Shown piece by piece: positions 1 through 64,000 of a stretch of 64,000 nucleotides of DNA (position 1 is its first letter; the number at the start of each line of letters is the position of its first letter). Origin of the DNA: a virus; the IMG/VR virus record IMGVR_UViG_3300032214_000566, positions 32,881 to 96,880 of that record. One strand, written 5' to 3'. A program made the translations under genes and the position numbers. The notes under the pieces are model-generated. The model saw only the letters and a list, made by a program, of their open reading frames with translations. It searched no databases and was not told where the DNA came from.

Positions 1-37
1 TTTTCTTCCCATAACACTACAAAGATAATGAACATTA

Positions 38-847
38 TTAACTTCCCAAAGAATCTGACGTAATTTTTATTCTTTCATTACATATATCCACATATTCTTT
101 TGAAATTTCACTACCAATATAGTCCCTATTCATTAAAATACACATTTTAGCAACAGTGCCAGAACCAATAAATGGGTCATATATTAAATCCCCTTCATTG
201 GTCCACGTATTAATGTGGTCCCTAACCAACTCTTCAGGAAAAATCGCTGGATGTTTATGTGCTATCTTATCTTTAGATGCGAATCCACCACCATTAACGT
301 ACCTCCAAATATTATTTCTAGGACTAAAATCAGGAACAGGTTTAATATTACCAACCTCAACTAATTGCTCGTTTTCACCAATACGTTTAGTATTTTTACC
401 CCAATTTGTATGACCTGCCCATTTATTTGGTTTATCACAAATAAGATTTGCAGTTTTAGGTTTTCCTTTAGAAAAGACAAACATATACTCAAATATTTGA
501 GTGTACCGATTACTCTTAGCACTTGATGGATATGAACTTGAATTTTTTTCATATATCATAGTGTCATGTAATAAAAATCCAGCATCCATAAATTTTAACG
601 CTTGTCTAAAACTAGTACCACTCTCGGACCCTTTAATTACTTGGTCATTTACAACCCAAACAACCACACCACCTTTCTTTGTGGTGCGGTAAAGTTCAGG
701 TGCTAATTTATCTATATCAAATGAAAATCCATTATACTTTCTAATGTCATCATAGGGTGGTGATGTTATCACCATATCGTAATAATCATCAGACATTTTA
801 GATAAAGTTTCTAAATTATCTTCCAAATATATATTATTTTTTTCCAT
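38..847 (-). CDS. DNA methyltransferase, beta-class (N6-A or N4-C)
   Basis: 269-aa SAM-dependent DNA methyltransferase. Seen: catalytic motif IV TSPPYDD near residue 28 comes before the SAM-binding motif DPFIGSGT near residue 224. That order (catalytic region first, FxGxG last) defines the beta class. TSPPY fits an amino-methyltransferase acting on N4-cytosine or N6-adenine and excludes C5-cytosine enzymes. No restriction endonuclease gene is adjacent, so it looks like an orphan phage enzyme that marks phage DNA against host restriction (inference). It is the last gene of the primase-gp47-gp46 operon, 22 bases after the gp46 stop. The methylated base and target site cannot be read from sequence. 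Confidence 0.9.
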   Translation of the reverse strand: MEKNNIYLEDNLETLSKMSDDYYDMVITSPPYDDIRKYNGFSFDIDKLAPELYRTTKKGGVVVWVVNDQVIKGSESGTSFRQALKFMDAGFLLHDTMIYEKNSSSYPSSAKSNRYTQIFEYMFVFSKGKPKTANLICDKPNKWAGHTNWGKNTKRIGENEQLVEVGNIKPVPDFSPRNNIWRYVNGGGFASKDKIAHKHPAIFPEELVRDHINTWTNEGDLIYDPFIGSGTVAKMCILMNRDYIGSEISKEYVDICNERIKITSDSLGS

Positions 848-869
848 ACTTAATTATAGGTGATAGTCA

Positions 870-3203
870 CTAACTAATCAATTTCGATATGTTATTTTCT
901 TTTGTGATTTTAACAGTTGAGTCAGCCCATTGCGAAACTAAAGGCGAGTGGGTTATAACAAAGATTTTTTCAAAATATTCTTTAATCTTAACAAAGAACT
1001 CATAAACCATATCCAAGTTATCGTTACTTATTTTTCCAAATACCTCATCAAAAACGATCACATTTGGTTTTGGTAAACTACATATCTTACTTAGTACTGA
1101 ACGTAATGCCAACGACGCTATTGTTTTCTCATAACCACTACCAGAAACCATTAGTTTTTCTACACCACTACTATTATCAACCATCATGAATTCAACCTCA
1201 TTCTTATCGTTAATTCTAATTTCTAATTTGAAGTAACAAGAATCCTCCATCAATCTTTGTAATTCAGAGTTTATTAATGGCATCATGGTTTTCATTATAA
1301 TTTTAGAAACACCGTTCTTACCATAAGCCTCCAAATAAATTTTATAAATCTTTTCTTTTTCCTCCTCCTCTTTGATCTTAACAATTAATTTTTCATTATT
1401 TGTTATCTTTTCTTCTTTAGATTTAATCTCATACTCGTTGGCAGATATTACATTGTTTTTGGTTCTTTTCAAGTTATCCAATTCATCTAATCTTAAATCA
1501 GCCTTAATTAACATGGAATCAATTTGTTGATTCTGTTTAATCTTATCTTGAATCTCTTCGTATCGTTTTAACTTATCTTTTAATGCTCCGATTTTTAAAT
1601 CACACGACTCGATTGATAACTCATATTTTTCTTTGATTAATTTGTTTTTTTCATATTCATCAAATTCTTTTTTAAGTTGTACGAACGATTGTTCTTTGTT
1701 GGATAAAACCGTCATTAACCCTTCTTTTTCATCTTTCTGTTGGGTATATCCATCAAGTTCAGCTATTTTAGCATTTGTAATTGCCGCATTCATTAACTCG
1801 ATACCACAGTGTTCACACTTGATTCCACCTTCAACAGATGACTTCAATTTTTTAATAGATGATATTTCAGTATCAATTCTAACAACGTCTTTGTAGACTT
1901 CATTATACTCTTCTTTAATCTTGTCGTGTTCTTCTTCTTTATAAAATTCAGAAGGTTCAACAACTTTCAATTCATTAATTTTCGAAATAAAACCAGATTT
2001 ATTATACTCAATACCTTTAATTTCTTCTTCGGTGTTCGTTGGGTTAAGTACCGCAATTTCTTGGTCAATATCGGAATGTTTTTTCTTTAACATATCGTCA
2101 CGATATTCTTTCCCTTTTAAAATCTTTTCATCGATATCAGTTAACTCTTGTTTAACCTCATCAATTTGGGTGTTTAACTCTACAATCTTATTTTTTAAAT
2201 CTTCATTATCCCCCTTTAATTGTTCAGAAGAATAAACGTTAGACATCTTTGATTTTGAAAATTCAGAATAAACTTCTTTCGCAGTTTCCTCTTTAGTTTT
2301 TAAAAACTCTAATCCCATGAATCTCGATAATACCTGACCTCTCGCTGTTGGTTTTGCCTCTAACAATTCTTCAAGGTTTGTTGCAGTTGTTAAGATTGTC
2401 ATTAGGAAGTCCTCTTTGGTACCAATAGACGTTTTAATGAACGCTTCAGTCTCTCTTCGTTGTTCTCCTTGAAAGTTCTGTAAACTACCGTCAGACAACT
2501 TCTTAAAGAAGTCTAATTCAGTTTTAACGTTCCAATCACCCTTTTTGGATAACTTTCTTTCAATCGTTCTAATGATAATATAATCCTCACCATCGATTGT
2601 TACTTCACCTTTTACAGTTACTTTGTTTTTGTCCGTAAATCTGTTGAATATCTCTTCCGCCTTTGTAGTTTTAGTCGTTTCATTAAAGAAAAGAAACATT
2701 AATAAATCTACCGATAATACTGTCTTACCACCAAAGTTTGGTGGGTTGGATTCAATAACAACAATACCATTAAGATTATCAAAATCCAATCTTTGGTTTT
2801 CGCCATATGATAAGAAATTGGAAAATTCTATGTTTCTGATATACCACTTTTTAAATTGTGTTGATTCTTCTTGTTTTTCGAGCATTTTATTTTCAACCAT
2901 ACGGTTGATAGATAAAATATTTTCGTGATAGTTCTCATAACCTTTAGATTCTAAAAACTTTTTAAGAAGGTCTAATTGGTAGTTTGCATCTGAAATGTTT
3001 ACAGACACATCAATGCTTTGCATCGTGTCTTTTTCGACATTCTTTACTTTTGTCAAGACATTAACATTAGTAGTATTATACTTCTTTTGGAAGTAATGTT
3101 TCACACTTTTGATTTTGTCTTGTGTGAAATTTTCAGGCAAATCTTCCCACACAACCTGAACAGTTGGGTTTTCAAATTTAGAAAAATCCAATTCTTTAAT
3201 CAT
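870..3203 (-). CDS. Recombination nuclease ATPase subunit, gp46/SbcC/Rad50-like
   Basis: SMC-like ATPase partner of gp47, involved in double-strand-end resection for recombination-dependent replication. Seen in order: an N-terminal extension, an atypical P-loop (PPNFGGKT) after the LSYGE segment, long coiled coil, a zinc hook CEHC, a second coiled coil, an ABC-signature-like segment (VSGSGYEKT), Walker B (VIVFDEVFG) and an H-loop (VITHSP). The P-loop lacks the usual first glycine. The start at 3203 avoids overlapping the upstream gene. A start at 3275 would add 24 residues but overlap that gene by 53 bases. The gp47 gene lies three genes upstream rather than directly next to it. Confidence 0.9.
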   Translation of the reverse strand: MIKELDFSKFENPTVQVVWEDLPENFTQDKIKSVKHYFQKKYNTTNVNVLTKVKNVEKDTMQSIDVSVNISDANYQLDLLKKFLESKGYENYHENILSINRMVENKMLEKQEESTQFKKWYIRNIEFSNFLSYGENQRLDFDNLNGIVVIESNPPNFGGKTVLSVDLLMFLFFNETTKTTKAEEIFNRFTDKNKVTVKGEVTIDGEDYIIIRTIERKLSKKGDWNVKTELDFFKKLSDGSLQNFQGEQRRETEAFIKTSIGTKEDFLMTILTTATNLEELLEAKPTARGQVLSRFMGLEFLKTKEETAKEVYSEFSKSKMSNVYSSEQLKGDNEDLKNKIVELNTQIDEVKQELTDIDEKILKGKEYRDDMLKKKHSDIDQEIAVLNPTNTEEEIKGIEYNKSGFISKINELKVVEPSEFYKEEEHDKIKEEYNEVYKDVVRIDTEISSIKKLKSSVEGGIKCEHCGIELMNAAITNAKIAELDGYTQQKDEKEGLMTVLSNKEQSFVQLKKEFDEYEKNKLIKEKYELSIESCDLKIGALKDKLKRYEEIQDKIKQNQQIDSMLIKADLRLDELDNLKRTKNNVISANEYEIKSKEEKITNNEKLIVKIKEEEEKEKIYKIYLEAYGKNGVSKIIMKTMMPLINSELQRLMEDSCYFKLEIRINDKNEVEFMMVDNSSGVEKLMVSGSGYEKTIASLALRSVLSKICSLPKPNVIVFDEVFGKISNDNLDMVYEFFVKIKEYFEKIFVITHSPLVSQWADSTVKITKENNISKLIS

Positions 3204-3222
3204 AATTTCGTAGTTAAATGGT

Positions 3223-3462
3223 TTACTCTCCTTGAACAGATCCAACTGGTTCTGCGGTATCTTCAGATACTTCATTAGTTACTGTTTCTTCAACAACATT
3301 ATTTTCTGTTTCTGCAGACATTTTAGAAAACTCTTCTCGTAATTTTTCCATTTGTTCTGTCATAGCCTCATTCCACTGTTTAGAAATAAAGTTTTTTTCT
3401 TGTTGTAATCTTCTGTTTCTTTTTTCCACTTTTGCTCTATGAGCCTTTGCTGCTTTTCCCAT
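3223..3462 (-). CDS. Hypothetical small charged protein
   Basis: 79 residues. The first ~30 are strongly basic (MGKAAKAHRAKVEKRNRR), followed by a probable helix rich in Glu/Lys/Met and a C-terminal acidic tail rich in Val/Glu/Thr. No recognised domain. It sits between the small membrane-protein gene and gp46, which suggests co-transcription with the recombination genes but does not reveal a role. A nucleic-acid-binding or SSB-binding accessory role is only a guess from the charge pattern. Confidence 0.7.
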   Translation of the reverse strand: MGKAAKAHRAKVEKRNRRLQQEKNFISKQWNEAMTEQMEKLREEFSKMSAETENNVVEETVTNEVSEDTAEPVGSVQGE

Positions 3463-3476
3463 TTTATTATTATTTG

Positions 3477-3830
3477 TTATTTATTACTCGGTCTATTTTC
3501 TTCGAACCACTCTATTATCGCATTGATTCCCCATACAAATCCAGCACTTAACATTCCATCATAAAATACTGATAAAAATTTATTAAGTCCAATAAACTCA
3601 GTGTTTGGTGAAAAATAAGCCAAAGATAAAAAGAATCCGACCCATGTTGATGTACATAACATACATTTAATTAATGATGACACAAACGAAAACACGGGAG
3701 TTAATAAAAATAACCCAACCCCTGGTTGTGCGTTTTTGTGTATCCAATTTCTCAATCCATTAAAAATTGATCCATATACTAAAATTGTCGTCATTCCATA
3801 GGCTACGACTGCCCAAATTAATAAATTCAT
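3477..3830 (-). CDS. Small integral membrane protein
   Basis: 117 residues with about three hydrophobic segments: residues 3-22 (LLIWAVVAYGMTTILVYG), a central segment before and after KCMLC, and one near 90-105. The CxxCxxxW pattern (CMLCTSTW) recalls small DUF1360-like phage membrane proteins, a comparison from memory rather than a search. It ends in an acidic, soluble tail. Its gene lies 2 bases after the coiled-coil gene. Function unknown; the host inner membrane is the likely location. Confidence 0.7.
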   Translation of the reverse strand: MNLLIWAVVAYGMTTILVYGSIFNGLRNWIHKNAQPGVGLFLLTPVFSFVSSLIKCMLCTSTWVGFFLSLAYFSPNTEFIGLNKFLSVFYDGMLSAGFVWGINAIIEWFEENRPSNK

Positions 3831-3832
3831 AA

Positions 3833-4492
3833 TTATCTGTATAAATCATCGTTTAGGTTAGAACCTCCATGAAACCTAGCCTTCGTTGTATCCACCGGTT
3901 TATTTTGTTCTAACAATTGTTTATTTAATTCTTCGTTTTTGTTTTTTAAATCCCTAATCTCAGACATTAAATTTTGGATAGTTTGTTGTAACATATTTAG
4001 CTTATTATTTGTTACAGGTATATCTAAAGTTCGTCTAAGTTCATCTAGTTCAACATCCTTTTTAGCTATTCTATTTTGGAAAATATTTTCCATTTCTAAG
4101 GTTTTAGTGGAAAATTCTTCTCTAATTATACCGATTTCGGTCGTTTTAGTAGAAATCTCTTGGTCCAACTGTTGTATTTTTAACAACAACTCATTTAGTT
4201 GAGTATCATCAGAGGTATAGATTATTTTCTCAACCTCCTTTATAACTTCAACAGGAACTTCCTTAATAATCTCAACTATTTTCTCAACCTCTTTGATGAC
4301 TTCAACAGGAACTTCCACAGTAACTTCCCCTCTAACTTCCCCACCTAATAGACCGTACTTCTTAATATTAAATCCTTCTTGGAAACACTTATACATAAAC
4401 TCATCGATATTTTCAATATCATTTAGTTTACAATATTCGGTCACAGATTGTATTGTACTATTATTAAAGATTTTTGAGTCTTTCTGTTCCAT
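3833..4492 (-). CDS. Hypothetical coiled-coil protein with Val-Glu repeats
   Basis: About 219 residues from Met at 4492; an alternative start at 4522 adds 10 residues but overlaps gp47 by 59 bases instead of 29. The N-terminal ~50 residues look globular. A low-complexity stretch follows, built from two copies of EVPVEVIKEVEKI and partial copies, then a long heptad-like coiled coil (about residues 95-200) with a Gly/Asn/Asp-rich end. The repeats make length variation likely. It lies inside the gp47-gp46 operon, so a structural or tethering role in the recombination machinery is possible but unproven. Confidence 0.7.
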   Translation of the reverse strand: MEQKDSKIFNNSTIQSVTEYCKLNDIENIDEFMYKCFQEGFNIKKYGLLGGEVRGEVTVEVPVEVIKEVEKIVEIIKEVPVEVIKEVEKIIYTSDDTQLNELLLKIQQLDQEISTKTTEIGIIREEFSTKTLEMENIFQNRIAKKDVELDELRRTLDIPVTNNKLNMLQQTIQNLMSEIRDLKNKNEELNKQLLEQNKPVDTTKARFHGGSNLNDDLYR

Positions 4493-5243
4493 TTTCAATG
4501 TCCTCGAATGATTTAATTTCAAACTTTAAAAAAGGTTTAGGGTTATCTAAATCAACATATGAATAATCTTTGGTTTCAACCTCATAAACCCCATATCCGT
4601 GTCTACCAATACTTTCACCAATGTTGTTTTGAATTGTAGACCCAATCATATAACCTTTACCTCCTTTGATTTGAAACTCGGCTCGTTTGTGGATGTCTCC
4701 ACATAATACAGTCTCTAATCCGTCAAACTTTTCAATCTCATAAGCCTCGTCCCCAAACTCAAATCCAAGGTCGGTCTTTAAACCCGATATCGGTCCGTGA
4801 AATAAACCAATACGTCTACCCTTCGCTTCCGTGATATCTGGCGGTATATTCCCCTGATATTGTGAATACACACACCAACTCACGTTATCATCCTCATATA
4901 CCCCTCTATCTCTATAATAAACAATATTTGGATTATTTAATGAGTTAATAATCGGTGTTAACGCATCCAATCTTTCAGTATTGTTTACTAAAAAGTCGTG
5001 ATTACCAGGAATGATGATTGTTTTAGCGATAGATGAACATTCGGTTAAAATCCAAGCAACAAACTCAATTAACTCAGGTGTCATTTGATTTTTAGAATGG
5101 ACTAAATCACCGGTGAAGATAATTCTATCAGGACCTAATTCTTTCCATTGTTCTATTCCCTGTTCTAATATTGAACGGTATAAATCATGGTCTTTATATA
5201 ATCTGACATGTAAATCAGAAAAATGTACTAGTTTCTTAATCAT
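4464..5243 (-). CDS. Recombination nuclease subunit, gp47/SbcD/Mre11-like
   Basis: 259-aa calcineurin-like metallophosphoesterase that pairs with the gp46 ATPase to process DNA ends. Seen metal-binding motifs in the usual order: SDLH (Asp10, His12), GDLVH (Asp46), GNHD (81-83), a later FHG, and CGDIHKR. Its length is shorter than cellular Mre11 and close to the phage versions. The start overlaps the end of the preceding 83-aa gene by 8 bases, a typical coupled arrangement. Two unrelated genes and a membrane-protein gene now separate it from gp46. Confidence 0.92.
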   Translation of the reverse strand: MIKKLVHFSDLHVRLYKDHDLYRSILEQGIEQWKELGPDRIIFTGDLVHSKNQMTPELIEFVAWILTECSSIAKTIIIPGNHDFLVNNTERLDALTPIINSLNNPNIVYYRDRGVYEDDNVSWCVYSQYQGNIPPDITEAKGRRIGLFHGPISGLKTDLGFEFGDEAYEIEKFDGLETVLCGDIHKRAEFQIKGGKGYMIGSTIQNNIGESIGRHGYGVYEVETKDYSYVDLDNPKPFLKFEIKSFEDIENGTERLKNL

Positions 5244-5487
5244 TTAAATTTTCTTTTGTTCCACAGTATACTTCATATGGAGGTTTGTAAGGGTTAATTT
5301 CATTTGGAAAAGGGTTTATTGGAAGTGTTGGTACCCAATCGGTTCGTTTTAACGTCCCAATTTCAGGTTCATCCTTAACCTCTTTCATTTTCTCTAAAAT
5401 TAGGTCAACTTCTTCCCGTCTATATTGTGTCCAATGTCTATTAGTTACAAATCCATCTAACCAATAATAAAATTCTTTATACGTCAT
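5236..5487 (-). CDS. Hypothetical small phage protein
   Basis: 83 residues beginning MTYKEFYYWLDGFV, followed by a charged helix and a Pro/Asn-rich C-terminal half (PTLPINPFPNEINPYKPP). The aromatic N-terminus is reminiscent of short conserved proteins of large phages, but I cannot name a family. The start codon overlaps the stop of the 48-aa gene upstream (ATGA), and its own end overlaps the gp47 start. It is therefore translated as part of the recombination operon. Confidence 0.75.
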   Translation of the reverse strand: MTYKEFYYWLDGFVTNRHWTQYRREEVDLILEKMKEVKDEPEIGTLKRTDWVPTLPINPFPNEINPYKPPYEVYCGTKENLND

Positions 5488-5630
5488 ACTAATTCTCTAC
5501 TATATAAGTTAGCCAATATAATTCTCGCAAGTTTAAATTCTTTAGCCCTATTCAATCTTAAACCAAATGCTAATGAAATATTTTTAAGATGTGGATATGC
5601 CTCAGTTAATGTCATTTTACCTATTTCCAT
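5484..5630 (-). CDS. Hypothetical 48-aa protein (short gene)
   Basis: Short ORF found by translating the apparent gap between the zinc-ribbon gene and the 83-aa gene. It starts ATG at 5630 (MEIGKMTLTEAYPHLKNI), ends SRELV, and its TGA overlaps the next ATG as ATGA. It begins 1 base after the upstream stop. The exact packing, absence of other content and mixed hydrophobic/basic helical sequence support a real gene. No recognised domain. Confidence 0.65.
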   Translation of the reverse strand: MEIGKMTLTEAYPHLKNISLAFGLRLNRAKEFKLARIILANLYSRELV

Positions 5631-5631
5631 T

Positions 5632-5844
5632 TTAATCGAATAATACAAAATCTTCATTCATGTGACCACAACTATTACACATGTAAGTTGGGAAAGGTAC
5701 GATAGTATCTTCGTGACTTCCTGTTAATAACTTAGGTACTTTCTTTAAAAGTACTACTTCTTTGAAGTATTTAGACCCACAATCACTACACGTAATAGTT
5801 TCTTGTTGTCTTAAATCGATTTTTGGTTTGATAATATCGTCCAT
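5632..5844 (-). CDS. Small zinc-ribbon protein
   Basis: 70 residues with two CxxC pairs (CSDCGSKYF near residue 19 and CNSCGHMNED near residue 56), about 33 residues apart, which is the pattern of a single zinc ribbon binding one Zn ion. Such proteins often contact nucleic acid or polymerase, but no function can be assigned. It is packed between two very short ORFs in the primase-gp47 operon. Confidence 0.75.
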   Translation of the reverse strand: MDDIIKPKIDLRQQETITCSDCGSKYFKEVVLLKKVPKLLTGSHEDTIVPFPTYMCNSCGHMNEDFVLFD

Positions 5845-5845
5845 A

Positions 5846-5938
5846 TTATTTTATGATGTAGTTTATTGTTAATTTAATAGGTAATAAATGGTCCCAACTT
5901 GACGTTGTTGTCCATGTAGGTGTAATTGTTACTTCCAT
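5846..5938 (-). CDS. Possible 30-aa peptide
   Basis: ATG at 5938, stop at 5846-5848, 1 base before the zinc-ribbon start. The translation begins MEVTITPTWTTTSSWDH and ends LTINYIIK. It fills most of the only sizeable space between the nuclease and zinc-ribbon genes. Its tight fit supports translation, but at 30 codons it could be chance. No homologue is recognised. Confidence 0.4.
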   Translation of the reverse strand: MEVTITPTWTTTSSWDHLLPIKLTINYIIK

Positions 5939-5960
5939 AATGTAGTATAATAGTTTTAGT

Positions 5961-6818
5961 TTATTTAGTCAAATATTGTTTAATATCCATGTTAAGAATT
6001 GTGTCAAACACTTCTTTCGGTATTCTATATTCCACGAATTCCATCTCATCGGTTAAGTGGACAATAACCCCACCAAAGAATTTAAGATCATCATATTTCG
6101 TCCCTTCCAACATTTTTAACAATAACTTCGCATAAAACGGAAGTTGGGTGTAGTAGTGCCCAAGTGCGTTATTTGGTAACTTTTCAAAAGGTTTTTTCAT
6201 CGGTTTTGTGAAACTATTGGTCTCCATGTTTTTTGGTTTGTTAGTTTTCCAATCGGTCACCACAAACCCAAACCCATTTTTTTGTTTATTAAACATTAAC
6301 CAAAATTTATCGGGTTGTCCGGTATACCCGAGTTCGGGATGACCTAATACCATCTCAGTATCTAATAAAACAGCACCTCTTTCTTCCATCAATGATAAGA
6401 AATTTTTACCCGCCTTAATCATTCTATCACCTTTCATTGTCATTTCAAGGTCACATTCATAAACAGGTTGTCTTACCTCTTTTTTTACATCAAATCTTTT
6501 TAAAGTTTCGGTTTCAAGTTCAAAATGGACTCTACTCCCCATGTTTGTTGAAGTTGTACCTGCCCTCGCCCATTCTTCCATCAGTTGTTGAGCCTCGTAT
6601 GGGTCACCTTTCGCCTTCCTATATGCAGCCTCTTCGGTTGGGAACTCGTCGTAAAATAATTTCATCACTTTTGATACTGAAGGAAAGTCAGACCTAACAG
6701 TCCCATCCAAATCCTTCATTGTATATTTGTGAGCTTCCTCCTCGAAAGTTAATTCTAACTCTTTTTGTTTTTCAGATATTATTCCCCTTATCTCTTCCGC
6801 AATCTTTTTTAAATTCAT
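5961..6818 (-). CDS. PD-(D/E)XK exonuclease (RecB/Cas4-type fold)
   Basis: 285-aa predicted nuclease. Seen: SRVHFELE (His98) matching the N-terminal His motif, a Glu at ~155, GQPD (Asp170), the DWK core (Asp189-x-Lys191), and YYTQLPFYAKLL with Gln225 typical of the RecB/Cas4 motif. Together these are the complete active-site set of the PD-(D/E)XK superfamily. It overlaps the end of the primase gene by 4 bases (ATGA-type coupling). A role in end-processing or host DNA degradation is inferred. It has no Cas neighbours and no obvious Fe-S cysteine cluster. Confidence 0.85.
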   Translation of the reverse strand: MNLKKIAEEIRGIISEKQKELELTFEEEAHKYTMKDLDGTVRSDFPSVSKVMKLFYDEFPTEEAAYRKAKGDPYEAQQLMEEWARAGTTSTNMGSRVHFELETETLKRFDVKKEVRQPVYECDLEMTMKGDRMIKAGKNFLSLMEERGAVLLDTEMVLGHPELGYTGQPDKFWLMFNKQKNGFGFVVTDWKTNKPKNMETNSFTKPMKKPFEKLPNNALGHYYTQLPFYAKLLLKMLEGTKYDDLKFFGGVIVHLTDEMEFVEYRIPKEVFDTILNMDIKQYLTK

Positions 6819-7735
6819 TCTTTTATCTCCTCGTAATATTTTTCTATGTCACCTTTAAGGTCACAGACATCTTTATCTTTTGGTAGTCTTACCAATCTCA
6901 CTCTATTGTAGAGTGCACCACCATTTAGTTTATCGAATAGTTTTTTTGCATCGTCGTACGCATCCCCATCTAAACAAACTATTATATTCTTTTTAGCCTT
7001 AGTGTATAACTTTTCCCATAAATTATCATTTATGTATTTCCCTAATAAACATATTGAATTTTCTAAAAAGAAACTATCAAATACACCCTCAACAAGATAT
7101 ATGTCTTTTTTCCAATCGATTAAACTTTCATTAAAAATTAAGAAGTCTTTTGCTGCTTCGGGGTTTTTGTATTTTAACTTTGACCTTGGGTTCCAAGATC
7201 TAGATACGAAAAAGTTTAATTCACCCTTTTTATTGAATGACGGTACAATTATCCTTCCGGAATACTCACCCTCAATACATAAACCTATTTGGTATTTTTC
7301 AATTATTTCGTCGGTAATACCTCGTTTTTTAAGATAGTTATACGCCTCTTTTCTTGGTATATGAAGTGGGTGTATCTCTTCAAACTTTTTAAACTCTTTC
7401 GGTAGTTGTAAAGGTTTGTATATTTTTTCTTTTTTTTCGTAATCGTCGGGTCTTATTAATTTATAAACTTTCTTATCCTTTTTAGAACCGTATTTATCAA
7501 TTAATTTACCTAAATGTCCGTGAGTTCCGTGTGTTTCGGCACATGCCCAACACTTGTAAACGTGTTGTTGGAAGTTAATCTCTAAATTACCTTTACCATC
7601 CGTTTTACTCAATCCTTTTATATCGTAAGAGCAGACTGGACAGTCCACAGACATTTGTCCGCTAGACTCGTTCACACTCTTCGGTTCACCGAACATAGTA
7701 ATCAATAAATCAACCAATAGGGATTCTTCTTTCAT
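6815..7735 (-). CDS. DNA primase (gp61-like, zinc finger plus Toprim)
   Basis: 306-aa primase that would lay RNA primers for the gp41-like helicase encoded at 44844-46223. Seen: an N-terminal zinc-binding pair CPVC (32-35) and CWAC (62-65), then Toprim motifs YLVEGVFDS (~214) and CLDGDAYDD (~253), the metal-binding acidic cluster of DnaG-type primases. It is the first gene of an operon. The -7 box of the promoter ends only 5 bases before this ATG, so the mRNA would be leaderless, or translation starts at Met14 (7696), which keeps both zinc pairs. Confidence 0.92.
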   Translation of the reverse strand: MKEESLLVDLLITMFGEPKSVNESSGQMSVDCPVCSYDIKGLSKTDGKGNLEINFQQHVYKCWACAETHGTHGHLGKLIDKYGSKKDKKVYKLIRPDDYEKKEKIYKPLQLPKEFKKFEEIHPLHIPRKEAYNYLKKRGITDEIIEKYQIGLCIEGEYSGRIIVPSFNKKGELNFFVSRSWNPRSKLKYKNPEAAKDFLIFNESLIDWKKDIYLVEGVFDSFFLENSICLLGKYINDNLWEKLYTKAKKNIIVCLDGDAYDDAKKLFDKLNGGALYNRVRLVRLPKDKDVCDLKGDIEKYYEEIKE

Positions 7736-7739
7736 ATCT

Positions 7740-7769
7740 AAAAGATACGAATTTTAAAGGGAATGTCAA
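7740..7769 (-). promoter_or_regulatory. Bacteroidetes-type promoter for the primase operon
   Basis: On the minus strand: TTG (7769-7767) in the context TTGACATTC, a spacer of exactly 19 bases, then TATCTTTT (7747-7740). This matches the published Bacteroidetes consensus TTG-N19-TAnnTTTG except for the last base. It follows a terminator and precedes the first gene of the operon. The same TTGACATTC occurs in the ssb promoter. Confidence 0.6.
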
Positions 7770-7770
7770 T

Positions 7771-7790
7771 TATCGGTATATTGACCGATA
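7771..7790. promoter_or_regulatory. Inverted repeat just upstream of the primase promoter
   Basis: TATCGGT (7771-7777) and ACCGATA (7784-7790) form a perfect 7-bp inverted repeat with a 6-base centre, one base upstream of the -33 TTG. Its position suits a repressor/activator operator. It could also be an extra stem beside the terminator. No regulator is identified in the window. Confidence 0.4.
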
Positions 7791-7791
7791 A

Positions 7792-7821
7792 ATAAAAAAC
7801 CCCACAGTTTAGTGTGGGGTT
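7792..7821 (-). terminator. Rho-independent terminator after the leader-bearing small gene
   Basis: Perfect 9-bp stem (7798-7806 with 7813-7821; arms AACCCCACA and TGTGGGGTT on the minus strand) with a 6-base loop, followed on the minus strand by an uninterrupted T run and ATTTA. It lies 20 bases past the stop of the gene at 7841-8296 and separates the tail/resolvase transcript from the primase operon. Confidence 0.85.
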
Positions 7822-7840
7822 CCATATTAAAATTTATTTT

Positions 7841-8296
7841 TTACTGTAAATATAAAGTCGCTCTACATTGAACTTGGTACCTTTCTTTTTTACCATCTGT
7901 ATAAATGAATACGGGTACATCGTAATTTATTACTCCATTTTGGTCAGGTCTAGTTGTTGTACCACCCTGTACCATTTTCGCCCTTACTTTAAGAGGAAAA
8001 CTTTGTCCTGGTGCCAGAGTAATAGGTAATTTAGTGTCTACCATCATATTATCACTACTTGGTACAATTTTTTTAATTGTAAGTGGTCCTTGTCCTGAAT
8101 TTTTTAAAGCTTTAAAATTAAACTCTACAGTATCTCCCCAACTTACAGTTTTTTCACCTAATTGACTTACCAATACCCCTGTTAATGGACCACCTGCTGC
8201 CGCTGGAGCACTTGCGGTTACTTCTTCTTGTTCCGCAATAACTCTTCTAACGATACGAGTTAAGTCTGACTCTGTTAATCTAACTATTCTTTTCAT
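7841..8296 (-). CDS. Hypothetical protein with basic amphipathic leader and Ig-like body
   Basis: 151 residues. The first 22 residues (MKRIVRLTESDLTRIVRRV then IAE) form an amphipathic basic helix ending in I-A-E before Gln23. An Ala/Thr/Pro linker follows, then a ~110-residue beta-rich domain (e.g. LTIKKIVPSSDNMMVDTK, LAPGQSFPLKVRA), which resembles Ig-like/DUF1573-like folds. The leader resembles short N-terminal sorting sequences cut by prohead proteases at (I/L)-x-E, so an internal head protein or other processed virion protein is possible. It is the last gene before the terminator at 7792-7821. Confidence 0.75.
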   Translation of the reverse strand: MKRIVRLTESDLTRIVRRVIAEQEEVTASAPAAAGGPLTGVLVSQLGEKTVSWGDTVEFNFKALKNSGQGPLTIKKIVPSSDNMMVDTKLPITLAPGQSFPLKVRAKMVQGGTTTRPDQNGVINYDVPVFIYTDGKKERYQVQCRATLYLQ

Positions 8297-8324
8297 ATTA
8301 ATACGTTTCTTTTTTTATTTACTA

Positions 8325-8331
8325 ATAAATA
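8325..8331 (-). promoter_or_regulatory. Candidate late-promoter element TATTTAT
   Basis: Minus-strand TATTTAT (context GGTATTTATTAG) 29 bases upstream of the ATG at 8296, in the A/T-rich gap after the resolvase gene. One of several similarly placed copies; see findings. Confidence 0.35.
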
Positions 8332-8358
8332 CCAACCAATATTGAAAAATAAAAAAAA

Positions 8359-8964
8359 TTACCAAATGTTTTGTTCTTTCATATGTCCCAAGACACAAGT
8401 ATAAGAATCAGCCATATCAAAACATTCTTTTTTAAGGGTATTATTTTTGGTGTATAACCAATTTATTTGAGGTTCTTTATCTGAAACCCTTTTCCAAATG
8501 AGTTCTTTTTTGTCGATGTCTTTTGGTAGTCCACCAAATAGAACATATTTGTCTTTATCATTTTTTTGAATTAAGTCTGGCCAAGCAAACTTTCTTGAAT
8601 TGTATGTTGAAATATATGAAGGTATAATTCCTAATATGTCATAAATTGATTTAGTAATCATTGAATTATATCTTAATAGTACTCCAACCGTCCACACATT
8701 ATTAGAATTCAATAGTGGTTCTTCTATAACCACTTTAGTGATGCCTAAATTCCTATATCCCTCCAATTTCTCTTCAAAGGCAACAACCTTTAATAATAAC
8801 TCTTCAATTTTATCTTCAGGTTTTGGTTTAATTACCGGTGAGAAGTGAGTTAATTCTAATAATTCTTTTGTTTGAATATCAAACAAACTCCACCCAATTG
8901 TTTTAGTTGAAATATCTAATCCCAACACTTTCGGTGAGTTTTTAAAATCTTGCTTTTGTGACAT
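8359..8964 (-). CDS. RuvC-like Holliday-junction resolvase (RNase H fold)
   Basis: 201-aa predicted structure-specific endonuclease. Seen acidic residues in RNase-H-fold positions: LGLDIS near residue 14, VVIEEPL near residue 79, and CFDMADSY near the C-terminus, matching the RuvC D/E/D arrangement. It would resolve branched DNA before packaging, the job of T4 endonuclease VII (gp49), which is unrelated in fold. The gene follows a large fibre gene by 6 bases and precedes the leader-bearing small gene, so it appears to be expressed with the late transcript. Confidence 0.8.
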   Translation of the reverse strand: MSQKQDFKNSPKVLGLDISTKTIGWSLFDIQTKELLELTHFSPVIKPKPEDKIEELLLKVVAFEEKLEGYRNLGITKVVIEEPLLNSNNVWTVGVLLRYNSMITKSIYDILGIIPSYISTYNSRKFAWPDLIQKNDKDKYVLFGGLPKDIDKKELIWKRVSDKEPQINWLYTKNNTLKKECFDMADSYTCVLGHMKEQNIW

Positions 8965-8970
8965 AATTAA

Positions 8971-11181
8971 TTAAAAATCCAATTTAACAGGATACTGCTG
9001 AATACCTTGTCGTTTTTCAGGTGACTGTATCTTAGATACAACCATAAGCTCTTTTTCATCGTTGTAAAGAGCAACTTCCGACACATAAGGAGCTGACCCA
9101 TCCCAAGTTGGGTTAGTAGAACTTAAAAATTGAGTTTGTCCTAAATTACACAGATAATTCATTACATAGATAGTTGCTTGTATGTCAGTTTGTATCGCAC
9201 CGTAGAAATAATATTCACCCCCAAAGTTTAGTGTCACCCCACTATTTGCCGGTGTAGGTAATGTAATATAATTATTCAAATTATATATCGAAGCATTATC
9301 ATACATATCTTTAGTGATTTGTATTGTAGTACCTGTCAAACCTGTTACAGTTAATTTACCATTTAATGTTGATGCCGATAATTGTGACATAACATCAATT
9401 TCTTTCCATAGTGTTGGATTAGGTCTTGTGGTACCACTTGATACTTTTTGAACTAATACCTTCATCTCATTCGCAGTATACCCTGTAGGTATCGTTGGGT
9501 TGCCTGACACTAAGAAAGGAAACTCACTACCAAATTTTAAAAATATATTATAGGTTGGTTGCGTAGGGTCTAAAAGACTCGGTGTTAATTTAGTATAATA
9601 ATTACAGTGTAGTGAATTAGTAAACGCGCTGTTATTGAATCTATACGTCACAAAAACGGACTCAGTATTTGCACTTAACAAACCTTCGTCTTCACCCATA
9701 ACTCCGTCACACGCATTCGGTATGATTGTACCAACTTTAGGTGCCGGTAAGGTCCATGAACGATTAGATTTATAATTCAATGCCGCAATTATTTCGTCAT
9801 CATCAAATATCACCATTTTATAATCAGGGAAAACTTTACCAACTCTACTAGGGTACCCATTACCGTTAACGTGAGTATCCCATAAATTATAATATCTTAA
9901 TCCAGGATTATTAAATTTAACATCCTTTTTAGACTGTATATAATAAGGTTGGAATAAATCAACCTGTGTAAATCCACTTGGGTCTGTGTAAAAATCTTCA
10001 CCAATAGTTGCATTAGTGTTCTTGTGCCACATCAACCAAGGAATACTTAATTTAAAGTTTCTTGCCTGTCCGGTCGCACCAGGATCAGCAGAATCATATT
10101 CTTGTTGTGCAAATTTTTCTCCATAGAAATTATCAATTGCTTGGTTAGTATAATGAATAATTGCTATAGATTTTTGGTCACTCGGACTTAATACTATATT
10201 TTGGTCCATTGAATTAGTAAAATAAACCGATCCCGTATCAACTTGACCATCATTGGATTTATACCCAAAATATTCTTTTGAACCTGTATATCCTGTTGAT
10301 TTATAATAATTATAATCTAAAACTTGGTTCGAGAAGACACCCGCCGGAGACTCAGTCCAAGGAATATTCATATTCCATACTTTAACATCCGATTGGGAGA
10401 CATCACAATTTGTTTCATAATTAAATACGTTTGTTGCCCAATACAATTGTGGTGTTACCGAATCATACAATGCGGTCATACCCGAAGGGTAGAATAAAAT
10501 ATTGGAATAACCTGAATACCCCATAGACTGGAAGTTAGGTAATTGTCTATCGACTTGTATCGTCACTGTAGATGCGGTTGATGTGTTACCCGTGATACCA
10601 ACAACGACATAAGTGAACATAGGAGCATTACCACTTAAAGGAGTGATTGAATTTGTTGTGAACAGAGTCAATATCATTCCAGGTGTTACGGTTCCAGAAA
10701 CAGAAGGGTTAATTGAATTACTACTAATCACAAATGTAGTACCTGAGCTTAATCCACTATTCGCGACATTAAAATTAGGATTAATAGTGTATGATGACGA
10801 GGTATACGCACTAAAATTAAATGTGTTTGCGGTTGACCCCGTAAAAAATCCTCTTGGTGCTGCAGAATTAAAGATATTATCAACAAAAGACGCATCATAA
10901 GGAATACCATAAGTAGTTCCTGAAGTTGAGTCTAAGAATAATGGGTATTTAACATGGTGTCTATTTTTTTCAGGTACCGGTGTTAAATTCTGAGCATTGT
11001 ATTGTGGTGACAACACGTTTAATTGTGATGGAACCATATTGTTAACACAACCATAACAAACTTCACTATCACCTATCTGAAAATATGCGATATTGAATTT
11101 TCCTTGCGACATTTTTTTTCTTGCCGCATCCGTAAGTATTGTACTTATTAATGGTCCTGTTGTTTTATTTATGTATGACAT
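8971..11181 (-). CDS. Large tail fibre / receptor-region protein
   Basis: 736 residues. The N-terminus (MSYINKTTGPLISTILTDAA) and the segment FNIAYFQIGDSEV resemble the particle-attachment region of phage tail fibres. The C-terminus (residues ~690-736, containing SEVALYNDEKELMVVSKI and ending QQYPVKLDF) resembles a common terminal segment of tail fibre proteins. The middle is Ser/Thr/Gly/Asn-rich and beta-like. No catalytic motif is seen. It is the last structural gene of the fibre cluster, downstream of the SprB-like and Cys-module fibres. Assignment is by composition and context. Confidence 0.65.
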   Translation of the reverse strand: MSYINKTTGPLISTILTDAARKKMSQGKFNIAYFQIGDSEVCYGCVNNMVPSQLNVLSPQYNAQNLTPVPEKNRHHVKYPLFLDSTSGTTYGIPYDASFVDNIFNSAAPRGFFTGSTANTFNFSAYTSSSYTINPNFNVANSGLSSGTTFVISSNSINPSVSGTVTPGMILTLFTTNSITPLSGNAPMFTYVVVGITGNTSTASTVTIQVDRQLPNFQSMGYSGYSNILFYPSGMTALYDSVTPQLYWATNVFNYETNCDVSQSDVKVWNMNIPWTESPAGVFSNQVLDYNYYKSTGYTGSKEYFGYKSNDGQVDTGSVYFTNSMDQNIVLSPSDQKSIAIIHYTNQAIDNFYGEKFAQQEYDSADPGATGQARNFKLSIPWLMWHKNTNATIGEDFYTDPSGFTQVDLFQPYYIQSKKDVKFNNPGLRYYNLWDTHVNGNGYPSRVGKVFPDYKMVIFDDDEIIAALNYKSNRSWTLPAPKVGTIIPNACDGVMGEDEGLLSANTESVFVTYRFNNSAFTNSLHCNYYTKLTPSLLDPTQPTYNIFLKFGSEFPFLVSGNPTIPTGYTANEMKVLVQKVSSGTTRPNPTLWKEIDVMSQLSASTLNGKLTVTGLTGTTIQITKDMYDNASIYNLNNYITLPTPANSGVTLNFGGEYYFYGAIQTDIQATIYVMNYLCNLGQTQFLSSTNPTWDGSAPYVSEVALYNDEKELMVVSKIQSPEKRQGIQQYPVKLDF

Positions 11182-11186
11182 AATAT

Positions 11187-11193
11187 ATAAATA
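11187..11193 (-). promoter_or_regulatory. TATTTAT element adjoining the 736-aa fibre start
   Basis: Minus-strand TATTTAT only 6 bases before the ATG at 11181. This is too close for an ordinary -10 element unless the mRNA is leaderless, so it may instead be part of an A/T-rich translation-start context. Confidence 0.2.
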
Positions 11194-11209
11194 TCATTTT
11201 ATTGGTTTA

Positions 11210-12835
11210 TTATCCCGTTGATTGAGTTGATGATGTCGGAGCTAAAATACCCGTCTTAGTTATACTAAATGTTATTGGCGTTACATTCACATTTAACGTC
11301 TCACAAATAGTCTGATTACTCAATGTTACATTAGTAATCGAAATAGTATTATTTATCGTACCTGTTGGTGCACAACTTGTGGATCCATTAGCCACGACTA
11401 CAGTCGAAACAACAGTCCCTTTAACCGTACCGACACCAATAATTTTAGCACTATATGTTCTTGTTATCGCACTTGTAACATAATTAGAATAATTCAATGT
11501 TGCACTACATGCGGTTGTTGTTGACGCAGATGTTGTGGATAAAGTAGTACCACTAATATATGTACCCCCTCCTGTTGTTCCCGTAGAAGACGTATTAGTT
11601 GTTGTTGCTTGGACACTTCCATTACCTCTCACAACGTTAGTTATATGTGTGATATCAAACGTCAAAGTTTTTCCAACAGGTAAAGATGGGGTTACCGATA
11701 CCTCCCACACAAAAGATTTACTTAATGTGGTATTACTATTGGTAATTACGGTACCATTAGCCGGAACTAAATTTAAATTAATACTATAATTACTAACATT
11801 TGTGAGTGATTGTAAATTCACGACATTCGCAGACACATTCCCAATAATATCTTGTACATATACGGTATATAACCCTGAAGGTAAATTTGTAAAAGTGTTC
11901 GATATTTGATAAGATGCTGAGTTATTATTTAATGCGTATTCATATGGAGGTGTACCTCCAATTACGTTAGTAACCTGTATTGTACCATTTTGTGCAACAT
12001 CACAACTAGGAACATTACTAGTTATTATTGCAGATATCGAATCTTGACAATCACCTAAACTTAAAGTTACAGGTTGGTTTGAACCGGCGACTGTCCACGC
12101 ACCAATAGGTGGGCTAACAGCCGATTGTAGAACAGGAGTACCTTGGAAATTTGGGCCCCAGTTAGTTATATTCCACATAGTTGTTCCCGTATTGAAATAT
12201 ATTGTTCTACTCGGACTTGACCCCGTCCAAGACGGATACCCATTAAAAGTCGAAGCAGAATAAAACTGATATTGCCATTGGGTGTTGTTAAAGAATGTGG
12301 TTAAACACATACCTGAAACATTTAATAATTCAGGAACCGTAGGTATACACTCTATACATGTGTCGAATGGTCCTGTTACCGTAGTTGCAGTATAATTGTA
12401 ATATGTTTGTGCCGTATATAATAACACACCGTTACTTATCCAACATCCACTTTGTAAATTTAAAGAGTATATTGTATTGGCAGAAAATTGATTCTCCATA
12501 TCCGCCAAATAATACAAGAACGAACCTGGCGACGTACAACTTTCAAACTCCTCGAGATAGAAAGTAACGTTTCCAACTGTACACGTTGTTGTTCCGGTAA
12601 AATCACCATAATAATCAACCACTGTTGCGGTATAATCACCAACTTGTAGATTAGTTAAATTTTGACTATTAGATCCATTACTCCAAGATATTGAATATGG
12701 TGGAGTTCCTCCTGTTATTACTAAACTTATTCCACCGTCGTTTGTAAATGGTGTGTAAGCATCAATTACCGAACACTCAACTCCCATCGGGAATAGAGTT
12801 ATAATTTCACATGTATTACCACTGTATGCTGGCAT
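11210..12835 (-). CDS. Fibre/adhesin with SprB-like repeats and Cys modules
   Basis: 541 residues. Seen in order: a SprB-like repeat at ~22-76 (GGTPPYSISWSNG, VGDYTATVVD), a Cys module at ~100-163 ending CIEC, an NGYPSWTG...IYFN...W module at ~190-225, and a second SprB-like repeat at ~278-345 (GGTPPYEYALNNN, SGLYTVYVQD). The C-terminal third (~345-541) is Thr/Ser/Asn-rich and beta-like. The Cys module and NGYPxWTG module also occur in the 538-aa protein encoded just upstream. SprB repeats are known from gliding adhesins of Flavobacterium. Predicted to be extracellular on the virion and to contact the host surface. Confidence 0.7.
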   Translation of the reverse strand: MPAYSGNTCEIITLFPMGVECSVIDAYTPFTNDGGISLVITGGTPPYSISWSNGSNSQNLTNLQVGDYTATVVDYYGDFTGTTTCTVGNVTFYLEEFESCTSPGSFLYYLADMENQFSANTIYSLNLQSGCWISNGVLLYTAQTYYNYTATTVTGPFDTCIECIPTVPELLNVSGMCLTTFFNNTQWQYQFYSASTFNGYPSWTGSSPSRTIYFNTGTTMWNITNWGPNFQGTPVLQSAVSPPIGAWTVAGSNQPVTLSLGDCQDSISAIITSNVPSCDVAQNGTIQVTNVIGGTPPYEYALNNNSASYQISNTFTNLPSGLYTVYVQDIIGNVSANVVNLQSLTNVSNYSINLNLVPANGTVITNSNTTLSKSFVWEVSVTPSLPVGKTLTFDITHITNVVRGNGSVQATTTNTSSTGTTGGGTYISGTTLSTTSASTTTACSATLNYSNYVTSAITRTYSAKIIGVGTVKGTVVSTVVVANGSTSCAPTGTINNTISITNVTLSNQTICETLNVNVTPITFSITKTGILAPTSSTQSTG

Positions 12836-12847
12836 TCTTATTAATTT

Positions 12848-13066
12848 TTAGTATACTTGGCAAAAAGTGCAACCACTTGAGCCATATAATTTTATTGCGT
12901 ATTGTGTGGCAACCTCATACACCGTTGGTAACACAAAACTGTGTGGTAATGTGTTAATCGTATCAATGTATTGACAAGACGCACTATCGTCACAACTGTC
13001 ACATATCCATAGATTTAGTGGTGTTGTTGCTCCGGTTATTGATTGTATTGTTACTTGTGTACTCAT
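12848..13066 (-). CDS. Small Cys-containing fibre module protein
   Basis: 72 residues, essentially a single module: a beta strand (TIQSITG), then WICDSCDDSASC, a hydrophobic middle, and a closing SSGCTFCQVY. The same plan (ICD...C...D/S-x-x-C-x-F-x-Q) is seen in the 92-aa protein at 22961-23239 and in the first ~70 residues of the 412-aa protein at 18954-20192. It lies 4 bases after the 538-aa fibre gene. A cap, adaptor or decoration on the fibres is inferred; there is no enzymatic motif. Confidence 0.65.
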   Translation of the reverse strand: MSTQVTIQSITGATTPLNLWICDSCDDSASCQYIDTINTLPHSFVLPTVYEVATQYAIKLYGSSGCTFCQVY

Positions 13067-13070
13067 ATTT

Positions 13071-14687
13071 TTAACAGTTGCCGTTTACTCTACATAAAAG
13101 TGTTATTTCACCACTCGTATCAACTTTATATACATAACCACCGTACTTGATATAATCCTCAACTATTGGTTTTGTAAGTGATGAATCTTGGTAAATAAAG
13201 ACACCATCAACTAAAGATGTACTACTAACTGAAGTGTAGAATGTTAAATCAACCCCACCGTCTGTTAATTGACAAACAGGACAGGAAACACTAAAACCAC
13301 CTTGACCATTCCAAACATTATATGATGGTGTAGGTGTTGGGGTCGGTGTTAAGCAATTTAAACAAGTACCATATGTTGTTGCGGTAGTTGCGGTAAATAT
13401 TGGTTGGTTAGACCATCTATATTCAGGAGATGGGTAATAATTCACAAAACTACCGATATATGTATAACATCCAATAGTTTGGTCTTTTATCACATCACCC
13501 ACAACAATATTACGTGGTGGGTATTCATCTTGAATTATCATCAAATTAGAATCACAAGCAGTAAATACAAATTGAGTATTAGGAGAATAAAATACTGTTG
13601 GTGTTGGTGTTGGACTTGTGGTTGGTGTTGGTGTTGGACTTGAAGTAGGTGAAGGTGTTGGTGTTGGTGTAATACAAACATTACATCCTGAATACACCTG
13701 AACAACTGAATTTAAATATCCACTAGCACTTCCTGTACTCTCACTTATATATGTCACACATTTTGGTAAATTATCTATCACCGCTTGGAATGTTGTTCCT
13801 GTATTTAAAGGAGTGGTTCCACTTATTATTGGTCCTCCAACATAGTAAAAACTTCCATCATTACAATCCTGTAAAACTTTAATTGTTGGGCAATTAAAAT
13901 TACCACTTTCAATCACAAACGTCACGGTCTCACCAGTAATTGAGTACCCATAAGCAGGTGTCGGTGTAGGGGTAGGACTTGGGGTTGGTGTTGGTGTAGT
14001 ATAGGCACTAAAGGTAATCGTTGCGGTAAATACGCAAGGGGTTGGAGTTGGTGATGGGGTAGGAGTCGGAGTTGGTGTTGAAGTTGGTGTAGGGGTAGGG
14101 GTTGGAGTATCAAAATTACAATCCAAAATAACATCGAAATCCAAACTACTACATGGATCAGGTGTCGGGGATGGTGTTATACAACTACCCGTATATTGTA
14201 TGGTTTCACTTAAATCGGGACAATATGAACTAGTTGGTTCTGAACCGAAAAAATAACAAGTTCCTGTCAATGAACTACTTAAACACCATTTAATATTATT
14301 ATAGAATATGTATCCACTAGTTGTTCCTGTCCAATATGGGTATCCATTATGTTCTCCAGCAACCACATAGTTACCACTATACCCACTGTAAGCATCATTA
14401 TTAATATCAACACAAATTTGATTACTACATGACGATCCGGTAAATGACAAACAAGTACTCGTATTACAATCTGCCTGTAACGTATAAACCCCACTAAGTG
14501 AAATAAATTGTATTGGTGTAAATCCTGTGGTATAAGCGGAAACTATTTCATAACATCCGTCAGGAACAACTGAGTCACCTGAGAATGAGAATACAGACCC
14601 AACCGATGAGGTGTATGCCCAACTAGCACCTGTATAGGTATATTGGTAAGCGGGGTAATTACAACCTTCAAATAATATATTTGCCAT
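13071..14687 (-). CDS. Modular fibre with Thr-Pro linkers and repeated Cys modules
   Basis: 538 residues. Three copies of a Cys-containing module lie at ~9-79, ~266-338 and ~378-445; the later two end CNVC and CLNC. An NGYPYWTG module is at ~114-135. Thr-Pro linkers such as [14 protein letters not shown] lie at ~194-217, ~231-245, ~340-365 and ~447-455. The end domain (~455-538) contains DSSLTKPIVEDYIKYGG and VDTSGEI. The linkers look like mucin-type spacers separating globular domains. The gene follows directly after the glycosyltransferase genes, so the Thr/Pro tracts are candidate glycan acceptors (inference). Confidence 0.7.
   Translation of the reverse strand: MANILFEGCNYPAYQYTYTGASWAYTSSVGSVFSFSGDSVVPDGCYEIVSAYTTGFTPIQFISLSGVYTLQADCNTSTCLSFTGSSCSNQICVDINNDAYSGYSGNYVVAGEHNGYPYWTGTTSGYIFYNNIKWCLSSSLTGTCYFFGSEPTSSYCPDLSETIQYTGSCITPSPTPDPCSSLDFDVILDCNFDTPTPTPTPTSTPTPTPTPSPTPTPCVFTATITFSAYTTPTPTPSPTPTPTPAYGYSITGETVTFVIESGNFNCPTIKVLQDCNDGSFYYVGGPIISGTTPLNTGTTFQAVIDNLPKCVTYISESTGSASGYLNSVVQVYSGCNVCITPTPTPSPTSSPTPTPTTSPTPTPTVFYSPNTQFVFTACDSNLMIIQDEYPPRNIVVGDVIKDQTIGCYTYIGSFVNYYPSPEYRWSNQPIFTATTATTYGTCLNCLTPTPTPTPSYNVWNGQGGFSVSCPVCQLTDGGVDLTFYTSVSSTSLVDGVFIYQDSSLTKPIVEDYIKYGGYVYKVDTSGEITLLCRVNGNC
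13353..14117 (-). repeat. Thr-Pro-encoding low-complexity tracts
   Basis: Several separate tracts of (GGTGTN)n-type DNA on the plus strand encode Thr-Pro dipeptides within the 538-aa fibre, separated by globular modules. The repeats are imperfect, so length variation by slippage or recombination with the similar tracts at 19665-19973 and 23529-23635 is plausible. Confidence 0.75.
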
Positions 14688-14706
14688 GTAGGATTAACTT
14701 TATTAT

Positions 14707-14713
14707 ATAAATA
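14707..14713 (-). promoter_or_regulatory. Candidate late-promoter element TATTTAT
   Basis: Minus-strand TATTTAT (context TTATTTATATAATA) 20 bases upstream of the ATG at 14687, in the 55-base gap between the last glycosyltransferase gene and the 538-aa fibre gene. Confidence 0.4.
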
Positions 14714-14742
14714 ATCAATTATTCATTTTATTAAATAATTTA

Positions 14743-15540
14743 TCATAAGAATAACTCAATATATTCTCTCCACTCACACTTTATTAAATTATATAACTCA
14801 GGTTGTTTAGTATATGTAAAATCAAACATCTTTTCATCGCTACCAACATAACCATTTGAAATGGCGTCAAGTGTTACATTTTTGAATGTTTCACATACTT
14901 CTATGACCCTATGTTTTGGTACGAATAATGACCCTCCTTGTATGAATCTTGTTTGTGACAATGCGTGGAATTCCGCATCCTCGAATCTTACGTAATCGTG
15001 ATGAGAGAAAAACGTAACTTTATCATTGTCTAACGAATTAATCTTATCTAAATTTGGCCATTTTACATTTTTTTTAGGGTGGTCATCTCTAATCACACCT
15101 GCATCCGCCCAAACATATAAATCAGCATCAAATAACCCCTTTTTAAATGAATCCAAAATATAAAATAACTTACTAAACATCACAACATTATATAATGGTT
15201 TAATCATTTCTGGTACGTCAAAATGTATTTTCTTTTTAAATTCATCACTAGACATTAATTTATCCAATGGTTCAAAAAATGTTTTATACCCCTCTATTTC
15301 TTCTAATGGTTGTACAATCATAATCGTCTTTTCTAAATTGGGGTCAACCTCTTTTCTGAATTCTAAAATTTGTTCTTTAAATTTTTCTTCTGTATAGATT
15401 ATTAGATTAGTATCTAAAAATAGAATACTCCTCATCCACCAAATATATGTGTGGTATGACATCGTGTAATTGTCCCATTTATCTCTACCTATATCAAATA
15501 GTGCTGTTACTATTGCTGTTTTTTTTATATCCATTCCCAA
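14743..15540 (-). CDS. HtrL/YibB/WlaTC-like glycosyltransferase-family protein
   Basis: 265 residues. The opening IVTALFDIGRDKWDNY and LIIYTEEKF, the central NVVMFSKLFYILDSFKKG with YVWADAGVIRDD, and a later FIQGGSLFVP follow the pattern of the HtrL/YibB family, predicted sugar transferases found in LPS/capsule loci. The WADAG segment holds the likely metal/nucleotide-sugar acidic residue. The gene overlaps the preceding glycosyltransferase gene by 16 bases. It is the last of the five-gene island. Substrate unknown. Confidence 0.75.
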   Translation of the reverse strand: MGMDIKKTAIVTALFDIGRDKWDNYTMSYHTYIWWMRSILFLDTNLIIYTEEKFKEQILEFRKEVDPNLEKTIMIVQPLEEIEGYKTFFEPLDKLMSSDEFKKKIHFDVPEMIKPLYNVVMFSKLFYILDSFKKGLFDADLYVWADAGVIRDDHPKKNVKWPNLDKINSLDNDKVTFFSHHDYVRFEDAEFHALSQTRFIQGGSLFVPKHRVIEVCETFKNVTLDAISNGYVGSDEKMFDFTYTKQPELYNLIKCEWREYIELFL

Positions 15541-16271
15541 TTTATTTTCATATGTTTATGTTGTATATCCACTTGATTAACGTCGAATAAATCTGAAGTA
15601 TTATCAGATTTAATTAACGTATTAAGTTTAAATCCGTACTTATTTAACATTGTCGGCACAAAACCCTCAGAGTAACCATGTAACCCTTGTTCGTGTATCT
15701 CTAATAGTTTTTTCATCGCTTTATTTGAAAATCTATTAGTTGGGAAAAATGAACCGAATTTTTCATTTACATCTTCAGGTAATAAATCCCCATCACCAGG
15801 AAATCTTTCAAACCACATATGTTGTGATGTTGTTCTATTATCCAATTTTGGTATATTTTCTTGGGAAATAACATTTTCATTTTTAAAAATAAAGTACCCT
15901 AAGAAATCCGAGTCGTCCTTATCGGTACCTTCAAAAAATAAATTCCAATCTTTCATTTTCACATCATCATCAAAAAACCAATAGTAATCGTAATTTGGGT
16001 GGTCAATATAAAAATTTAACATCCTAAGGTGAGCATAAAACCATATAATATTTCTATTCCCGTAAGAGTTCCAATAATGTTTTTTACTAACATCACCATA
16101 AAATTTTAATCTATCTCTTAATTCTTTTTCGGTATATGTAAAACCAAGATTAAATGTCGAATCTTTACTGATATCCGAAATCCAAGTTATTTCTTTTGGG
16201 AAGTTTCTCCAATGGTTTGCATACGCAGGGTACACATCAGGTGTTGTACAAACACAATAAACACTATTCAT
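15525..16271 (-). CDS. GT-A-type glycosyltransferase
   Basis: 248 residues. The segment YYWFFDDDVKMKDW near residue 95 carries a DxD motif flanked by hydrophobic strands, the usual nucleotide-sugar/metal site of GT-A enzymes. Later residues (GSFFPTNRFSNKAM and HGYSEGFVPTML) resemble the acceptor half of such enzymes. No signal peptide, so cytoplasmic during infection. It overlaps both neighbours (8 and 16 bases), indicating translational coupling in the island. The exact family was not recognised. Confidence 0.7.
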   Translation of the reverse strand: MNSVYCVCTTPDVYPAYANHWRNFPKEITWISDISKDSTFNLGFTYTEKELRDRLKFYGDVSKKHYWNSYGNRNIIWFYAHLRMLNFYIDHPNYDYYWFFDDDVKMKDWNLFFEGTDKDDSDFLGYFIFKNENVISQENIPKLDNRTTSQHMWFERFPGDGDLLPEDVNEKFGSFFPTNRFSNKAMKKLLEIHEQGLHGYSEGFVPTMLNKYGFKLNTLIKSDNTSDLFDVNQVDIQHKHMKINWEWI

Positions 16272-17082
16272 ATTCTTTTGTTATAATTTCATTCCATTCA
16301 GGGATTCTATTGAATTGGTGAACAATATCATAAACTTCTCCCTTATGATTGTAAAGTTTATTATCTTTAAGATAGGGTATACCCCCGTATCTATTTGTTA
16401 ATGTATTTTTAAATCCCCATGATTCAAAAAATTGTGTCGGTCCCCCAACTGCACAATGTAATGTCCAACCCTCATCAAAAGAGAAAATTTTCAATCTATC
16501 AATCTCATTTTTTGCAATCATTATTATCAAAGCAGCTTGGTCTTTTATGTTGTGGGAGTTATTACTATTCTCACACATATCATTTAATTTAGTATACACC
16601 TTTATTAAAGATTCTTTTCTACCACCAATAACTCCTGAACATATAATGTCATGAGTTCTACAAATTTCTAAATCTTCAGGAAAAACTTTAGCAATTACAT
16701 CACCATTCCATGGTTCTTCATTTATTCTTAATCCTTCAGACCCGACAAATACATCATACTCATCTTCCATTTTAATAAACGGGTCCGATTGGAACGCAAC
16801 ATCAAATACGTCAGTTACCATAAATAAATCGTAATCTGATTCTGTAATAAAATCTAATGTGTGTTTAAGTCTTTTGTTATTAATATACCACGTATCTTCA
16901 ACCGTTACCGGAATTGGTATTATACCCAATTCGTGACATATTTGTATTTCATCGTCATTAGTATTGGCACAAAGTAAAACAACGTCCCCATTAGTGTGTT
17001 TTTTAAAACTATGTGACCACACTTTAATTTTATTTATATTCTTACTTATATTGTTAGATAACCCAACTAAAACTTTTTTCAT
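16264..17082 (-). CDS. GT-A-type glycosyltransferase
   Basis: 272 residues. Seen: VLVGLSNNISKNI start, a Rossmann-like first half (GDVVLLCANTNDDEIQ), the acidic motif MVTDVFDVAFQSDP near residue 95 (DxxD in the position of the DxD site), a CSGVIGGRKES segment, and VHQFNRIPEWNEII near the end, where the His is typical of the metal-binding C-terminal motif of GT-A folds. It lies 3 bases from the next upstream island gene. Donor and acceptor are unknown. Confidence 0.72.
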   Translation of the reverse strand: MKKVLVGLSNNISKNINKIKVWSHSFKKHTNGDVVLLCANTNDDEIQICHELGIIPIPVTVEDTWYINNKRLKHTLDFITESDYDLFMVTDVFDVAFQSDPFIKMEDEYDVFVGSEGLRINEEPWNGDVIAKVFPEDLEICRTHDIICSGVIGGRKESLIKVYTKLNDMCENSNNSHNIKDQAALIIMIAKNEIDRLKIFSFDEGWTLHCAVGGPTQFFESWGFKNTLTNRYGGIPYLKDNKLYNHKGEVYDIVHQFNRIPEWNEIITKEYE

Positions 17083-17085
17083 ATT

Positions 17086-17658
17086 TTAACAATTATAAAG
17101 AGTTATCTCCATTTCCTCATTGAATCCGAAAATACTTGGCCATAAGTACTCTATCATCCAGTTATTGTGTGAAACAATTTCTGTGGTGGTTATCGTACTT
17201 TGTAGTTTTTCGTAAAATTCTTTAGGATTTTTAAGTATTAATTCTTTAGCTAATATTGATTGTGTACCTGCAATAAATTTTATAGGCATCGTAATTTCAA
17301 TATTATTCGCCTTAGCGTATTCAATAGATTGGTTAATAATATCGTCACCATCTCTTACATATGTAATACCCAAAGGATAATATTTTAACTGACTATTAAA
17401 ATTATTTACCTTATCTAAAAATGAAGGACAATGGTCAAAGGGGTTATCTTGAGTGAAACAAACAAAATCAGGTAGGTTATCATAATTTCTTATTATATAA
17501 TCAAAATAAACAATAGCATCATAACCAACATTAGGAAAATTCAATTCGAACTTATCGTTGTTTTTAGGGTTTTTATTATATACAATGTATGGGTAATTTA
17601 AATTTTTAGTCCATTCCAAATCTTCTTGGAAATGACAAATAACAACAACTAAATTCAT
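17086..17658 (-). CDS. DUF3431-like putative glycosyltransferase
   Basis: 190 residues. The sequence follows the DUF3431 pattern: a start like VVVICHFQEDLEW, YIVYNKNP, a central NVGYDAIVYFDYIIRNYDNL with PDFVCFTQDNPFDHCP, then FIAGTQSILAKELIL, NPKEFYEKL and EYLWPSIFGF. Members are often found with polysaccharide genes and are thought to act on sugars, but the reaction is not established. It overlaps the GlcNAc-transferase-like gene by 4 bases. Confidence 0.7.
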   Translation of the reverse strand: MNLVVVICHFQEDLEWTKNLNYPYIVYNKNPKNNDKFELNFPNVGYDAIVYFDYIIRNYDNLPDFVCFTQDNPFDHCPSFLDKVNNFNSQLKYYPLGITYVRDGDDIINQSIEYAKANNIEITMPIKFIAGTQSILAKELILKNPKEFYEKLQSTITTTEIVSHNNWMIEYLWPSIFGFNEEMEITLYNC

Positions 17659-18908
17659 TTTTTAAATTTTTCTTCTATTTTATCACACCAACCTTTAGAA
17701 GTTGAAAAGGGCCATAAGACCCACGAGTGCGGTGTTTCCGCAGTTTGGAATGTTCTACATATTTCGATTTTGGTTCCTTCTGTTTCTAAGATCCTTTTAA
17801 TCTCATTTCCATCAGCATCTTGTCTAAAGATGGTCTCACCACCTTCTCTATGAAATGCAACCACCCAAAACTCATAATCATTTTCAGGTAATTGGTCTTT
17901 ACCCAAACTAAAACACTTAGTTACCTCTTTAGTGAAACTATCTATCCACTCCTCCTCATTTCGATAATCATAAGGGTTCGGAGGGTAGTTCTTTTGTAAA
18001 GTATAATCCTGAACTGACCTTTTTTCGAATAACAATCCTGAATAAATTTCATAGTCTCTTAAGGTTCTTTCAGTACCAAAACCATATTTACCAACATGAC
18101 CTTCTTGGTCTAAACCATCCATACCAAAAAGTTTTCTATTTAATAAGTGTGATGAATCATTTTTTAAATGCCATTCTTTGTCATCATCCCATTGTTTTGT
18201 TCTACCATTTCTAGTATATTCATGCCAAACCACAACTCTATGTGGATGAAATAAATCATATCCATGAGTGAAAGCCCTAACGGCTATTGATATCTCTTCT
18301 CCATGAAAGTAAAATTCAGGATTATGTTGTACTTCTCTTGAGAATTGACCTAATGTGAAACAAAAGTGGGCAGAATAAAATCTTGACGGTACGGGCATGT
18401 TTATTTCTTCCCAATTAGGTATCGTTTCAGGTAAGAAGAAAACCGCCCCCTCAGGTATAAATTTATCAAAAGCCATTCTCCAAGGTACTTGTACCCTTCC
18501 ATGAGGGTCATTTTGTGGATTATACGATGGTACGTAAGACGTTAATAAGGGTTTTGGAATACCCATATCTTTTAATTGGTTTAACATATTAATCAATGTT
18601 TCATCCCAATTTTTTTCAAATCTCATATGAGAGTCTATTTGAAGGGTGTACTCCTCGTCATTATATAATTGTTGTATTTGGTGTCTAGCCCAACATGCCC
18701 CCTTAGATTCTTGATGTGGGATATTAAGTACTTTAAACCTTTTGTCATCATCATATTCCGATAAATCATCGAAAGTATCGTCAGGGTGATATTGTTTTGC
18801 AATAGCAAAGACTAAATTTTCGGGGTATTTTGCATTTTCAATACAGCTCTTAATTGTTGGTTTTAATTCAGGATCACGGTACGATGCAATTTGGATAAAA
18901 ATCTTCAT
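17655..18908 (-). CDS. GlcNAc-transferase family protein (PF11397-like)
   Basis: 417 residues. Strong family pattern: IFIQIASYRDPELKPTIKSC at the start, ESKGACWARHQIQQLY, QIDSHMRFEKNWDETLI (the DSH site replaces a DxD), then FYFHGEEISIAVRAFTHGYD, LFHPHRVVVWHEY. This is the layout of the family that includes the Skp1 hydroxyproline GlcNAc-transferase of Dictyostelium (established for that protein, inferred here). First gene of the five-gene island and directly after the Thr-Pro fibre gene, with a TATTTAT element 39 bases upstream. Likely protein or glycan acceptors are the neighbouring fibres. Confidence 0.82.
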   Translation of the reverse strand: MKIFIQIASYRDPELKPTIKSCIENAKYPENLVFAIAKQYHPDDTFDDLSEYDDDKRFKVLNIPHQESKGACWARHQIQQLYNDEEYTLQIDSHMRFEKNWDETLINMLNQLKDMGIPKPLLTSYVPSYNPQNDPHGRVQVPWRMAFDKFIPEGAVFFLPETIPNWEEINMPVPSRFYSAHFCFTLGQFSREVQHNPEFYFHGEEISIAVRAFTHGYDLFHPHRVVVWHEYTRNGRTKQWDDDKEWHLKNDSSHLLNRKLFGMDGLDQEGHVGKYGFGTERTLRDYEIYSGLLFEKRSVQDYTLQKNYPPNPYDYRNEEEWIDSFTKEVTKCFSLGKDQLPENDYEFWVVAFHREGGETIFRQDADGNEIKRILETEGTKIEICRTFQTAETPHSWVLWPFSTSKGWCDKIEEKFKK

Positions 18909-18946
18909 TTTATTTTTATTTAAAAAGTAATAAAATGGTTGGTTAA

Positions 18947-18953
18947 ATAAATA
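18947..18953 (-). promoter_or_regulatory. Candidate late-promoter element TATTTAT
   Basis: Minus-strand TATTTAT (context AGTATTTATTTAAC) immediately after the stop of the 412-aa fibre gene and 39 bases before the first glycosyltransferase ATG. It would give the sugar-transferase island its own start of transcription. Confidence 0.4.
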
Positions 18954-20192
18954 CTATATGAATGCGGTTGTCACACTGCCAGGACTTTGTGTAGTGTACC
19001 CATAAGCTCTAGGGGTTGTTTGTAATAAAGTTATCGCATAAGGAGAAGTTTCATTAATTCGATATAAATTACCATTACTATCCATAATATGTATCTTATT
19101 TTCGTAACCAACAATACCAATAGGTGTCGTCACTGAAGCTGAAATGTCAATTTCAAAATCTAATGTTGAACTTGCAGAATACACATATTGTTGTATATAA
19201 CTTCCATCACCGTTACTACCTAACACTATAAAGTCACCTGTAGTTGATAATGCTATATCGTATATCAATGGGTTACCGGAAAACGCACCTGCCAATGAGG
19301 TTATTTTAGTATATGTGGCAGCACTTGACCCGATACCTACTTCAAATATCTGAGTTTCACCATCTCCCGAAACATAAAGACTGGCAATCAATCTTCCATC
19401 ATTAAATGCCTCTAATCCTTGTCTACTATTATATGTTTGATAATTAGAAATTGCTCTATTATATGTTGCAACAACAGGTGATAATGTCAGATCCCATTCA
19501 TCTATTGCCCCGTCAGGCGGGTTAATCCAAAACTTATCGGAGGTATTCGCAATAGACCCCACTTGAGTAAATCCTGATAATGTTATAGGTCCGGTTTCAG
19601 TATTGGTTCCAACATCATATACGTAATAGTCATCAACATCAAAATCCTTAGCAATTACAAATTTAGGGTCGGTTGTTGGTGTAGGTGTTGGCGTTGGACT
19701 AGTTGTTGGTGTAGGAGTTGGTGTTTTTGTTGGGGTTGGAGTAGGACTTGTTGTTGGTGTAGGAGTTGGTGGGATAGGTGTTGATGTTGGGGTCGGAGTA
19801 GGGCTCGTTGTTGGTGTAGGCGTTGGTGGAATAGGCGTTGGTGTTGGGGTAGACGTAGGGCTAACTGTTGGCGTTGGTGTAGGACTAACTGTTGGCGTTG
19901 GTGTAGGGCTGATAGTCGGGCTTGGGGTCGGTGTAGGTGTAGGGCTGATGGTCGGTGTTGGTGTCGGGGCAGGAATACAAATTTGATTTTGCGTAAAAAT
20001 ACATCCATTTGTGTCGACCAATTTTAAACCAACATAATAATAGTTAGGGAAAAAATAATCAGTATCCACCACAACTGTAGGTGGTATTTGACAACTACCT
20101 GATATTAAAAAGCAAGACGTATATCCAGTATCACATAAAAATACATCATATGGACTTGTTCCACTTGTTACACCAGTTATTTGTATTATCAT
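18954..20192 (-). CDS. Fibre with Cys module, long Thr-Pro stalk and beta-propeller-like head
   Basis: 412 residues in three parts. Residues 1-72: a Cys module ([13 protein letters not shown]...[14 protein letters not shown]) homologous by eye to the 92-aa and 72-aa proteins. Residues 74-176: a stalk of Thr-Pro/Ser-Pro dipeptides broken by TTSP, TVSP and IPP. Residues 177-412: repeating blade-like beta units ([24 protein letters not shown]-like, [31 protein letters not shown]), suggesting a beta-propeller receptor-binding head. It is adjacent to the glycosyltransferase island. The stalk resembles mucin-like or linker regions and is a candidate glycosylation substrate. Confidence 0.7.
19665..19973 (-). 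repeat. Long Thr-Pro-encoding repeat tract
   Basis: About 100 codons of (Thr-Pro)n with Ser-Pro, Val-Ser-Pro and Ile-Pro-Pro interruptions. On the plus strand it reads as GGTGTTGG-rich DNA. Imperfect repeats; likely to vary in length between relatives. Confidence 0.85.
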
Positions 20193-20198
20193 CTATTT

Positions 20199-22952
20199 TT
20201 ATAATTCTTGTACATTTAAAGTTGGTGCTGTTGATTCCCCAAATTTAATACTACCACCACTTATCTCATTAGCCTTTAAATAGTACGTATATGTTCCAGC
20301 GGCAGGCGCATCTATATAACTCATACCAAATGGTGTGTTTTCACTTGCGGCACTACCTTCAGTATGCACAATAGCCCCAAGTTGTGTAGAGTCTCTCCAA
20401 AATTGTAATTTACACCAATAACCAGCACCTGTATTTTCAGCATCTCCATAAGCACTTATTCTAACAGGATTACCATATGTCGTTATAGTAGTACTAAGTA
20501 TTGTTTGTGGGCCCCCACTTGCTGATAATGTGACGGAAGCCCCTCCACCAACTTGTGAATAGTTAATACTACTTTTTACTCTACCAGTTACTGTTAAATT
20601 ACCCGCATCTGTTAAACTAAGTAAAGTACTATTATATGCGTTATTAATAATTTCAAAACTACCAAAAATATCCGTTCTAAATGTTTTAGATGGTGTTGTT
20701 GCACCAGCTGCCGTGTTAGTTACTCTAATAAAATCAGTATAACCCGTACCTCCAATAGTTCCACTACCACTAAACGTTAATAATGCGGTTGTTGAATTTC
20801 CACTTGTTGTTATGGTACCTTTAGTTCCTGTTATCTTATTACTATTACCATTAAACGTTGTTGCCGATATGTCATTACCAATTATAGTTGACCCGGTTAT
20901 TGCACCATTTGTGGTTATTTGAGAACCAACAATCTCACCTTTGGCCGTTATAAACGACGTTATACCACCTATTGCGTTTATCCCTTCAAATAAATTTGTT
21001 GAGATGTCAGGGTTACCTGTGCCATTTTTAATTGAGAATGCACCTATACCTGATGTCGTTATAATTTCAGGGTCTGCTGAATTGTCGTATGCCTGTTGTA
21101 ATGTTGTTGTTGATAAACCACCTGAACCTCCAAGTAACTCACCAAATTTAGATACTTGCGTAAATACAGCATCATCAACATCAGTTAAATCCGTTGCTCC
21201 GTCTTTAACCGTCAATAAACCAATTAATATTCCGTTTGCTAAGTTATTGGGATAAACCACAAAAATCTCACTCTGGATTGCGGCTATCGCCTTTGCTAAA
21301 GTTGGGTAATACGATTGTCCATATTGTATTCTAACAAGTCCTGTTGGGAATTGATAAATTCTTTGTGTCGTGTAGTTTCCTGTACCAGGCACCGCAGTAA
21401 CAACTCCACCAACATCATAATTTGTTGTGTCGATTGTTGTTGTATTAGTAAATGTTCCACCCGTTTGTGTTCTATATTGGAAAGTTGTTGGTGAGGTTCC
21501 TGATAAATTAACATTATTTGGTGATAATTGATTTGTTGACCAATTAATTCCGTTACCCCATAATGTGCCCGCGGATTTATCAATATTTAAATTAACTCCG
21601 TTTGCAGATACAATAACACCATCATTAATTAAATTTATTGGGTCCCACAAATCACGAAGTGCCGACATTGGTGACACGTCATAATCAACCGTATTATTAA
21701 CATTTTGTATTGTTGTTCTATTAGGGTGAACTACTTTACCTAAATAAATGTTTTCTCTTCTTTGTTGTGATGTTGGAAATGTTCCTTGTTGGAATACTGT
21801 TCCTCCACTATTAACTAATATATAAGTTGAGTCAGATAATGATATCCCTGTGATTGAATATGCCGTATTTCCCGTGTATATAATATTTCTAACACTAGGT
21901 AATGTTGCAAATTCATATGTATTTGATACAATCCATCCTCTCATTGGTGAAATTGAAATTGTTGTACCTGACGTGTAAGTTAAACCTGTAAATTCGTATG
22001 TCCCTGTTGAAATAACATTACCTTCAAGGATATTTCTTTCAATGTCGGTTAACGAAAGATTAATATCTTCATTGTTAATATTAACATATATGGCACCTAT
22101 TGTTGTCCCCGATTTTAAAGTGTACCCAATTTCATTTGTTCTCGCACTGAAAGCCAAGGAAGACGTTGTTGTTACATAACCACCTGGTATTGTGTCCGAT
22201 AAATATATAATACCACCGGGAGTATTTGAAACCGTAACTCCGCTTAATACCCCATTATTAATTGTGTATCCCGTTTGACCATTTAATATGTCATTTTCAA
22301 TAAGTCCAATAACTTGATTGTTACCAGATTTAGACGCAATCGCCAATTGTACTGATGGTGTAATATTAGACGAACTAACTAATTTAACAGCACTACCTTT
22401 AAGTAAGGTGACACCCGTTTCATTAATAACCGTTGTTCTTAAAATACCAAGGTCATTTGACGGAGATATTCCACTTGTCCCCGCAGAACCTGATGTTCCG
22501 CTAGTTCCTGAAGATCCCGACGTACCTGATGTACCACTTGTTCCTGAAGATCCTGACGTACCGTTAGCTCCTGATGTTCCACTAGTTCCTGACGATCCTG
22601 ACGTACCGTTAGCTCCTGATGTTCCACTAGTTCCTGACGAACCTGATGATCCTCTAGTCCCTGAAGTACCGCTAGTTCCTGATGAACCTGAAGCTCCCGT
22701 AACACCTGATGAACCTGATGAACCTGATGAACCTCTAGTACCTGAAGTTCCACTACTACCTGATATTCCACTTGTTCCTGAAGACCCATTAGTACCTGTA
22801 CCCCCACTTATCGATGCGGTTACAGATGAAAAATAAATAGCACTTGTTACACCAGTTACTTCATTCGTATAATCAACTATAACCATTATACTATTAGGTG
22901 ACCCCGAACCAATAAATGGTAGTTGTGATATTCTTGAATCTTGTTGTGACAT
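20199..22952 (-). CDS. Collagen-like tail fibre protein
   Basis: 917 residues. A short particle-proximal domain (1-50) is followed by about 35 Gly-X-Y triplets (to ~162), almost all Gly-Ser/Thr-Ser/Thr/Gly with Ala/Asn/Arg rarely and no proline, so a triple helix would be unusually Thr/Ser-rich. The rest is beta-rich, with repeated segments such as GEIVGSQITTNGAITGSTIIGNDIS typical of trimeric phage fibres. A C-terminal sandwich-like domain (~800-917) ends GESTAPTLNVQEL. Probably a trimeric receptor-binding fibre. The Ser/Thr-rich stalk is another possible glycan acceptor. Confidence 0.75.
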   Translation of the reverse strand: MSQQDSRISQLPFIGSGSPNSIMVIVDYTNEVTGVTSAIYFSSVTASISGGTGTNGSSGTSGISGSSGTSGTRGSSGSSGSSGVTGASGSSGTSGTSGTRGSSGSSGTSGTSGANGTSGSSGTSGTSGANGTSGSSGTSGTSGTSGSSGTSGTSGSAGTSGISPSNDLGILRTTVINETGVTLLKGSAVKLVSSSNITPSVQLAIASKSGNNQVIGLIENDILNGQTGYTINNGVLSGVTVSNTPGGIIYLSDTIPGGYVTTTSSLAFSARTNEIGYTLKSGTTIGAIYVNINNEDINLSLTDIERNILEGNVISTGTYEFTGLTYTSGTTISISPMRGWIVSNTYEFATLPSVRNIIYTGNTAYSITGISLSDSTYILVNSGGTVFQQGTFPTSQQRRENIYLGKVVHPNRTTIQNVNNTVDYDVSPMSALRDLWDPINLINDGVIVSANGVNLNIDKSAGTLWGNGINWSTNQLSPNNVNLSGTSPTTFQYRTQTGGTFTNTTTIDTTNYDVGGVVTAVPGTGNYTTQRIYQFPTGLVRIQYGQSYYPTLAKAIAAIQSEIFVVYPNNLANGILIGLLTVKDGATDLTDVDDAVFTQVSKFGELLGGSGGLSTTTLQQAYDNSADPEIITTSGIGAFSIKNGTGNPDISTNLFEGINAIGGITSFITAKGEIVGSQITTNGAITGSTIIGNDISATTFNGNSNKITGTKGTITTSGNSTTALLTFSGSGTIGGTGYTDFIRVTNTAAGATTPSKTFRTDIFGSFEIINNAYNSTLLSLTDAGNLTVTGRVKSSINYSQVGGGASVTLSASGGPQTILSTTITTYGNPVRISAYGDAENTGAGYWCKLQFWRDSTQLGAIVHTEGSAASENTPFGMSYIDAPAAGTYTYYLKANEISGGSIKFGESTAPTLNVQEL
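22467..22805 (-). repeat. Gly-X-Y (collagen-like) coding repeat
   Basis: DNA encoding roughly 35 consecutive Gly-X-Y triplets dominated by GTS, GSS and GAN. Codons vary between units except in the exact duplication at 22549-22638. Confidence 0.85.
22549..22638 (-). repeat. Perfect 45-bp tandem duplication
   Basis: The 45 bases at 22549-22593 are repeated identically at 22594-22638, in frame (15 residues, five Gly-X-Y triplets), within the collagen-like region. Because surrounding triplets differ in codon use, identity here indicates a recent duplication. Confidence 0.85.
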
Positions 22953-22960
22953 AAATTTTT

Positions 22961-23239
22961 TTACAAAATAATTTTATAACCGTTTTCTTGTAATAAAAAG
23001 AAACCGTTCTCTTGTAATAAATAGTATATTGGGCAACTTACTAATTGGAAAAATTCACAATTAGTTGAATCAATTACTTTGACCATTAGAACTTCAGCGG
23101 TTTGGAATAAAGGACTTAGTGTAAATGTACCTCCAGAAGTTCCAATATTTTGACAGTTGTTACCATTCTCGTCACATATAAAAAACGTATACGGCGGGGT
23201 ACCTCCTGTTTCACCTGTGATTATTAAGTAACTACCCAT
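22961..23239 (-). CDS. Small Cys-containing fibre module protein
   Basis: 92 residues. It opens with ITGETGGTPPYTFFICDENG, continues CQNIGTSGG, and closes VIDSTNCEFFQLVSC. It shares this plan with the 72-aa protein (12848-13066) and the N-terminus of the 412-aa fibre. GGTPPYTF is also the start of a SprB-like repeat. The C-terminus contains a short internal duplication, YLLQENGF then FLLQENGY. It lies between the SprB-like fibre and the collagen-like fibre with 1- and 8-base gaps. An adaptor or cap role is inferred. Confidence 0.65.
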   Translation of the reverse strand: MGSYLIITGETGGTPPYTFFICDENGNNCQNIGTSGGTFTLSPLFQTAEVLMVKVIDSTNCEFFQLVSCPIYYLLQENGFFLLQENGYKIIL

Positions 23240-23240
23240 T

Positions 23241-25910
23241 TTAACAAGTGAACTTTGTGATTATTATACCATCCCCGTCTACTTGTACAACATTTCTTGT
23301 AGTTATTGGACAACTATTTGATAAATAGATTCTTGCCCATCCGCCATTTTTAGGGTCTAAGTTAGTACCAACATATCTAGTCGTTAATGTCGGATTAGTG
23401 TAAACAACATTACCTAAATTAATTGTGGCTCCTGTAGTATATAATTGAACATTACATGGTGAGTCAATACAAATATCTTCATCTGCAGTGTTATAATATT
23501 CTCCATTAGTATACCAAGCAACACCAGCATAAGTTGGAGTTGGTGTAGGTGTTGGTGTAGGAGTTGAACTAATAGTTGGTGTAGGAGTTGGGGTTGGTGT
23601 CATTGTAGGAGTTGGGGTTGGTGTTTTAATTTGGTCGCAACTTATATCATAAGTTATAGATAATTCCAATTTAAAATAGTTATTACCCATTTGGTCACAA
23701 TCACAAACTATGATTAATACATTATTTAATACATTAACCGTATATGATGTGATTTGTGGAATACTTCCTAATATGGTTTCTATCGCTCTTTGCCAAGCTC
23801 CGTCATCACTGTATATAAAGTTTTGAGTTGTTGCGGAACCATTTATCGTAAAGACCGCCTCTAAAACCGCAGTATTTAAAATACAATTAGTATATCCCGT
23901 AGTTAAATCAATAAATCCTTCATTTAACATTTTAGAAATCGATCTCTTAGTTCCTGAAGTATTAACAAAAGTTTTATTAAATATATTGTATCTTGACCTA
24001 CCCGATACTATTACTTGATTACATGTTATTGTAAAAGGCCAATAATTAGTACAACCGTCACTATCAGTAATAGTTACATCATATGTCCCACCTGAAAGAC
24101 CTGTTACAGTACTTCCCGTACTCCCTGATGGTGTATTATCAGACCAATTATATGTGAATGGTGGTGTGCCTTCAAAAATAGTTACAGTTGCTACACCATC
24201 ATTAGCATTTTTACATTCTGTTTTAGTAAGTGTGGTTGATAAACTGCCACTTAAGGGTACGTTCAAATTTAAAGACACCGTACAATTTTCAGAATCGGTA
24301 ACTTGTAATATATAATCACCAGGAGTTAAATAATTAAATGTGTAGGAACTAAACGGCACATCAATTAAATTTTGTCCATTACTTAAAACATAATCCAAAG
24401 GAGCGGTATACCCCGTACCAACTTCAACCGATATTACTCCGTTTGGTGACCCGCAAGAAGATGGTGTTGTTGTGGCTGTTAAATTAAATTTATCAACAGC
24501 ACTTATTTCAATCGTTTCTGTGTAAAGACAACTACTTGATTGTCCTGAAATTTTTAATAAATAAGTATCAGAGACTAAATTACCGAACGTTACATTTTGA
24601 TTTTGAGTGTATTCCTCATAAACAACATTCGTATTTTGACCCGATAATGAGTATAAATAAAATCCATATAACCCAGTAATTGTTGTTTTTAAAGATGCGT
24701 TGTTTTTACTACAAATAGAGTTTGTTATTACATTTTTGACATCCCTAAAACCATTTACAGTATTAAGTGTTGTTAAAATATTTAAAGTACAGAAATTAGC
24801 ATCTTTTACCAAAATAGAATAGTCCCCACTTGGTAATCCACTTATCGTGAAAGTGTCTGATAGTGTAACTCCAAAGTTACCAGATGACGCAGAATAATAG
24901 AAAGGTACTGTACCACCCGTTAAAGTTATCTCTATTTGGCCGTTACTATCAAAACAACTTGGTGTTGTGTTATTTATTAACCCAATACCTAATTGTTCGG
25001 CGGACCCGACATAACTGGATTTTGTTACACCACAACCTTTAACATCAGTCACAGTTACTGAGTATTCACCAATAGTTAACCCTGTTATTGTTTGACCTGT
25101 ATTTCCATTAGACCATAAATACGTATAAGGACCGACACCTGTAATACCAGTCACCGCCAATTTACCCGTATCCAATAAACATCTCGATGTATCAACTTTC
25201 CATAGACCAAAATCAAGTTCAGTACTCGCCGAAATAACCACATTTTCAGTTCTTGCTGTTGTAATACTATCATCCGATATTAAAACGTAATAAATACCCT
25301 CATCTAACTCTGTAAAGGTATATGGGAATGTTTCAGCTGTCTCAATTAATAATAATGATTCATCTTTATATAATAATAAATCATATGGTGGGAAAAGTGA
25401 CGTACCACTAACAGTTAGGTATCCATTTGTTAACCCACAATTGGTCCCGTTAGCGTCTATAATATTGCCTTCATTACAAGTCCCGACAGCAATATTGATG
25501 TATGTTTCGGCGTTTTGATAACCTAAAGTATCATTTAACCTAAACACATATGTCGTGGCACTAAGACCGGTATATGTAATTTCAGTAGTACCTGTTTGTG
25601 TACTTAATCCGTGACCAATAGGGTATATAGGGTCAACCGTGTACGGTGGATAACCACCTGTTGGGTTTATGACTATAGTTCCCGTCGGTGAGTCACACGT
25701 ACCCGTTACGGTAAAATAATACCCAATAACAGGTAAATCAATACAGTTAGACGTACAAGTACTTCCAGAGTCAATAACTACGTTTACAACACTTCCGGAA
25801 TATGATTGATTAAGACATACGGTTTCTCCGGAAGATACACCAACTCTAGCAACCCCACAACAATCTATATAAGAGTAAACACCATTAGTATATCCAGTAA
25901 TACAAGCCAT
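23241..25910 (-). CDS. SprB-repeat fibre/adhesin with Thr-Pro linker
   Basis: 889 residues. About seven tandem SprB-like repeats (~45-640), recognisable by PPYTYxWSNG and GxYxVTVTDxxGC cores, e.g. VGPYTYLWSNGNTGQTITGL with GEYSVTVTDVKGC, and GTPPFTYNWSDN with GTYDVTITDSDGC. A domain follows (~640-755) whose end CDQMGNNYFKLELSITYD resembles the C-terminus of the 996-aa protein. Then a Thr-Pro linker (~758-794) and a terminal domain with VVYTNPTLTT and VDGDGI. SprB repeats are known from the Flavobacterium gliding adhesin. Predicted long adhesive fibre contacting the host envelope. Confidence 0.75.
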   Translation of the reverse strand: MACITGYTNGVYSYIDCCGVARVGVSSGETVCLNQSYSGSVVNVVIDSGSTCTSNCIDLPVIGYYFTVTGTCDSPTGTIVINPTGGYPPYTVDPIYPIGHGLSTQTGTTEITYTGLSATTYVFRLNDTLGYQNAETYINIAVGTCNEGNIIDANGTNCGLTNGYLTVSGTSLFPPYDLLLYKDESLLLIETAETFPYTFTELDEGIYYVLISDDSITTARTENVVISASTELDFGLWKVDTSRCLLDTGKLAVTGITGVGPYTYLWSNGNTGQTITGLTIGEYSVTVTDVKGCGVTKSSYVGSAEQLGIGLINNTTPSCFDSNGQIEITLTGGTVPFYYSASSGNFGVTLSDTFTISGLPSGDYSILVKDANFCTLNILTTLNTVNGFRDVKNVITNSICSKNNASLKTTITGLYGFYLYSLSGQNTNVVYEEYTQNQNVTFGNLVSDTYLLKISGQSSSCLYTETIEISAVDKFNLTATTTPSSCGSPNGVISVEVGTGYTAPLDYVLSNGQNLIDVPFSSYTFNYLTPGDYILQVTDSENCTVSLNLNVPLSGSLSTTLTKTECKNANDGVATVTIFEGTPPFTYNWSDNTPSGSTGSTVTGLSGGTYDVTITDSDGCTNYWPFTITCNQVIVSGRSRYNIFNKTFVNTSGTKRSISKMLNEGFIDLTTGYTNCILNTAVLEAVFTINGSATTQNFIYSDDGAWQRAIETILGSIPQITSYTVNVLNNVLIIVCDCDQMGNNYFKLELSITYDISCDQIKTPTPTPTMTPTPTPTPTISSTPTPTPTPTPTYAGVAWYTNGEYYNTADEDICIDSPCNVQLYTTGATINLGNVVYTNPTLTTRYVGTNLDPKNGGWARIYLSNSCPITTRNVVQVDGDGIIITKFTC
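23529..23635 (-). repeat. Thr-Pro-encoding linker repeat
   Basis: Imperfect (Thr-Pro)n tract of about 35 codons joining the central and terminal domains of the 889-aa fibre, of the same type as the tracts in the 538-aa and 412-aa fibres. Confidence 0.75.
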
Positions 25911-25930
25911 AATTTTTTAATTTTTTTTAT

Positions 25931-28921
25931 CTAAGAACACTCTACACTAACGTCGATAGAAATGTCTAAGTTTAATGTGTTATTCATAAAATCATCATAA
26001 CAAGTAGTGTTGTAAATAGTTAGAACACCACCCACAAATGAGTAATCTAATCCTTGTTGGTATAAAGTCGATAATGACGAGTCAATGGCATTTATTACCA
26101 TATCATAAGTTAAAGATGACCCATCTAACTGACTCAAGGCGTTTGTACCGTCACCAATAAAGAATTGTTGATTAATTAATGTTTGTTCAACACCTGTTAT
26201 ATTATTAATCATAGATAGCTCAACATACCAAGTCGATACTACCGTATTGTTATTACATTGTGCAGGGTCTATACCTTGTCCAACGATTGTATTATATATT
26301 TCAGTACCTAAAATAGTTATAGGGTCAAAGAAAGGTAAAGTACTTGTTATTGATTGGTCATTACAATCTAAAGCACCTGCGGAACCTTCAAATGAAGACG
26401 TAATTTCAGGATTAGGTCCGATATCAGTACACCCTCTTTGTCTTTTCCATGCCACTTTTTGTCTATGGAATATAGAATTATCCATTTTTTGACCTGTGTT
26501 CCATATTGTGGTTGCAGGTACGAATTGTTCTGTTAATCTAACCCAATAATCACCAAGACCCAACGTATAATCTATCATTTTTTGATAGGTAAAGTCATTA
26601 AATGGTAAGGTCGTGTTTTGAGTAGTTTCTAAATACTTCCAAAAAATATATTGTAAGGTTGGATATCCACCTGTTTTACCGTCAAAAATATATTGTCTAT
26701 TTCTAACATTAATTAAATTATTATAGAATGACTGTGCAAACTCCAAGAATGTTTTTTGATTTGGTTTAGGATTAATGTATGTCCAATCAACATTACCAGG
26801 TGATGGGTATGGTGATGTAAGTCCTGTGTTTGGTATAGGATAACCATATTTAGAGGACATCTCCCATATATCATATGTAATACCTTGACCCATGTTAAGG
26901 TATAATTCCATATTTTTAACGTTAATCGCTAAACTATCATTTTCAATTAAATAATTTGTTTCAGATAAATTTTGAGTACTTTTTCTTTTACCCACATCTT
27001 CAACTTTCCAAGATTTTACATTGTCTATTGTTCTGGTTAACCCATAACCTAAATCTAAAAAAGGAAACTTAATGTACCTATCCAAATACTCTTGACCGTA
27101 TGTGAATGGTAATAGTTGTGAACTAAATACAGGTATTTGTGAATTAAGTTCAGATGTTGAAAATTGTATAACTTCAGGTGATCTATGCTCGGGAGTCGCC
27201 TCAAACCAACCCGCACCTTTTTGGAAAAAATAATCCTCCGTGAACACGGGACTTTCAGGATACCCATCAAGTAATGAAATAGCATAATCAGCAAGTGTAG
27301 TTCCAACTGACACTAATCTAGAATTAGCAGTAAATCCTGTATATGTTACACCTTGTATTGAGAATGTGTTTGCAGTATCATAAGATGTTATCTTATCTAT
27401 TTTAGTTCCTCCAGAAATTTGAGCAAATTGATTAGTAAATTCGTCTACTGAAATTTTTTGGTCAGCAATATAGATATACTCATTGAACTCTATTAGTTGC
27501 TCGGGAGCACCTATTAACCTTAGAATATATTCTATAGATTGTCTTGTACCTTTTGATTTATAAAGGAATGCAGAATTTAAAATTAGATTTCTAAAATACT
27601 GATAATTAATCTCAGCAGGTGTTTGTTCTTTAGATTGACCAGGATATATCACATCATTAGTTGTGGTATATATTGTGTTTAATAAATCGTCATTCGTGAT
27701 TGGTGAAATTGCAGTTTTCCAACCTAAAGTTTCCGCCAAATTTGAGAGTAACTCCGATGGTATATCATTACCCACAATATAATTAACCGAATTCATGTTC
27801 GCTAATGAGTCTATAAATTTCTTGGTCTCGTCAAAACTTCTACCATAAATCTGTAAAACCTTTTCAATTTTTTGGTCAGGTGTGTCGAACTCTTTTAAAC
27901 TTCCTGAAGTTAAAAATCTACTTAATAAATTTGTTTTATATTCATCAAGTTTTTCGGCAATTGTTTGTATATTTGTTAAATAATTATCAAAGTTAGCCGT
28001 AGAAATGTCTAAATTCCAAAAACCATCAGTTTGCCAAGTTAATAATTTGGTTATCATAATGTAGTTACCGTCACTGTCGTAGTCAGGGTATTGGAACTTA
28101 GATGTGTATTTAGGATAAACGTTTCTATTTAAAATGTAATCTTCAACCTCATCAAATGAGTCTTGGAATATCTGTTCAGTAACTAAATTATTAGGTTTTA
28201 ATAAAATAGATTGTACTGTATTTGATGACGTAAACGGTTTCCCTTCAACGATTATATTAATCGTACCAGCAGTTAATGATGTTGTAGGTTCAAAATCCGT
28301 TATTTTATATTCCGTTGTTAAGTCATTAGTATATAACGAATAACTTCTAAAATATGTCGTTAAATTTCTGTATTTATTAACTTTATACGGTCTTACCTGA
28401 ATGTTAAGTGTCGCGTTTGTAGTATAATCAATATCAAAAGGATTTTTAAAAAATTGTACATCAACATCAAAAGAAGTTTCATTTTCAACCGGATCGTAAA
28501 CAATATTAAATGCGGTATATCCCGTACTCAAACTATAATTCTGTTGGTCTATTTGTATTGCCGCAGGAAAATTATTAATTACTTTAGTTATGGATGCCGA
28601 TAATCTTTTTTGTAATGAACCATAAAGAGAAAAACTTGTAATTTGTGCTAAATCAAAATTAGGGTAAACTTTAAAGTTTTTTTCTATTATTTTTTTAGCT
28701 TCAGCAACATCAGTTATATTTAAAGTATCTAACGTATAGGGATCAGAAAACACACCAGTGTCAAATGTTCTATCTATTTTTTCGTATATAGCACTTGTAA
28801 ATTGAAAATTACCTTGTGTCAGACCTCCTCCATTAACGACTTGGAACCCTACCAAATCATCGGAAAACGTACCTGACCCTACAGGTGCCGGTGATGGACA
28901 TATGTATTTAGTAACTGCCAT
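25931..28921 (-). CDS. Baseplate wedge/tail protein, gp7 or gpI-like candidate
   Basis: 996 residues. A large first part rich in beta strands and Asn/Tyr precedes a helical segment, NYQYFRNLILNSAFLY then KSKGTRQSIEYILRLIGAP near residue 456. This recalls the KGT...LG signature of P2 tail protein I, which follows gpW (gp25) and gpJ (gp6) in P2 baseplate operons. A final domain (~850-996) ends LNLDISIDVSVEC, resembling a segment of the 889-aa fibre encoded immediately downstream. The gene overlaps its upstream neighbour by one base. I infer a wedge-to-fibre connector role; there is no enzymatic motif. Confidence 0.6.
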   Translation of the reverse strand: MAVTKYICPSPAPVGSGTFSDDLVGFQVVNGGGLTQGNFQFTSAIYEKIDRTFDTGVFSDPYTLDTLNITDVAEAKKIIEKNFKVYPNFDLAQITSFSLYGSLQKRLSASITKVINNFPAAIQIDQQNYSLSTGYTAFNIVYDPVENETSFDVDVQFFKNPFDIDYTTNATLNIQVRPYKVNKYRNLTTYFRSYSLYTNDLTTEYKITDFEPTTSLTAGTINIIVEGKPFTSSNTVQSILLKPNNLVTEQIFQDSFDEVEDYILNRNVYPKYTSKFQYPDYDSDGNYIMITKLLTWQTDGFWNLDISTANFDNYLTNIQTIAEKLDEYKTNLLSRFLTSGSLKEFDTPDQKIEKVLQIYGRSFDETKKFIDSLANMNSVNYIVGNDIPSELLSNLAETLGWKTAISPITNDDLLNTIYTTTNDVIYPGQSKEQTPAEINYQYFRNLILNSAFLYKSKGTRQSIEYILRLIGAPEQLIEFNEYIYIADQKISVDEFTNQFAQISGGTKIDKITSYDTANTFSIQGVTYTGFTANSRLVSVGTTLADYAISLLDGYPESPVFTEDYFFQKGAGWFEATPEHRSPEVIQFSTSELNSQIPVFSSQLLPFTYGQEYLDRYIKFPFLDLGYGLTRTIDNVKSWKVEDVGKRKSTQNLSETNYLIENDSLAINVKNMELYLNMGQGITYDIWEMSSKYGYPIPNTGLTSPYPSPGNVDWTYINPKPNQKTFLEFAQSFYNNLINVRNRQYIFDGKTGGYPTLQYIFWKYLETTQNTTLPFNDFTYQKMIDYTLGLGDYWVRLTEQFVPATTIWNTGQKMDNSIFHRQKVAWKRQRGCTDIGPNPEITSSFEGSAGALDCNDQSITSTLPFFDPITILGTEIYNTIVGQGIDPAQCNNNTVVSTWYVELSMINNITGVEQTLINQQFFIGDGTNALSQLDGSSLTYDMVINAIDSSLSTLYQQGLDYSFVGGVLTIYNTTCYDDFMNNTLNLDISIDVSVECS

Positions 28922-29829
28922 TAACTAATTATGTTTGTAAAGTTTTTACTGAAGTCTATATTAGTACCTCTATCTTGTCTAACCTCATACAATAATTCAT
29001 TAAAGTTATCTCTAACTTCAAATAAGTTATATTGTTTATAAATGTTACCCGCAGTATCATATAACGTATATACACCATCATCAATACTTTTAGTTTGGTT
29101 ACCATAAAGGGCAATTGCTAACGTATCAATATCATAATTAGATATTTGAATATCCAAAGTAACAGGATTAAAGAATGTGTTAGTAATAATAATATTTTGA
29201 TTTGGTTGTCCAATAAATGGTGTCGCATTTGGTTTATTCGTAGGTGATGATGATGGTGATAAAGTACAAAATACTAAATTACTTGACCCTTCAGTATACC
29301 TATAACGAATAGTTTTTTGTGATGTATTTGTTTGGTTAGTTACAACAGGTTCGCAGAAAAATGCAGAAGTCACTATTCTAAAAAAATTAGGTATTTTTGT
29401 TCCGTCTGAATTTAAATACTCAACTCTAAACCCAACAAGACCTTGGTTAACGAATTTATTCCTATATTGTTGTGGTACATTATTAACGTCTATCACTATA
29501 CCTTTAACATTCGGTAAAGCAGATAAAACCCCACAATCGGTAATTTTAGTTCTAATCTCAGCAGGTCTAACATACAACGTATATATACCAACAGCATTAA
29601 ACTCAGTTGCCGGTAATTTGAGGTTGTACAAACCACCTAATATTTCAACATTTTTTTTACCACCAGTAGAATCATTATGATAATATGGTGTAAGTAATGT
29701 TGCCGCATTTAATTTTTTAAGTGTAAAATTAGTGGTTACGTCTCGGGAAGGAGTATAATGTAATATAATCTCCACATCCTGTGGTGAAACGTCCGCTGGT
29801 CTTACTGTTCCGTATGCTCCTAAAGCCAT
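28921..29829 (-). CDS. Hypothetical tail/baseplate-associated protein
   Basis: 302 residues, beta-rich, no recognised family. Features seen: VRPADVSPQDVEIILHYTPS near the start, YTLYVRPAEIRTKITDCG, FRVEYLNSDGTKIPNFFRIV, and a helical end ELLYEVRQDRGTNI. It lies between a PKD-containing protein and the wedge-like protein, all in one direction, so a structural role is likely. A TATTTAT element lies 14 bases upstream of its ATG. Confidence 0.6.
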   Translation of the reverse strand: MALGAYGTVRPADVSPQDVEIILHYTPSRDVTTNFTLKKLNAATLLTPYYHNDSTGGKKNVEILGGLYNLKLPATEFNAVGIYTLYVRPAEIRTKITDCGVLSALPNVKGIVIDVNNVPQQYRNKFVNQGLVGFRVEYLNSDGTKIPNFFRIVTSAFFCEPVVTNQTNTSQKTIRYRYTEGSSNLVFCTLSPSSSPTNKPNATPFIGQPNQNIIITNTFFNPVTLDIQISNYDIDTLAIALYGNQTKSIDDGVYTLYDTAGNIYKQYNLFEVRDNFNELLYEVRQDRGTNIDFSKNFTNIIS

Positions 29830-29842
29830 TTGTTTTTTATTT

Positions 29843-29849
29843 ATAAATA
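29843..29849 (-). promoter_or_regulatory. Candidate late-promoter element AACTATTTAT
   Basis: Minus-strand AACTATTTAT with its TATTTAT core ending 14 bases before the ATG at 29829. The same 10-mer precedes the 1802-aa gene and the gp25 gene. Confidence 0.45.
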
Positions 29850-29864
29850 GTTTATGACACTTTT

Positions 29865-30947
29865 TTAAGCAGTGTTAATTTTATAATATCCGTAACCATA
29901 TTTAACAAGGTCACCTATATTATCCACTTCATTAAGTCTTTGTAAAGGCTCAAAAGCCGAATACTGACCTCTTTCAACAACAATATCCGATTGTACTTCA
30001 GGATCCATTACAAAATCCAACAAATATTCATTTTTAGTCAATGCTGAAACCACAATATCATTATCTGTAATTCCTGAAGACCCAACAACATAATATGTTT
30101 TCCCGTCATTGGTGTCAAAGTACTCAATGTTATTAATAGTATACGCAGTATATTCATTTGTAATTTGACTAACATAACCTATAGAACCATTTGATAGTGA
30201 CATGATATAACCGACTGTGAATGGTTGTGGTCCCCATCTTCTTAATAATTCTAATTGTGAATTAGTATATCCAGAAACAGGGAATGGGATAGTTGTATAT
30301 GTACTTGATATCTGTGATTGTACATTATTTTCAGAGTCACCTGTAAAGATAAAATCTAAACTTAATTGTGTCCCTGACCAACTACCTCCTTGTGGTGTGA
30401 AAGTTATCCCACCTAATGGGTTGGTTATTGTTATACCTGTAAATGGTACTGAAACCGGTTTTTGGACCGTAGTTGTACCCCAAATATTTGTTTGTGATAA
30501 AGTTATTGTATAATTTTCAGGGTTAGACGCATAGATATGACTTTGGATTGTATTACCTAAAGTTAAACTAGGTCCTGTAGATCCGTCACCCCAATTAATT
30601 ACGTATTCAGATTGTTGTAAATAATTTTGGAAATTGTAACTGGCAGTATTATAGACATATACTTTATATTGGTTAATCGGGTCTCCTGATATTACGAAGT
30701 TAGTTACAACATCTATTTGGTCAATATACCCATCAAATGTAGAATAATAACCAATATCATTAATGTTTTGTGTAAACATAATAGGTATCGTTAATCCCGT
30801 TAATAACGAACCCCCATTTGTACCACCGCTAAGGACGTAACTTAATCCTGAATAAACATCAAACGTATTTGTTTGGTATGTCTCTAAGAACAAGTCGTCA
30901 TTTAAAACTTCCGGTGAAATTACTATATTTATTTTTTCAGGTGTCAT
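29865..30947 (-). CDS. Tail-associated protein with PKD-like domain
   Basis: 360 residues. A PKD-type Ig-like domain is visible around 130-185: YVINWGDGSTGPS (the WGDG core), then IQSHIYASNPENYTITL and an ending like VQKPVSV. The remainder is beta-rich with no other recognised domain. PKD domains usually mediate extracellular carbohydrate or protein contact. The start codon overlaps the end of the upstream gene by one base. It probably decorates the baseplate or links fibres (inference). Confidence 0.65.
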   Translation of the reverse strand: MTPEKINIVISPEVLNDDLFLETYQTNTFDVYSGLSYVLSGGTNGGSLLTGLTIPIMFTQNINDIGYYSTFDGYIDQIDVVTNFVISGDPINQYKVYVYNTASYNFQNYLQQSEYVINWGDGSTGPSLTLGNTIQSHIYASNPENYTITLSQTNIWGTTTVQKPVSVPFTGITITNPLGGITFTPQGGSWSGTQLSLDFIFTGDSENNVQSQISSTYTTIPFPVSGYTNSQLELLRRWGPQPFTVGYIMSLSNGSIGYVSQITNEYTAYTINNIEYFDTNDGKTYYVVGSSGITDNDIVVSALTKNEYLLDFVMDPEVQSDIVVERGQYSAFEPLQRLNEVDNIGDLVKYGYGYYKINTA

Positions 30948-31852
30948 TAAGGATTAACATATTCGTACCATTTTATCGGGGAATTAACAGTTCCCACTCT
31001 TGTAAGATTACCCACTTGAGGTTCATAAAAAACCTCATACTCAAAGGTCCCATAATTTAACTTATATTTGTAATAGAATGTTTTTTGTTTGTCTACGTTA
31101 AATCTTGATGCACCTGTAAAATTAGATTGGGGGACATTCATTAATCTAACAAATTGTCCTTTTTTAGCATTAAAGAATTTAGCACTAACATAGAACTCAT
31201 CAATATTAAGGTAACTTTTATCTTTTAAGAAATAGATAAAAAACCCTTCTTTATCAGCACCAGCATAATCCAATTTAAATTTAGGTTTTTTAACCATCAC
31301 ATTTATTGGGAAGTTAACACTGCCAATAGTCCCCGGTTCTTTTAATCCTTGTTGTGTTGGTAATATAACCGTTAAAAGTATTTTTTGACTTTCGGATTGA
31401 TTCGTGTCGTAAAAATCTAACTTAAAAAAACTACCTTTAAATGAGTTTGCAAAATAATATATTTCTGAATCAGTAAAAGACGCATTTTCATAATCAATCG
31501 CCCAATTACTTAATGTTGCACCACTAATTGGTGATAAGTAATCAAAGAAATTGAATTCATAGTTTATGTCAGTAACCTTAGTTGTGGTTGTCGTAATAAT
31601 ATTACCCACTGTCGGTGGTCCAGAAAAGCTAGGTATTATTATTTGAGTCGTACCTGTAGTTAAGTAATTCCACTCGGCATGTGCAAATTTTGTACTTTCA
31701 AAATCTTGTGGTGGGTTAATAATTTGTTCTAAAACCTCACTCTCATATAACTCAATACTCTGAGTCCTACCCTCAAAATCGAAATCAATTTCTAACGGTA
31801 TATTAAGAAACCCATCCTCAGTTTTTACTATCCCTAAAAATTTATCATTCAC
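30947..31852 (-). CDS. Hypothetical tail/baseplate-associated protein
   Basis: 301 residues, no recognised domain. It contains beta-rich segments such as IPLEIDFDFEGRTQSIELYE, SFFKLDFYDTNQSESQKIL and FYVSAKFFNAKKGQFVRL. It overlaps its upstream neighbour by 8 bases and its downstream neighbour by 1, consistent with a co-translated structural operon between the 1802-aa protein and the fibre genes. Confidence 0.6.
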   Translation of the reverse strand: MNDKFLGIVKTEDGFLNIPLEIDFDFEGRTQSIELYESEVLEQIINPPQDFESTKFAHAEWNYLTTGTTQIIIPSFSGPPTVGNIITTTTTKVTDINYEFNFFDYLSPISGATLSNWAIDYENASFTDSEIYYFANSFKGSFFKLDFYDTNQSESQKILLTVILPTQQGLKEPGTIGSVNFPINVMVKKPKFKLDYAGADKEGFFIYFLKDKSYLNIDEFYVSAKFFNAKKGQFVRLMNVPQSNFTGASRFNVDKQKTFYYKYKLNYGTFEYEVFYEPQVGNLTRVGTVNSPIKWYEYVNP

Positions 31853-33557
31853 AATTATCAGTAATTGGGTCGTTTATTATTGTTGTTTCAACATTACTTA
31901 CATTACGTTTCATAGGGTATTGTATAAACACAATCTCTTTAAAAGGATAATGAGCATCATTAATAAATGGTATGTTAAGTCCTAAATTATTACTATCTAT
32001 ATAACCATAACTATATATGTCTCTCCAAATAAACGTCTGTGTGTTGTTAGAAAAATAAGAATAAAATGGGGCTTGGTCGATTTCGGTTAACCTAGCAGAC
32101 TCTATGTAATCACTATAAACCCTAATAGGAATAGAATAATGTGGTTTATAAGCGTATCCAGAAGGTAAGTTAGTATTACCCGAAGTTTGCACATCTAAAA
32201 ATAATATAGGATTAATTGAATACTTGTGGAATAATGGAGACAAAACGTATTCTTTTTGTTCGATATCATTGTATTCGCAAAAATCACCTTTTATGATGTC
32301 ACCGACATTTAATTCTTTGTTATAATAAAAATTGTTGTTTTGTTCAGAATAAACCCCATACGGTATATTATCTTTATTATTTGTTGATTGTTTATTCCAC
32401 CAATTATCAATAGTATTTTTTAAGAAGTTAAATTCCCACCCGATTTCTAAAGCACTTGATTGGTTAGGGTTTGGTTTATTAAACCAACCCATGTAACCTT
32501 TATTAACTATGGTAAAAAATAATTCACTAATAGGTTTACCATTATTATCTATTAAATTTTGGATGTTAATATCTTTATTCACTGAAAATCCATATGATTG
32601 TGTTCCCGTCTTAACGGAAACTCTTTGTACTTGATTGGGGGTAATTGCTGAAAACTCCAATTTTCTTTTTACAGGGAACGGGTTATTTTCAAAACCTAAT
32701 TTAGTAACGAAAGTCTCGTCGTCATTAGTAAGTATTTTATGTAACCTAACATAATATCTTGATTTAGTTTCAGCACTATTAGTGATATTAATAATTCTTT
32801 TGAAGTTACCATACCTTCCATCATAAACATCATTACTACTGAAAAGTAAATTAAAGATGGTAAATACTTTCTCCTCTGAACGATAGTCACCATCACCCAA
32901 AGTAAAAACTTGGAATCGGTATTTGTTATTAATACTTGTGGTTAACTCGACCCATTGACCAACTTGTAGATTATGATTAGTCGCACAATAAAAATATACA
33001 ACCGATTTACCATTTGTTGTTCCGGTACCCATAACAAATGGTATACCACTGGCAACATTAAAAGACTGGTTGGTTACGTTAAATTTTTCACTTTTATATG
33101 ACATCGTTTGGGCTGTCGTACTACTATAAGCATATGATGTATAAAAAGACCAATTATATGTTGATGCACTTTTTGGTTTAAAATCTACGTGCCCCGTTAT
33201 ACCGCTAGTTCTTATTAAACTAAATTCGTCATACTGAGGAAATCCAGACCAAACATTAGTATTTATTGATATTTCCGGATTTAAATAATATAAACTATTT
33301 TTAAATGGGGTGTAATTTGTTTTACCTGATATCGCATTATTAAATATATTAACTATTTTACCATTTAATCTAAATGTGTTTGATGCTTGTCTTTCACTAT
33401 CAAAAACATTATTTAAACTAACGATAGATGACCTATCACCTTGTACCAAACTCCTTTGTTGTCCGAATAAGGGTAACTGAATTTGTTCATCAACTGTTGT
33501 AGATGCCGCATATCTTTTGGACCCTAAAACTATTCTTATCTCATCCTGTTTTCTCAT
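31845..33557 (-). CDS. Hypothetical tail/baseplate-associated protein
   Basis: 570 residues with no recognised family. Rich in Asn, Tyr, Phe and Ser. The N-terminus (MRKQDEIRIVLGSKRYAAST) is short and charged and the rest appears beta-rich, e.g. IVNIFNNAISGKTNYTPF and YAYKPHYSIPIRVYSDYI. It follows the 1802-aa gene by 2 bases and overlaps the next gene by 8. A structural baseplate component is inferred from context only. Confidence 0.6.
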   Translation of the reverse strand: MRKQDEIRIVLGSKRYAASTTVDEQIQLPLFGQQRSLVQGDRSSIVSLNNVFDSERQASNTFRLNGKIVNIFNNAISGKTNYTPFKNSLYYLNPEISINTNVWSGFPQYDEFSLIRTSGITGHVDFKPKSASTYNWSFYTSYAYSSTTAQTMSYKSEKFNVTNQSFNVASGIPFVMGTGTTNGKSVVYFYCATNHNLQVGQWVELTTSINNKYRFQVFTLGDGDYRSEEKVFTIFNLLFSSNDVYDGRYGNFKRIINITNSAETKSRYYVRLHKILTNDDETFVTKLGFENNPFPVKRKLEFSAITPNQVQRVSVKTGTQSYGFSVNKDINIQNLIDNNGKPISELFFTIVNKGYMGWFNKPNPNQSSALEIGWEFNFLKNTIDNWWNKQSTNNKDNIPYGVYSEQNNNFYYNKELNVGDIIKGDFCEYNDIEQKEYVLSPLFHKYSINPILFLDVQTSGNTNLPSGYAYKPHYSIPIRVYSDYIESARLTEIDQAPFYSYFSNNTQTFIWRDIYSYGYIDSNNLGLNIPFINDAHYPFKEIVFIQYPMKRNVSNVETTIINDPITDNCE

Positions 33558-33559
33558 TA

Positions 33560-36500
33560 TTAAGAAATAATATATTTGGTTATGTATCTATTAAGTGCAG
33601 TTTTACCTTTACCTAACCCAAAGTAAAAATGGTAAGGTGCCCCAACAACAAACCTATCACTTGTTTGATTATTAGATGGTGCGAAAGTAGGTATACCTGT
33701 ATTTGTATAGTTATAAATATACCCCTTTTGTGGTCCATTTGTTGCTTGAAAATAATCAGTATTTGAAAAAGCCATTTGTTGGTATGGGACAGAATAATAT
33801 TTATTATTTGAATCATAAGTCGTCCACCAATCGTTATCTTGACTACCTAATATTGTTTGAGGTATGTTATTACTATCTTTTTTCCACTTATACATCGGAA
33901 CTACTTGTGTTTTTGGGTATCCAACTGTTTGTGTTGTGGTACCAAATGTTATAGTTCCTGGTGTTAACATTATTCGATTTTCAGTTATGGCGGAAAATAA
34001 AGCACCTATCAATGGTCCGTCATTGGTGTTTGGCGCCAAATAGATATCATTATCGTCATAGAACTCATCAGTGAATGGTAAAACACCATATTCAGAATTA
34101 ATGCTAAACATTTGTGCAACATCACCATCAATCCTATCTTGAGTACGACTAAATAAACTATTTATGGACGCATCCCCACTACCCGCAAGTTGTTGACCGA
34201 AGGACGTAGATAATAGTCTAGATAATAAAAAGAATAATAATATATCGCTTGTCTCATTATAACTTGTACTTTTCATCGTATCCACCAAATAACCCTCCAA
34301 TTGTGGGTTAAGACATATTTCTTTCGCAAATTGGTCTCTAGGTCCTAAATCCATAATAGTGGTTGGGAAGTATAGATTTTTATCGTTCATTCCTCCGTAA
34401 TCAGCATCAACCCATTGGTTGTTCAATGGATTTCTTTTTCTTGGTTTTTGCCCAACGAATCCACCAATAGTGGCATCATAAGGTGTCGACCTATAAAAGA
34501 ATGAAAATCTACTCTTATCATAATATATTGGCCCCTGGTTTGTTGTGATTGGAACTAAAAGCCCATCATTAGCTCCACAGAATTTATATTTTTTAACATT
34601 ACCAACCGCATCATAAACCGTCTTTTTTCTAAATGAAAATGCATATAACGTACCATTAACCCAATTGTTTTGGAAAACGTGACTTATAATACCTCTACAG
34701 GCACCAAATGAAAATCTAAATCTAGCCTTCCATTCAACAAAATATTTAATATCGTCAGGTATAGTTTTTATTAATTCATCCTGAACAAAATAATAACACC
34801 CACCTCTAACTCTTTGTTTTTGTATGTTACCTGTAAAATTCTCAGGACATGGGTCATCAACACCAAAAGTCTCACCACTACCCGAATAACAGGACAACAA
34901 AGTCATATTTTCACATGCTAAACTTCCAAGTACCGCATCACTAACACCTGTACCACTATCTTGCAAATCTTGCAGATTATTTGTTTGGTCTGTGGGTTGT
35001 AAAGCAACAACAGGTAAATCAATTATATCACCAGTCTCAGTTAACTTATACATTAAAAAATTATCATTTAAATGTAGAGAATACGATGTATTACCGGAAA
35101 CTTCTGTAATATCCGAAGTCGGTAACCTATCAGATCTTAATAAAAGTCTTGTAGATGAGTTCATCGTAATATTAGGTAAGGTATCTAAATGATATGCTGG
35201 TGAAAAAACTCGACTTAATCTCGATGCCGCTTGTAAAGGCATGTAAGTCCCTTGTACTTCAGCACCCGCAAAAAATGTACCACCCTCGATGTTACCTTGG
35301 GGTGATGTTTGGCATGCCGGTTGAGTTCCACCTCCACCGACACCTTGCCAAGTTCCCTGACAGACTTCTAAATCAATTACAACACCACTACTATCTATTT
35401 GTGCCGCAATAGCAACTAACCAAGTTGGGGCCCCTGTTTGTGGATTCACCGCTTGGTATTGTATAACTCTCCACGTATATGTGTTCGTAATCGGATTAAT
35501 AGTACCAACTACAGGTATAGTACAAGCAACATTCGTATATAAAACTTGTCCAGTTTGAATACTCGCAACTGTTGTAAAGAAACTAGGTCCACCTGTCGAT
35601 ATGTTTTCACAAGCACCAACATTACCATTAGCACAAGGTATACCCGCAGGAACATTCTGACAAGTACCAACACTATAATTACCCATGACCGATTGACCTT
35701 CAGCATTATTTCTAAACGCCCAAGTCGAATTACTCGCCAACCATTGATATGTTGTGGTTCCAGGGTTAGCCGCGTTAACTATTGAGCTCCCATATTGAAA
35801 TCCTATAGTACTTTTACCTAACTGAGGACCATTACATGCAATGTCGCTATAAACACCAGCAGGTGATGTGTAAGCCTGTAACGTACTAACATCCCCTGGA
35901 AATGCGGTGTAAGTTGATCTAGATTTATCTGTGGAATTATAATATTTAGCAACGTTATTTGTAAATGCGGTAAAGGACCCAGCACCTAATGTAAATGAAA
36001 ACGGTTGATAATATGGGGCATTTTGTGAGTTTAAAACACTGTGTGTTTGTGGAGTTACATATCCTGACCTCCAAGTTAAGTTGTTAATGGCACTATTAGC
36101 AGTTGGCTGTATTGGTATATTTAAATGGTAACTTCCCTCCACTATAGGTCCCTGATTAAATCCATAACCAAAAAGCATGGATAGGTCATATTTTATATTT
36201 TGTCTCTCAGTATATGGGTCAACACCTCGAGTTAAGAATATAATTTCTTGATTTTGGTAGTTATCATAAAAACTAAATGGTTTTTTGTACCAAGCGGTTT
36301 GTCCAGGAGGGACAGGTATTGGTTCGTTGTATCTAACTCTTTGTGATTTATTATATAAATACTTATTTAATAATCCGTTAGGGTTATTAAAGTTAGTTAA
36401 TCCTGAAAATTGGTAAGCGGTCCCACCAGTAATTACTTGGAAATATTCATTACCTGCCGGAAAATCATAAGTTTTCGTCCCACCAGTAATTCTTAATTTT

Positions 36501-38968
36501 AAAGTTGCGGTCGCACTTGTTCCTCCCGTAGTTATATAAGTCACCGTCTTAGTGATTAGTGATGTTTGATTTGGGTTAGTGTTACCGGTTATTTTTTTAT
36601 TATTAAACTGATTTAATGTTCCACCTGTTAAATTAGGGTCATTTATATTTGCTATATTATGGAATGAAACTAAATCACCAGCATTTAATAACTGTAAAGT
36701 GCCGGCATCACACACTATCATCAATATAGAATCAGTAAAACTATTCGATGGTTGTGGAATATTAGACCCCGGAGGTGAGTTATTAACTGTCGTTTTAATA
36801 ATATTTTCATTATCAAAATATCTTTTTCTGAAATTAGCCATGTTCAATGATTGGGATAACGTAACATCATCACCTAAATATTTAAATCCTCCACCTTGTG
36901 CAGGCACCTCAACGATAGGTAACTTACTCATTTTAGGATCCAAATCAATAAACCCAGCGGCTGCCGCCCCCGAAACATACTGATACCCCGCCAATCCTTG
37001 TCTAAGTCCATTATTCTCACCTTCAGTCGTATTACCACTAAATGTTGTTACATTACTATATTCACTTAATGAGTTTGAATTTATTAATTGTCCAAAATTA
37101 CCATTAGAAATTAAAAGGGTATCAAATGGGTTGAATTGTACATTATTAACCATATTAACATCTTCACAATTACAAGCCTCACAATCAGGATAAGATATCA
37201 TTGGTAGTGATATTCTTTTAAATGGGTTGTTTTCAGTTAAAGGTGTTAATGATTCTTTATTACAATTAACGTCACCTCCTAACGCCTTTACGACTTTACA
37301 AATAGTATAAACAACACCATTAATAAAGGCAATTATCTTATTAATAAATCTAACAACAATAGGGTACAGATATGCTAATATGTGTAAAACAATAATAACA
37401 ATAATGAAGACAGGCGATAAAACAGTTATTAGTAAATTAAATAAGAAAAATATAAAATCAAAATTTCTAACCCCGTCATTCACCGGAAATCTATTAGTCG
37501 TTGTAGAACATTCCCTATTTGTAATTTCTTTTATTCCTAAATGTCTTGCTCTGTTATACCCCCACTTCCATCTGTCTATATGTGAAGCAACTGTATAAAC
37601 TCTATTAAAATTAAATTCAAAAAATTTATCTTCACAGTTAATCGCCTCTTGGACCATTTGGTATCCTAATTGTGTAAATCCGGTGAAGTTAGCGTTTTGT
37701 ACATATTCTCCATAATCTTTCCAATCTAAACTAAACGCATATGATTTTTGTTGTAAATCGGGACTATATGGTCCGTTAATACTCGAACTATTCCAACCAT
37801 ATTCTTTAATGTTAGGGACTAGATAATCTGCCCTCATTATACTATTTTCATTACCATCTTCATTTTGGTATTGAATTCTAAATCTATACTTACCTTTTGT
37901 TGGTATTCCTATTGTCGGGTCATTTGATATTATCTCTTCTCCAAATTCATTAGTTGATATATAATCCAAATTCATGGGTACCTCAACTAACCAAGTACCA
38001 TCATCATCTATAATCTTACCTCCCTGTTCAAACTTAAATTCCTCTATGATTGGGAATCCTTCACTGTCATTAAAAATCGTTTGTCTTAAAGCCAAAACAG
38101 TTCCCGCCGCGGAAACTAAATCACATAAATTTCCAGAATCAAATTTAGGTTTACAATTAACACTTAATGGGTCGTCTTCACTTGTTGAGAACATAGACCC
38201 CATAAAAATAGCTTGTGGTTGTATTTCAACACCTATATCTCTAAGGTCAAAATCAACTCTAGTGATACCGACATTACAAATATCAGTTTCACCCCAAAAG
38301 GATGCAACTTCCACATCTTTAGCCTGATTAACAATTTGTGGTAATGAATCTAAATTTTCAGATGATTTAAAATTAGAACCAGCAAATTGTGAATCAACAC
38401 CTAAACCTTGTCTAACCAAATCCGATGGTCTTTGGGAAAAGCATCCGATGTTAGATAAGTCCATATCCATAACAACACTTTGTATCCCCAAAGGAACCCC
38501 CACTATCATGAAGTCACCGCTATCATTAGTTCTTACCGTGTACTTATAGTATTTTTCATATACCTCAAGTACCTCCATTCTGGTTAATAAATCATTAACA
38601 TCAGGAAACGTACCTGTTGGGGTGTGTCCTTGGTTTTCTTGTACATATGGTAATAGATTATATCTATAACCATCTTCATTCTTATCGGTTAACGTTTTAT
38701 ATGGATATAATGTCGATATTACAGGATCTAACGAATCCTCAGTGGTTAATGGTACGAATACTGATATGGGTACATTTGGCACACCAAATCCACCATTCGC
38801 AATAACTCTTCCTGCAACTACTCCGTAGTCCGCACAGAAACGAGTATAAACATCTTCTTGTTTAAGTTTTAGTGATAGGATTTCTATTAGGTCAAAATCT
38901 TGTTCGACATTGATTCTAATATTTTTATCTATCCCTGGTGTTGTTCTTATTCTATAACTTTTGGTCAT
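33560..38968 (-). CDS. Giant baseplate/tail protein with transmembrane-like segment
   Basis: 1802 residues, positioned after gp25 and gp6 where T4 has gp7. The N-terminal region (~50-185) resembles a carboxypeptidase-regulatory/Ig-like domain (VVAGRVIANGG then VPNVPISVFVPL, and TNDSGDFMIVGVPLG). Residues ~503-563 are strongly hydrophobic (FFLFNLLITVLSPVFIIVI...), enough for two membrane-spanning helices, which is unusual for a baseplate component. A Cys cluster CEACNC follows near 594. Later parts include repeats of a QVLYTNVACTIPVVG-type module and large beta-rich regions. Role inferred as baseplate/tail, possibly membrane-contacting. Confidence 0.65.
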   Translation of the reverse strand: MTKSYRIRTTPGIDKNIRINVEQDFDLIEILSLKLKQEDVYTRFCADYGVVAGRVIANGGFGVPNVPISVFVPLTTEDSLDPVISTLYPYKTLTDKNEDGYRYNLLPYVQENQGHTPTGTFPDVNDLLTRMEVLEVYEKYYKYTVRTNDSGDFMIVGVPLGIQSVVMDMDLSNIGCFSQRPSDLVRQGLGVDSQFAGSNFKSSENLDSLPQIVNQAKDVEVASFWGETDICNVGITRVDFDLRDIGVEIQPQAIFMGSMFSTSEDDPLSVNCKPKFDSGNLCDLVSAAGTVLALRQTIFNDSEGFPIIEEFKFEQGGKIIDDDGTWLVEVPMNLDYISTNEFGEEIISNDPTIGIPTKGKYRFRIQYQNEDGNENSIMRADYLVPNIKEYGWNSSSINGPYSPDLQQKSYAFSLDWKDYGEYVQNANFTGFTQLGYQMVQEAINCEDKFFEFNFNRVYTVASHIDRWKWGYNRARHLGIKEITNRECSTTTNRFPVNDGVRNFDFIFFLFNLLITVLSPVFIIVIIVLHILAYLYPIVVRFINKIIAFINGVVYTICKVVKALGGDVNCNKESLTPLTENNPFKRISLPMISYPDCEACNCEDVNMVNNVQFNPFDTLLISNGNFGQLINSNSLSEYSNVTTFSGNTTEGENNGLRQGLAGYQYVSGAAAAGFIDLDPKMSKLPIVEVPAQGGGFKYLGDDVTLSQSLNMANFRKRYFDNENIIKTTVNNSPPGSNIPQPSNSFTDSILMIVCDAGTLQLLNAGDLVSFHNIANINDPNLTGGTLNQFNNKKITGNTNPNQTSLITKTVTYITTGGTSATATLKLRITGGTKTYDFPAGNEYFQVITGGTAYQFSGLTNFNNPNGLLNKYLYNKSQRVRYNEPIPVPPGQTAWYKKPFSFYDNYQNQEIIFLTRGVDPYTERQNIKYDLSMLFGYGFNQGPIVEGSYHLNIPIQPTANSAINNLTWRSGYVTPQTHSVLNSQNAPYYQPFSFTLGAGSFTAFTNNVAKYYNSTDKSRSTYTAFPGDVSTLQAYTSPAGVYSDIACNGPQLGKSTIGFQYGSSIVNAANPGTTTYQWLASNSTWAFRNNAEGQSVMGNYSVGTCQNVPAGIPCANGNVGACENISTGGPSFFTTVASIQTGQVLYTNVACTIPVVGTINPITNTYTWRVIQYQAVNPQTGAPTWLVAIAAQIDSSGVVIDLEVCQGTWQGVGGGGTQPACQTSPQGNIEGGTFFAGAEVQGTYMPLQAASRLSRVFSPAYHLDTLPNITMNSSTRLLLRSDRLPTSDITEVSGNTSYSLHLNDNFLMYKLTETGDIIDLPVVALQPTDQTNNLQDLQDSGTGVSDAVLGSLACENMTLLSCYSGSGETFGVDDPCPENFTGNIQKQRVRGGCYYFVQDELIKTIPDDIKYFVEWKARFRFSFGACRGIISHVFQNNWVNGTLYAFSFRKKTVYDAVGNVKKYKFCGANDGLLVPITTNQGPIYYDKSRFSFFYRSTPYDATIGGFVGQKPRKRNPLNNQWVDADYGGMNDKNLYFPTTIMDLGPRDQFAKEICLNPQLEGYLVDTMKSTSYNETSDILLFFLLSRLLSTSFGQQLAGSGDASINSLFSRTQDRIDGDVAQMFSINSEYGVLPFTDEFYDDNDIYLAPNTNDGPLIGALFSAITENRIMLTPGTITFGTTTQTVGYPKTQVVPMYKWKKDSNNIPQTILGSQDNDWWTTYDSNNKYYSVPYQQMAFSNTDYFQATNGPQKGYIYNYTNTGIPTFAPSNNQTSDRFVVGAPYHFYFGLGKGKTALNRYITKYIIS

Positions 38969-38982
38969 TACTCTCTTTGTTG

Positions 38983-38989
38983 ATAAATA
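38983..38989 (-). promoter_or_regulatory. Candidate late-promoter element AACTATTTAT
   Basis: Minus-strand AACTATTTAT, with TATTTAT at 38989-38983, 15 bases upstream of the 1802-aa gene start and just downstream of the inverted repeat at 38995-39022. Confidence 0.45.
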
Positions 38990-38994
38990 GTTAA

Positions 38995-39022
38995 GTTGGT
39001 ACTTTTAAAAGATAATACCAAC
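38995..39022. other. Inverted repeat between gp6 and the 1802-aa gene
   Basis: GTTGGTA (38995-39001) pairs with TACCAAC (39016-39022) around a 14-base centre that itself contains CTTTTAAAAG. No T run follows on the minus strand, so it is not a typical terminator. It may be a regulatory stem or weak terminator next to the late-type promoter element. Confidence 0.4.
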
Positions 39023-39041
39023 GGGACCAAAATAAATAATC

Positions 39042-40883
39042 TTATGAAAAGTCTACTGATGTTAAGTTTTTAACCCTAACTTTAATATTTTTAGCAGGGT
39101 ATCTTATTTGATATATTTGGTCCGGTTCGGCAAATATCGTATTATCAATAAGTTCAATCTGTTTTGTTGCGGTGTCCGTATATCTTTGTGATGTTTCAGA
39201 AGAAGAATATACACCACCAACTTTATTATAAACCCTAACATCAGAAAGAGTATTTACCCCATTAATATTTTGTATAAGTTGTTTAATTTCAGATACGTTA
39301 ACATTTTCACCCAATTCTCTTGTAGATGGTAACATGTAATTAGTAACACTATTAATTACTTCAGTTATAACCTGACTTTGAGATCCCGTAGAATTTAAAA
39401 CAATGAAAAATTCAAACTCAAGATCAATTACTTTAGCAACCTCAATAGAAATGTAATCATTAATCATTCTATATTTAGAAAGATATGTAGCTAAATTGGT
39501 TTTTAAATTATTTGATACCGTCTGAGTTAGTGCGCCTTCAGTATCAAATGATAAAATCTTAACTAATATTTTATTATTGAATTCAGTTATAGAAACTTTA
39601 GCAGGTGCTCCGAATCTACCCGGCATGTTATCTATTAGCGATTTGTAATCATTAATCGTTACCGCCCTTTTTTGTGCTGCAAAGTTAAATGTAACCATAT
39701 TTCTAACCTCCTCAACTGAAGGTTGATTGGCTCCACCTATCGCTGCGGTTACGTTATTAACTCTCATCGATTGAGTTACGTTACTATTGACAATATCAGA
39801 CGGTCCATTAACGGCAAAGTCGATAAGACCTACTTGGTTAATCGCACCAACGCCGACATTACTACCCAATCCACCACCAGTTCTGTATTGAACAAACAAA
39901 GTGGTGTTAGGTTTAACCGTCAAACCAAGTCCGATATTGTTTTGGTAATTTTGTAATTTTAAAGGAACTCCAACTGTTGTAAATTGTTTTAATTGCTCTT
40001 CAGGTGTTACGGTACCCGCACCAAATTGTATTTTTAAAAATCCTTCAGGAGTAAACTCAGTTATAAATCTATTCTCGGTTTTTAGATACCTACCAACTTT
40101 AACCCCTGCCTTATCAACCGGTTTAGTTGGGTCTTCAATAAATACGGTATCCTCAACTAAAGCATCTACTTCATACCATTTATCTGTTGATGTTTCAAAC
40201 TCAGTAAAGGATGGTGTTGCTTGGTAATTAGTCCCGTCTTTTTGAATAATAGACGTAACCCCTAAGACATTTTTTTCAGGTAAAAAAAAATTAAAAAATG
40301 GTGCAACGTCCGCAGATGTTACAACTTTTTTAAATACTTGTGTACTACCATTAACTACGATTTCTCTTTTAGTAATAATATAACTTGTTGGTGCCGAATT
40401 GTTTTCACTAAATTGTGGTATTTTTGTTCTATTAATAAACCCTTCTCTATTGAATTGTGATGAAAAATCTATATCATAAACAGTTTCAAACGTTGTACCC
40501 CCACCATTAAATTGTGCTCCCGATCTTAAAATACCCAAATAACGAGTATCTTCAGCATCACCATAAGCAGGAACAGTAATGGATATATCTATAACCGCCA
40601 CGGATGGTCTATAACCAGGTATTTTTAATCCGTAAGTTCTCGCAATATTAAAAATAGAAGACCTTTGTTGTGCATATTGTAACACAGTTTCTTGTACGCT
40701 TCTATCAATATGATAATTTAAGTTATCTCCAATAGCAGCATTTAAATCCATTAATACTGAAAAAACAGAAGCATCATTAAAATTTTGAATTAAATCAGGA
40801 TAATATTGTTGTGTATAATCTATCAGGTCCTGTCTTAGTCCCTCAAAATCTCTTTCAGTGTAAGATATTTTTCTATTTGCCAT
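39042..40883 (-). CDS. Baseplate wedge protein, gp6/gpJ-like
   Basis: 613 residues, close to T4 gp6 (about 660). Seen: ISYTERDFEGLRQDLIDYTQ at the N-terminus, an early helical region (LMDLNAAIGDNLNYHIDRSV), a central GGGLGSNVGVGAIN, the segment VEEVRNMVTFNFAAQKRAVT, then ITEVINSVTNYMLPS and INGVNTLSDVRVY, the pattern of the gp6/baseplate-J family. It assembles the inner ring of the contractile baseplate with gp25. The gene starts 2 bases after the gp25 stop. Confidence 0.88.
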   Translation of the reverse strand: MANRKISYTERDFEGLRQDLIDYTQQYYPDLIQNFNDASVFSVLMDLNAAIGDNLNYHIDRSVQETVLQYAQQRSSIFNIARTYGLKIPGYRPSVAVIDISITVPAYGDAEDTRYLGILRSGAQFNGGGTTFETVYDIDFSSQFNREGFINRTKIPQFSENNSAPTSYIITKREIVVNGSTQVFKKVVTSADVAPFFNFFLPEKNVLGVTSIIQKDGTNYQATPSFTEFETSTDKWYEVDALVEDTVFIEDPTKPVDKAGVKVGRYLKTENRFITEFTPEGFLKIQFGAGTVTPEEQLKQFTTVGVPLKLQNYQNNIGLGLTVKPNTTLFVQYRTGGGLGSNVGVGAINQVGLIDFAVNGPSDIVNSNVTQSMRVNNVTAAIGGANQPSVEEVRNMVTFNFAAQKRAVTINDYKSLIDNMPGRFGAPAKVSITEFNNKILVKILSFDTEGALTQTVSNNLKTNLATYLSKYRMINDYISIEVAKVIDLEFEFFIVLNSTGSQSQVITEVINSVTNYMLPSTRELGENVNVSEIKQLIQNINGVNTLSDVRVYNKVGGVYSSSETSQRYTDTATKQIELIDNTIFAEPDQIYQIRYPAKNIKVRVKNLTSVDFS

Positions 40884-40885
40884 TG

Positions 40886-41347
40886 TTATAAATTAATTAT
40901 TACAAATTGTCTACTTCCAAAAGCATTACTTTCGTCAATATATTCAATTTTTATTTTTGCAGTGTATTCCTCAGTATTAGCACCGGGAACTGCGTAAGTC
41001 GGTATGTCTTGTTCAGGAACTATCGGTTCACCTAAAGACTTATCACTATTTACGTATGGTTCTATTGTAATACTTTGTACTGTTAAATTTGGTATGTATG
41101 TGGTAATAGCATCCTCTATTTCCCCTCTTAGAACCCCAAACGTTTCACCATCCAAAGGTTCAAATATGAATTCATATAATCTAGTACCAAAATCAGGTAA
41201 ATAATACCTACTACCCTTTCGAGTTAGTAGTAAGTGGATTAGATTTGAACGAATCTCTTCATCCGTTTTTTCAGACAAAGAAAGATATTGTCCTTTAATA
41301 CTTTGTCTAAAAGGAAAATTTATTCCATATGTTATACCATTCGCCAT
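40886..41347 (-). CDS. Baseplate wedge protein, gp25/gpW-like
   Basis: 153 residues, similar in length to T4 gp25 (132) and to the lysozyme-like W family. The core is seen: NLIHLLLTRKGSRYYLPDFG, TRLYEFIFEPLDGETFGVL, then EDAITTYIPNLTVQSITI, typical of gp25 with conserved G-x-x-x-x-P-x-x-G and E/P loop. It is the first gene of the second structural block, after the nrdA terminator, and is preceded by two TATTTAT elements. Confidence 0.88.
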   Translation of the reverse strand: MANGITYGINFPFRQSIKGQYLSLSEKTDEEIRSNLIHLLLTRKGSRYYLPDFGTRLYEFIFEPLDGETFGVLRGEIEDAITTYIPNLTVQSITIEPYVNSDKSLGEPIVPEQDIPTYAVPGANTEEYTAKIKIEYIDESNAFGSRQFVIINL

Positions 41348-41378
41348 ATTACATAAATATAGTGTCGCGATATTTCCA

Positions 41379-41385
41379 ATAAATA
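41379..41385 (-). promoter_or_regulatory. Candidate late-promoter element AACTATTTAT
   Basis: Minus-strand AACTATTTATTGG 32 bases upstream of the gp25 ATG and immediately after the nrdA terminator; a second TATTTAT lies at 41353-41359, 6 bases before the ATG. Placed where a new late transcript should begin. Confidence 0.45.
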
Positions 41386-41392
41386 GTTATGA

Positions 41393-41422
41393 AATAAAAA
41401 ATCCCGACGTTGTGTCGGGATT
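41393..41422 (-). terminator. Rho-independent terminator after nrdA
   Basis: Perfect 9-bp stem, AATCCCGAC (41400-41408) with GTCGGGATT (41414-41422), loop of five bases, followed on the minus strand by a T-rich run (TTTTTATTTC). It is 11 bases past the nrdA stop and ends the replication/nucleotide transcript before the baseplate genes. Confidence 0.88.
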
Positions 41423-41432
41423 AGTGTCGCGA

Positions 41433-43859
41433 TTAGGATGAACATCCAAAACAATCAAAGTCGCTATTGTCAGGTTTTGGTGGTAAGTTCATTGTCGAAT
41501 AATCAACTTGTGGTACTTCAACCTTTTTAGGTTTTTCTTTTTTACTCATATCAAGAGCTAAGTGTTTAGCCCCTGTGGAAATCGCCTTGGTTCTTACGTA
41601 ATAACAAAGAGTCTTTAAACCTTTCTCCCAAGAATGGAAGTGTGATGAGGTTATTTTAGACAATGTTGGGTTAGCCATGTAGATATTCATTGATTGTGAT
41701 TGGTCAATAAATGGTGCTCTGTCTGCCGCCATATCAATCAACTCTCTTTGTGAAATCTCCCAAATGGTTTTATACTTAGGAATCAAATGTTCAATTCTTT
41801 TAACTTTCTTATTGTAGTTCTTATCTTCAGTATCCAAATAGTTATTGAAATTAATATTTTGAATCGACCCTTCGTTCATAATAATTTCATTTTTCAAATC
41901 TTCAGACCAAATACCAATCTTTTCAAAGTCGTTAATTAAGTATTTGTTTACAATCATAATCTCACCACCAACAACTCTTCTGTTAAATAACGCTGAGTGT
42001 GCAGGTTCTGTCATTTCAAATGAACCGGTAATTTTAGCAGAAGACGCAACAGGCATTTGAGCAGTGAACAATGAATTACATACACCATAATCGGTTACAC
42101 TTTTCTTCAACTTATCCCAATCCCACATTCCTGAAAGTTTTGTATTATCTAATCCCCACATATCGAATTGGAATACTCCTTTATCCATTGGTGATCCTTT
42201 GAAGTGCGAGTAAGGTTCGTATTTACCATTCATACACAACTGATTACTTTCATAAATTGCTGCGTAATAGATGGTTTCAAAAATGTCTTTATTCAATTTC
42301 TTAGCATCTTCTGATGTGAAGATATAGTCCATTAAATAAAATACGTCAGCCAAACCTTGTGTACCAATAGCAATCGCTCTTTGTTCCATACCACCTTTCA
42401 ACCCTTTTTGTGTTGAATAGTTGTTGATGTCAATTACTTTGTTCAAGGCTCTAACCACTTTACGAACTTCAGTGAATAATAATTCGTGGTCAAATTTACC
42501 TCCTTGGATGAAGTTTTTCAATACAATAGAAGACAATGTACAAATTGCTGTCGTTTCTTCATCGGTATACTGATAAATCTCATTACATAAGTTAGATTGT
42601 TTAATAACACCAATATTTTGGTGGTTAGTTTTTCTGTTAGCACTATCTTTCGAACATAAATAAGGAACACCAGTTTCCACTTGTGATTCAATTACTTTAG
42701 ACCAAATGTCTTGTGCTTTAACTTTTTTACCTAACCCCATTGATACCGCTTTGTTGTAGTTTTCTTCGTATTCGTCACCATAACATTCTTGTAAAGCTTT
42801 GATACCTGCAGTTTTAATATCATTAGGACAAAACAAATACCAATCACCATTATTTTTAACGGCTCTCATGAAGTTATCAGGTAACCAAAGAGCGGTAAAT
42901 AAATCACGTGCTCTTAATTCTTCAGCACCTGTATTCTTTTTAATATCCAATAAGTCAAAAATATCTTTGTGCCAAGGTTCAAGATAAATGGCCGCAGATC
43001 CAGGTCGTCTTCCTTGTTGATTAAAGAATCTTAAAGACTCATTAACAATTTTAAGGTATTTTAATAGACCACCAGCAAATCCACCTGAACTTGATATTCT
43101 ACTTTCTTTACTTCTAATGTTAGACATTGATAATCCAATACCAGCTGCGTCGGAAGAAAATGTAGAAATGTCGTTTAAGGTATCCAATAACCCTTTTCTT
43201 GAATCTGAATTATTGTAATGTAAAACACATGACGCTAATTGAGGAACTTTAGTACCAGCATTAATCATGATTGGTGTTGCCTTTGAGATTAGTTGGTTTG
43301 ATAATGATTTGTAGTACTCAACCGCACTTACAAAATCTTCAGTTACCCATAACGCAACTCTCATATACATATGTTGTGGTCGTTCAATTACTCTCCCATT
43401 AGGTCGTTTTAACAAGTACATTTCTTGTAACGAACGCCAAGCGAAGTAATCAAAGTTATAATCGTTTTCATGATTAATAACCGCATCAATAGTATCTTCA
43501 CCATAAAGTTTAATAGTTTCGATTAACTTTTCATTAACGATACCATCTTTATATAAAACCATCATAGTTTCAGAAAAACTATCATTAGTTTCTTTATGGT
43601 ATGATGAAATAGCAACTGAAGAAGCTAAACGTGAATAATCATGATGACTACCGGTATAAGCGGCAGCAATCTCATATACAAGTTTATCTAACTCCTTAGT
43701 TGTAATCTCACCTTCAGTAGGTACTGAAGTAATTACTTTAATAAAAATCTCATCAGAGTTAACGTTCAACCCTTTGGAAGAACGCTTAACTCTATTGTAA
43801 ATTTTTTGTGGGTTAAATGAGACACTATCCCCACCTCTTTTAATTATTTTTAATGACAT
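41433..43859 (-). CDS. nrdA: Class I ribonucleotide reductase, large subunit
   Basis: 808 residues; reduces ribonucleoside diphosphates to deoxy forms with NrdB. Seen: the catalytic pattern SNLCNEI around residue 424 (Asn-x-Cys-x-Glu), ASCVLHY near 210 and AICTLSS for the redox cysteines, and the C-terminal CFGC pair expected to receive electrons from a thioredoxin/glutaredoxin. Long for the phage version (T4 about 754). It lies 14 bases after nrdB, giving the unusual order B-A, and is followed by a terminator. No glutaredoxin gene is in the window. Confidence 0.95.
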   Translation of the reverse strand: MSLKIIKRGGDSVSFNPQKIYNRVKRSSKGLNVNSDEIFIKVITSVPTEGEITTKELDKLVYEIAAAYTGSHHDYSRLASSVAISSYHKETNDSFSETMMVLYKDGIVNEKLIETIKLYGEDTIDAVINHENDYNFDYFAWRSLQEMYLLKRPNGRVIERPQHMYMRVALWVTEDFVSAVEYYKSLSNQLISKATPIMINAGTKVPQLASCVLHYNNSDSRKGLLDTLNDISTFSSDAAGIGLSMSNIRSKESRISSSGGFAGGLLKYLKIVNESLRFFNQQGRRPGSAAIYLEPWHKDIFDLLDIKKNTGAEELRARDLFTALWLPDNFMRAVKNNGDWYLFCPNDIKTAGIKALQECYGDEYEENYNKAVSMGLGKKVKAQDIWSKVIESQVETGVPYLCSKDSANRKTNHQNIGVIKQSNLCNEIYQYTDEETTAICTLSSIVLKNFIQGGKFDHELLFTEVRKVVRALNKVIDINNYSTQKGLKGGMEQRAIAIGTQGLADVFYLMDYIFTSEDAKKLNKDIFETIYYAAIYESNQLCMNGKYEPYSHFKGSPMDKGVFQFDMWGLDNTKLSGMWDWDKLKKSVTDYGVCNSLFTAQMPVASSAKITGSFEMTEPAHSALFNRRVVGGEIMIVNKYLINDFEKIGIWSEDLKNEIIMNEGSIQNINFNNYLDTEDKNYNKKVKRIEHLIPKYKTIWEISQRELIDMAADRAPFIDQSQSMNIYMANPTLSKITSSHFHSWEKGLKTLCYYVRTKAISTGAKHLALDMSKKEKPKKVEVPQVDYSTMNLPPKPDNSDFDCFGCSS

Positions 43860-43873
43860 ATAATTTAGTTTTA

Positions 43874-44821
43874 TTAGAAATCGTCGGTAAATGTGATTGT
43901 TTCGTTTAGTTTAGCCTTTTGGTATTCCATTGTTCTTGATTCAAAGAAATTACCTTTAGTTTCAACTGCAATTTGCTCCATAAATTTGAATGGTTGTTCT
44001 ACATTGAACTCTTTACTACATCCGAATTTTACTAACAATCCATCGACTACGAACTCTAAATATTGTTTCATTAAGTTTGAATTCATACCTATCAAAGACA
44101 CCGGTAAAGATTCCGTGATGAACTCTTTTTCTATCTCAAGAGCTGATAATAATATCTGTTTGATTCTTTTTTCCGATGGTTTTTCTTCGCAATGGTTGTT
44201 TAATAAGTGGATTGCGAAATCACAATGTAAGTTCTCATCTTTAAAGATTAAAGAATTGGCGTTACATAGACCTTGCATGATTCCTCTAGATTTTAACCAG
44301 AAAATAGAACAGAACGAACCTGAAAAGAATATACCTTCAACAGCAGCAAATGCAATCAATCTTTCTTGAAACGAAGCGTTTTCAATCCAATCCAACGCCC
44401 ACTTTGCCTTTTTCTGTACCGCAGGTAATCTATCAATTGCGTGGAAACATTCATCTTTTTCCTTTGCATTATTGATGTATGTGTCGATTAATAACGAATA
44501 CATAAGTGAGTGGATATTTTCCATCGCCAATTGAAATCCATAAAAGAATTTAGCTTCGGGATATTGTACTTCACGATAGAAGTTCTCTGCTAAATTTTCG
44601 TTTACGATTCCATCTGATGCCGCGAAAAATGATAAAACGTTCTTAATGAAATACTTTTCATTATCTGTTAAATTTTCCCAATCTCTTATGTCGTTCGTCA
44701 AATCTACTTCTTCAGCCGTCCAAAAAGCCGCCTGATGCATTTTGTAATATTCCCAAATATCATTGTGTTCGATTGGGAAGATGACAAACCTATTAGGGTT
44801 TTCTACTAATATTTTTTCCAT
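43874..44821 (-). CDS. nrdB: Class I ribonucleotide reductase, small subunit
   Basis: 315 residues, within the range of NrdB proteins. Ferritin-like iron ligands are visible: Asp/Glu in [18 protein letters not shown] with the following E-x-x-H in [17 protein letters not shown], and later [11 protein letters not shown]. It houses the diferric/tyrosyl-radical cofactor. It lies 22 bases after the helicase gene and directly before nrdA, so nucleotide supply is transcribed with replication. Confidence 0.93.
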
Positions 44822-44843
44822 TTTGTAAATTTAATTATTTTTT

Positions 44844-46223
44844 TTAAGATTCTTGTTGTTTTTGCTTTTTCTTTTCAAGCAATTCTTTGATTCTGTTTCT
44901 ATTCCTTTCTTCTTTTTGTTCTTCCAAACCTAAGAAAGTCATACTTTGTTCTGTGTCAATTTCTAACATTCCGTTATCAAATTTACAGTTTTCAAAAACA
45001 ACCCCGTCTTTACCAATTCTTGACTTGGTAATGGCGATTGTCGCCAAATTCATCTCTTTCTGTTGTAGACTCTTAGCCACTGTGATGATTACGTGACCAA
45101 CTTGTGCTTTTTTAATAGACCCACCCATTTGGTCTGTTGTTACCACGTCTGACGAAATCGAATTACGATTTCCTTGTGTTGCTGTCCAACCAGCGATGTC
45201 CAACTCATGACACATTGCCTCAAACCCTCTCATTACCGATCCTTCACTTTTCCATTCATCACCTAACATTTTGTCAGGAACTACACAATCAATATAATCT
45301 AAAATAATCATATCAACTTTAATCCCTTCAGCAATCATCTTTCTAACTTGATTTTTGATTTGATTCATAGTTACGGTATCGGATGGGAGTTTTTTCATGA
45401 TTAATTTATTTTTCATGGTCTCCTTAATGTGTTTCACCTTTGCAGTAACGTCTTCTCTGTTTTCAGACATGTCATCAGGGTGGATTCCTGTCCAAAGTGT
45501 AAAGTGTTTTCTTTGGATAATTTTTGGGTTGTCCTCAAAAAATATTTGAAGAACGTTGTACCCTAGGTTAAATGCGTGGTTAGCAATTTTAGTAGTGAAT
45601 GTAGATTTACCCACACCTGTTGGTGCCAAAATAACACCAATTTCTCCCTTGGCTAAACCACCTTTTAATAGGTTGTCAATACCAGGCACTCCAATTGGAA
45701 TAGGGTGTCTGTAATCGTCATCCAAAACCTCATCAATGTTGAAGAACACATCGGTTGTTCCTTTGTCAGTTTCACCAACTTGAAGTGCTCCACGTACCAT
45801 TTCTTCTAACCTATCATAACTCTCGAAATCACCTTTATCGATGATTGATTGAGCTTTAGTCATTACTTTTTGGAGTTCTTGTTGTTTACAAAACTTTAGG
45901 GCTTTTTCTTGTACATAAACCGACCCATCATCTGAAACGTTCTTTACTTGTTCAAGAGTATCCAAAACACTCTTCTGAGCCATAGGAGAACTAATTTCTG
46001 ATTTTGTCAGTTGTTCAAGGGTGTTAAACGTAGGTGTGTGTTCATACTTTGAATAGTACTCCTTAATCATTTGACAAATGATACGAAAATACTGGTTGTC
46101 AAAGTAGTGTGGGTCAATAACTTCGATGATGGAATTTGAGAAATCTTTGTAAACAATAATGTTGTTTAATAATTGAATTTGAAAGGTGTTTCCTAAATAC
46201 CCGAAGTTCTTTTTGTCTGACAT
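44844..46223 (-). CDS. Replicative DNA helicase, gp41/DnaB-like
   Basis: 459 residues, close to T4 gp41 (475). The RecA-type core is seen: a Walker A APTGVGKST near residue 199, a Walker B region MIILDYIDCV, and a later QMGGSIKKAQVGHVIITVAK typical of the DnaB/gp41 L-loop region. The ring helicase unwinds DNA at the fork with the primase encoded at 6815-7735. The C-terminus is a short Lys/Glu/Gln-rich tail. A TATTTAT element lies 30 bases upstream of its start. Confidence 0.93.
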   Translation of the reverse strand: MSDKKNFGYLGNTFQIQLLNNIIVYKDFSNSIIEVIDPHYFDNQYFRIICQMIKEYYSKYEHTPTFNTLEQLTKSEISSPMAQKSVLDTLEQVKNVSDDGSVYVQEKALKFCKQQELQKVMTKAQSIIDKGDFESYDRLEEMVRGALQVGETDKGTTDVFFNIDEVLDDDYRHPIPIGVPGIDNLLKGGLAKGEIGVILAPTGVGKSTFTTKIANHAFNLGYNVLQIFFEDNPKIIQRKHFTLWTGIHPDDMSENREDVTAKVKHIKETMKNKLIMKKLPSDTVTMNQIKNQVRKMIAEGIKVDMIILDYIDCVVPDKMLGDEWKSEGSVMRGFEAMCHELDIAGWTATQGNRNSISSDVVTTDQMGGSIKKAQVGHVIITVAKSLQQKEMNLATIAITKSRIGKDGVVFENCKFDNGMLEIDTEQSMTFLGLEEQKEERNRNRIKELLEKKKQKQQES

Positions 46224-46252
46224 AATTTAATGATTTGTTCTTTGTTTTTCTA

Positions 46253-46259
46253 ATAAATA
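46253..46259 (-). promoter_or_regulatory. Candidate TATTTAT element before the helicase gene
   Basis: Minus-strand TATTTAT (context TAGTATTTATTAG) 30 bases upstream of the helicase ATG, directly after the stop of the 150-aa gene. It resembles the other late-type elements, although this is a replication gene. Confidence 0.3.
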
Positions 46260-46262
46260 CTA

Positions 46263-46715
46263 TTAGGCGAATGAATAATTTAGGTAGTCGTAAGATAAAT
46301 TTTTATCTGATAAAATGTCAGTCAATTCTCTTAAAATGTTTTTTATCGATGGTCGTACATCCAGCGTGTATCTTACCTTCGGTGGGTATACTTTCGCATC
46401 AATCACTCTATGACAAATTGTCTCATTTCCTAACTTTAAAATAATATTAAAGACTTCAGGTCCATCAGTATTTGATGTCTCCAAGATGCTAGGATCCTCC
46501 TCAATTTGAAAACGATTTTCCAACATATACACAACACATTTGTTTCTTAATTTGGTTTGCAACTCGGCAGATAATTCGTTAACGTAATTTAAAAGTTCAA
46601 CACTATTTTTTGCTTTAGTATTAAAACCTTTAACATTAAAAAATCTCTGTACAACGAAGTTGTTGTTTAATGTAATTAAGAATTCAACTTTAGTAACGTC
46701 GTTTTGTTCTTTCAT
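46263..46715 (-). CDS. Hypothetical replication-module protein
   Basis: 150 residues, no recognised domain. An alpha/beta protein with VEFLITLNNNFVVQRFFNV, a helical middle and NIILKLGNETICHRVID. It sits between the FEN exonuclease and the helicase genes, where T4 relatives have small replisome accessories such as loaders, but nothing in the sequence confirms that. Confidence 0.65.
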   Translation of the reverse strand: MKEQNDVTKVEFLITLNNNFVVQRFFNVKGFNTKAKNSVELLNYVNELSAELQTKLRNKCVVYMLENRFQIEEDPSILETSNTDGPEVFNIILKLGNETICHRVIDAKVYPPKVRYTLDVRPSIKNILRELTDILSDKNLSYDYLNYSFA

Positions 46716-46725
46716 GTTTTTTGTT

Positions 46726-47733
46726 TTACTTTTTGTTTTTAAACTTTGTTTTTTCTTTTCTTGTTAACTTTAAAAATGGTTTTAAAAAATAAATCCAATT
46801 TTCATCATTCTTTGGTAGGTATTTAAACAAACCGTCTTCCATCATCATTCGGATTAGATTCTTATAACCCCTCCCGTCGGGATCCAACGACTCGGAGTAA
46901 TATGAGTTAACTAAATCTTTTCCTTCATCACTTATCAACGGTTCGCTTAAGTCAACAAGTTTTTTGTTTATCACATAAAACTCATCGCCAAATATACCTT
47001 CTTTGGTTTTACCACTTAAAAGATTCTGTAAGGCCGCGTTTCCCTTTTCCTCTTTTAATAAGTTTTCACCTTTAGATAAAATATCGGTAATTTCTACAGG
47101 TTTTTCAAGTAGCTCAGGGAAAAACTTTAGGAGAGTCTTCTCCCCCATATAGAATATCCCGTCTATATTATCCGAACCATCACCAGTAATTATCTTAAGG
47201 GTTTTAACATTATAGTGGGGAATCTCGGCTTCGTAAACCTTAATTGTATCCCCATTACCATAATATTGTTTTGTGGATGGTGAGTAAATTGTAACCTTAT
47301 CTGATATAAGTTGTGTAAGGTCTCTATCACTTGAAAAGATTGTTTTCTCTTCATCTAATGATATTTGACAGTAGTATGCGATTAAGTCATCCGCTTCAGA
47401 ATGATCTACCTCCATTTGTCTTACAAACATCTCTTCAAGATATTGTTTTACTCTTTGTTTTTGAAAGTTAAAAGAATCTCTTTTTTGTTCATTATCAGAA
47501 GACTTACGATTGAGTTTGTATTTTGGGTAGATAAGTCTTCGTTGTGAAGAACTCGTATCACTATCCCAAAATACCACAACTTTACTAAAGTTTGATTCTT
47601 CTATGAACTTTCTTAAGGTATTTAAAAAATGCCAAATACCTCCGACGTGTTGTCCTTCATTATAGAATTCTCTCACCCCGTGAAAACCAATCTTTAACAG
47701 ATTGTTTCCATCAACCAATAATGTTTTTGACAC
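46726..47733 (-). CDS. FEN-family 5'-3' exonuclease (T4 RNase H-like)
   Basis: 335 residues. Metal-binding acidic motifs in the FEN order: LLVDGNNLL at the N-terminus, VVFWDSD followed by RRLIYPKYKLNR, SEADDLIAYY, FSSDRDLTQLI and ITGDGSDNI. It removes RNA primers and flaps from Okazaki fragments. Length agrees with T4 RNase H (305) and T5 D15. It lies 21 bases after the uvsX gene and 10 bases before the next gene. Confidence 0.92.
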   Translation of the reverse strand: MSKTLLVDGNNLLKIGFHGVREFYNEGQHVGGIWHFLNTLRKFIEESNFSKVVVFWDSDTSSSQRRLIYPKYKLNRKSSDNEQKRDSFNFQKQRVKQYLEEMFVRQMEVDHSEADDLIAYYCQISLDEEKTIFSSDRDLTQLISDKVTIYSPSTKQYYGNGDTIKVYEAEIPHYNVKTLKIITGDGSDNIDGIFYMGEKTLLKFFPELLEKPVEITDILSKGENLLKEEKGNAALQNLLSGKTKEGIFGDEFYVINKKLVDLSEPLISDEGKDLVNSYYSESLDPDGRGYKNLIRMMMEDGLFKYLPKNDENWIYFLKPFLKLTRKEKTKFKNKK

Positions 47734-47754
47734 TTGTCGTCTTTTAAATTGTTA

Positions 47755-48762
47755 CTACTCTACTTCTTCTTTTTCTGCTTTCAAATCGAAGTCACCATCA
47801 ACTCCGATAATTTCTTTCCAATACTCAGCATATTCTTTTTTGTATTGTTCGATAGACGCCTTTTCTTCGGACGCTTCTTTTCCGGGTAAAAACCCATGTG
47901 GTGTTACAATGATTTTACCATCTTCAAACCCAAGTCCATTGATGTGGTTTTTCATGACCGACACCTTTGTTCTTGATGCAAACTTAACTGTACGTTTGTC
48001 TTTTGTTGCGGTAATCTTTGTAGTGCCTGCACCTTTTTGATTTCCAAATAAGAATACCAAAGATGAGTTTAACCAAATTGCCTCACCACCTTTAGCTTTA
48101 ATTTTTGGTTGACCAAAAGGATTATCAGGTAATTCCACCCAAGGTTGGTTTACAATGATAAGGGTATTTTCGTATTTTGAATCAGATTTACGTGAACCTG
48201 AAATACGTTGGTTGATTCCCATACCAATCTTGTCAGCCAAGACACTTGCATTGTGTTGTTTACCACCTTTACCTTCATAAGTCATTTTACAAGGAACCGA
48301 ACCAACTGAGTCCCACATAATACATAATGAATAATCTAAATCACCCTTTTCTTGGGCATCTAATAAACTATTAATGTAATCCGTGATTTGTTCGATGTAA
48401 TCAAAGTTGTTATTAAAGATGTAAAAACCATCCCATTCTAATTCACCCGTTTCGGTGTCAACAACTTCATCACATTCAAACCCCATTAGTTTGGCATGTT
48501 CAAATGACCATTTCTGTTCTGTAATAATAAACACAGGAAGGATTCCTTTTTTCTGTGCATCAACTGCAGTTTTAACTAACGCAGTGGTTTTTCCCGTATC
48601 CGAGTGACCCAAGAACATATTAATATGCCCCATAGCAGGACCAGGTAATCCAACAGCATCTAAAAACGGAGCACCAAGATCGAAAAATCTTTGTGGTTTA
48701 TATTTTGCAGATGTGGAAAATTTCTTCTTTAATGAACTGAAATCGTTTTTTTTAATTGCCAT
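47755..48762 (-). CDS. UvsX/RecA-like recombinase
   Basis: 335 residues from the chosen start. Walker A GHSDTGKTT lies near residue 50, a Walker B-type strand CIMWDSVGSVP in the middle, and ITATKDKRTVKFASR near the end; the C-terminus is acidic (ending KAEKEEVE). It forms filaments on ssDNA for strand exchange. An upstream in-frame ATG at 48792 lies inside the hairpin at 48781-48809, so the ATG at 48762 (MAIKKNDF) is preferred. The hairpin between ssb and this gene probably lowers its expression relative to ssb. Confidence 0.93.
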   Translation of the reverse strand: MAIKKNDFSSLKKKFSTSAKYKPQRFFDLGAPFLDAVGLPGPAMGHINMFLGHSDTGKTTALVKTAVDAQKKGILPVFIITEQKWSFEHAKLMGFECDEVVDTETGELEWDGFYIFNNNFDYIEQITDYINSLLDAQEKGDLDYSLCIMWDSVGSVPCKMTYEGKGGKQHNASVLADKIGMGINQRISGSRKSDSKYENTLIIVNQPWVELPDNPFGQPKIKAKGGEAIWLNSSLVFLFGNQKGAGTTKITATKDKRTVKFASRTKVSVMKNHINGLGFEDGKIIVTPHGFLPGKEASEEKASIEQYKKEYAEYWKEIIGVDGDFDLKAEKEEVE

Positions 48763-48775
48763 ATTATTTTTTGTT

Positions 48776-48809
48776 AAAAAGATAAGCCCCATGCATCATG
48801 AGGCTTATC
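48776..48809 (-). terminator. Intergenic terminator/attenuator between ssb and uvsX
   Basis: GATAAGCC (48781-48788) pairs with GGCTTATC (48802-48809) on the minus strand as an 8-bp stem, extended inside by a wobble and a CATG/CATG stem, followed by TTTTT. A strong hairpin directly after the ssb stop; partial readthrough would let ssb be made in excess over uvsX. Confidence 0.75.
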
Positions 48810-48826
48810 ATTAATTTTTTATGAGA

Positions 48827-49684
48827 TTAGAATGGTAAATCTTCAGCCGGCTCTTCGTCAGCTTGTGGGTCTACTACAGGAACCTCTTCTTTTACATTTG
48901 CTCCACCAAGAGAAATATCAGCACTTTCACCATAAACATATTTTTTAAGTTCTGTACTCCACATTGGGGTTTCTCCGATTGCGATTGCTTCCAAATACTC
49001 AACAGGTTTTTTAGAATAAACATCATTCCATGTCAACTCATCTTCCAACCATCCACTCATGATTTCTTTATCTTCGTGAAGTAATGCCGGATCGTCGTAC
49101 ATAACTGTTTGGATAACGGTGTACTCTTTTCCTTGTGGAGTTTTAGCTTTCTTAAGTTCGATGATTAAGTCACGTCCTTTTTCAGCATCTGTGATATCAC
49201 CTTTAGCTTTCCAAATAGGAAGGATTTTATCCAAGATACCTTCGTTTTTGTAATTGTGTTTAAATCTCCAAAATTTAACACCATCTTGTTCGTTGTCACG
49301 GTCAATAACTCTAACAATGTAGAATAAACGTGAACGGTATTGTGACGCTAATTCTTTGTCTTCTTTTTTACCCGTTTGGATAAGTTCGTTATAAACTTCT
49401 GTAAGTGGGGAACGTTCGTTGTCATTTTTCTCAGGGTCGTATAATTTAACCCATTGCCCATTAACTTGGATTTCGTGGTACCAAACCTCTACAAATGGTG
49501 ATGAACCATCTTTAGTTGGTAAGATACGAACTCTACGTTGTGCAGATGTTTCGTTTTTCATTAAGATTGCGGAAAAATACTTCTTTAATCTGTCTTCTTG
49601 TGAGATACTTGTTCTCTGTGAACCACTTGGTTGTGCGTTCTTTTCGTACTGTGCAAGTACTGAATCTAATACTGAATTTGCCAT
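48827..49684 (-). CDS. Single-stranded DNA-binding protein, gp32-like
   Basis: 285 residues, similar to T4 gp32 (301). Seen: a positively charged N-terminal segment including SAILMKNETSAQRRVRI, a core with FVEVWYHEIQVNGQWVKLYD, and an acidic C-terminal tail DPQADEEPAEDLPF. The tail ends in a DLPF tip like bacterial SSB (DIPF), rather than the usual gp32 end. It is the first gene of the replication operon, led by its own promoter and followed by an attenuator. It coats ssDNA and recruits replication partners through the tail. Confidence 0.9.
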   Translation of the reverse strand: MANSVLDSVLAQYEKNAQPSGSQRTSISQEDRLKKYFSAILMKNETSAQRRVRILPTKDGSSPFVEVWYHEIQVNGQWVKLYDPEKNDNERSPLTEVYNELIQTGKKEDKELASQYRSRLFYIVRVIDRDNEQDGVKFWRFKHNYKNEGILDKILPIWKAKGDITDAEKGRDLIIELKKAKTPQGKEYTVIQTVMYDDPALLHEDKEIMSGWLEDELTWNDVYSKKPVEYLEAIAIGETPMWSTELKKYVYGESADISLGGANVKEEVPVVDPQADEEPAEDLPF

Positions 49685-49719
49685 AAATAAATTTTAAATT
49701 ATTACTCTTTTATCTACAT

Positions 49720-49749
49720 CAAATATAGGTATAAATACTAGAATGTCAA
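49720..49749 (-). promoter_or_regulatory. Bacteroidetes-type promoter for the ssb-led replication operon
   Basis: Minus strand: TTG (49749-49747, in TTTGACATTC), 19-base spacer, then TATATTTG (49727-49720), an exact match to TTG-N19-TAnnTTTG. It lies 36 bases before the ssb ATG and immediately after the terminator at 49761-49787. The spacer also contains a TATTTAT (49737-49731). The TTGACATTC is shared with the primase promoter. Confidence 0.7.
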
Positions 49750-49760
49750 ATTAGAAAGCA

Positions 49761-49787
49761 CAAAAAAAGGGACCTTTTAAAGTCCCT
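49761..49787 (-). terminator. Rho-independent terminator before the ssb promoter
   Basis: AGGGAC (49768-49773) pairs with GTCCCT (49782-49787) with an 8-base loop, followed on the minus strand by TTTTTTTG. It lies 20 bases beyond the stop of the acidic leader protein gene and separates the late structural transcript from the replication operon. Confidence 0.8.
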
Positions 49788-49807
49788 CGTATTTTATAAT
49801 TTAATAA

Positions 49808-50494
49808 TTAATTATTGTCTTCTTGGTCGTAAATATTAAATGTTTTTTTAACTTCATTTGGTGAAAAATTTTCAACTTCGTCAGAGGTTAACACATATTC
49901 GTTTTTATCCGTCAATTCCATCTCACCTTTTTTGTCATCAAAAAAATCTGTTAGTTTTTGATTATAAGGATACGAATCTAATGAACGTAACATTAATTTT
50001 TCTTCAGGAGTTTTTTCTCGGTATTTGTCAAATTTAGTTTCCAAACTATTAATCTTATCAAGAATTTGGTCCATATTAGATAATTTACTTTCTAAGTCGT
50101 CCAACTTAGCAAACATACCATCCATAAATTCATCCTGTTTTGTTTTAATGTCTTGTTGAGCACTTACTAAATCAGTAATGTCTATCTCTTCAGTATCCCC
50201 TTCACCACCTTCAGTTGTTTCTTCCGCATCAATTTCCTCAACATCTGGGTCATTGGCTACGTCAATAGGTTCAGGTATAGCATCGGGTGTTGCTCCCGCT
50301 TCAGGTGCTGCTCCCGCTTCAGGTGCTGCTCCCGCTTCAGGTGCTGCTCCCGCTTCAGGTGCTGGTGGAACTTCTCCTTCGGGTGCCGGTGGAGTATCAA
50401 TTTGCTCACTAATAATGTAATTATTGATTTGATTGAATCTTTTTAATTCTTCTAAAATTTTCTTGTCTAAACTCATCGTGTTATTTTTAACCAT
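49808..50494 (-). CDS. Acidic protein with possible processed leader and APEAGA repeats
   Basis: 228 residues from ATG 50494; an internal ATG at 50476 (MSLDKKILEELKRF) is also plausible and would give a leader ending YIISE before Gln, an (I/L)-x-E site. An Ala/Pro/Glu-rich region follows with four 18-bp repeats (APEAGA), then an acidic stretch, then a predicted coiled coil (~110-175) and a C-terminal region (ELTDKNEYVLTSDEV). The leader matches in style the protein at 7841-8296. Possible prohead core or internal virion protein; no enzymatic motif. Confidence 0.7.
   Translation of the reverse strand: MVKNNTMSLDKKILEELKRFNQINNYIISEQIDTPPAPEGEVPPAPEAGAAPEAGAAPEAGAAPEAGATPDAIPEPIDVANDPDVEEIDAEETTEGGEGDTEEIDITDLVSAQQDIKTKQDEFMDGMFAKLDDLESKLSNMDQILDKINSLETKFDKYREKTPEEKLMLRSLDSYPYNQKLTDFFDDKKGEMELTDKNEYVLTSDEVENFSPNEVKKTFNIYDQEDNN
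50289..50360 (-). repeat. 18-bp tandem repeat in the acidic leader protein gene
   Basis: Four tandem 18-bp units (50289-50306 with one mismatch, then three identical copies to 50360) coding Ala-Pro-Glu-Ala-Gly-Ala. Identical copies indicate slippage-prone, recently expanded DNA. Confidence 0.85.
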
Positions 50495-50711
50495 TCAGTA
50501 ATGTTTTAACCCCTGTTGGAGTTTCAACTTTTAAAGTCCTATTAGTCTTTAATGTATTATCTACTCTTTCGATTAACCCATCCTTCATTCTTATGGTATA
50601 ACAATCACCTGTATCAAGGTCACAAACTTCTTTGTAACCATTACCTGTTTGTTTTTCAGTAATACGAGTATCTTTTCTTAAATAGTCGTCTAATAAATTT
50701 TTGATGTTCAT
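50487..50711 (-). CDS. Hypothetical small protein
   Basis: 74 residues, no recognised domain: MNIKNLLDDYLRKDTRITEK, a Cys pair around residues 30-37 (VCDLDTGDCYTIRMKDG), and a basic/Thr-rich end. The next gene may start within its stop region (8-base overlap from 50494) or 10 bases after it. It follows the large hub-like gene with a TATTTAT element in the gap. Confidence 0.6.
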   Translation of the reverse strand: MNIKNLLDDYLRKDTRITEKQTGNGYKEVCDLDTGDCYTIRMKDGLIERVDNTLKTNRTLKVETPTGVKTLLNG

Positions 50712-50725
50712 AATTCTTTTTTTAT

Positions 50726-50732
50726 ATAAATA
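50726..50732 (-). promoter_or_regulatory. Candidate late-promoter element TATTTAT
   Basis: Minus-strand ATATATTTATATAA with TATTTAT 15 bases upstream of the ATG at 50711, in the 39-base gap after the 2128-aa gene. Confidence 0.35.
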
Positions 50733-50750
50733 TATCGTTTATTAATAAAA

Positions 50751-53700
50751 TTACGGGAATAACGTGAATACCTTTTTTATGATGTTAAGGTATGCCGAAT
50801 ATGCCGAAGATAATAAATTATTATTTTGGACATTAATTAGAACATAATCTCTTATTTCTTGTGCTGTTTTCCCATACCCATAACCAGTATCCCAAGTAGA
50901 AATTATTAATTGTACAATACCTTTTTGGTATTTCTCATCTTCATCATCACCTGTGTTAATATTTTTTAAATCAACAATTAATGGTGACATGTTTTTATTT
51001 AAATTATACACCACATTAATAGGGTCTGTCAGATTATTAAACGAAAACAATGGGATTGCAGCCCCATCGACATCCGCACAAACCAACTCACTTAAAACCG
51101 GATTATCCGCAAAAACATTAGCGGCACTTATTTCAAATAAATTATTATTAATAGGTTGTAATAAATCTTCTTCATATCCGTTAGATGATCTTGTAACCGC
51201 AATTGTTGCCATCATAATCGCAACATACCTATCAATTCCAGGAATCGCATTTATTTTGTTAGCCATTTCAGAATATGTTACACGACCTCTATTCATACCA
51301 ACAAATGGTAATGTCTCATATTTAGCATCGACTAATAATTGACATTCATCCTCAGGTTTTAAAGTTGTTCCAATTGATGCGTCTTGGTCCAAACTAGTTT
51401 CTACAGGAGTAACGGTAGTCGCTGGATTTGGTGTTTGTAAAATTTCTTGCTGATATTTTTCTAAATAATTTGTTTTAATATATGTTGCCAAGCTGTTAGG
51501 TTGAGGTAATGCGTATTTTGGCATTCTATTCCCCTCAAAAGAAGTCACAAAATCAGTATCACTAATAGTATGAGATACACTACTAATTAGGTATGGTCCG
51601 TAAAATAATGGAACATGTCTTAAATTAAAATACATCATAGGTTGTATCATTACATTACCTAATGATTTAATAGTCGCATGGTACGACGCACTTTTATATA
51701 AAGAGTACATCGAAGTTGTTTGTTGAGCAATTTTATCCCCATTTACCCCGTTAGACATTTGGTCTCTAACTGCAAATGTTGCTGCAGTATTCTTCTTATC
51801 GTCCATACCTACCTCAACACTTGAGAACATGTTTTGGTTTTGTATACCAAAATCCACATTAAATCCAACAACTTTATTGGACAACGCAAAATTATATTTA
51901 GTGATGTCCGTAGGAATCCTAACCGGATTGGTTGATGGGTTTCTCAAATCAAAACTATCATCCCCATACACCACAAACGCATTATCTTTTTGTTGTGGAT
52001 GTTCAGATTCCTTACCAACATATATTAATAAAAACTTAGGTCTTGAGTCAAGATAGTTTACTTCGGTATATGTACCAAAAAGAGAATTAGGAACATCTAT
52101 TTGTTTTGGTTGTGAATTTTTAGTTGGGGACTGATTACCATAAAAATTAATGTAAGCTGGCATAGCATAAAACAACATGTTATCTTGTTTTTTCATTATA
52201 AAACCAATTACATCTAATATAGAAATGGTATTATCTCCCTTTAATATCTCAGCGATACCCATAACATCAACTTGTAATGAATTACCGACATCACCATTAG
52301 CAGTATTTTGAAAAAGAAAATCCTCAAATATTGTTCTAGTTGTTAAATCACTACCAGCAACCCATTTATCGTTAAACGCCTGAAAAGTATTGTACGTACT
52401 TAATTTTGTTACATCACCACTAACAGATGAATTAACACCTGATTGTGTTGATTTTGTTGATGGTAAATTCTTATTAGAATAGTTAGAAATCTCTAAAACC
52501 ATGTCGGCCTGTATTGCGTTTTGGTCATTTAAAAATTTATTAAATTCAGTAAAGAATGTTGTATTGGTCCACGGATTCCCATTAGTTAATGCCTTAAGTT
52601 TTTCTTTCGCATAAATTTTAATTATAGGGTAAAGAACTTTTATGTTGTCCGAAGTGAATTCTATGTTTTGTTCAATAAAAAAGTCAGTAATTGACGATCC
52701 ACTATTTGTGTACGCAGCATAATTAGAAAACCCAACATATTTTTGTAATGTTTTCCAAGCATCGGAATTATTAGTTTGACTGCTCAGTAAAGTGACATTT
52801 AAAGTATCACCAGGTAATGACCCATCAACATAAGGGTTATATGTTATCCTATCTACAGGATGTAAAGTAGTGTCATTTGAAAAACTATTAAACACTCTTC
52901 TATTAAAGTTTCCGGGATTTCCTAGTTTTAAAATACAATCAAACTTTAAAAACTCTTCCATTTTTTTAGATGCTGAGATTTGTTGAGCCTGAGCAATACT
53001 AACACAATCTTGGTTTTGTTGGTTTGTTATACCATTAGGTAAATCAGTTTCTTTTACTTTTAGTAAATTTAAAATTTGGTCCTTAAGTCTTCGTTGTTTA
53101 ATATTTTTAATCTTATTAGTATCAATATAATTTGGTGAAGTTTTCTCTCCCTTTAAAACAAGTATCTCTGATGCATCAGCATTTGGATCACAAAACCCTA
53201 AAAATGCTCTTTCAAACTCATCAAGTATGTCAGGAGTAAACACTGAAAATAATTCCGGAATATCACTATATTTACCATTAAATGATACATCATAATCAGA
53301 CGCGTATTGATCAGGTGTTGGTTTTTGTATCTTCGATAAATCATAGTACCCATAATTACTTAATCCCCATAATGGTCTAACGGACCCGTTATACATTGCA
53401 GGATTATCTTTAATATCTATTTTTATTTTACCGGTGTTAAAACATTCTAAAACCGATTGATTAAATGGGGTACCACCATTTGATGGTATGGGTATATAGA
53501 CTTTATTATTTTTATCTACGGACGCGTCTCTATCAAAAATTAAATATTGAAAATACGAATTAACCGCAATACTTCTATTTAAATCCAATGAGTCTCCACT
53601 GAATGGCATAAAATAAGATGAGTTAGTATTAGAACCAATTCTTAATTTATTTTTATCGTATGCGTCTGAAAATTCTTGCCCATTATATGTCGTAAATAAA

Positions 53701-56700
53701 TCTTTCTTAGTAAGGTACCAATGTAAATCATTAATTAATTTAGGATAAAATCCTGTATTATATGTTTCAATATATTTAACATTAGCGGGTGCTACTGTTT
53801 GTGTATCAAAAGCTTTAAAAGTACGAGTACCCCCAGTGTAGTCTTTAATTGTATACTGTGTTGAAAGATTATTTAGTGTTGGGTCATAGTATTTTTTGTA
53901 GTCAAAGTCCTCCCACACGTCATCTAATATATCAGTAACCTTATTAGAATCAATCCACGTTTTATATCTATGCCAAATAGAACCATACCTTAATATGTAT
54001 GAATAAGGCATTTGGTGTATTGCAGAAAATTTAAATAAAGTTGGAATTAATTCGTCAGTATAATCGTTAGTATCTATATTAAAGAATTCAAAGTCGCGGA
54101 AAAAGGTATTTAAATACAAATAACCTAAACTAACATACGGATTTTTTACCCCATTTTTTTCATTTTCAACACCTTTAAGTAAGGAATTAATAAAAAATGG
54201 TGTATTAAATATTGAGGTTGTTTGGTTTGGGGTAACGTTACCACTGTAATTATTATAATATAATATTGATTCACTTAATACTCTACCATTATTATCCTTC
54301 TTTTCAGTAAAAAGTTGGGATAACTCTATTCCATTTTTAACCGGAGTACTTGTATTAGGGATATTAAAAACGGTTTGATTAAAGTTTTTATAATCATATC
54401 TTTCATACAGACCGTAAAGACTTAACTTCTGTGATAATGAATTCTCATTTAACCTAGCAATTGTTTTTTTATCGTCTAAAAAAATAATAGTTCTTGTTGT
54501 GTTGTAATCATATGCTTTACCATATAAATCAATAACGTCACTAAATAATTTAGTAGATGTTTCCGTACTTTCTAAGTATGTTTTAAAATTATCAATTAAT
54601 GGAACCGCAGTATCTAAACTTATAGATCTTCCATCAATAGTATCTAAACTATATAAGCCAGATTGATTGTCCAACATATTAACAATATAATCGGTCGTAT
54701 AATTATCTCTTTCAAAGTTCCAATATTTTTGAGAAGCCCCATTATTTGAAATACTTTTCATGTACGTCTCTAATGTGGTTAAACTAATTGGCGTTGTTTT
54801 TAACTTCTCAGAAAGATTCGGATTATCTAATGCCGCTCTTCTAACATTTTGAGCCTCTAAGTCCGCAATAAATTTATCGACTTGGTCTTTTTTATAATTA
54901 CCCCTAAACAATTGAGTGTAGTGACTAGTTAAATAAACTCTCTCATATAACTCATAGAAAAATGAAATCTCACTAGGGTCCTCATAAGGTATAACCGTAA
55001 ATGGGAATTCCAATCCATTCGATGAGGCATAGTTATTTAATACCGTCGGATTAGAGTAAGAGTTTCGTCTTGCGTTAGGTGCCTTAGATACTGCAGCTTC
55101 TAAATATTTTTCAGTAAAGAATATTTCAGGCCAAACCGTTCTATCAAAACCGTTTGTTTGTGTGACATATTTAGGGTTACCTAAATATTGAACTGTATAC
55201 ATCTCTCTACCATCAGGTTGTTTTTCAAGAGTAAAGTAAGTCGGCCAAGGATAAACAACATTTTTGTTATTTTCGTTACCAACATAATTAACCAAATTCT
55301 TAGAATCAACACCAAAGTTTTTACCCGAAGGCATAATAGATGAAATTCTTTTTGGGTTATTTTTTTTACTCCAAGCATCATAATGAGTTTGGTCCATTAA
55401 CCTATAAAACGTATCGACACCAGCCATTATAACTGCAAACACATTTCTTATTGTTGGTTCAAACCCTAAACCCGCATTACTCTTAATTAATTTATCCGCC
55501 AATTGGTCGGAAAACGTTTGTTCAATTACCGTTTGTCTGGTTTTAAGAGTAGAACTCATTTTATCTAACTTATCGAAAAAACTATTTGGTACGTAATTTG
55601 TAGACCCTACGGCCAACTCTCCGTATTTAAAGAATGTTGGTATGTCATCGACAATATTTCCCGTAGCTAAATCTTTTTTCTTACCGAATAATTCAAAATC
55701 TTTTGTTATTTGTGTTTTAAATGTAATTAGCTCTGCCTCTGTTGGTACACGATTTAATCTTTTAGTTAATGTGTTTTTATAATCGGTTTCAGTTAAATTG
55801 ACATATGAAAATTGTATAATGATGTCGCTTGGCTTTAAAAAAACGGGTATCTCTTGGTTTTCAAAATTCTCATCACCTATTTTGTATGAACCGTTTTCAC
55901 CGAAAGATGCATTTTTTTTAAAGTTCTCAACACTACCTACTACCTCAGCGCTAATATCTGTTTTTAATTGTTCTCGATATTGGAAGTCAATGTTAGGTTT
56001 AAATGGATAATATATCTCGTTATCGTGTATAATATAACTATCGGTATCCAAATACGTATTTATTACTTTAGTATAGACAGTATTTTTTAATTCAGTTATT
56101 AAATTAGCATATGAGTTTATATCGTTTAAAACTGCAAAATCACCTTTTTTAATATCCTCCTGAATCGCAGTATTAAAGTTATCACACCTTAATATAAATT
56201 CTTCAATAGTTAATCTTGGAAACCCTTTCTCTATTAACCCCTTCGATTCATATATACTATAAACCTCATCCATTTTTTGTGCCCCTAATGAAGTCTGAGT
56301 TGTCGTAACATTGTTAGTACTATTTGGTGTTGCACTATTATTTGTCGGTTCGGTTCTTTCGACCACCGTAGGATACATTTTTGGAGCAACTCTAGCGTAA
56401 TCTAATAATGTATCACTTAATAATCCCGTTAATTTACCAACTAAAGTTAAATTAATATTATAGTTACCACTGTCTTGGTCAAAAGTGGCGTTAAACTTTG
56501 TAAGATTTAAAGCGTACCTTATGGCCTTACCGTAGTAACCTTTTATCGTTAAATAAAACAATGGATATGGTAAGTTAAAAAAAACAGAATAGATTGACTT
56601 CTCACCTTGTTCAAATAGTGTTCTACCCTGAACGTCGACTAATGTCATATCAACTGTTGGTACTCCATTTGCAACAACTTTAACTGTAATATTTGTAATA

Positions 56701-57137
56701 CCCAACATTTGGGTGTCAGAATAATTATTAACGTCTCTTACATTAATAGTCTTACCGTTAATATTTTTAGATGATATGCTACCTTGATTTAATCCCCCAC
56801 CTGTAGTTGAATTTAATCCTGTAATTTGGTCAGTATATGACGTGTCAAAACTATTTCTACCTCCAGGTTGTAAAAAATTAATTACCGCAGCAGGATTACT
56901 AGCATCTGTTTTTAAACTCGCAACCGTAGAATTAACAATATCTAATGTTTCCCCTACCGCAAGTTTTGTTCTTGGTATTACTTTAGTTTCTAAATTTGCG
57001 TAATACACTAAATCTTCGTGGTCGACTAATCTGTCCACCACTTTATTATTAACAACAATTTTGTTTGGGTCAATTAGAACAATGTTGTCATAATCAGTTT
57101 CAACGTAAATAGGTTGTTTTGAAAGGTTATCTGCCAT
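50751..57137 (-). CDS. Large baseplate hub-like protein
   Basis: 2128 residues. The N-terminal part contains VDVQGRTLFEQGEKSIYSVF with FNLPYPLFYLTIKGYYGKA, a segment found in large-phage baseplate proteins. Near residues ~1780-1880 there is QTTSMYSLYKSASYHATI, GNVMIQPMMYFNLRHVPLFY with GPYLISSVSH, then FEGNRMPKYALP, a layout like the gp27/GpD hub (late-control D) family. The last ~170 residues (NNNLFEISA and following) weakly resemble GH73-type cell-wall hydrolases, but a catalytic Glu is not evident. It overlaps the gp53 gene by 11 bases. Confidence 0.7.
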   Translation of the reverse strand: MADNLSKQPIYVETDYDNIVLIDPNKIVVNNKVVDRLVDHEDLVYYANLETKVIPRTKLAVGETLDIVNSTVASLKTDASNPAAVINFLQPGGRNSFDTSYTDQITGLNSTTGGGLNQGSISSKNINGKTINVRDVNNYSDTQMLGITNITVKVVANGVPTVDMTLVDVQGRTLFEQGEKSIYSVFFNLPYPLFYLTIKGYYGKAIRYALNLTKFNATFDQDSGNYNINLTLVGKLTGLLSDTLLDYARVAPKMYPTVVERTEPTNNSATPNSTNNVTTTQTSLGAQKMDEVYSIYESKGLIEKGFPRLTIEEFILRCDNFNTAIQEDIKKGDFAVLNDINSYANLITELKNTVYTKVINTYLDTDSYIIHDNEIYYPFKPNIDFQYREQLKTDISAEVVGSVENFKKNASFGENGSYKIGDENFENQEIPVFLKPSDIIIQFSYVNLTETDYKNTLTKRLNRVPTEAELITFKTQITKDFELFGKKKDLATGNIVDDIPTFFKYGELAVGSTNYVPNSFFDKLDKMSSTLKTRQTVIEQTFSDQLADKLIKSNAGLGFEPTIRNVFAVIMAGVDTFYRLMDQTHYDAWSKKNNPKRISSIMPSGKNFGVDSKNLVNYVGNENNKNVVYPWPTYFTLEKQPDGREMYTVQYLGNPKYVTQTNGFDRTVWPEIFFTEKYLEAAVSKAPNARRNSYSNPTVLNNYASSNGLEFPFTVIPYEDPSEISFFYELYERVYLTSHYTQLFRGNYKKDQVDKFIADLEAQNVRRAALDNPNLSEKLKTTPISLTTLETYMKSISNNGASQKYWNFERDNYTTDYIVNMLDNQSGLYSLDTIDGRSISLDTAVPLIDNFKTYLESTETSTKLFSDVIDLYGKAYDYNTTRTIIFLDDKKTIARLNENSLSQKLSLYGLYERYDYKNFNQTVFNIPNTSTPVKNGIELSQLFTEKKDNNGRVLSESILYYNNYSGNVTPNQTTSIFNTPFFINSLLKGVENEKNGVKNPYVSLGYLYLNTFFRDFEFFNIDTNDYTDELIPTLFKFSAIHQMPYSYILRYGSIWHRYKTWIDSNKVTDILDDVWEDFDYKKYYDPTLNNLSTQYTIKDYTGGTRTFKAFDTQTVAPANVKYIETYNTGFYPKLINDLHWYLTKKDLFTTYNGQEFSDAYDKNKLRIGSNTNSSYFMPFSGDSLDLNRSIAVNSYFQYLIFDRDASVDKNNKVYIPIPSNGGTPFNQSVLECFNTGKIKIDIKDNPAMYNGSVRPLWGLSNYGYYDLSKIQKPTPDQYASDYDVSFNGKYSDIPELFSVFTPDILDEFERAFLGFCDPNADASEILVLKGEKTSPNYIDTNKIKNIKQRRLKDQILNLLKVKETDLPNGITNQQNQDCVSIAQAQQISASKKMEEFLKFDCILKLGNPGNFNRRVFNSFSNDTTLHPVDRITYNPYVDGSLPGDTLNVTLLSSQTNNSDAWKTLQKYVGFSNYAAYTNSGSSITDFFIEQNIEFTSDNIKVLYPIIKIYAKEKLKALTNGNPWTNTTFFTEFNKFLNDQNAIQADMVLEISNYSNKNLPSTKSTQSGVNSSVSGDVTKLSTYNTFQAFNDKWVAGSDLTTRTIFEDFLFQNTANGDVGNSLQVDVMGIAEILKGDNTISILDVIGFIMKKQDNMLFYAMPAYINFYGNQSPTKNSQPKQIDVPNSLFGTYTEVNYLDSRPKFLLIYVGKESEHPQQKDNAFVVYGDDSFDLRNPSTNPVRIPTDITKYNFALSNKVVGFNVDFGIQNQNMFSSVEVGMDDKKNTAATFAVRDQMSNGVNGDKIAQQTTSMYSLYKSASYHATIKSLGNVMIQPMMYFNLRHVPLFYGPYLISSVSHTISDTDFVTSFEGNRMPKYALPQPNSLATYIKTNYLEKYQQEILQTPNPATTVTPVETSLDQDASIGTTLKPEDECQLLVDAKYETLPFVGMNRGRVTYSEMANKINAIPGIDRYVAIMMATIAVTRSSNGYEEDLLQPINNNLFEISAANVFADNPVLSELVCADVDGAAIPLFSFNNLTDPINVVYNLNKNMSPLIVDLKNINTGDDEDEKYQKGIVQLIISTWDTGYGYGKTAQEIRDYVLINVQNNNLLSSAYSAYLNIIKKVFTLFP

Positions 57138-57444
57138 AATAAAAAATATGTGTGTCTACCGCATTTTTGTAGTCTAAAAGAGCACCCAATAAAGGATAAG
57201 GAATATTAAGTATAGTTCCGTCAGGGATATTAGTTTCTAAACCACCATAAGTTGGGTTAGCCATTAATATCAACCAACCAAAATATGGTGACCCATATTT
57301 TTCATAACTAATCTTATCCAATCTACTTTGGTTAGTTCTATACACATATCTTTGGTCTGTGGTTCTAGCCGGTAATGTAACATACGGTACAACCGTTTGT
57401 ACTCCATTAACAAAAAAGTTTTGGTATCTATTATAATATTGCAT
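57127..57444 (-). CDS. Baseplate wedge protein, gp53-like (LysM-like core)
   Basis: 105 residues. The conserved core is seen: QRYVYRTNQSRLDKISYEKY, GSPYFGWLILMANP, then PDGTILNIPYP, matching gp53 and the LysM-like fold (start-up phrase, YG, WLI, N, G-x-x-L-x-I-P). In T4, gp53 is a baseplate wedge component. It lies between the two giant baseplate genes, 1 base after the larger upstream gene's stop. Confidence 0.85.
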   Translation of the reverse strand: MQYYNRYQNFFVNGVQTVVPYVTLPARTTDQRYVYRTNQSRLDKISYEKYGSPYFGWLILMANPTYGGLETNIPDGTILNIPYPLLGALLDYKNAVDTHIFYYGR

Positions 57445-57445
57445 A

Positions 57446-60400
57446 TTAATTCATTGTTTTCTTTAGGTTGAAATCGTTGCCGGTTGAATCGACAGTATCC
57501 CATAACGCCAAAAGATTAACATCATTAGGTGGCGAAACCGGAGTTTGTTTAGTTAAATCAAATAATCTTACTTTACCTTTGTTAAATGATATATATTTGT
57601 CATTTGGAAATTTAACAGAAAAATATATGTTTTTAAAATTATTAAAATTATCATCTAAAGTCTTTTTAGATTTTTCATAATTTTTATATCTTCCGTTAGG
57701 TAAATAAGTTTTTTGCGGAGTATTATTAAATGAAATACCTATTCCTTGATTTAAAATATTAATACCAATATTCTGATAAAGTAATTTTCTCCACCCCGTT
57801 TCTGATATAGCATCAGGTATTGATGTCATAATTTCATTTATGAATTTATCAGGGTCTTCTAATATTTCTTTACCGAAGATTAAGAAGAATCTCACATCTT
57901 TAGGACTATTAGAATCGATGTACGTTTCAAAATTAAAATCATCAGAATACACTTTACCAACACCTTTAGGTATTAATTGGTACTCCCCAAACTTATCATT
58001 AAGACCATTAATATCTGTTCTTATTGTTAAGAAATCATCTCTTAATTCATCATAGGTGTTGGCCGCAGTACTACCAGCAGCAATCTCTGTAGTACCAGAA
58101 ATATCATATATTACAACCCCCCCACTTTTATTTTTATACCCATCAACGTTACTTAAAATGTAATTAACTTGGTCACTATATTTTATAAATTCTAATTGAG
58201 ATTTAACTAATTTTGATGTGTTTTTCTCTAATGACTGTAAGTAGTTGTTTTTTCTACTATCAATCATTTCTTTAACTTTACGTTTAACCTTACGTATCTC
58301 ACCATTTGTTGGGAAATTTTCCTGACCTAATCCACCTAATATTGGTGATGTTTCATCCTCAACATCATCCTTAGCACCATTAAATAATTTGTCAACTCTA
58401 TCTTGGTACCCATCAGGTTTACCAAAAATATTAACATCATTAGTAATGTTACCTAACAAGTAATTAAATAAACCTGTTTTAAATTTAGGATTACTCGTAT
58501 ACAGTATTAAACCTCCCCATAATAAATCAGTCTTTAAATTTTGTAGTGTTGAATATACCCCATTAATATAATTTTCGGTTTTATCAACCATGGTATCCAT
58601 CACTTCTTTGTATCTGATTTTACCTTTTATTTGTGAGGTATTAACATCTAAATACGTATTTTCAACAACACCCAATGTAACACCACCATCATTAACCTCA
58701 GGTCTTTTTTGTGGTCCAACATCACCTATTTCATTTTTGATGTCGTCAATTAATTGTTTTTCAAATTTTGGATTTATCTCTTCAGTCTCTTCAGCCCTTT
58801 CATCATACATTTCAGTATTCGCATAATAGTTGAAGGAAAGCGCATTTTGTAATTTTGCAATTGGTTCTCGTAATCCTTGTCCTCCAATGAATTTCATTGA
58901 CATGGTTACTTCTGCAATCATAGGTTGAACCCCAATACCTTCAGGGTTTAAATCGTAAACTGCATCATCAAATTTTAAATCTAAACTTTCAAAAACAACT
59001 TTAGTATGGAAAAAGTCACCAACCCTAATAACACAAATAGGTGGTGAACCAAACGCACTATTAGTTACGTCATTATACTGTAGAGTTGTTGTATTCTGAC
59101 CTGTCTCAACCGCAGTCGGTATTGTATCACCAGGTCTCATACATTGTTGTAAGAACGTTAATCTAGCATTTAAACCTTCAGGAGTAATAGAGTGAAATAC
59201 CGGATTAAAGTTTTTAATCTTACTTCTTATTCCGTCATAAATCATAGGATTTTCTTCCCTGACCATTTCAAAATAACTACACTCACTTAAAAGTTTTCTA
59301 AGTAATCTTTTAGTTATACCATCTCTAACCTCATTTGTTAATGTTTTTTTCTGTGTTTGCTTAACAACATATGAAGATTCTGATTGTGGTTGGGTATCAT
59401 TAATGTTATTAACATCAGCACCTAGTGGGTCAATCTCCCCTTCAGGCGCCTCACTAATTTGTGTTGATGCTACCGGTGGTACTTCAGCTGGTGGGTCAAC
59501 TTTTGCAACACCAACTTTAGTTCTTCTACACATCATACCTTGTACAGACATTTTATATGTAGATTGATTATTGAAAGGTTTAGAACACTTTATATCTCTA
59601 TACCCTTCCTCATTAATTTCTTGAGTCTCTCCATTAGTTTGGGTGTTGAATAATAAAAGTTTTTTATCAATCATGTCTTTCATTTTCAATTCCCCCTCAG
59701 TATAATCAGTTATCATCTTAATAACTGAATCCGCACGTCTTTTAGAAAGACTTTGGTTATATGTTGCGGATGCCGTTGAGTTGGCGGATCCAATAATATC
59801 TAATGTTACCTTATTACCACCATCACAAAGTTTAATTACTTTTGATAGTAATTCTTTAAATGTATTATATTCACTATCTAAAAATGTAAAAACTCCACTT
59901 ATTGAATCTTTTCTGGTGTCTAAAAAATCTCCTAATCCAAAATTAGCTGGAGGATTATTTAATACGGTACCATTATAATTAAATACCTTATTTGCAGCAC
60001 CACTATTGTACGTACTTTTTAATCCGGACAATTGATTATAAAATTTTTCATACGAACTACTCGTATCGGTAGATGCTGGTATAGCATTTTCAAAAAGTAA
60101 TTGTATGTCTTGGAATTTAGCAATTTCAATATTTTCTTGTTGTGTCTGACCCGAAGCACTTCCTGTTGCATCTTGTGCAATATTTGGAGTTTCTTGAACC
60201 ACAACTTCACCAACAATATTAGGGTTAGGGACACTTGGAATTAACTCAGTTACATTACTAACCGTTTCAATTACATCATATATGTCGGTTAAACTAAATG
60301 ATTTATATTTTTTTAATAAATCATAAATGTCGTATTCAGTACATCCCGCAATGAATGAGTCGATTACCTTAGTCGCCACCGATGTGTTTTCTTTCGCTAA

Positions 60401-63400
60401 TTCTTTATTAACCAAAACATTCATTATTGATGGGTGGTCAACAATTATTTTCCATTTTAAAGTCCCAGTTCTTTCAGTGTTTTGGTAAGTATATATTGGT
60501 TCAGGTCTCCCTAAAAAAACATTGTCTTTCCATGATGTTCTAACATTATCATCAAAACTTAGTTCATATGGTGGGAACCACATAACTCTACCTCCGTTTG
60601 GACCTATTTCACAAGCAGGTAAACTATCAACCGTAAATCCTTTTTTACTTGATGTTCTCCAAGCTAAGTTCTCAATAGAGAACATATATTTTTTAACCTT
60701 CCCATCTTTTCCAATATTTGTGGAATCTTCACCATACATTGGTGCAATGTTCAAGTTATACGTCGCATCTAAAACGGAATACGTAGCACCTCTTATATTA
60801 CCTTTTCCATTATTTAATTTATTCTTTTGTAATTGTTTGTATGTACTATATGGTCTATCCTTGGTAAATAAACGACAATATTCATAACCTTGTACACTAC
60901 TCACAGGTGCAGTTCCACTCTGTACTGAAGTTGGTGTCACGTATCTAAAAACTCTAGAACCTTTGGTCATCTCTTGGTACCCGTCATTAAATACTTTACT
61001 AACTTGGTTAATCGCATTACCTACATGGTTAGGGTTAGATGATCTGGCACCTGCGTCAATTAATTTTTGAGTTATATCGAGTATCGACCCATCTGTAAGT
61101 GACAACGCTGAGGATTTACTATTATTAAACGCCTGTTGTAATATTGTATCAAACACAACATCAGTCGAGTTAACTATCTTATTGTTAAACCCAACAAATA
61201 AACCAGGTTTAATAAAAGAAGTCTCACTTGTTGTCCATGTGAAATTACCTATAATACTTGAATTACCAACAACCCCTAAAGTGTCTAAAGACCCGTTGTA
61301 ATAATTTCTACTATTTAAACCGAACAGCCTTTTATTAACATCATTACCCTCATACTCCTTACCTATCGCACCATAGTCAAAAACGGGACCGTTATTAGGT
61401 TTTCCGTCTCTTCCTTTAGGTTGGTCAAGTTTTGGACTAACAACATCTCTTATGAAATTTTTAGTGTTACCAACATAAAAAATAGGTTTAGGTGACGATA
61501 AATTAGGACTAACTAAAGAATCTAAATTATAATCAGGTCGATATGAATTATAAAATAACATATCAAACAACAATGACCTTGTTGCTCTTGATGTGTTTGC
61601 TAATAGTCTTTCAGACCCCGTATCAATATTCGCGGATAATAAATTATTTACAAGGTTACCCACAGCACCTGCAACAGCACCAATAGGATTTGCAAGCATT
61701 TGACTACCAAAGTTTTTATCAGGATAATCAAAATATTCACCAGGGATTATAGAATATGGTGAATAAAGACCTGATAGTCTAGCGGTAAACCCTAATACAT
61801 CCCCAACAATAGTTGATGGTGATGTTATTTGATAATTTTTTTGAATAAGGGGAACGTTATTAGTTACAACTCCTAAAATATCAAATGGGTCTATTGACGG
61901 ACTTGGTCCTATACCTCCTGATATTGTTGATACCGATGAATTGGATAAAATCGATCTACCTAATGTTTGTTGGTATAACTCATAAGCAACTCTCGTTTTA
62001 AATTCTTTTTGTAGTTGTTTTGCTGCGATTTTAGCCAAATTAGAATCCTGACTTAAACTTCCTTCGGTACCATTTGGATTGTCGCTATTTAGAATGTTAA
62101 TAGGACTGTAAAACGATGGAACAAATGAGAACGTAGTATCACTATTAGAATACGGTCTATTTAAACTATCAGGAAATATCTCATCAATAACTAATGGGTC
62201 ATACGACCCTTCACCCGTATTATAAAGATTTTTACCATAGTTATATGATTGAGATTGTTCTGTTGTTTTTCCAGGTTGTGATGCGGTAAAATCATATTCA
62301 CCCTTATTAGCTTGTGTTTGTGTATCTCTATTTGGGACGACAACGTCAGGTATAATAACCGGTTGGTACGGGTTTTTAACTACCGTATTTTTAAGTCTTT
62401 TATCACCAATCTGCTCAAGTTCACTATTATTACCAGAGTTCTCGGTTGGTTCGTATGGTCCTGCATTTGCACCAAGTGGGTTATCTTTATTAATATTAAT
62501 AACCGCACCGTAGTTAGTTACACTACTACCAAGACCATATTTATTTTTACCGTATAAAAATTTACCACGAACATTACCAACACTATTTAACTCACTATTA
62601 GCAGCATCACTAGCATCATCATATTCCCCATAGTTAGAAACATTTAAAGTTAGGGTAGGGAATAATTTTGAATCACCAAAACCCGTAGATACTGATTCAG
62701 GGTTATATTTGTTTAATACCCGTAGAATACTTTCTTGTGCGTCTCCTTTTAATTCTAATTCACTAGAAACCGCATCGGCAGGTCCGTAGTTACCCTCATT
62801 GGCTTTAGTTTGGAAATTTAGGTTAGGAGTAACTGAAGTATTACTTTGTGTCCCTTGTGGTCCATATTGATTAATAACAATTTGAGTTTCTTTTGAAGAT
62901 ATACCTATCTTTTCTAAATCACTACCTAAAGTATCTATAAAGTCATAGTGACCTTCGTTAGGTTTTGTTTGGTTATTAACATTAGGGTTAACAACATTTC
63001 TACTATCTGATTGGTCCGGACCATATTGGTTTTTAACAATCAGTTCGTTTTCTTTAACGTCACCGATAACTTCTAAATCACTTCCAAAAGTTTTTTCAAA
63101 TCCATATAGACCTTCGTTAGTACTTTTGTTTGTATTTTTATTGATGTTAACAGGATTACCAAAAGAATTAGCAAATTGGGTTGGTCCATATATGTTCTGA
63201 ACATATAATAGTTTTTCGGTGTTATCACCAATAACCTCTAATTTTGACCCTTCGGTGTTTTTAAAACCATATAAACCACCATTAGTCTCGGTACCTTTAT
63301 TAATGTTTATTTGAATAACATTACCGAATGTACCGCCAGGATTAAATTTATTTTGTTTTATTAATTTTTCTTCTTGTTTTTTCTGTTCAACACTGATATC

Positions 63401-63556
63401 TGGGGAATCACTAACTGAATAATCCACTAATGTGATTTCTTTTTTATCAATTTTTGAAGACGCGAATGAACCGTCAACCTTATATGGTTGTAAATTTTTT
63501 ACTAATAATTTTTTTCTAAAATTCTCAGTTGAATCAAACGAAAGTGGACTCTCCAT
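57446..63556 (-). CDS. Giant virion protein with tandem repeats and OmpA-like domain
   Basis: 2036 residues. Residues 72-450 contain seven imperfect 53-56-residue repeats (NxGxYxF...S-x-L-E-x-I-G-D...V-x-N-x-Y-G-P). Residues ~975-1045 contain PNGGRVMWFPPYELSF, then EPIYTYQNTERTGTLKWKI and IVDHPSIMN, a segment recurring in large-phage baseplate proteins. Residues ~1225-1330 resemble an OmpA/MotB peptidoglycan-binding domain (LDIIGSANSTAS, YNQSLSKRRADSVIKMI). The C-terminal third is long and charged. It lies between the presumed tape-measure end and gp53, so it is part of the tail tip or baseplate, possibly touching the host cell wall. Confidence 0.75.
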   Translation of the reverse strand: MESPLSFDSTENFRKKLLVKNLQPYKVDGSFASSKIDKKEITLVDYSVSDSPDISVEQKKQEEKLIKQNKFNPGGTFGNVIQININKGTETNGGLYGFKNTEGSKLEVIGDNTEKLLYVQNIYGPTQFANSFGNPVNINKNTNKSTNEGLYGFEKTFGSDLEVIGDVKENELIVKNQYGPDQSDSRNVVNPNVNNQTKPNEGHYDFIDTLGSDLEKIGISSKETQIVINQYGPQGTQSNTSVTPNLNFQTKANEGNYGPADAVSSELELKGDAQESILRVLNKYNPESVSTGFGDSKLFPTLTLNVSNYGEYDDASDAANSELNSVGNVRGKFLYGKNKYGLGSSVTNYGAVININKDNPLGANAGPYEPTENSGNNSELEQIGDKRLKNTVVKNPYQPVIIPDVVVPNRDTQTQANKGEYDFTASQPGKTTEQSQSYNYGKNLYNTGEGSYDPLVIDEIFPDSLNRPYSNSDTTFSFVPSFYSPINILNSDNPNGTEGSLSQDSNLAKIAAKQLQKEFKTRVAYELYQQTLGRSILSNSSVSTISGGIGPSPSIDPFDILGVVTNNVPLIQKNYQITSPSTIVGDVLGFTARLSGLYSPYSIIPGEYFDYPDKNFGSQMLANPIGAVAGAVGNLVNNLLSANIDTGSERLLANTSRATRSLLFDMLFYNSYRPDYNLDSLVSPNLSSPKPIFYVGNTKNFIRDVVSPKLDQPKGRDGKPNNGPVFDYGAIGKEYEGNDVNKRLFGLNSRNYYNGSLDTLGVVGNSSIIGNFTWTTSETSFIKPGLFVGFNNKIVNSTDVVFDTILQQAFNNSKSSALSLTDGSILDITQKLIDAGARSSNPNHVGNAINQVSKVFNDGYQEMTKGSRVFRYVTPTSVQSGTAPVSSVQGYEYCRLFTKDRPYSTYKQLQKNKLNNGKGNIRGATYSVLDATYNLNIAPMYGEDSTNIGKDGKVKKYMFSIENLAWRTSSKKGFTVDSLPACEIGPNGGRVMWFPPYELSFDDNVRTSWKDNVFLGRPEPIYTYQNTERTGTLKWKIIVDHPSIMNVLVNKELAKENTSVATKVIDSFIAGCTEYDIYDLLKKYKSFSLTDIYDVIETVSNVTELIPSVPNPNIVGEVVVQETPNIAQDATGSASGQTQQENIEIAKFQDIQLLFENAIPASTDTSSSYEKFYNQLSGLKSTYNSGAANKVFNYNGTVLNNPPANFGLGDFLDTRKDSISGVFTFLDSEYNTFKELLSKVIKLCDGGNKVTLDIIGSANSTASATYNQSLSKRRADSVIKMITDYTEGELKMKDMIDKKLLLFNTQTNGETQEINEEGYRDIKCSKPFNNQSTYKMSVQGMMCRRTKVGVAKVDPPAEVPPVASTQISEAPEGEIDPLGADVNNINDTQPQSESSYVVKQTQKKTLTNEVRDGITKRLLRKLLSECSYFEMVREENPMIYDGIRSKIKNFNPVFHSITPEGLNARLTFLQQCMRPGDTIPTAVETGQNTTTLQYNDVTNSAFGSPPICVIRVGDFFHTKVVFESLDLKFDDAVYDLNPEGIGVQPMIAEVTMSMKFIGGQGLREPIAKLQNALSFNYYANTEMYDERAEETEEINPKFEKQLIDDIKNEIGDVGPQKRPEVNDGGVTLGVVENTYLDVNTSQIKGKIRYKEVMDTMVDKTENYINGVYSTLQNLKTDLLWGGLILYTSNPKFKTGLFNYLLGNITNDVNIFGKPDGYQDRVDKLFNGAKDDVEDETSPILGGLGQENFPTNGEIRKVKRKVKEMIDSRKNNYLQSLEKNTSKLVKSQLEFIKYSDQVNYILSNVDGYKNKSGGVVIYDISGTTEIAAGSTAANTYDELRDDFLTIRTDINGLNDKFGEYQLIPKGVGKVYSDDFNFETYIDSNSPKDVRFFLIFGKEILEDPDKFINEIMTSIPDAISETGWRKLLYQNIGINILNQGIGISFNNTPQKTYLPNGRYKNYEKSKKTLDDNFNNFKNIYFSVKFPNDKYISFNKGKVRLFDLTKQTPVSPPNDVNLLALWDTVDSTGNDFNLKKTMN
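62207..63343 (-). repeat. Seven tandem ~54-residue protein repeats
   Basis: The reference Tyr of each copy falls at residues 96, 151, 204, 257, 312, 368 and 421, giving periods of 53-56 residues. Copies 1-3 are the most alike; later copies diverge. DNA identity is low, so these are ancient protein repeats rather than recent duplications. Confidence 0.75.
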
Positions 63557-63573
63557 CTATTATCTTTTATTAG

Positions 63574-63580
63574 ATAAATA
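63574..63580 (-). promoter_or_regulatory. Candidate late-promoter element CTATTTAT
   Basis: Minus-strand AACCTATTTATC 18 bases upstream of the ATG at 63556, in the 45-base gap after the tape-measure-like gene. Confidence 0.4.
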
Positions 63581-63601
63581 GGTTATAAGGTTATTTTATA
63601 A

Positions 63602-64000
63602 TTACCTTGTTTGTAATCTTGTTTTAGATTTTGATAATAAATCTTTTTTATCGAACACATCCATAATTTTTTCAGTGAGTTGTCTCTTAAACTCTCCGTC
63701 TCTTGATAGTAAGTCGGATAATGGACTATTAGGAATTCCCTTAATATTTAAATCTACGGTTATGTTAAAATTGTTATCTATTGTTTGTGATATATTTTGA
63801 GATGTTTCTTGTTTAGATGTAATTGTTTGTGTTGGTAATGTTTTCGGTTCATTATTTTTAAACGATATCTCAGTTGGAGTCGACGACTCTAAACTTTTAA
63901 CTTTTAAATAACTTTCTTTTAAAACTGATAATTTTTTATCTAAATCGGGAGCAAATACTCCTTTATCCTCATCTATAAAATTAAACATCTGACCCTTACC
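63602..64000 (-). CDS. C-terminal end of a probable tape-measure/tail protein (partial)
   Basis: The reading frame is open to the window edge (four codons precede the first Met at 63988), so the gene probably begins outside. The visible 132 residues include charged helix, a Thr/Gln-rich linker, then NITVDLNIKGIP with LLSRDGEFKRQLTEKIMDVF, a strand-helix ending of a type common in tape-measure and large tail proteins. Location just upstream of the baseplate genes fits the T4/P2 order. The assignment as tape-measure is inference. Confidence 0.5.
   Translation of the reverse strand, partial: GKGQMFNFIDEDKGVFAPDLDKKLSVLKESYLKVKSLESSTPTEISFKNNEPKTLPTQTITSKQETSQNISQTIDNNFNITVDLNIKGIPNSPLSDLLSRDGEFKRQLTEKIMDVFDKKDLLSKSKTRLQTR

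Follow-up and report, generated by a model that had tools for sequence, protein, structure and literature searches.

The window analysed here, a 64,000-nucleotide stretch of viral DNA, is part of the 96,880-bp IMG/VR record of a T4-like myovirus and encodes a giant 2036-aa tail protein, P0001 (57446..63556, minus strand), that carries a complete OmpA-type fold as an insert. The fold is kept and under selection, whereas only one of the two residues that bind diaminopimelate is, which makes a canonical wall anchor unlikely. We lean towards a reading in which the insert would act within the virion, as a protein-contact module of a large central baseplate protein. The candidacy of P0001 as a baseplate centre piece comes from the open reading frame itself, from 51 aligned homologues of at least 1250 aa and from tail-module synteny.

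The OmpA-type fold and its family

The initial annotation had read OmpA-type motifs in this protein, and the translated open reading frame confirms them, with LDIIGSANSTAS, YNQSLSKRRADSVIKMI, GSANSTAS and YNQSLSKRRADSV all found where they had been placed. The domain to which they belong is real and longer than first described, as Pfam, a PDB profile search, structure prediction and structural neighbors agree: its location was correct, but the extent originally given (residues ~1225-1330) was too short, the complete domain spanning residues ~1150-1352 (59501..60109, minus). OmpA is the sole Pfam family matched, in 16 of 27 family members, and it matches the whole 2036-aa protein at E=2.9e-4 and the isolated domain at E=1.9e-5; these E-values are significant, although the PF00691 scores for the domain, 25.4 and 26.4 bits, lie under the curated cut-off of 27.2. 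In the PDB, the family profile matched solely chains of the OmpA, Pal, PorE, YfiB and OprF types at E<=0.01 (best E-value 5.4e-7). AlphaFold modeled residues 1136-1352 with a mean pLDDT of 90.5 and a pTM of 0.88, and Foldseek matched the domain model to OmpA structures with a probability of ~1, the top neighbors being OmpA-type (OmpA, PorE) and including 3TD4 with bound diaminopimelate. The comparison of a predicted structure with OmpA, proposed earlier as a check, thus returned an OmpA-type fold, and the predicted alpha/beta architecture matches that of solved OmpA domains. Chance similarity to OmpA is ruled out by the PDB profile, the AlphaFold model and the Foldseek matches. A viral structure library yielded one strong match, to the uncharacterized A0A6J5L6C4_2 (TM 0.60 by query length).

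Set beside the OmpA/Pal/MotB C-terminal domain (PF00691; A. baumannii OmpA 3TD4), the phage domain has the same predicted fold and order of strands and helices, and it shares the YN..LS.RR hallmark, the terminal RR motif and the Arg of the diaminopimelate site. It differs in its missing Asp, in its location inside a tail protein and in its Pfam score below the curated cut-off. Two cysteines lie within the domain: C1324 (59585..59587, minus), conserved in 49 of 51 sequences with two gaps, and C1343 (59528..59530, minus), which adjoins the terminal CRR motif and is the likely disulfide partner of C1324; both are present in 48 of the 51. Two further cysteines, C982 (60611-60613) and C1426 (59279-59281), belong to the core of the protein and stand on either side of the insert. 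Both are Cys in 46 sequences and both are changed in three (S/A in L020 and L072, A/G in L030), and the C1426 column is gapped in two more; in the aligned columns of three distant relatives, L092 and L094 are without both and L093 keeps only the first. This covariation of the pairs suggests two disulfides, one that would lie inside the OmpA domain and one that would pin the halves of the core around the insert.

Our scan of viral metagenome contigs found 75 loci related to P0001, and the alignment, which counts the window copy among its members, comprises 51 distinct proteins no shorter than 1250 aa. Against cultured phages, tblastn found no relative of the window protein (50,697 phage records) and no match for its relatives L045, L092 and L094, and a search with just the L045 OmpA domain yielded matches only at E>=3, mostly to fibritin. 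Family contigs were found in a Prochlorococcus single-cell genome and in Bacteroidota MAGs, and among them the distant contigs L092-L094, from that single-cell genome and two of the MAGs, carry an OmpA-like insert at the same place, which indicates that the insert is old; these inserts have the Arg and, as judged by eye, no Asp at the corresponding place. In L020 and L072, which share 52% identity with the window protein outside the domain, the OmpA domain is cleanly absent with its flanks intact, and no OmpA match was found anywhere in the whole 281-kb record of L020. Since both nest beside the OmpA-bearing L010 (clade support 100/100), the absence is best read as a loss, and the domain is dispensable in this one clade. 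It is degenerate in L014 and L051. Among close relatives of the window copy its dN/dS is 0.05-0.12, so the domain is under purifying selection; it is constrained, yet evolves faster than the conserved core.

The diaminopimelate site

In A. baumannii OmpA, diaminopimelate is bound by an Asp and an Arg (PMC12108004, PMC5974059). The equivalent of Asp271 in the window domain is N1259 (59780..59782, minus) and that of Arg286 is R1274 (59735..59737, minus), in keeping with the earlier observation that the Arg is kept and the Asp replaced; in terms of the motifs expected for peptidoglycan binding, the Asp of GHTD is an Asn here and the Arg of LSxxRA is R1274. The same pattern runs through the family. 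Among the 51 aligned proteins the Asp site holds S in 32, N in 13, Y in one and D in one, with four gaps, and the single D (L010) hinges on how a one-residue insertion is aligned. The Asp is thus replaced in 46 of the 47 homologues with a residue at its site, and the Arg is present in 47 of the 47 with a residue at its own, counts that are not independent because the homologues share ancestry. As a bacterial yardstick, both residues occur in 19 of 19 readable OmpA domains from two Bacteroidota genomes (20 OmpA stretches, of which 18 were scored by pattern and L118 by eye, L110 being unreadable as translated). The pocket loop (GSASS/GSANS) is conserved in the family together with the Arg; L004 is missing five residues of this loop.

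A phage-borne OmpA domain without the site Asp likewise occurs in Cellulophaga phage phi17:2, whose OmpA protein R9ZWT8 has SNVG there. Unlike the window domain it stands alone, has a signal-like N terminus and lies outside any baseplate protein. It corresponds to L096, at 129783-130025 of NC_021798.1.

The tail module and the conserved core

Gene order and relatives uphold the initial assignment of P0001 as a tail or baseplate protein. The record encodes UvsX-like, DnaB-like helicase, single-strand binding, SbcC/D-like, primase and ribonucleotide reductase proteins, along with a gp6-like baseplate wedge protein (39042..40883, minus; phrog_219, E=1.8e-22) whose relatives include those of Flavobacterium and Microcystis phages. 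The tail module runs in the order sheath, tube, hub, ~640-aa ORF, OmpA-bearing giant, LysM/gp53-like protein and giant hub candidate. The ~640-aa ORF, whose end lies at 63602..64000 (minus) where it is cut by the contig end, is a tape-measure candidate by its position, through synteny with L001, L002 and L004, and has a weak PHROG match of unknown function. On the other side of P0001 lie a 105-aa gp53/LysM-like baseplate wedge protein (57127..57444, minus; phrog_7145 baseplate wedge subunit, E=4e-5, with weak Phage_gp53 and Phage_tail_X matches) and a giant 2128-aa protein (50751..57137, minus), placed as a hub by position, for which Pfam and PHROG gave no informative family match. The immuto counterpart of the latter carries a VanY carboxypeptidase domain. 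In L004 the order reads tail sheath, 293 aa, tail tube, hub, 652 aa, the 2008-aa homologue, a 105-aa gp53-like wedge and 2137 aa; in Flavobacterium phage immuto it reads sheath, completion protein, hub subunit, tape measure, gp235 (716 aa), a gp53-like protein and the 938-aa VanY protein. Elsewhere in the window, a 417-aa glycosyltransferase (17655-18908, minus) has counterparts at 43-46% identity in Xanthomonas phage XacN1 and in two jumbo phages of Stenotrophomonas, with no match in the other cultured phages of the collection.

The OmpA domain interrupts a conserved core. Its first half, residues ~952-1060 (60377..60703, minus; WFPPY...FLGRPEPIYTY...VDHPS), matched immuto gp235 and a 2255-aa protein of Microcystis phage Mel-JY01 in hhalign with a probability of 95.7%, and a composite of both halves with the insert columns removed matched with a probability of 92.6%, in each case with shallow profiles. 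The second half, residues ~1445-1580 (58817..59224, minus; HSITPEGLNARLTFLQQC...FIGG), matches these cultured-phage counterparts within the composite core, and gave no hhalign match to them by itself. The window protein is likely the counterpart of immuto gp235 and hence a candidate for the centre piece of the baseplate; no OmpA match occurs in either counterpart or in the whole records of immuto and Mel-JY01. Upstream of the core, residues ~92-470 (62147..63283, minus) form diverged repeats of ~53-55 aa. In the Microcystis phage counterpart (L090:4572-11339), the core is preceded by a long array of repeats of 44 aa.

Tube, hub and wedges are connected through the centre piece in Milano and the pyocin (PMC10811340). 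The gene for P0001 has the same position as that of this centre piece or Ripcord protein (Milano gp25, pyocin PA0626), between the candidate tape measure and the hub and beside the LysM/gp53 protein. The window protein differs in being ~5x larger and in its OmpA insert and N-terminal repeats, and we liken the two by position rather than by direct homology. The conserved core, for which there is no Pfam or PHROG family, is probably a tube-initiator or centre-piece domain; the evidence for a tube-like identity is synteny, a match between profiles of low diversity and a weak Foldseek hit on the cyanophage A-1(L) baseplate initiators (8kea, E=0.067). Because the AlphaFold model of the core that gave this hit is too poor (mean pLDDT 59.7) to assign a fold firmly and the hit, its best to a phage tail, is weak, we infer rather than establish that the window protein is the counterpart of the Milano and pyocin centre piece.

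Possible roles of the domain

Of the roles that might be assigned to the insert, a contact module inside the virion seems to us somewhat probable. P0001 would be a large central protein of a T4-like baseplate, its gene lying between those of the tape-measure candidate and the gp53/LysM-like wedge. Its core (tube initiator or centre piece) would carry an ancient insert in which the OmpA fold is complete but the residue pair that grips diaminopimelate is not. The insert would tie the start of the tube to the wedges, and its conserved pocket loop and Arg might hold an acidic group (carboxylate) of a partner protein. Given that the wall-gripping residue is missing in nearly all relatives, the domain is likelier to have a structural role in the tail tip than to act as a wall anchor. 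There is a precedent in the gp53/BW4 LysM wedge protein of T4, pyocin and Milano, likewise a wall-binding fold used as a baseplate contact module, which serves as wedge 'glue' in contractile tails (PMC10811340), and the gp53-like gene of the window adjoins the OmpA-bearing gene. However, the gp53/BW4 fold is a different one, and for the OmpA domain we infer the contact role, as we do its ligand and the centre-piece identity of the protein. Retention of the Arg and of the loop could, moreover, equally mean that a wall ligand is still bound.

The initial annotation had proposed just such a role, a canonical peptidoglycan anchor by which the baseplate would dock on the wall of the host. The OmpA fold and the retained Arg are what this proposal would predict, but it fares badly against the replacement of the Asp in 46 of 47 homologues, the trimmed loop of L004 and the loss of the domain from one clade, and we hold it to be highly improbable. 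If the host is Gram-negative, the baseplate also lies outside the outer membrane before contraction and cannot reach peptidoglycan. That barrier would be crossed if the domain travels at the tip of the tube: on sheath contraction it would pass the outer membrane, and the Asp-less pocket, binding in an altered way through the Arg and the GSASS/GSANS loop, would recognize peptidoglycan or a periplasmic protein, making the domain a wall sensor or anchor that holds the tip or guides a wall-cutting hub. Conservation of the loop and Arg is consistent with this, as is the VanY carboxypeptidase encoded in immuto two genes downstream, which leads one to expect that the tip processes the wall, and the moving pyocin tube takes the centre piece out of the baseplate with it (PMC10811340). 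Nevertheless, the absent Asp, the shortened L004 loop and the domain-free L020/L072 clade argue against periplasmic docking too, and driving six subunits of ~2000 aa through the baseplate would presumably be sterically demanding; we therefore regard it as unlikely.

Loss in L020/L072, degeneration in L014/L051 and evolution faster than that of the core would also fit a relic, an acquired OmpA domain tolerated without function. Such a relic would not be expected to show a dN/dS of 0.05-0.12, nor hallmark residues that are near-universal over large divergence, and we think this account quite unlikely. OmpA-fold domains do bind proteins, and the domain could instead mimic a host component, binding during entry an envelope protein whose usual partner is OmpA or Pal, for instance a component of Tol-Pal. 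PorE, Pal and YfiB are among its structural matches, and the Foldseek lists include 2hqs and 5eb1, which are complexes of an OmpA-fold domain with a protein; the idea nevertheless lacks specific support and sits poorly with a domain fused within a core baseplate protein, and we consider it very unlikely.

An OmpA fold also serves a contractile machine in the type VI secretion system, where it forms the peptidoglycan-binding domain of TagL/TssL (PMC8253398), and Foldseek matched the phage domain to 5m38 (TagL/TssL-type). TagL, however, is the anchor of the membrane complex in the cell that fires, whereas the phage domain belongs to the tail and is without the Asp. Our literature search turned up no description of a phage baseplate with an OmpA domain, and papers on Leptospira and Tenacibaculum proved to have no bearing on the matter. 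As a caution for annotation, an OmpA match in a phage should not automatically be called a peptidoglycan anchor. The contact-module reading raises the question of what the Asp-less pocket holds and, if it is true, the OmpA fold in the baseplate would be a second wall-binding fold, after LysM, to be reused in contractile tails.
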